Assembly (NCBI GenBank): GCA_040755715.1
Contig: JBFLXN010000067.1
Span: 1-13,387 of the forward strand
Direction of reading: 5' to 3'
Source: JBFLXN01 sp040755715 [NCBI: Candidatus Edwardsbacteria bacterium]
Lineage (GTDB): Bacteria > Edwardsbacteria > AC1 > JBFLXN01
DNA: 13,387 bases
Numbering within the stretch: position 1 is the stretch's first letter; each line of letters opens with the position of its first letter. Both the position numbers and the translations under genes were made by a program. The notes beneath the pieces were generated by a model. It did no database searches. It saw only the letters and a list, made by a program, of their open reading frames with translations, and had not been told where the DNA came from. Shown in pieces: positions 1 through 13,387 of this stretch.

Positions 1-127
1 CTACCAACTTCCTTGACTGGTTATAGGCAGTGGAATAGTCACACATTGTATTGACTACATTGACTACAGCAAAACTGGGGGCAGTAATCAAGACCAGCCC
101 CACGGTTATTAAAATTATTTTTTTCAT
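1..127 (-). CDS. Exported protein of unknown function, N-terminal fragment
   Basis: This partial gene is cut by the left window edge and leaves 42 visible residues. It starts with ATG at 127, and a strong Shine-Dalgarno (GAGAGGAG) sits 4 nt upstream. The N-terminus has a classic type I signal peptide: KK at residues 2-3, a hydrophobic core (IILITVGLVLI, about 4-14), then PSFA with likely cleavage after A20. The mature part begins VVNVVNTMCDYSTAY and matches no family I recognise; it has one visible Cys. Its closest promoter candidate is at 586-614, which would give a leader of about 450 nt. A hairpin at 140-169 lies just upstream of the Shine-Dalgarno. It is separate from the mltG cluster. 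The start and signal peptide are well supported; the function is unknown. Confidence 0.7.
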   Translation of the reverse strand, partial: MKKIILITVGLVLITAPSFAVVNVVNTMCDYSTAYNQSRKLV

Positions 128-139
128 CTTACTCCTCTC

Positions 140-169
140 TGCAGAATTTTTAGGCTAAGAAATTCTGCA
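140..169. promoter_or_regulatory. Leader hairpin upstream of the exported-protein gene
   Basis: TGCAGAATTT (140-149) and AAATTCTGCA (160-169) are perfect 10-bp inverted arms around a 10-nt loop. On the minus-strand mRNA the hairpin ends directly before the Shine-Dalgarno of the exported-protein gene. No T-run follows it in that direction, so a terminator is unlikely. It may affect translation or mRNA stability; this is inferred from position only. Confidence 0.4.
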
Positions 170-299
170 AAAAAACCTGAAAAAGTTGTGAGCCTCTCAT
201 CCCCCAAGTATCTTCAAAAAGAAGGGAGGACAAGTCTCTGCCTCTTAATTGTGGGAGTGCCCTCTTTGTGGGAAAGCCTTTCTGGACTTGATAACAATC

Positions 300-349
300 G
301 TGGGCAGAAGCCCACTCCTACATCCCGCGGTCAGAAATCCGCTCCCACC
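300..349. repeat. Two tandem palindromic repeat units
   Basis: GTGGGC-AGAA-GCCCAC (300-315) is followed after a short linker by a degenerate second unit that keeps the same plan (CGG-TCAGAA-ATCCG, about 328-340) and ends in TCCCACC. It looks like a dispersed intergenic palindrome family. The inner loop (N)GAA and the C-rich ACC(A) linker resemble the repeat family found inside the peptidase gene, but sequence identity is low. Confidence 0.45.
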
Positions 350-419
350 AAAATTCCCTGGACAGAGGTGACAGAGATAATTGCCCTCTGCCAGGGCAAA
401 CTACAAAGGGTCTCGGATC

Positions 420-539
420 CTATGGGAAATGGAAACTATAAGGCAGATAGAAAGAATAAGTTGAGGAGTCTTTGAGAAGTAATTCCGCTTCCAATGACAC
501 AGGGGGGGGACAAAACTTCGTGAAGAAAGCGACAGCCAT
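420..539 (-). CDS. Possible 39-residue leader ORF (weak)
   Basis: ATG at 539 follows a GAAGG-like ribosome binding site and lies about 40 nt downstream of the expected start of transcription from the promoter at 586-614. The frame runs 39 codons to TAG at 422-420. The G8 run (C8 in the coding strand) gives three consecutive prolines at residues 11-13, which would slow ribosomes. The composition is not typical of a conserved protein, and a one-base change in the C8 run would alter the frame. It could be a leader peptide, a decayed gene or chance. Confidence 0.15.
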   Translation of the reverse strand: MAVAFFTKFCPPPVSLEAELLLKDSSTYSFYLPYSFHFP

Positions 540-585
540 TTTTGATTCACCTTCTTTCTTTTTGGCTTTTAGCTTTTCTTGTTAT

Positions 586-614
586 AGTATATAGGATTTG
601 AAAAAGTTTGTCAA
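586..614 (-). promoter_or_regulatory. Sigma70-type promoter for the exported-protein unit
   Basis: On the minus strand TTGACA (614-609), a 17-nt spacer and TATACT (591-586) make a near-consensus housekeeping promoter. It points away from the mltG stop codon at 754 and towards the exported-protein gene at 127, so it opens a new transcription unit with a start near 579. The surrounding A/T-rich DNA is consistent with a real promoter. Confidence 0.65.
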
Positions 615-753
615 GGAAAAATGAAGATTTTTTGAAAAAAAATTTAAGGGAGATTTAGAGCAAAAAAGAGGCTTCTTTTTAAAAATATAACAAATTGAGG
701 AATGCTGGACCCTGAAAGCAAAAAGGTCTCAGGCATAAAGCGTGTGGCGTGAA

Positions 754-1764
754 TTAGCGGCGATGCTTAGCTTGGATGTGCTCAATTCCAGTGCGGGAAA
801 AAGTATGACTTCCATCACTATTGGAAACAAAGTAGAGATAATCTACCTTTGCGGGATATAGGGCGGACTCAATTGATTTTTTCCCTGGATTACAGATTGG
901 TCCGGGAGGAAGTCCTAGATTAAGATAAGTATTGTAAGGTGATTTGATTTTGAGGTCTTTGTATAAAAGACGCTCTTTGTGTTCCGGCAGGAGATATTCT
1001 ATGGTGGCACAAGATTCTAAAGGTCTACCAAGTCTCAAACGATTGTGAAAGACAGCTGAGATTAGAAGTCTTTCCGAATCAATCTTGGCTTCCTTTTCAA
1101 TCAGGGAGGCTAAAGTGATAATTTGATGTCTGGTAAAGCCTAATTCTTCTGCTCTCTTTGTCAGAGAGTCATTATAAATATTATTAAATTCAGCAACCAT
1201 TAATTCAATCGCCTTTTTTGCTTCCATCTTCCAATAGATATTATAACTGTTTGGGAAAAGATAGCCTTCTAAATTATTAACAGGAATACCCAATTTAAGA
1301 CAAAAGGTAGTGTCATAGCACCATTTCAAAAATTCAAGGCTATCAATAGAAACTTGATTTTGAAGTAAACGAGCGATTTCTCTAAGAGTGTAACCCTCTG
1401 GGATAGTGATTTCTTCGGTCAGTGTGCCACCCTGTTTTAGGTTAGACAATATTTCCCAGCTGGACATTGGTCGGGTAAAACAATAGCGTCCTGCTTGGAT
1501 TTTTTTATCTAACCCGGTAACTTTGGCTAATAACAAAAATGAATGAGGATTAGTAATCATTCCTGCTTCCTGAAGTTTCTCTGCAATTAGTAAGAGTGAA
1601 GTTCCTTTCTCAATAATCAGTGACCTTGCTTGAAATTCAATCAATGATTTAGGTTTAATTTGTGTAGAGAAATATAGAAAGATAAGGGACAATAACAGAA
1701 GAAATAGCAAATCTCTTATCAAAGTGATAAGACTACCAGAGAGTGTTTTTTTAATTTTGCTCAT
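754..1764 (-). CDS. mltG: Endolytic murein transglycosylase MltG (YceG family)
   Basis: MltG is a membrane-anchored lytic transglycosylase that cuts nascent glycan strands in the periplasm and sets the length of new peptidoglycan. ATG at 1764 gives 336 residues, normal for the family. A longer frame opens with TTG at 1821, but it would overlap the upstream RCK gene by 50 bp, so I prefer 1764, which lies 7 nt after that stop. A single membrane helix (about 12-34, very Leu-rich) precedes a LysM-like region (about 45-110) and the YceG catalytic domain. Diagnostic motifs are ITLASLIEKEA (216-226), with E223 matching the catalytic glutamate, then SAVFHNRLRLGRPLES, SPYNTY (275-280), GLPPGPICNPG and YLYFVSNSDGSHTFS. 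The LESCATIEY segment replaces the usual LQSDPTVIY. It is the last gene of the RCK cluster; that link may be only transcriptional. Confidence 0.95.
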   Translation of the reverse strand: MSKIKKTLSGSLITLIRDLLFLLLLSLIFLYFSTQIKPKSLIEFQARSLIIEKGTSLLLIAEKLQEAGMITNPHSFLLLAKVTGLDKKIQAGRYCFTRPMSSWEILSNLKQGGTLTEEITIPEGYTLREIARLLQNQVSIDSLEFLKWCYDTTFCLKLGIPVNNLEGYLFPNSYNIYWKMEAKKAIELMVAEFNNIYNDSLTKRAEELGFTRHQIITLASLIEKEAKIDSERLLISAVFHNRLRLGRPLESCATIEYLLPEHKERLLYKDLKIKSPYNTYLNLGLPPGPICNPGKKSIESALYPAKVDYLYFVSNSDGSHTFSRTGIEHIQAKHRR

Positions 1765-1771
1765 ATTGCTT

Positions 1772-2422
1772 TTAGAAGAGAGCTCGCAGGTTTTGTTCAC
1801 TTTCTTTTCTGGCCACGGCAATTACAGTGTCCCCCGGTAAAATGGTAGAGTCTCCACTCGGGATGATAGCTTCGCTGTGTCTAATGATGGAAATAAGGAG
1901 AGAATCCTTGGGTAGGGTGAGGTCTTTTACTTGACGATTGGCGGCTGGTGAAGATGATTCAATCTCAATCTGAACAATTTCCACATTTCCGCCACGCAAA
2001 GTGAGAAGCGGTGTTAGTGTACCGGCATGGACTTTGTGTCCAATCAAGGCACTGATTAAATTAGTAGTATTCACTGTCATATCTATTCCCACATTGGCGA
2101 AAATTTCTTCATTTTCAGGGTCGTTTATCCGTGCTACTGTGCGCGGTTTTAGAAAGATTAGCTTGGCCATCTGACAGATAACCAAGTTGTCTTCGTCTTC
2201 GCCGGTGACGGCAACCACTAAATCAGCCCGATTAGCTCCAGCATCTTTTAAGAGATTGACTTCAGCTCCATCTCCATAGACCACCTTTTCCCCGAATTCA
2301 GCAGATAACTCTTGGAACCTAACTTTATCTTTTTCTACCAGTAAAACTTCGTGTCCCTCTGCTAGGAGAAGTTTAGTGAGATTATAGCCGACTTTTCCTC
2401 CTCCTATAATGATGATATACAT
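1772..2422 (-). CDS. trkA: TrkA/KtrA-type potassium-channel regulatory subunit (RCK_N + RCK_C)
   Basis: This 216-residue cytoplasmic protein has an N-terminal Rossmann RCK_N domain (about 1-115) that binds NAD(H) or a related ligand, and a C-terminal RCK_C domain (about 138-216). The dinucleotide loop GGGKVG is at 7-12, and E30 at the end of strand 2 fits adenosine-ribose binding. The typical motifs VVYGDGAEVNLLKDAG, ADLVVAVTGEDEDN and ARINDPENEEIF follow. Its length matches KtrA/TrkA single-unit subunits, which gate potassium transporters as rings. ATG at 2422 has Shine-Dalgarno AGAGGA at a spacing of 7 nt. No TrkH/KtrB pore gene is in the window; the only transporter nearby is the APC-family protein at 4849-6432. 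The 16-bp repeat at 2436-2451 abuts its ribosome binding site. Confidence 0.92.
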   Translation of the reverse strand: MYIIIIGGGKVGYNLTKLLLAEGHEVLLVEKDKVRFQELSAEFGEKVVYGDGAEVNLLKDAGANRADLVVAVTGEDEDNLVICQMAKLIFLKPRTVARINDPENEEIFANVGIDMTVNTTNLISALIGHKVHAGTLTPLLTLRGGNVEIVQIEIESSSPAANRQVKDLTLPKDSLLISIIRHSEAIIPSGDSTILPGDTVIAVARKESEQNLRALF

Positions 2423-2435
2423 ATAGTTTTCCTCT

Positions 2436-2451
2436 TAAAAAGTTGCTAAAA
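2436..2451. repeat. 16-bp shared sequence, copy 1
   Basis: TAAAAAGTTGCTAAAA is repeated exactly at 3315-3330. This copy sits between the downstream heptad arm of the S23 element and the ribosome binding site of the RCK gene at 2422. The same placement, next to a heptad array and upstream of an RCK gene, holds for both copies. Confidence 0.75.
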
Positions 2452-2453
2452 TA

Positions 2454-2490
2454 GGCTGAAGGCTTAAGGCTGAAGTTTTGAACGCTGAAG
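2454..2490 (-). repeat. Heptad array, downstream arm of the S23 element
   Basis: Seven-bp units on the plus strand (GGCTGAA at 2454, GGCTTAA at 2461, GGCTGAA at 2468, an 8-bp variant at 2475, CGCTGAA at 2483). The array starts inside the S23 gene and encodes its last residues and its stop codon. It is the inverse of the upstream arm at 2832-2866. Confidence 0.8.
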
Positions 2491-2820
2491 TCCCCACAAT
2501 AACTTACCAGCTTCTACTATTAGACTTCTAATATTTGCCTCATCGTCTTCATTTAAATAATTGAGTTCCTTTGCAAATTCTATGAGATACTCTGTTTCTG
2601 CTAATGAACCAAGTGCTATATCAATAAAATGAGTGAATTCCTTCTTACTTTTGCGATTATAACCTTCAACAATATTTGTTGGTATAGATAAAGCTGACCT
2701 TCTAATCTGAGACCTAAGTCCAAATAGCTCTTGACGAGGAAACTTTTCTGTAACCTTATAAACCGCTATTGCAAGAGCATGAGATTTCTGCCAGGCAAGA
2801 AGATTCTTATAATTTGCCAT
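2464..2820 (-). CDS. S23-type four-helix-bundle protein (23S rRNA intervening-sequence protein family)
   Basis: This 118-residue protein belongs to the small four-helix-bundle family (TIGR02436/PF05635) first seen as ORFs in intervening sequences of Leptospira 23S rRNA and structurally related to Avd of diversity-generating retroelements. Family marks are LLAWQKSHALA (7-17), FPRQELFGL (27-35), SQIRRSALSIPTNIVEGYNRKS (37-58) and GSLAETEYLIEFA (71-83). No enzymatic residues are expected; a nucleic-acid-binding role is the usual suggestion and is unproven. Start ATG at 2820 has Shine-Dalgarno AGGAG 3 nt upstream. The gene separates two RCK genes that would otherwise be neighbours and has inverted heptad arrays on both sides. 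The downstream array encodes its C-terminus (LQRSKLQP) and stop. It is not inside an rRNA gene here. It looks like the cargo of a small mobile repeat unit. Confidence 0.9.
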   Translation of the reverse strand: MANYKNLLAWQKSHALAIAVYKVTEKFPRQELFGLRSQIRRSALSIPTNIVEGYNRKSKKEFTHFIDIALGSLAETEYLIEFAKELNYLNEDDEANIRSLIVEAGKLLWGLQRSKLQP

Positions 2821-2831
2821 TAGCTCCTATT

Positions 2832-2866
2832 CCTTCAGCCTTCAGCCTTTAACCCTAAGCCTTCTT
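2832..2866 (-). repeat. Heptad array, upstream arm of the S23 element
   Basis: Plus-strand units CCTTCAG (2832, 2839), CCTTTAA (2846), CCCTAAG (2853) and CCTTCTT (2860) form a strict 7-bp array that is the reverse complement of the type on the other side of the S23 gene. It overlaps the end of the upstream RCK gene, whose stop codon (2857-2855) lies within a unit. It ends just before the Shine-Dalgarno of the S23 gene. Confidence 0.8.
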
Positions 2867-3256
2867 TCCTACCTCTTTTTCAATTAAACCGCTGATAATA
2901 TCACTGGGGCAGATGGCAATCAATCCTAATTCACGGTAAGCGCCGGCTCTAATGGGGTCATCTACCCGGACGACGATTTTTTTTACCTTGAATTTGTCTC
3001 TGGCTATTTGACCTGCCATAATATTCGTATTATCAGCATTGGTCACAGCAATAAAGGCATCGGCATTTTCTATACCGGCTTTTCTCAAAATATCTTGGTC
3101 AATACCTTTACCAATGACTACAGCACCACTGAATTCACCGAGTAGTCTAAAGGCGTCTTCATTCTGGTCAATGACACTAACTTCGTGTTTTTTGTTTACC
3201 AAAGATTGCGCCAGTTTTGCCCCAGTTCGTCCACAACCTAAGATAATGATGCGCAT
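2855..3256 (-). CDS. TrkA-N (RCK_N-only) NAD-binding protein
   Basis: This is a single Rossmann domain of 133 residues from ATG at 3256. GTG at 3265 would add three codons, but it overlaps the Shine-Dalgarno AGGGAG, which is 8 nt from the ATG, so the ATG is better. The glycine loop GCGRTG is at 7-12, D30 ends strand 2, and VVIGKGIDQDILRKAG, ADAFIAVTNADNTN and VRVDDPIRAG follow the RCK_N pattern. No RCK_C domain follows. RCK_N-only subunits of this size exist next to two-domain subunits in other bacteria (for example Thermotoga), so it may be complete. However, its last codons (GKKA, stop) lie inside the heptad array, so trimming by that element is possible. It probably pairs with the two-domain RCK protein downstream. 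Confidence 0.88.
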   Translation of the reverse strand: MRIIILGCGRTGAKLAQSLVNKKHEVSVIDQNEDAFRLLGEFSGAVVIGKGIDQDILRKAGIENADAFIAVTNADNTNIMAGQIARDKFKVKKIVVRVDDPIRAGAYRELGLIAICPSDIISGLIEKEVGKKA

Positions 3257-3314
3257 ATTATTCACTCCCTATTTTTATACTCAAATCCAGAAAAAGAGCA
3301 TTGGGGTTCTTCTC

Positions 3315-3330
3315 TAAAAAGTTGCTAAAA
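3315..3330. repeat. 16-bp shared sequence, copy 2
   Basis: This is the second exact copy of TAAAAAGTTGCTAAAA (first copy 2436-2451). It directly flanks the solo heptad hairpin at 3333-3409, in the same orientation relative to that repeat as copy 1 is to the S23 element. Confidence 0.75.
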
Positions 3331-3332
3331 GA

Positions 3333-3409
3333 GTTTGTAGCTCATGGCTCATAGTTCATAGCAAAAGAACTACCAACCGTGAACTATAAACTATCAACTA
3401 TGAACTATG
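3333..3409. repeat. Solo heptad hairpin (no gene inside)
   Basis: The left arm has 7-bp units GTTTGTA, GCTCATG, GCTCATA, GTTCATA (from 3333). The right arm has GAACTAT, AAACTAT, CAACTAT, GAACTAT (from 3381). The arms contain a perfect 12-bp inverted match, CATAGTTCATAG (3350-3361) with CTATGAACTATG (3398-3409), around a 36-nt loop. It fills the space between the USP and RCK genes and looks like an empty version of the S23 element. Confidence 0.8.
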
Positions 3410-3414
3410 TTATT

Positions 3415-3990
3415 TTATCCTTCACCCGGACAGCGGTTAACTATTAATTCTACTGGAGAACGGTGAAGCAATTGTTCGGTCGTCTTGCCCATAATCTTAT
3501 CTACTTTACCCGGTTTTCTTGGAGCTAAGGAAACCACAATCAAATCTACATCGTTATCCTTGGCCACTCTAATAATTCCTTCAGCCGCCTGACGGGCTCT
3601 TTCAATATGCGAATAAAATGATAAATTATGCTGTGCTACTATAGCTTCGGCTCGGGTTAGAGCTTCTTTAGCTTTGATTTCTGCTTGAGGTAATGGTGCT
3701 TCTAATGGTAGAGTTAATGGCACTTCAATGACATAGGCCAAAATAAGTTCGGCTTCTTGTTCTTTGCCGAGACGGCAGGCAAGTTCTACGCCTTTTTCCG
3801 AATAGGTAGTTCCTATGGTTGGCACAAGTATTCTCTTCAGTGCTTTGACAGCATATCTTACCTGGGCCACTGTAGCGAGGACAGGCTTTGGTGGGTGAAG
3901 CATCCACCAGAGTAGACCTCCCATTGAAGCGGCAAAAACCAAGGCGAAAAGCACACCCCAAGGACTGATATTAACAGGAACTGGATTCAT
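3415..3990 (-). CDS. Membrane-anchored universal stress protein (UspA-like) domain
   Basis: This 191-residue protein has one N-terminal membrane helix (about 11-30, VLFALVFAASMGGLLWWM) followed by a UspA-fold domain (about 51-186). RILVPTIG (53-60) is the first strand, GVELACRLGKEQEAELILAYVIEV follows, and the C-terminal VDLIVVSLAPRK...SPVELIVNR closes the fold. The ATP motif of UspA (G-2X-G-9X-G[S/T]) is incomplete: the first Gly is missing, and the last element reads MGKTTE. It may therefore sense another ligand or be structural. USP domains are often fused to APC or cation transporters; here a membrane helix seems to do the same job. ATG at 3990 has Shine-Dalgarno GAGG at a spacing of 5 nt, and a perfect 24-bp-arm hairpin begins right next to it. 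Confidence 0.85.
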   Translation of the reverse strand: MNPVPVNISPWGVLFALVFAASMGGLLWWMLHPPKPVLATVAQVRYAVKALKRILVPTIGTTYSEKGVELACRLGKEQEAELILAYVIEVPLTLPLEAPLPQAEIKAKEALTRAEAIVAQHNLSFYSHIERARQAAEGIIRVAKDNDVDLIVVSLAPRKPGKVDKIMGKTTEQLLHRSPVELIVNRCPGEG

Positions 3991-3999
3991 TTATGCCTC

Positions 4000-4050
4000 A
4001 CCTAACCCCCCGTCCCCTTCCCCAGTGGGGAAGGGGACGGGGGGTTAGGT
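4000..4050. repeat. Perfect 24-bp-arm GC-rich palindrome
   Basis: Positions 4000-4023 and 4027-4050 are exact reverse complements around the 3-nt loop AGT. The arms are C/G-rich (CCCCCC, CCCC, CCCC blocks). On the minus-strand mRNA the stem ends at the Shine-Dalgarno of the USP gene. No T-run follows, so it is not an intrinsic terminator for that direction. The perfect match suggests recent insertion or strong selection. Confidence 0.9.
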
Positions 4051-4069
4051 CAAGATAATATGAGGAAAT

Positions 4070-4103
4070 CCTAAGCCCGAAGTCCTTCAGCCAAAGCCTG
4101 ATA
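4070..4103. repeat. Solo heptad array
   Basis: CCTAAGC, CCGAAGT, CCTTCAG, CCAAAGC and a decaying unit follow with a 7-bp period from 4070. The units match those of the S23 element's upstream arm (CCTTCAG, CCCTAAG). Confidence 0.55.
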
Positions 4104-4114
4104 CGCCTTCGGCG

Positions 4115-4428
4115 AAAAATTCTAAACAAACCCTAAATCACAATTCTCCAAATACCAAACCGGAGGCAAGTTTGAAATTTAAGATTTGTTTATTTTTCAA
4201 TAGATTCAGGCTATTGATTTGAATTATCGTTTCACTCCTAACGGAGCTGAATTATACTTTGGCAATCGATTTCTATAAACATTTCGCCCTTACAGGGCTC
4301 AAATCAACGGCCCGATTAGGATATTTATCAACCGATAAAGGTGCACTACCTGAAATACTGAAGAGAGAAATTCTTTTATGGAATTTCTAACGGGGTTTAA
4401 GATTTTGGATTTAGAGTTTAGAATTTTT
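4115..4428. repeat. Inverted heptad pair around a gene-free 290-bp core
   Basis: AAAAATTCTAAAC (4115-4127) and its exact 13-bp reverse complement (4416-4428) bound this unit. Both arms continue inward as 7-bp arrays; the right arm has GTTTAAG (4395), ATTTTGG, ATTTAGA and GTTTAGA. The core has no open frame of useful size. The right arm supplies the stop codon and last residues of the small membrane protein. It may be a decayed or gene-less relative of the S23 element. Confidence 0.6.
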
Positions 4429-4662
4429 TATCTGTCTGTATCTGCTTTCATCCGTTTGCATCTGCCTCTTTTGAAAAAAATAACGAAATATGAAATATAA
4501 TCGGTAGACTCCAAAGAGCACAAGAGCGATTCCTAATAAATAGGCTGACCAGGGGGCCTGGGTTTTTGTAAGACGGTATATGATAATTAGTCCAGCACTT
4601 AAAGCCACTACACTACTGACTATTTGCAGTCGATCTCTAAAACTCAATTTCCTTGATTGCAC
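4411..4662 (-). CDS. Small two-helix membrane protein of unknown function
   Basis: The gene encodes 83 residues with two predicted membrane helices, about 14-30 (IVSSVVALSAGLIIIYR) and 38-62 (SAYLLGIALVLFGVYRLYFIFRYFF), each with basic flanking residues. The N-terminus RKLSFRDRL and the linker TKTQAPW look like real protein. The GTG start at 4662 has no clear Shine-Dalgarno, and the upstream DNA is repeat-derived, so the true start is uncertain. The last 15 or so residues (TDESRYRQIKNSKL) are encoded by repeat sequence, and the stop lies within a heptad unit, so the native C-terminus may have been replaced. It sits between the APC transporter and the USP gene on the same strand, so an accessory role to that transporter is possible. 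Confidence 0.6.
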   Translation of the reverse strand: MQSRKLSFRDRLQIVSSVVALSAGLIIIYRLTKTQAPWSAYLLGIALVLFGVYRLYFIFRYFFQKRQMQTDESRYRQIKNSKL

Positions 4663-4676
4663 AGGGAATCATATAA

Positions 4677-4776
4677 GCACAGATAATCGCAAGATTTAAA
4701 AGCAACAGATGAGCGCAGATAAAAATACAGATGGTTTTAATACAATCTGTGATTATCTGCATCCTTTAATCTGTGC
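4677..4776. repeat. ATCTGTG-type inverted repeat cluster
   Basis: GCACAGATAATC (4677-4688) and CAGATG/GCAGAT variants face inverted copies (AATCTGTGATTATCTGC at 4744-4760, AATCTGTGC at 4768-4776). The 18-mer ACAATCTGTGATTATCTG at 4742-4759 recurs exactly at 6591-6608. Small palindromes GCCTTCGGC-type and CCGCCTCTGGTGG follow up to about 4830. The cluster fills the gap between the APC gene and the small membrane protein. Confidence 0.65.
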
Positions 4777-4848
4777 TTCAGCCATAGGCTTATCCGCCTC
4801 TGGTGGAAATCTGTGCTTCGCCGAAGGCAGATTTTACTTGACTGATAC

Positions 4849-6432
4849 TTATCTCCGAACATATGAATTCCTTCTGCGGCGGTCTCGTTCTGACAGAGCC
4901 ATTTTGTATTGTTCAAGCAATTCGTATTCTTCAGCACTGGTGAGAACTTCTTTTTGTTCCTTTTCCCAATCGTGCTTAACTGAGCCGAAAATTGGCAGTC
5001 CTGATTTTTTTCTAAACCAGGCGTAATAGATAAAGCATAACAATATCCAGGCTGGACCTGCAATCCGACCGATAGTATGGGTTAAAACCACCTCAAACAA
5101 TATCAAGCTTACACCTATCATACCTAAAACTCCCAGGACAGGAAATTCTATCTTTTGTTCCTTCCACTTTATCTTAAGGTTCAGAGGAACTTTATAAGGT
5201 CTTGGGGTATAGGGGTCAGAGAAACGTAGTTTAATCAAGGAAATAAACACTAAAATATAACCCAGCGTTGCTCCAAAGGCATACATATTAGCCAAAGCAT
5301 CCATAGCGCTGGGAGTCAAGAAAGCGAGAATAGTTTGGATAACTCCGACCAAAGAAAATATCCAGATGGTCTTGATGGGAGTGCGATATTTAGGATGTAT
5401 AGTCCGAAACCAGGGGCTAATAATCTGAAATTCACTCATAGAATAAGCAAGACGGGAGGCACCCATTACGCCAGTATTGGCAGAGATAAAAAGTATCAAA
5501 GCACCTAGGCCGGCAATGAAGGGGCCAGCTATAATACCAATGTAGGGGATGGCCTTTGCCAGAACCGCTACTGGATTCCCTTCGTTCTCGGCAAAGACCT
5601 TCCAGTTCAACACCCCTAAGCCCAGAGTAGAGAAAGCGACAGCAAAGAGAAAAACGCTAAAGATCAAGGCAATGGAGGTACGGGGTATAATAGATGCCGG
5701 ACGGCGGGTCTCTTGGGCAGCCTGGGAAATAGATTCTAATCCGACAAATGAAATAATAGCTAAGGAGGAGCCATACATAAACTGTTTCAAAGTAGGAAAC
5801 TCTGTTTTCCATTGATGGGCTAGCAGTTCTGGCCGCCAGGCCAGGACCAAACCCATAATCACCAAGCCTGCTTCGGTAATGATTACTATAGCTCCAATGA
5901 TTTCATTTAGAGAAGAAGATTCCTTGACACCTTTAATATTGATCCAAATAAGAAAAGCTATGAGGATTAAAGTCTCCAGACACCAGAGGAAGTTTATCTG
6001 TTTAAATGGTCCCAGATTTAGGGCGAACTTTTCTATTACATGACCAGTAAAAAAAGGTAGAAAATAGTTAAAATAACCGGCCGAAGCAGTGGCAAACAAG
6101 GCTATGTCTATAGTATAGTCTAACAACAAAGCGGCTCCACCAACAAATCCCCAGAAGTCTCCTAAGCCTCGCAGAGTAAAATAAGGTCCTCCTCCAGCTA
6201 CTGGATAAGCAGAAGCAAGCTCACTATAGGCCAGGCCAATCATAATATATACCAGTCCAGCCAGAGCAAAAGCCAAGCTACCAGCACCTTGGGCAGCACC
6301 CAGGACTAATCCCAAAGCAACAAAACTGTCAGCGCCTACATCAGCAAAGCCCCACATAAAGGAACCCCAAACACTAACATCTCGGCGTAACTGAAGTTTC
6401 TTTTCGGGGGGGACTACGATTTCATTACTCAT
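4849..6432 (-). CDS. APC-superfamily transporter, candidate cation (K+) importer
   Basis: This 527-residue integral membrane protein has about 12 hydrophobic helices and a charged cytoplasmic tail (about 480-527, WEKEQKEVLTSAEEYELLEQY). The fold is APC: YPVAGGGPYFTLRGLGDFWGFVGGA (76-100) is the usual helix 2-3 signature, and FMYGSSLAIISFVGLESISQAAQETRRP is the helix 6 region. Annotation pipelines would call it an amino acid permease. Helix 1 reads WGFADVGADSFVALG, with D31 and D35 where amino acid carriers have a small Gly/Ser-rich break, and helix 3 reads LLLDYTID, with D105 and D109. Acidic residues at these places recall the KimA/KUP potassium importers. With USP and RCK genes downstream, potassium is a plausible substrate. 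ATG at 6432 has Shine-Dalgarno AAGG at a spacing of 7 nt. APC membership is sure; the substrate is inferred. Confidence 0.88.
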   Translation of the reverse strand: MSNEIVVPPEKKLQLRRDVSVWGSFMWGFADVGADSFVALGLVLGAAQGAGSLAFALAGLVYIMIGLAYSELASAYPVAGGGPYFTLRGLGDFWGFVGGAALLLDYTIDIALFATASAGYFNYFLPFFTGHVIEKFALNLGPFKQINFLWCLETLILIAFLIWINIKGVKESSSLNEIIGAIVIITEAGLVIMGLVLAWRPELLAHQWKTEFPTLKQFMYGSSLAIISFVGLESISQAAQETRRPASIIPRTSIALIFSVFLFAVAFSTLGLGVLNWKVFAENEGNPVAVLAKAIPYIGIIAGPFIAGLGALILFISANTGVMGASRLAYSMSEFQIISPWFRTIHPKYRTPIKTIWIFSLVGVIQTILAFLTPSAMDALANMYAFGATLGYILVFISLIKLRFSDPYTPRPYKVPLNLKIKWKEQKIEFPVLGVLGMIGVSLILFEVVLTHTIGRIAGPAWILLCFIYYAWFRKKSGLPIFGSVKHDWEKEQKEVLTSAEEYELLEQYKMALSERDRRRRNSYVRR

Positions 6433-6454
6433 AGTTTTACCTTATAAATAAAAG

Positions 6455-6486
6455 AAAAAAAGAAACCATCTATAATAGACCGTTTC
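6455..6486 (-). terminator. Terminator-like hairpin with T-run just before the APC gene
   Basis: On the minus strand GAAAC/GTTTC and TCTA/TAGA pair around TTA (6486-6462, two non-canonical positions in the stem), followed by seven T (6461-6455). It lies downstream of the peptidase stop (6615) and only 22 nt before the APC start. It can end peptidase transcripts; because it lies in the APC leader, it could also act as an attenuator. Confidence 0.5.
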
Positions 6487-6492
6487 CTTTGA

Positions 6493-6522
6493 ATTCTACA
6501 ACAATTTATTTCTCTTTGTTAA
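6493..6522 (-). promoter_or_regulatory. Candidate promoter for the APC transporter
   Basis: TTAACA (6522-6517), an 18-nt spacer and TAGAAT (6498-6493) on the minus strand would start transcription near 6486, at the base of the terminator-like hairpin. A weaker alternative is TTGTAG (6501-6496), 18 nt, TATTAT (6477-6472), whose -10 lies inside the hairpin. Which one is used decides whether the hairpin is in the leader. Confidence 0.3.
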
Positions 6523-6540
6523 GAAAAAAACCTTACCACG

Positions 6541-6608
6541 CCCGCCTGCCGTCGGGCAGGGAAGCACTGAATAATGGATATGAAGCGGTGACAATCTGTG
6601 ATTATCTG
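6541..6608. repeat. CCTGCC/GGCAGG palindrome and ATCTGTG repeat
   Basis: CCTGCC-GTCG-GGCAGG (about 6545-6560) is a short stable palindrome in the gap downstream of the peptidase gene. It is followed by the 18-mer ACAATCTGTGATTATCTG (6591-6608), identical to 4742-4759. Both look like dispersed intergenic repeats. Confidence 0.55.
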
Positions 6609-6614
6609 TGGAAT

Positions 6615-9600
6615 TTACCGCAACAATACCATCTTCTTTACCGCCGAAAAATCACCGGCGGTTAGCTGATAGAAATAAACTCCAGAAGCTACTCGTTTTC
6701 CACTCTCATCTCGCCCGTCCCAGCTCACACTATAGACCCCCGGAGTAATGTCAGACAGGAATGTCTGACCTACCAATGTCTGACCTACCAATGTCTTCAC
6801 CAATTGTCCAGCTACATTGTAAATTTTCAAAGTAGTGTGGCTAATAGCAGACAGCAAATAGCGGATAGCGGTTTGCGATGAGAACGGATTCGGATAATTC
6901 TGGTATAATCTGAATGCGGATAGCGGGTAGCGGATAGCGGATAACGGTTCTTCTACCGCTGTATCTGCACTCTTTACCTCAATATCATCAACATACCAAC
7001 CTTCATACTGGTAAGCATCATTATCGCTGAATAGGGTAAAACGAAACTTAGCCTCAGTGCTTCCAAAATAATTAGAGAGGTTATAAGAAGACTTCGTCCA
7101 TCCACCACTGTTGCCAGTAATCAGCCCTAATTGTTTCCAGGTTGTATCAATTCCAATTTCAATAATTCCGTAATCCCAGCCAGCTTCTAAGATATAATAT
7201 TGCCAGAAACTCAAAGTAGAATTCGCTGGCAAAATAATTGATGGTGTAGTTAAGCGAGCAGTGCAATTTGGCGGATAGAGTGAATCTGTGTCATTTCCAC
7301 AGTACCAGCTGTGATTATATGAATGATAGCGACTAGTAGTCAAGTGCCATAAATCCTGCGTTCCAGAGTGTGTCCAGCCAGTAGTATCCTCACAACTATC
7401 ACTAAAACCAGTTTGACCAATAATAAGTCTCAAACTGTCAGTGAAGGAATAACCATCATTTGTTTGAGGATTGAGTGGCAAGATTGCCAGATGCGTAGAG
7501 GGTGAAGTAGGCAATATGTAAACCCTGAATTCACCGTTGCCCACAGAATCAGGCAAGATGTTGCCAAAAGTAGCCGTGGTATCAATCAGAGTCAGATTTG
7601 TGTCACCAGTAGCAAGGCCTACAACTACTCCTTTAGCTAACCCCAGTCCTTTATTCTTAACCTTAACCTTAATCTTGATTGTATCACCTGGTTCAGCAAT
7701 GCCATTATTATTCCCAGCACTATCCTGAATGCTATGTTGATGATAGGCTAAGATAGGCGTGGCTACTACCATAGAAATTGTTCCGTTCCACCAGTTGCTC
7801 AAAGAATCAGTAATCTGAAGATTAAACTGAATCGTATGTGCATTAGCAGTTTGAGAAGAGACAGAAAACTTGTAACTTCCTTGACTTAAGGCAGAATCAC
7901 CGGGTAAAATATCCCCATAGTCCTTTTGATTTTCAAGAATAGTAACTAAAGAATCAGCAGTTACCAGCGTAGCGGTTACCTTAATAGCCGGTTTATTCCC
8001 AGAATTTTTCAAGATAACTGGCATTTGAATGGTCTCACCCGGATTGACCATCCCATCACCATTTCCACCAGCAGTATCATTAATCTCACATCGCCAGTAA
8101 CTTATTTGAGCCAAACTGTCAGTTACAAAAATTTCTCCTTGATGAGGAAGATAATTGTGAGCGGTTACGGTAAGTAGGACTGTGCCGGAAGTAGTGGGAG
8201 AGATTGAAAGATTCACTTCACCGGTGGAAGAAGTGTAATCTTTAGCATAGACTTCAGAACCTTTCATCAGGCAAACCAAAGAATTTTCCAACGGGGTTAG
8301 ACCGTCGTGCACTGTAATTTTGATTTGATTCAAGCCAGGAGTAATCACGGCAGGGTAATCAACCGTCAAACTGCGAGGTGTATCAGTCCAGGCAGGCATT
8401 TCCGGGTCTCCTAAGAGGTTTAGTGAGTATTCAATCCAGCGGAAATCGTTTTCAATTTGTGCCTCAGCTATATAGGGTAGTTTTGAGGCAACAACAACAG
8501 CACTTAGATTAGAAATATCTTCACAAAGGAGTGATTCAAAAAAGCGCTGGTCAAAGAGCTCTGAAGAACCGTAACCAGGAAATCCAGGAATGTAAAAACC
8601 ATAGCGGGAATTTCCTACGAAAGCGGTGCCTCCACCATTTGGATTATTCACAAAATGTTCAGCAATACAATCATAGTCAAAGGCGGCTGGCCAGCAGCCC
8701 AAGGAATAGAGAATAGAAAAGCGAGGGGCATTATGAAGTGTGTCCATATCGTTAGAATTGATGTATCCTGTTCCTGCTTGCATTACTGTCGTGCCAGCAT
8801 GTCCATCATGATTCATCACACCTTGTCCGGTTTGCATTGCCGAAATTACTGTCTGTGGAGTTTCATTTCCATTTGCTTGATATAACTTAGTAATCGGGTC
8901 AAACCGACCAGGCACATAATCTTCATCAATCATATCTTTGGCGATTCCGCTATTACTGCTGGCATCAAGCATTGAGGCAAAGAAAGCCATTTTTAATTCG
9001 TAATCAGTGGGTGGATTTTTTTCATAAGTCAAAATCTTATTGACAAAAGCTTGTGCTTTGGCAATTGCATTAACTGATGCTCTACCAACAAAAAGTTCGG
9101 GATATAAATCCACAGTATCGGTTAGTTCTCCGTAGATTCCATTGTTATTTGCATCCCAGGTGCCATCTAAAGCGGCATAGTAAAGGTCGGTGGGAATGTT
9201 TTCTGTAATGCTTTGAAACTCAATATAGGCGTATCTGGCAGGAATGATATCTGTATCGCCACCTAAAAGGACATAGGTCATTCCCCAGTTAGTATAAGCG
9301 TCTTTGAGAAAATTTCTAATCTTTTCAGCGTTATCAGTGCCGGGATATGCGGTATAAATTGAGTCAGTAGTCACTATTTTTGCCGGAATCCCTTTCTTTT
9401 GTTTCCATTCGGTCAGGCGTTGAAAGACAGTATCATAGCCTGCGGCGGTAATTACAAGATAAGGATAATCAGATGGTAGCACAGGCTTTGGTAGCACAGG
9501 CTTTGGTAGTCCAGGCTTTGGTAGCACAGGCTTCCAGCCTGTGTCTAAAGTAAGTGAGTTTATGTCCTCGGGATTCATAACTAAAGAGGTAAGTATGTCT

Positions 9601-10277
9601 CTATGAATGGGGTGAGAAATTCTTTCTGGACTTTTGGATGAGAGGTCATACAGGAGCCGAAATTTTATTTTTGAATTAACCCTGAGGTGCTGTTGTGATG
9701 GGAAATATTGCAATGGATAGAACAGAAGTGAGACAATTTGATAACCACCGAAATAACCTGAACCTACAATTTGTATGGGTTTTTCTGGATAGATATTGGA
9801 TGAATTATAGACTTCTGTCCTTGGGGGAACCTCTCCCTCCTTTTTGTCCTTCCCTGATGGAAAGAGGGACCCCCACTCTTTATCCCTCCCCCCGTGGGGG
9901 AGGGTGAGGGAGGGGTCCTGCATCTCTAAATAGCGTGGCTTTGCCTTTTGAGCCGGATAAATCTTGTATTTCTCGGATATTTCCTGAGTCTGTGCTTCAA
10001 TAATTTCTAAACCGGTAATCCTTGCATTCTGAGGAATTACAAGATAGATTTCTTTCACTGGCAGTTGTGGTTCACCGAGGTGACGAAGAAGGTTATGCCC
10101 AGGAATGGTTACTACATCATAGCCGTTTACTGTAGTGAAATGGAGCGATTCAGAGGAGAAAGTGATTTCTTTTTTTACTTGTCCGCCGTAAGTTTGGCGG
10201 AGCTCACCGGCAAAGAGAGAACCGCAGAAAAGAAAAGTCAAAAACAGACTTTTTGCTTTCACTATTGTTTTTTCCAT
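6615..10277 (-). CDS. Secreted gingipain-like cysteine peptidase (family C25) with C-terminal sorting domain
   Basis: About 1220 residues from ATG 10277; an in-frame TTG at 10286 lacks a ribosome binding site. A signal peptide (about 1-23, ending SLFAG) is followed by a C25-type propeptide region (about 45-240) and the catalytic domain (about 250-620). The catalytic pair is visible: H493 in NHDGHAG and C528 in LGCWPAAFD, 35 apart (33 in gingipain R). PTDLYYAALDGTWDANNNG looks like a calcium site. An Ig-like domain (about 635-725), two CARDB-like domains starting GNGDGMVNPGE (about 737) and GNNNGIAEPGD (about 857), a MAM/jelly-roll domain (about 959-1104) and a FlgD/type IX-like sorting domain (about 1122-1220) follow. 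It likely degrades extracellular protein. Repeats interrupt the coding frame at 9475-9543, 9830-9910, 6750-6791 and 6840-6949, all without breaking it. Confidence 0.92.
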   Translation of the reverse strand: MEKTIVKAKSLFLTFLFCGSLFAGELRQTYGGQVKKEITFSSESLHFTTVNGYDVVTIPGHNLLRHLGEPQLPVKEIYLVIPQNARITGLEIIEAQTQEISEKYKIYPAQKAKPRYLEMQDPSLTLPHGGRDKEWGSLFPSGKDKKEGEVPPRTEVYNSSNIYPEKPIQIVGSGYFGGYQIVSLLFYPLQYFPSQQHLRVNSKIKFRLLYDLSSKSPERISHPIHRDILTSLVMNPEDINSLTLDTGWKPVLPKPGLPKPVLPKPVLPSDYPYLVITAAGYDTVFQRLTEWKQKKGIPAKIVTTDSIYTAYPGTDNAEKIRNFLKDAYTNWGMTYVLLGGDTDIIPARYAYIEFQSITENIPTDLYYAALDGTWDANNNGIYGELTDTVDLYPELFVGRASVNAIAKAQAFVNKILTYEKNPPTDYELKMAFFASMLDASSNSGIAKDMIDEDYVPGRFDPITKLYQANGNETPQTVISAMQTGQGVMNHDGHAGTTVMQAGTGYINSNDMDTLHNAPRFSILYSLGCWPAAFDYDCIAEHFVNNPNGGGTAFVGNSRYGFYIPGFPGYGSSELFDQRFFESLLCEDISNLSAVVVASKLPYIAEAQIENDFRWIEYSLNLLGDPEMPAWTDTPRSLTVDYPAVITPGLNQIKITVHDGLTPLENSLVCLMKGSEVYAKDYTSSTGEVNLSISPTTSGTVLLTVTAHNYLPHQGEIFVTDSLAQISYWRCEINDTAGGNGDGMVNPGETIQMPVILKNSGNKPAIKVTATLVTADSLVTILENQKDYGDILPGDSALSQGSYKFSVSSQTANAHTIQFNLQITDSLSNWWNGTISMVVATPILAYHQHSIQDSAGNNNGIAEPGDTIKIKVKVKNKGLGLAKGVVVGLATGDTNLTLIDTTATFGNILPDSVGNGEFRVYILPTSPSTHLAILPLNPQTNDGYSFTDSLRLIIGQTGFSDSCEDTTGWTHSGTQDLWHLTTSRYHSYNHSWYCGNDTDSLYPPNCTARLTTPSIILPANSTLSFWQYYILEAGWDYGIIEIGIDTTWKQLGLITGNSGGWTKSSYNLSNYFGSTEAKFRFTLFSDNDAYQYEGWYVDDIEVKSADTAVEEPLSAIRYPLSAFRLYQNYPNPFSSQTAIRYLLSAISHTTLKIYNVAGQLVKTLVGQTLVGQTFLSDITPGVYSVSWDGRDESGKRVASGVYFYQLTAGDFSAVKKMVLLR
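6750..6791 (+). repeat. Palindrome plus 15-bp tandem units, inside the peptidase gene (copy 1)
   Basis: GTCAGACA-GGAA-TGTCTGAC (6750-6769) is followed by 15-bp units, CTACCAA plus the palindrome half TGTCTGAC. In the protein it reads as repeated LVGQT then FLSDI, extending the sorting domain after KTLVGQ. The unit length keeps the frame. It is oriented opposite to the gene. Confidence 0.8.
6840..6881. repeat. Heptad array in the peptidase sorting domain, first block
   Basis: Units GCTAATA, GCAGACA, GCAAATA, GCGGATA, GCGGTTT, GCGATGA run with a strict 7-bp period from 6840. They encode the AIRYLLSAIS segment of the sorting domain. The same block occurs at 10584-10625 in the other secreted protein. 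Confidence 0.65.
6916..6949. repeat. Heptad array in the peptidase sorting domain, second block
   Basis: GCGGATA, GCGGGTA, GCGGATA, GCGGATA and a decayed unit run from 6916 with a 7-bp period. They encode EPLSAIRYPLSAF, just before LYQNYPNPF, a linker position that varies widely in this domain family. Confidence 0.7.
9475..9543 (-). repeat. Palindrome plus four 15-bp tandem units, inside the peptidase gene (copy 2)
   Basis: Read on the minus strand, CACAGGCT-GGA-AGCCTGTG (9543-9525) is followed by units CTACCAA plus the palindrome half AGCCTGTG, down to 9475. The plus-strand unit is GGTAGCACAGGCTTT, four copies, one with two changes. It encodes repeated PKPVL/PKPGL in the linker between propeptide and catalytic domain. 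Confidence 0.85.
9830..9910. repeat. GC-rich palindromic element in frame in the peptidase propeptide
   Basis: A perfect 9-bp hairpin, CCCTCCCCC (9884-9892) with GGGGGAGGG (9896-9904), and an outer, imperfect CCTCCCTC-type inverted repeat (9830-9840 against about 9901-9914) form this element. It encodes DPSLTLPHGGRDK and onward to KEGEVPP, low-complexity sequence unlike its surroundings and probably a surface loop. Confidence 0.65.
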
Positions 10278-10300
10278 TGCCTTCAATTCTATTGTAGTCG

Positions 10301-10359
10301 TGGGTTTTTAACCCAGGCAAGACCAACTTATCCTTTGTTCCCAGACCTGAAGGTCTGGG
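10301..10359. repeat. Two palindromes in the gap before the peptidase gene
   Basis: TGGGTT-TTT-AACCCA (10301-10315) and CCCAGACCT-GA-AGGTCTGGG (10340-10359) lie between the two secreted-protein genes. The second has perfect 9-bp arms and would sit at the very 5' end of the peptidase mRNA. No T-run follows in the gene direction, so a dispersed-repeat or mRNA-end role is more likely than termination. Confidence 0.6.
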
Positions 10360-10365
10360 CTATTG

Positions 10366-10394
10366 ATTATAAACTAATCTCACTCTTATCTCAA
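10366..10394 (-). promoter_or_regulatory. Sigma70-type promoter for the peptidase gene
   Basis: TTGAGA (10394-10389), a 17-nt spacer and TATAAT (10371-10366) on the minus strand. The -35 box overlaps the last codons of the upstream secreted-protein gene (stop 10388-10386). Transcription would begin near 10359 and read into the peptidase gene at 10277, so the peptidase can be expressed independently. Confidence 0.6.
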
Positions 10395-13286
10395 AAGTAT
10401 CATCTTTTTTGTCGCTGAGAAATTACTCGTCTCTAAACGATAGAAATAAACGCCATCCGCTACACGCTTCCCGCTTTCATCCTTTCCATCCCAGTTCATA
10501 GAATAGTAACCCGGGGAGCATCTTTCATTTACCAAAGTCTTTACCAATTGTCCAGCTACATTGTAGATTTTCAAAGTAGTGTGGCTAATAGCGGACAGCG
10601 AATAGCGAATAGCGGTTTGTGATGAAAACGGATTCGGATAGTTCTGGAATAGGATGGTTGCTTTTGGAATACCTTTTAGACTCTTGAGGTGATTCAAGAC
10701 GAATTCTTCACTGCCCATTGCCAAAGTGAAGTCTCTCTTAGTTTCCCCAGAACCAAAAGCGAATTCGTATTCGCTATTCTTTCTTAAATCAATAGCCACA
10801 GAAGTTTTCGGGTCAAAGAGATAAATTGCATTGTCCTTAGAAATCTTATCTCCGATATCCCATTGTATTTTTGCCTCTTCATTCCCTTCTACCGTGAATT
10901 TCCACACCTGCCCTTCAGCCGATGGAGGACGGAAATCTGAGGCATATCTATCAGGGAATTCCTTCCAGTCACAATTGTCAAAATATCCTGATATTTCTGT
11001 CAGACCAGAAGGTGGCTCAGGATAGTCATAAGAGTCGTATTCCTGTTTCGCATCCTCTATTATACCGAAGTAGTTGTATTTATCTTCTCCAGCAGGTCCG
11101 CTCACTTTCACATCAACAATCTGATTCATAAATTCTGCAAGATTGTCTGCTTTTCCCTTAGGTGGAGAGCTGAGAGGTGGTATCTTCAGAGAAATAGTTC
11201 CGGTAGATATATTTTTTACCGCATATCCCTTAAATGGTTCTAACCTCTCTATCGGATACTGCCAGGAGTTTCCATCATAAGTATAGAGGCCTCTCAGGTA
11301 GATACTGTCGTTTCCAGTAGCAAGTTTAATCCTGTTCCAATCAACAGAGAAGAAAAACGGGGTGGCTATGTCGTTCCAACCAGGGGCAAGATTTATAGAA
11401 TAGGGAGAACCAGTTCTGATGGTAGTGCCGGAATCTGGGATATCTAAGGTTGGAGAAGGTTGAATGCGATGTCTTAACCACAATGCCCTGCCAGGAGGCT
11501 TAAAGACTACCCTCGCATCTGGAGCTTCTACATATCCTGTAGCGTCATCTACATATCTAAAGCAGCGCCACTTTGTTTTGTCGTAAGAGCCCAAATCGTC
11601 TTCAAAGAAATTGATAGGGTCAGGGTTCGGGGAAAACGAACTCCCAGGGAAAGAGAGGATGTACCAGGCATCGTAAGGATAGAGAGAGGGCATAGCGAGA
11701 CCATAATAATGGACTGGATGAGAATAAGGGAGGGTATCTTTCCCCGAAGGATAATAAGTTATGTTTCCAGCTTTATCCGCTACTTCAAAATAGTATTCAA
11801 GTCCATTTAAGGTGACTTCATTATTGGGAATGTCAACCCAGCCAAGGGAATCCGGCGGAAGAGTCATAAAGTGACAGTTATACCCAGAGCCACTTCCACC
11901 TTTTCTGCAGGATACTGCGGCATAATCTATTCCCGCAGAGCCAACATCCCAAATCTTCGCTTCGCATCGAAATGGGTTGTCTAACTTTGCTATTCTATCA
12001 AGTGTTAAAGGATTGATTTGGGGAAATTGGGTTTCCACTGTGAATTGCCAGGCGGGAGAGTAGACAGACGGATTACCTGCTACATCCTCTGCTCTTACAT
12101 GCCAGAAGTATGTTTGTTCTAAAAGACTCGCTGTTGGAGTGTAGGCCGTGTCGGGCAGGACGATATTTATTTCAGGCGAAGTGAAGTCAGAGTTGTTATC
12201 TATCTGAATTTGATATTTGTTGCCATCAGACACGCTTCCCCAGACAAATGTTGGTGTTCCACAGGTGAATGAACCAGCCGATGGGGAAATTAGGGAAGGT
12301 GTAGCAGGAGGCGCAGTATCCACAGTAAAATTCCAGGCGTTAGAATAAACAGACCAGTTGTTTGCGGCATCGCCAGCCCGAACCCGCCAATACCAGACAC
12401 CATCAGATAGAGAAAGGCCGATTGTATAATTCGTATCAGAAACCACTGTATCCTTCACCGGCGAGGCAAATAGACTGTCACCATCTATTTGAATCTGATA
12501 CTTGCTAGCGCCGGAGGCGTTCCGCCAGTAAAATGAAGGTGTATTGTCGTTAGTGAGTGAACCATTTGGAGGAGAGACAAGTGTTGGTATAGCAGGTGCC
12601 GAAGTATCCACAGTAAAATTCCAGGCGTTAGAATAAACAGACCAGTTGTTTGCAGCATCGCCAGCCCGAACCCGCCAGTAATAAACGCTATCAGTTAGCG
12701 GAGTGCCAATTGTATAATCTGAGACAGAAACAATGGTATCCTTCACAGGTGTAGTAAATGTGCCATCATCGTCTATCTGAATTTGATATTTTGTAGCACC
12801 GGTAACATCAGACCAGTCAAAGAAGGGGGTATTGTCGTTAGTAAGTGAACCATTTGGAGGAGAAAACAAAACCGGTGCTTTCAGTCCCAACCTTATAAGA
12901 TAGACATCATACAAGCCTGCACCAAAAGAGGAGGTATATCCTGCAATGATATATCCACCATCAGAGGTCTGCCGGACAGACTGGCCCCAATCATCGCTAC
13001 TTCCGCCAAAAGTCCTCGTCCATACGGTATCACCTGTAGAATTCGTTTTAATAAGATAGACATCGCCATTGCCCGCACCAAAAGAGAAGGTATATCCTGT
13101 AATGATATATCCGCCATCAGAGGTCTGCTGGACAGACCAGCCCTCATCAGTATCAGTTCCGCCAAAGGTCCTCGTCCATACGGTACCACCTGTAGAATTC
13201 GTCTTAATAAGATAGACATCATAATCGCCCGCACCAAAAGAGTAGGTATATCCTGTTATGATAGTTACTGGTGAAGAATCAAGACT
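10386..13286 (-). CDS. Large secreted repeat protein with Ig-like repeats and C-terminal sorting domain, 5' end broken
   Basis: The frame is open from 13286 to the stop at 10386 (966 codons), with no plausible start upstream of TTG 12914. That TTG lies in the middle of a conserved repeat, so the true N-terminus is missing. Order: at least two and a half 52-residue repeats of the propeller-like type [25 protein letters not shown]...[15 protein letters not shown] (13262 to about 12900); three Ig/FN3-like repeats of about 96 residues starting [13 protein letters not shown] (about 12880-12010); a long region with [10 protein letters not shown] and [14 protein letters not shown], typical of FCB-type extracellular proteins; and a sorting domain (FQNYPNPF to KKMILLR, about 10670-10389). 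A surface or secreted adhesive role is likely; no catalytic residues are seen. It stops matching its own repeat at about 13264. Confidence 0.85.
10584..10625. repeat. Heptad array in the second sorting domain
   Basis: GCTAATA, GCGGACA, GCGAATA, GCGAATA, GCGGTTT, GTGATGA with a 7-bp period from 10584. It encodes [10 protein letters not shown] and corresponds unit by unit to 6840-6881 with a few substitutions. Confidence 0.65.
12030..12880 (-). repeat. Tandem Ig-like domain repeats, 288-bp period
   Basis: Three copies encode domains with [26 protein letters not shown] and WNFTVDT. The stretch starting at 12315 recurs almost unchanged at 12603 over more than 60 bp, exactly 288 bp (96 codons) away, while the third copy has diverged. 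The pair looks like a recent in-frame duplication. Confidence 0.85.
12935..13263 (-). repeat. 52-residue propeller-like repeats, 156-bp period
   Basis: TCAGAGGTCTG at 12961 and 13117, and TATATCCTG followed by AATGATA at 12935, 13091 and (as TTATGATA) 13247, set a 156-bp period. The third copy stops after GATA at 13263, where the next bases should read TATCC but are GTTACTGG. Confidence 0.85.
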
Positions 13287-13387
13287 TCAATATAACTGGT
13301 TCCTGATAAGGGAAGCCAAAGTTTTTGCTCTTTGACATTTTCTATTCTTATTTTCTTTTTCCTTTGCGAGAACGATAAATTCCAAAT
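13264..13387. other. Unrelated sequence at the right edge after a sharp repeat break
   Basis: From 13264 the sequence no longer follows the 156-bp repeat. On the minus strand the frame hits TGA at 13289-13287. On the plus strand a short frame from the junction reads [23 protein letters not shown] and stops at 13333-13335, which looks more like the C-terminus of a real protein than chance, though I do not recognise it. It may be a mobile-element edge, a deletion joint or an assembly join. Confidence 0.5.

Follow-up and report, generated by a model that had tools for sequence, protein, structure and literature searches.

The window, that is, the whole stretch of 13,387 nucleotides analyzed here from a contig of Candidatus Edwardsbacteria bacterium, carries a small gene of the S23 family that is bracketed by two arrays of short repeats, called the arms below, and is flanked by two RCK genes. 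The features of this locus and of a second repeat pair nearby are as follows.

1772-2422, minus strand: downstream host gene, TrkA_N and TrkA_C (RCK) protein by profile match.
2437-2878, minus strand: whole S23 element, about 442 bp, with edges set at the outer arm ends from arm pairing.
2437-2475, minus strand: 3′ arm, downstream of S23 (CTTCAGCCTTAAGCCTTCAGCCT...), period 7, containing the S23 stop codon.
2464-2820, minus strand: gene for the S23 (four helix bundle) protein, 118 aa, PF05635 and TIGR02436.
2840-2878, minus strand: 5′ arm (...AAGGCTTAGGGTTAAAGGCTGAAG), on the upstream side of S23, in inverted orientation relative to the 3′ arm, period 7.
2855-3265, minus strand: upstream host gene, TrkA_N (RCK) protein, with its stop codon within the 5′ arm.
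3331-3418, no strand: gene-less inverted pair of 7-bp arrays (TTCATAG / CTATGAA type), between a Usp gene and an RCK gene.

A preliminary description of this DNA had proposed that the S23 gene separates two RCK genes and lies between 7-bp-periodic, mutually inverted arrays. Both statements were borne out. Both neighbors match TrkA_N, and Tandem Repeats Finder reports arrays beside S23 at 2453-2475 (AGGCTGA) and 2832-2864 (CCTTCAG), while the best ungapped arm pairing joins 2437-2475 with 2840-2878 (plus-strand positions). The best identity at lag 7 is 16/21 in the 5′ flank and 15/21 in the 3′ flank, neither of which was equaled in 1000 dinucleotide shuffles, and the inverted match between the two flanks scores 17, a value that was likewise reached by 0/1000 shuffles. 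The period is less regular than the strict one that had been claimed; 15-16 of 21 positions agree, the arrays comprise 3.3 and 4.7 copies according to Tandem Repeats Finder, and the arms are degenerate. The overlap of the arrays with functional ends was found as described: the upstream RCK gene ends inside the 5′ array with its TAG codon (2855-2857), and the C-terminus of S23 (..KLQP) with its stop codon (2464-2466) is inside the 3′ array. The accompanying idea that three units (21 bp) hold the reading frame is arithmetic and not evidence; in-frame use of arms was noted by eye, in single cases only. In two such cases from other genomes (L068 and L069, about 3300-3500), the 3′ arm appears to continue in frame into the beginning of the following gene (a putative ArsA-like ATPase and a putative cobyric acid synthase-like protein), and the arms would therefore become protein N-termini.

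The S23 protein of the window matches PF05635 with an E-value of 1.1e-38 (132.1 bits; cut-off 33.8) and TIGR02436 with 124.8 bits (cut-off 24). Its AlphaFold2 model is a confident four-helix bundle (mean pLDDT 92.1), and Foldseek retrieves with this model 2gsc and 2rld, both of the S23 family, and then Avd (4dwl) and the complexes of diversity-generating retroelements, DGRs (8ub7 and 8ube); the matches ranked under Avd are other helix bundles with E-values above 0.1. The bAvd profile PF22296 also matches (E=9.5e-11), and the score for the Avd equivalog, 41.4 bits, misses the cut-off of 80. Seven residues, Q38, R41, S45, N49, E52, S72, and E75 (counted from M1), are conserved at 93-99% in 161 S23 sequences and sit on helices 2 and 3; these polar residues may form an active site, an interface or the fold core. 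Avd forms pentameric rings. To our knowledge, S23 proteins have no known function in spite of crystal structures and many relatives. S23 itself has been described as a pentameric ring (PMC4990558). Among 26 S23 ortholog pairs from eight fixed loci in related Bacteroidota, dN/dS is 0.00-0.13 in all 23 pairs with a defined value, which come from seven of the loci. These S23 proteins are thus under strong purifying selection and not decaying, and such a low ratio at fixed loci is as compatible with a function for the host as with a mobile element.

The element contains the terminal inverted repeat around an ORF that is a trait of intervening sequences (IVSs) in rRNA. It lies between two TrkA_N genes and not inside an rRNA gene, and Rfam gave no match over the gathering score in the window. 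No ORF of at least 80 aa other than S23 is present between the arms, profile searches gave no match of the S23 protein to a transposase family, no reverse transcriptase was found among the eight window proteins scanned, and the PADLOC models for anti-phage defence matched 0 families.

Away from S23, the window harbors 7-bp arrays of other sequence at 3331-3418, 6840-6953, and 10448-10625. The first is the gene-less pair listed above, whose inverted match of 15 (in 3326-3415) was reached in 0/1000 shuffles, and this pair is a candidate for a non-autonomous relative of the S23 element in the same gene cluster. A 15-base word, AAAAAGTTGCTAAAA, occurs at both 2437-2451 and 3316-3330, one copy adjoining the 3′ arm of S23 and the other the gene-less array that lies on the upstream side of the second RCK gene. 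The arrays at 6840-6953 and 10441-10630 are within the coding sequence of two large proteins, close to their type IX sorting tails, where they encode residues such as AIRYPLS, and the pieces 10441-10490 and 10576-10630 are inverted to each other (match 15). Other repeats in the window are a near-perfect intergenic hairpin of the CCTAACCCCCCGTCCCC type at 4001-4049, REP-like by eye, and two tandem repeats, one of 288 bp (12298-12863) and one of 156 bp (12895-13263), both in long frames that encode repeat proteins.

A scan of GTDB contigs for S23 yielded six relatives. Three of them, two from Nitrospirae (L001 and L002) and one from Acidobacteriota (L003), encode proteins 64-69% identical to the window S23 and have arms of the same GGCTNAA type. 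PF05635 is present in 77/148, 60/96, 45/99, and 75/99 genomes in four phylum samples, which were centred on the genomes of L001, L006, L003, and L005, respectively, and whose group names are inferred from the titles of those records. The flanks were then compared over 177 distinct S23 genes, made up of loci from the family search, the first relatives, 20 stretches around further matches, and the window; weak members of the family are under-sampled in this set because the survey loci are mostly the best-scoring match per genome. Self-identity in these flanks rises at lags of 7, 14, 21, and 28 and is absent about 1 kb away, and a second series at lags of 8 and 16 indicates that elements of period 8 exist. 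Period-7 arrays are found upstream in 91/174 and downstream in 96/172 genes (6/165 and 3/166 in displaced controls), and period-8 arrays in 33/174 and 34/172 (1/165 and 2/166), while each of the remaining periods from 4 to 13 is seen in at most 10/174 flanks.

The preliminary description had suggested examining the flanks of S23 genes in related genomes for periodicity and inversion, and the arrangement proved general. At a match score of at least 14, the flanks are mutually inverted in 138 of the 169 genes for which both flanks are available, against 21/839 swapped pairs and 0/154 displaced pairs; the remaining 31/169 fall below this threshold, and a match in direct orientation reaches it in 30/169. 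By period, the two flanks pair as 7-7 in 64 genes, as 8-8 in 21, and as a mixture in three, 24 have none, and the rest of the 169 are one-sided or called at both periods. The arm match in the 138 armed elements has a median of 33 bp and is 21-48 bp in 119 of them. The 3′ arm starts at a median of 3 bp past the S23 stop codon, and in 56/138 elements it reaches back into the end of the coding sequence; the purine fraction is 0.627 in the 5′ arm and 0.392 in the 3′ arm, against 0.524 in controls. A single universal heptamer was rejected since the unit words differ between elements, although AG shows a modest enrichment, occurring in 90 of 117 unit consensus words where 70.5 are expected (sd 4.7; the count leaves out 21/138 elements in which the period or the unit was unclear).

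The arms vary with the S23 protein, as had been predicted for arrays that belong to it. Shared arm sequence was found in 47/94 pairs of proteins with 60-95% identity, 55/740 with 50-60%, 82/3921 with 40-50%, 54/2640 with 30-40%, and 41/1514 below 30%; arm sequence thus follows the subfamily, being shared in half of the close pairs, some of which may be orthologous loci, versus about 2-3% of pairs below 50%. The set that comprises the window and the Nitrospirae and Acidobacteriota genes has members from different groups and shares its arms, and one exception to the rule is the pair L003 and L065, whose proteins are 73% identical and whose arms have nothing in common. L235, L240, and L241 are related S23 genes that occupy different plasmid sites and have kept arms of the TCAGGAG/TCAGAAT type, and within one genome arm sequences differ among S23 elements. 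Between close orthologs, a compensating change in the arms is clear at 1/8 sites (s2, own-pair score 23.3 vs cross-pair score 12.3); at the remaining sites the arms have hardly diverged, and s4 is without an arm pair. The period also clusters in a phylogeny built from 161 proteins (91 of period 7 and 29 of period 8, with 41 without a clear period left out of the count), on which 17 changes are needed compared with a shuffled mean of 26.3 and 0/500 shuffles are as low, a tree that is weakly resolved with 72/158 inner branches open. A strict one-to-one link between period and protein clade was rejected, given at least 17 period changes on this poorly resolved tree.

Arrays of the same kind are also dispersed in genomes with S23. 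Period-7 arrays that lie away from S23 genes number 88 in the stretches from S23-rich genomes (655 kb) and 7 in those from S23-less genomes (670 kb) (40 stretches per class; S23-less means no PF05635 match, and sequence less than 1 kb from S23 was removed in the S23-rich class). The corresponding numbers are 17 and 8 for period 8, and 38 and 59 for the control periods 5, 6, 9, 10, and 11 in total. The density of period-7 arrays is therefore about 13 times higher in the S23-rich stretches, and that in the S23-less ones is at the level of the control periods. At least one period-7 array is present in 23/40 S23-rich and 7/40 S23-less stretches; the density is uneven across stretches, the counts ignore kinship of the genomes, and the Nitrospirota and Bacteroidota S23-rich stretches came from contigs known to bear S23. 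It had been stated that 7-bp arrays occurring equally often far from S23 genes in genomes lacking S23 would speak against the element; arrays far from S23 do exist, and equal frequency in S23-less genomes was not seen. Chance coincidence of the repeats with the S23 gene was rejected by this density together with the flank controls. With a looser threshold and with arrays near S23 included, the S23-rich stretches contain 115 arrays. An inverted partner lies within 400 bp of 46 of them, compared with a direct one for 22 and a match in a random 800-bp piece for 10, and 69/115 are without an inverted partner within that distance. Arrays far outnumber S23 genes. One 20-kb stretch from a candidate phylum (L285, G181:C1:1-20000) was seen to be crowded with many different 7-bp arrays.

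Mobility was examined with plasmids. Among 40 plasmid records with an S23 match, ten were examined and eight sites were searched, with junctions judged by eye, and S23-free counterparts were found at 8/8 of these cyanobacterial sites. A 5-bp duplication is present at two of the eight (GTAAT and TTCTA); one site is ambiguous and five have none. Site 1, on conjugative plasmids of Nostocales, is filled in Trichormus variabilis 0441 and ATCC 29413 and in Scytonema NIES-4073 and empty in Nostoc linckia NIES-25, Tolypothrix PCC 7601, Aulosira laxa NIES-50, and Nostoc carneum NIES-2107; filled and empty copies are 97.4-97.7% identical, and GTAAT flanks the filled copies on both sides and occurs once in the empty ones. 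The same site contains a remnant of the S23 gene in Nostoc C052 and a gene-less inverted array pair in Brasilonema pBOCT2 (81.6%). Site 2 is filled in Nostoc ATCC 53789 and in C052 pC052_D and empty in C052 pC052_A and C057, with TTCTA on both sides in ATCC 53789 and TTCTA and TTCTG in pC052_D, and the filled copies have one G fewer beyond TTCTA than the empty ones. Site 3, at nrdB/nrdA of Nostoc edaphicum, is empty in Calothrix NIES-4105; the two copies are only 85% identical, and a 4-bp duplication may be present. Site 4 lies between cas10 and cmr3 in Picosynechococcus PCC 7003, where the S23 arm supplies the cas10 stop codon, and is empty in PCC 7002 (90.5%), with a duplication not readable. 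The others are sites 5 and 6 in Aulosira plasmid 2 and Calothrix brevissima NIES-22, each with an empty counterpart, site 7 between cas6 and cas4, filled in Anabaena sp. 90 and empty in Dolichospermum UHCC 0315A, and site 8, filled in Calothrix PCC 7716 and empty in NIES-4105; at these four a short spacer differs between filled and empty copies, and a duplication is not readable.

Replacement was found in Bacteroidota, where at one site G384 has an S23 element with period-7 arms and G400 and G372 have a different S23 element with period-8 arms, the neighboring stretches being 83-93% identical. At another place in this phylum, a gene-less hairpin is fully rewritten inside a stretch of 94.5% identity. 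S23 genes with inverted arms are also carried by four viral contigs (by eye), three of which are near-copies around the gene. Some S23 genes are within type III-B and type I-D CRISPR operons (L238 and L239), and the Pseudanabaena galeata plasmid pPg_01 (L305, 611-1360) has S23 between cas6 and cas4, the slot that is also occupied in Anabaena sp. 90, with very long AAAGCTA/AAAGCCA arrays that are partly in direct orientation. Taken together, the earlier view that the arrays and the S23 gene form one element is strongly supported by the generality of the arrangement, by the inversion, and by the arms varying with the protein, and its designation as a candidate mobile unit holds for the class through the plasmid empty sites and the two 5-bp duplications. 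The S23 element is thus confirmed to be mobile in kind, on plasmid sites rather than on the window's own trkA-trkA locus.

The closest known system is the helix-45 IVS of Coxiella burnetii, which is about 430 nt long, with a 28-bp terminal stem, an S23p ORF on the sense strand, and a heptamer in two to three copies upstream of the ORF that varies between strains (PMC4990558). This IVS is called selfish and was earlier suspected to be mobile; its site is within 23S rRNA, RNase III cuts it, and S23p is seemingly not made (PMC4990558). The elements described here resemble it in having an S23-family ORF inside a terminal inverted repeat, a similar size, and heptamers. They differ in lying between protein genes, also on plasmids and viral contigs, and in that both arms are heptad or octad arrays, whereas the portions of PMC4990558 considered here describe heptamers only upstream of the ORF. 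Insertions in the rRNA of CPR bacteria can contain 23S_rRNA_IVP ORFs (PMC11270868), and 23S rRNA IVP is named in a figure legend of a CRISPR survey (PMC10910872), which may be explained by the S23 genes in CRISPR operons. Avd of DGRs (4dwl and 8ub7) has the four-helix-bundle fold and the pentameric ring in common with S23, but the window protein is below the Avd equivalog cut-off and RVT_1 is absent from 49/77 S23-positive genomes.

Heptameric repeats are over-represented in bacteria (PMC4692102; PMC4679880). Those described from Xanthomonas and Nostoc are partly arranged as inverted pairs, of which two Xanthomonas genomes have 70 and 75 (PMC4692102), and TAACTGA repeats occur in Beggiatoaceae, cyanobacteria, and others, for which the consulted parts of the source report no evident transfer mechanism (PMC4679880). 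Like the S23-associated arrays, these are intergenic 7-bp arrays, partly in inverted pairs, and neither "S23" nor "four helix" appears in the main texts of these two papers. A search of open-access titles and abstract openings, a scope that leaves subscription papers and preprints outside, gave no report that links S23 genes with heptad arrays beyond PMC4990558. Among other repeats, S23 elements may be compared with REP/RAYT systems and MITEs. In these systems, a protein encoded at another locus spreads small units with inverted repeats. The S23 arms differ from them in being tandem arrays of free sequence, and a Y1 transposase is not found in many S23-positive genomes.

We regard the anatomy and the mobility of the S23 element class as very probable. 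The best overall explanation, which is reasonably probable in our judgment, is that the S23 element is a compact mobile unit of about 420-450 bp with one gene between inverted arrays. Counting against it are the 31/169 genes below the inversion threshold and the 30/169 with a direct match, a 5-bp duplication at no more than 2/8 plasmid sites, the surplus of arrays over S23 genes and the 69/115 arrays that have no nearby inverted partner, a compensating arm change that is clear at 1/8 sites, and a selection at fixed loci that agrees equally with a host function. The two arms would pair in the transcript, or in single-stranded DNA, to form a stem whose loop contains the S23 gene, and a functional relevance of this pairing is quite likely. 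RNase III could then remove an element that lies within an operon from the message, as happens with the intervening sequences of rRNA, and complementary arms of free sequence, mostly 21-48 bp, would by analogy suit such a stem. The preliminary description had proposed that the protein binds the array DNA or its RNA hairpin; the chances are even that the arrays are recognized by the S23 protein. Its pentameric ring might read units at a regular spacing, each subunit taking a register of 7-8 nt, and five heptads would span 35 nt, compared with the median arm of 33 bp. Such register reading may have an analogue in TRAP, which is also a ring protein, and a 7- or 8-nt register would suit a pentameric ring with one unit per subunit, but this assignment is, as a specific claim, rather unlikely. 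The complex of S23 and arrays might, with host enzymes, insert new copies between genes, and might move or rewrite gene-less array pairs in trans. S23 together with host enzymes is put first here because the element has no known recombinase, RVT_1 is not associated, and Y1 is often absent, and it is somewhat doubtful that S23 itself is the essential mobility protein. In its widest form, the proposal is that S23 elements are a widespread autonomous mobile class without a known recombinase or reverse transcriptase, in which the five-subunit ring reads the units one per subunit and a polar centre (Q38, R41, S45, N49, E52, S72, and E75) moves its own gene and gene-less arrays, making it the source of heptameric repeats in cyanobacteria, Bacteroidota, candidate phyla, and others; we hold this only tentatively and think it unlikely to be right in full.

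Two alternatives place the mobility function in another protein. As a relative of Avd, S23 might hand the hairpin RNA to a reverse transcriptase encoded elsewhere, for which the fold match to Avd (4dwl) and to the DGR ribonucleoprotein (8ub7/8ube), the bAvd profile match (PF22296, E=9.5e-11), and the stem-loop anatomy argue. RVT_1 (PF00078) is found, however, in 28/77 S23-positive and 23/71 other genomes of the 148-genome sample (Fisher p=0.73, overlap counted by hand), so that 49/77 S23-positive genomes, of unstated completeness, have no match in a search confined to the RVT_1 family, and reverse transcription in trans appears improbable; an RVT_1 enzyme as a required partner was rejected for the lack of association. 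Alternatively, a Y1 (IS200/RAYT-type HUH) transposase could handle the arms in trans, as RAYTs do with REP hairpins. Y1_Tnp (PF01797) is indeed associated with S23, in 66/77 S23-positive genomes vs 42/71 others of the Nitrospirota sample (Fisher p=0.0004) and 35/60 vs 8/36 of the Patescibacteria sample (p=0.0007), in statistics that use overlaps counted by hand and ignore kinship of the genomes. Yet 11/77 and 25/60 S23-positive genomes, including one with 11 S23 matches (G175), have no Y1 match, and Y1 was thus rejected as a required partner. HUH insertion is also expected to leave no target duplication, and the 5-bp duplications at two plasmid sites are unexpected for it. Handling by Y1 in trans therefore also seems a poor prospect.

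In the other two alternatives, mobility is not the point. S23 could belong to a resident host gene or regulatory system, in which a ring-shaped RNA- or DNA-binding protein uses dispersed arrays as control sites and moves only incidentally. This would agree with the dN/dS of 0.00-0.13 in the 23 defined pairs from seven fixed Bacteroidota loci, with dispersed arrays that abound only in the S23-bearing genomes among those sampled, and with arms that supply gene starts and stops (by eye). It is at odds with the empty sites, the element replacement, and the remnant and the gene-less form at one plasmid site, as well as with the difference in arm sequence between elements of one genome, and we consider it unlikely, though not remote. 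Finally, the arms could arise from ordinary slippage and template switching at hairpins and be merely tolerated by S23 genes. Array length does change by whole units between orthologs (site s3), and a gene-less hairpin was rewritten at one site with surroundings 94.5% identical, but a fixed period of 7 or 8 is not expected from slippage alone, arrays are nearly absent from S23-less genomes, and the arms are linked to the protein subfamily, all of which makes this origin very improbable.

The reading of the S23 element as a compact mobile unit ties two puzzles together, the function of S23 and the unexplained heptameric repeats: the arrays lie on both sides of the gene, vary with its protein subfamily, and are almost missing from the sampled genomes without S23. 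Among intervening sequences of the S23 kind, the element represents a novel and general form, and there is a fair chance that it makes up a separate class. S23 elements may explain a puzzling class of bacterial repeats, a link that is drawn here from arrays other than the published ones. If this is true, the S23 genes in CRISPR operons (cas10-cmr3 and cas6-cas4), for which S23-free counterparts exist, would be insertions and not new CRISPR parts, and the two cas-operon insertions suggest hitch-hiking. The intervening sequences of rRNA would then be one landing site of a general mobile element.
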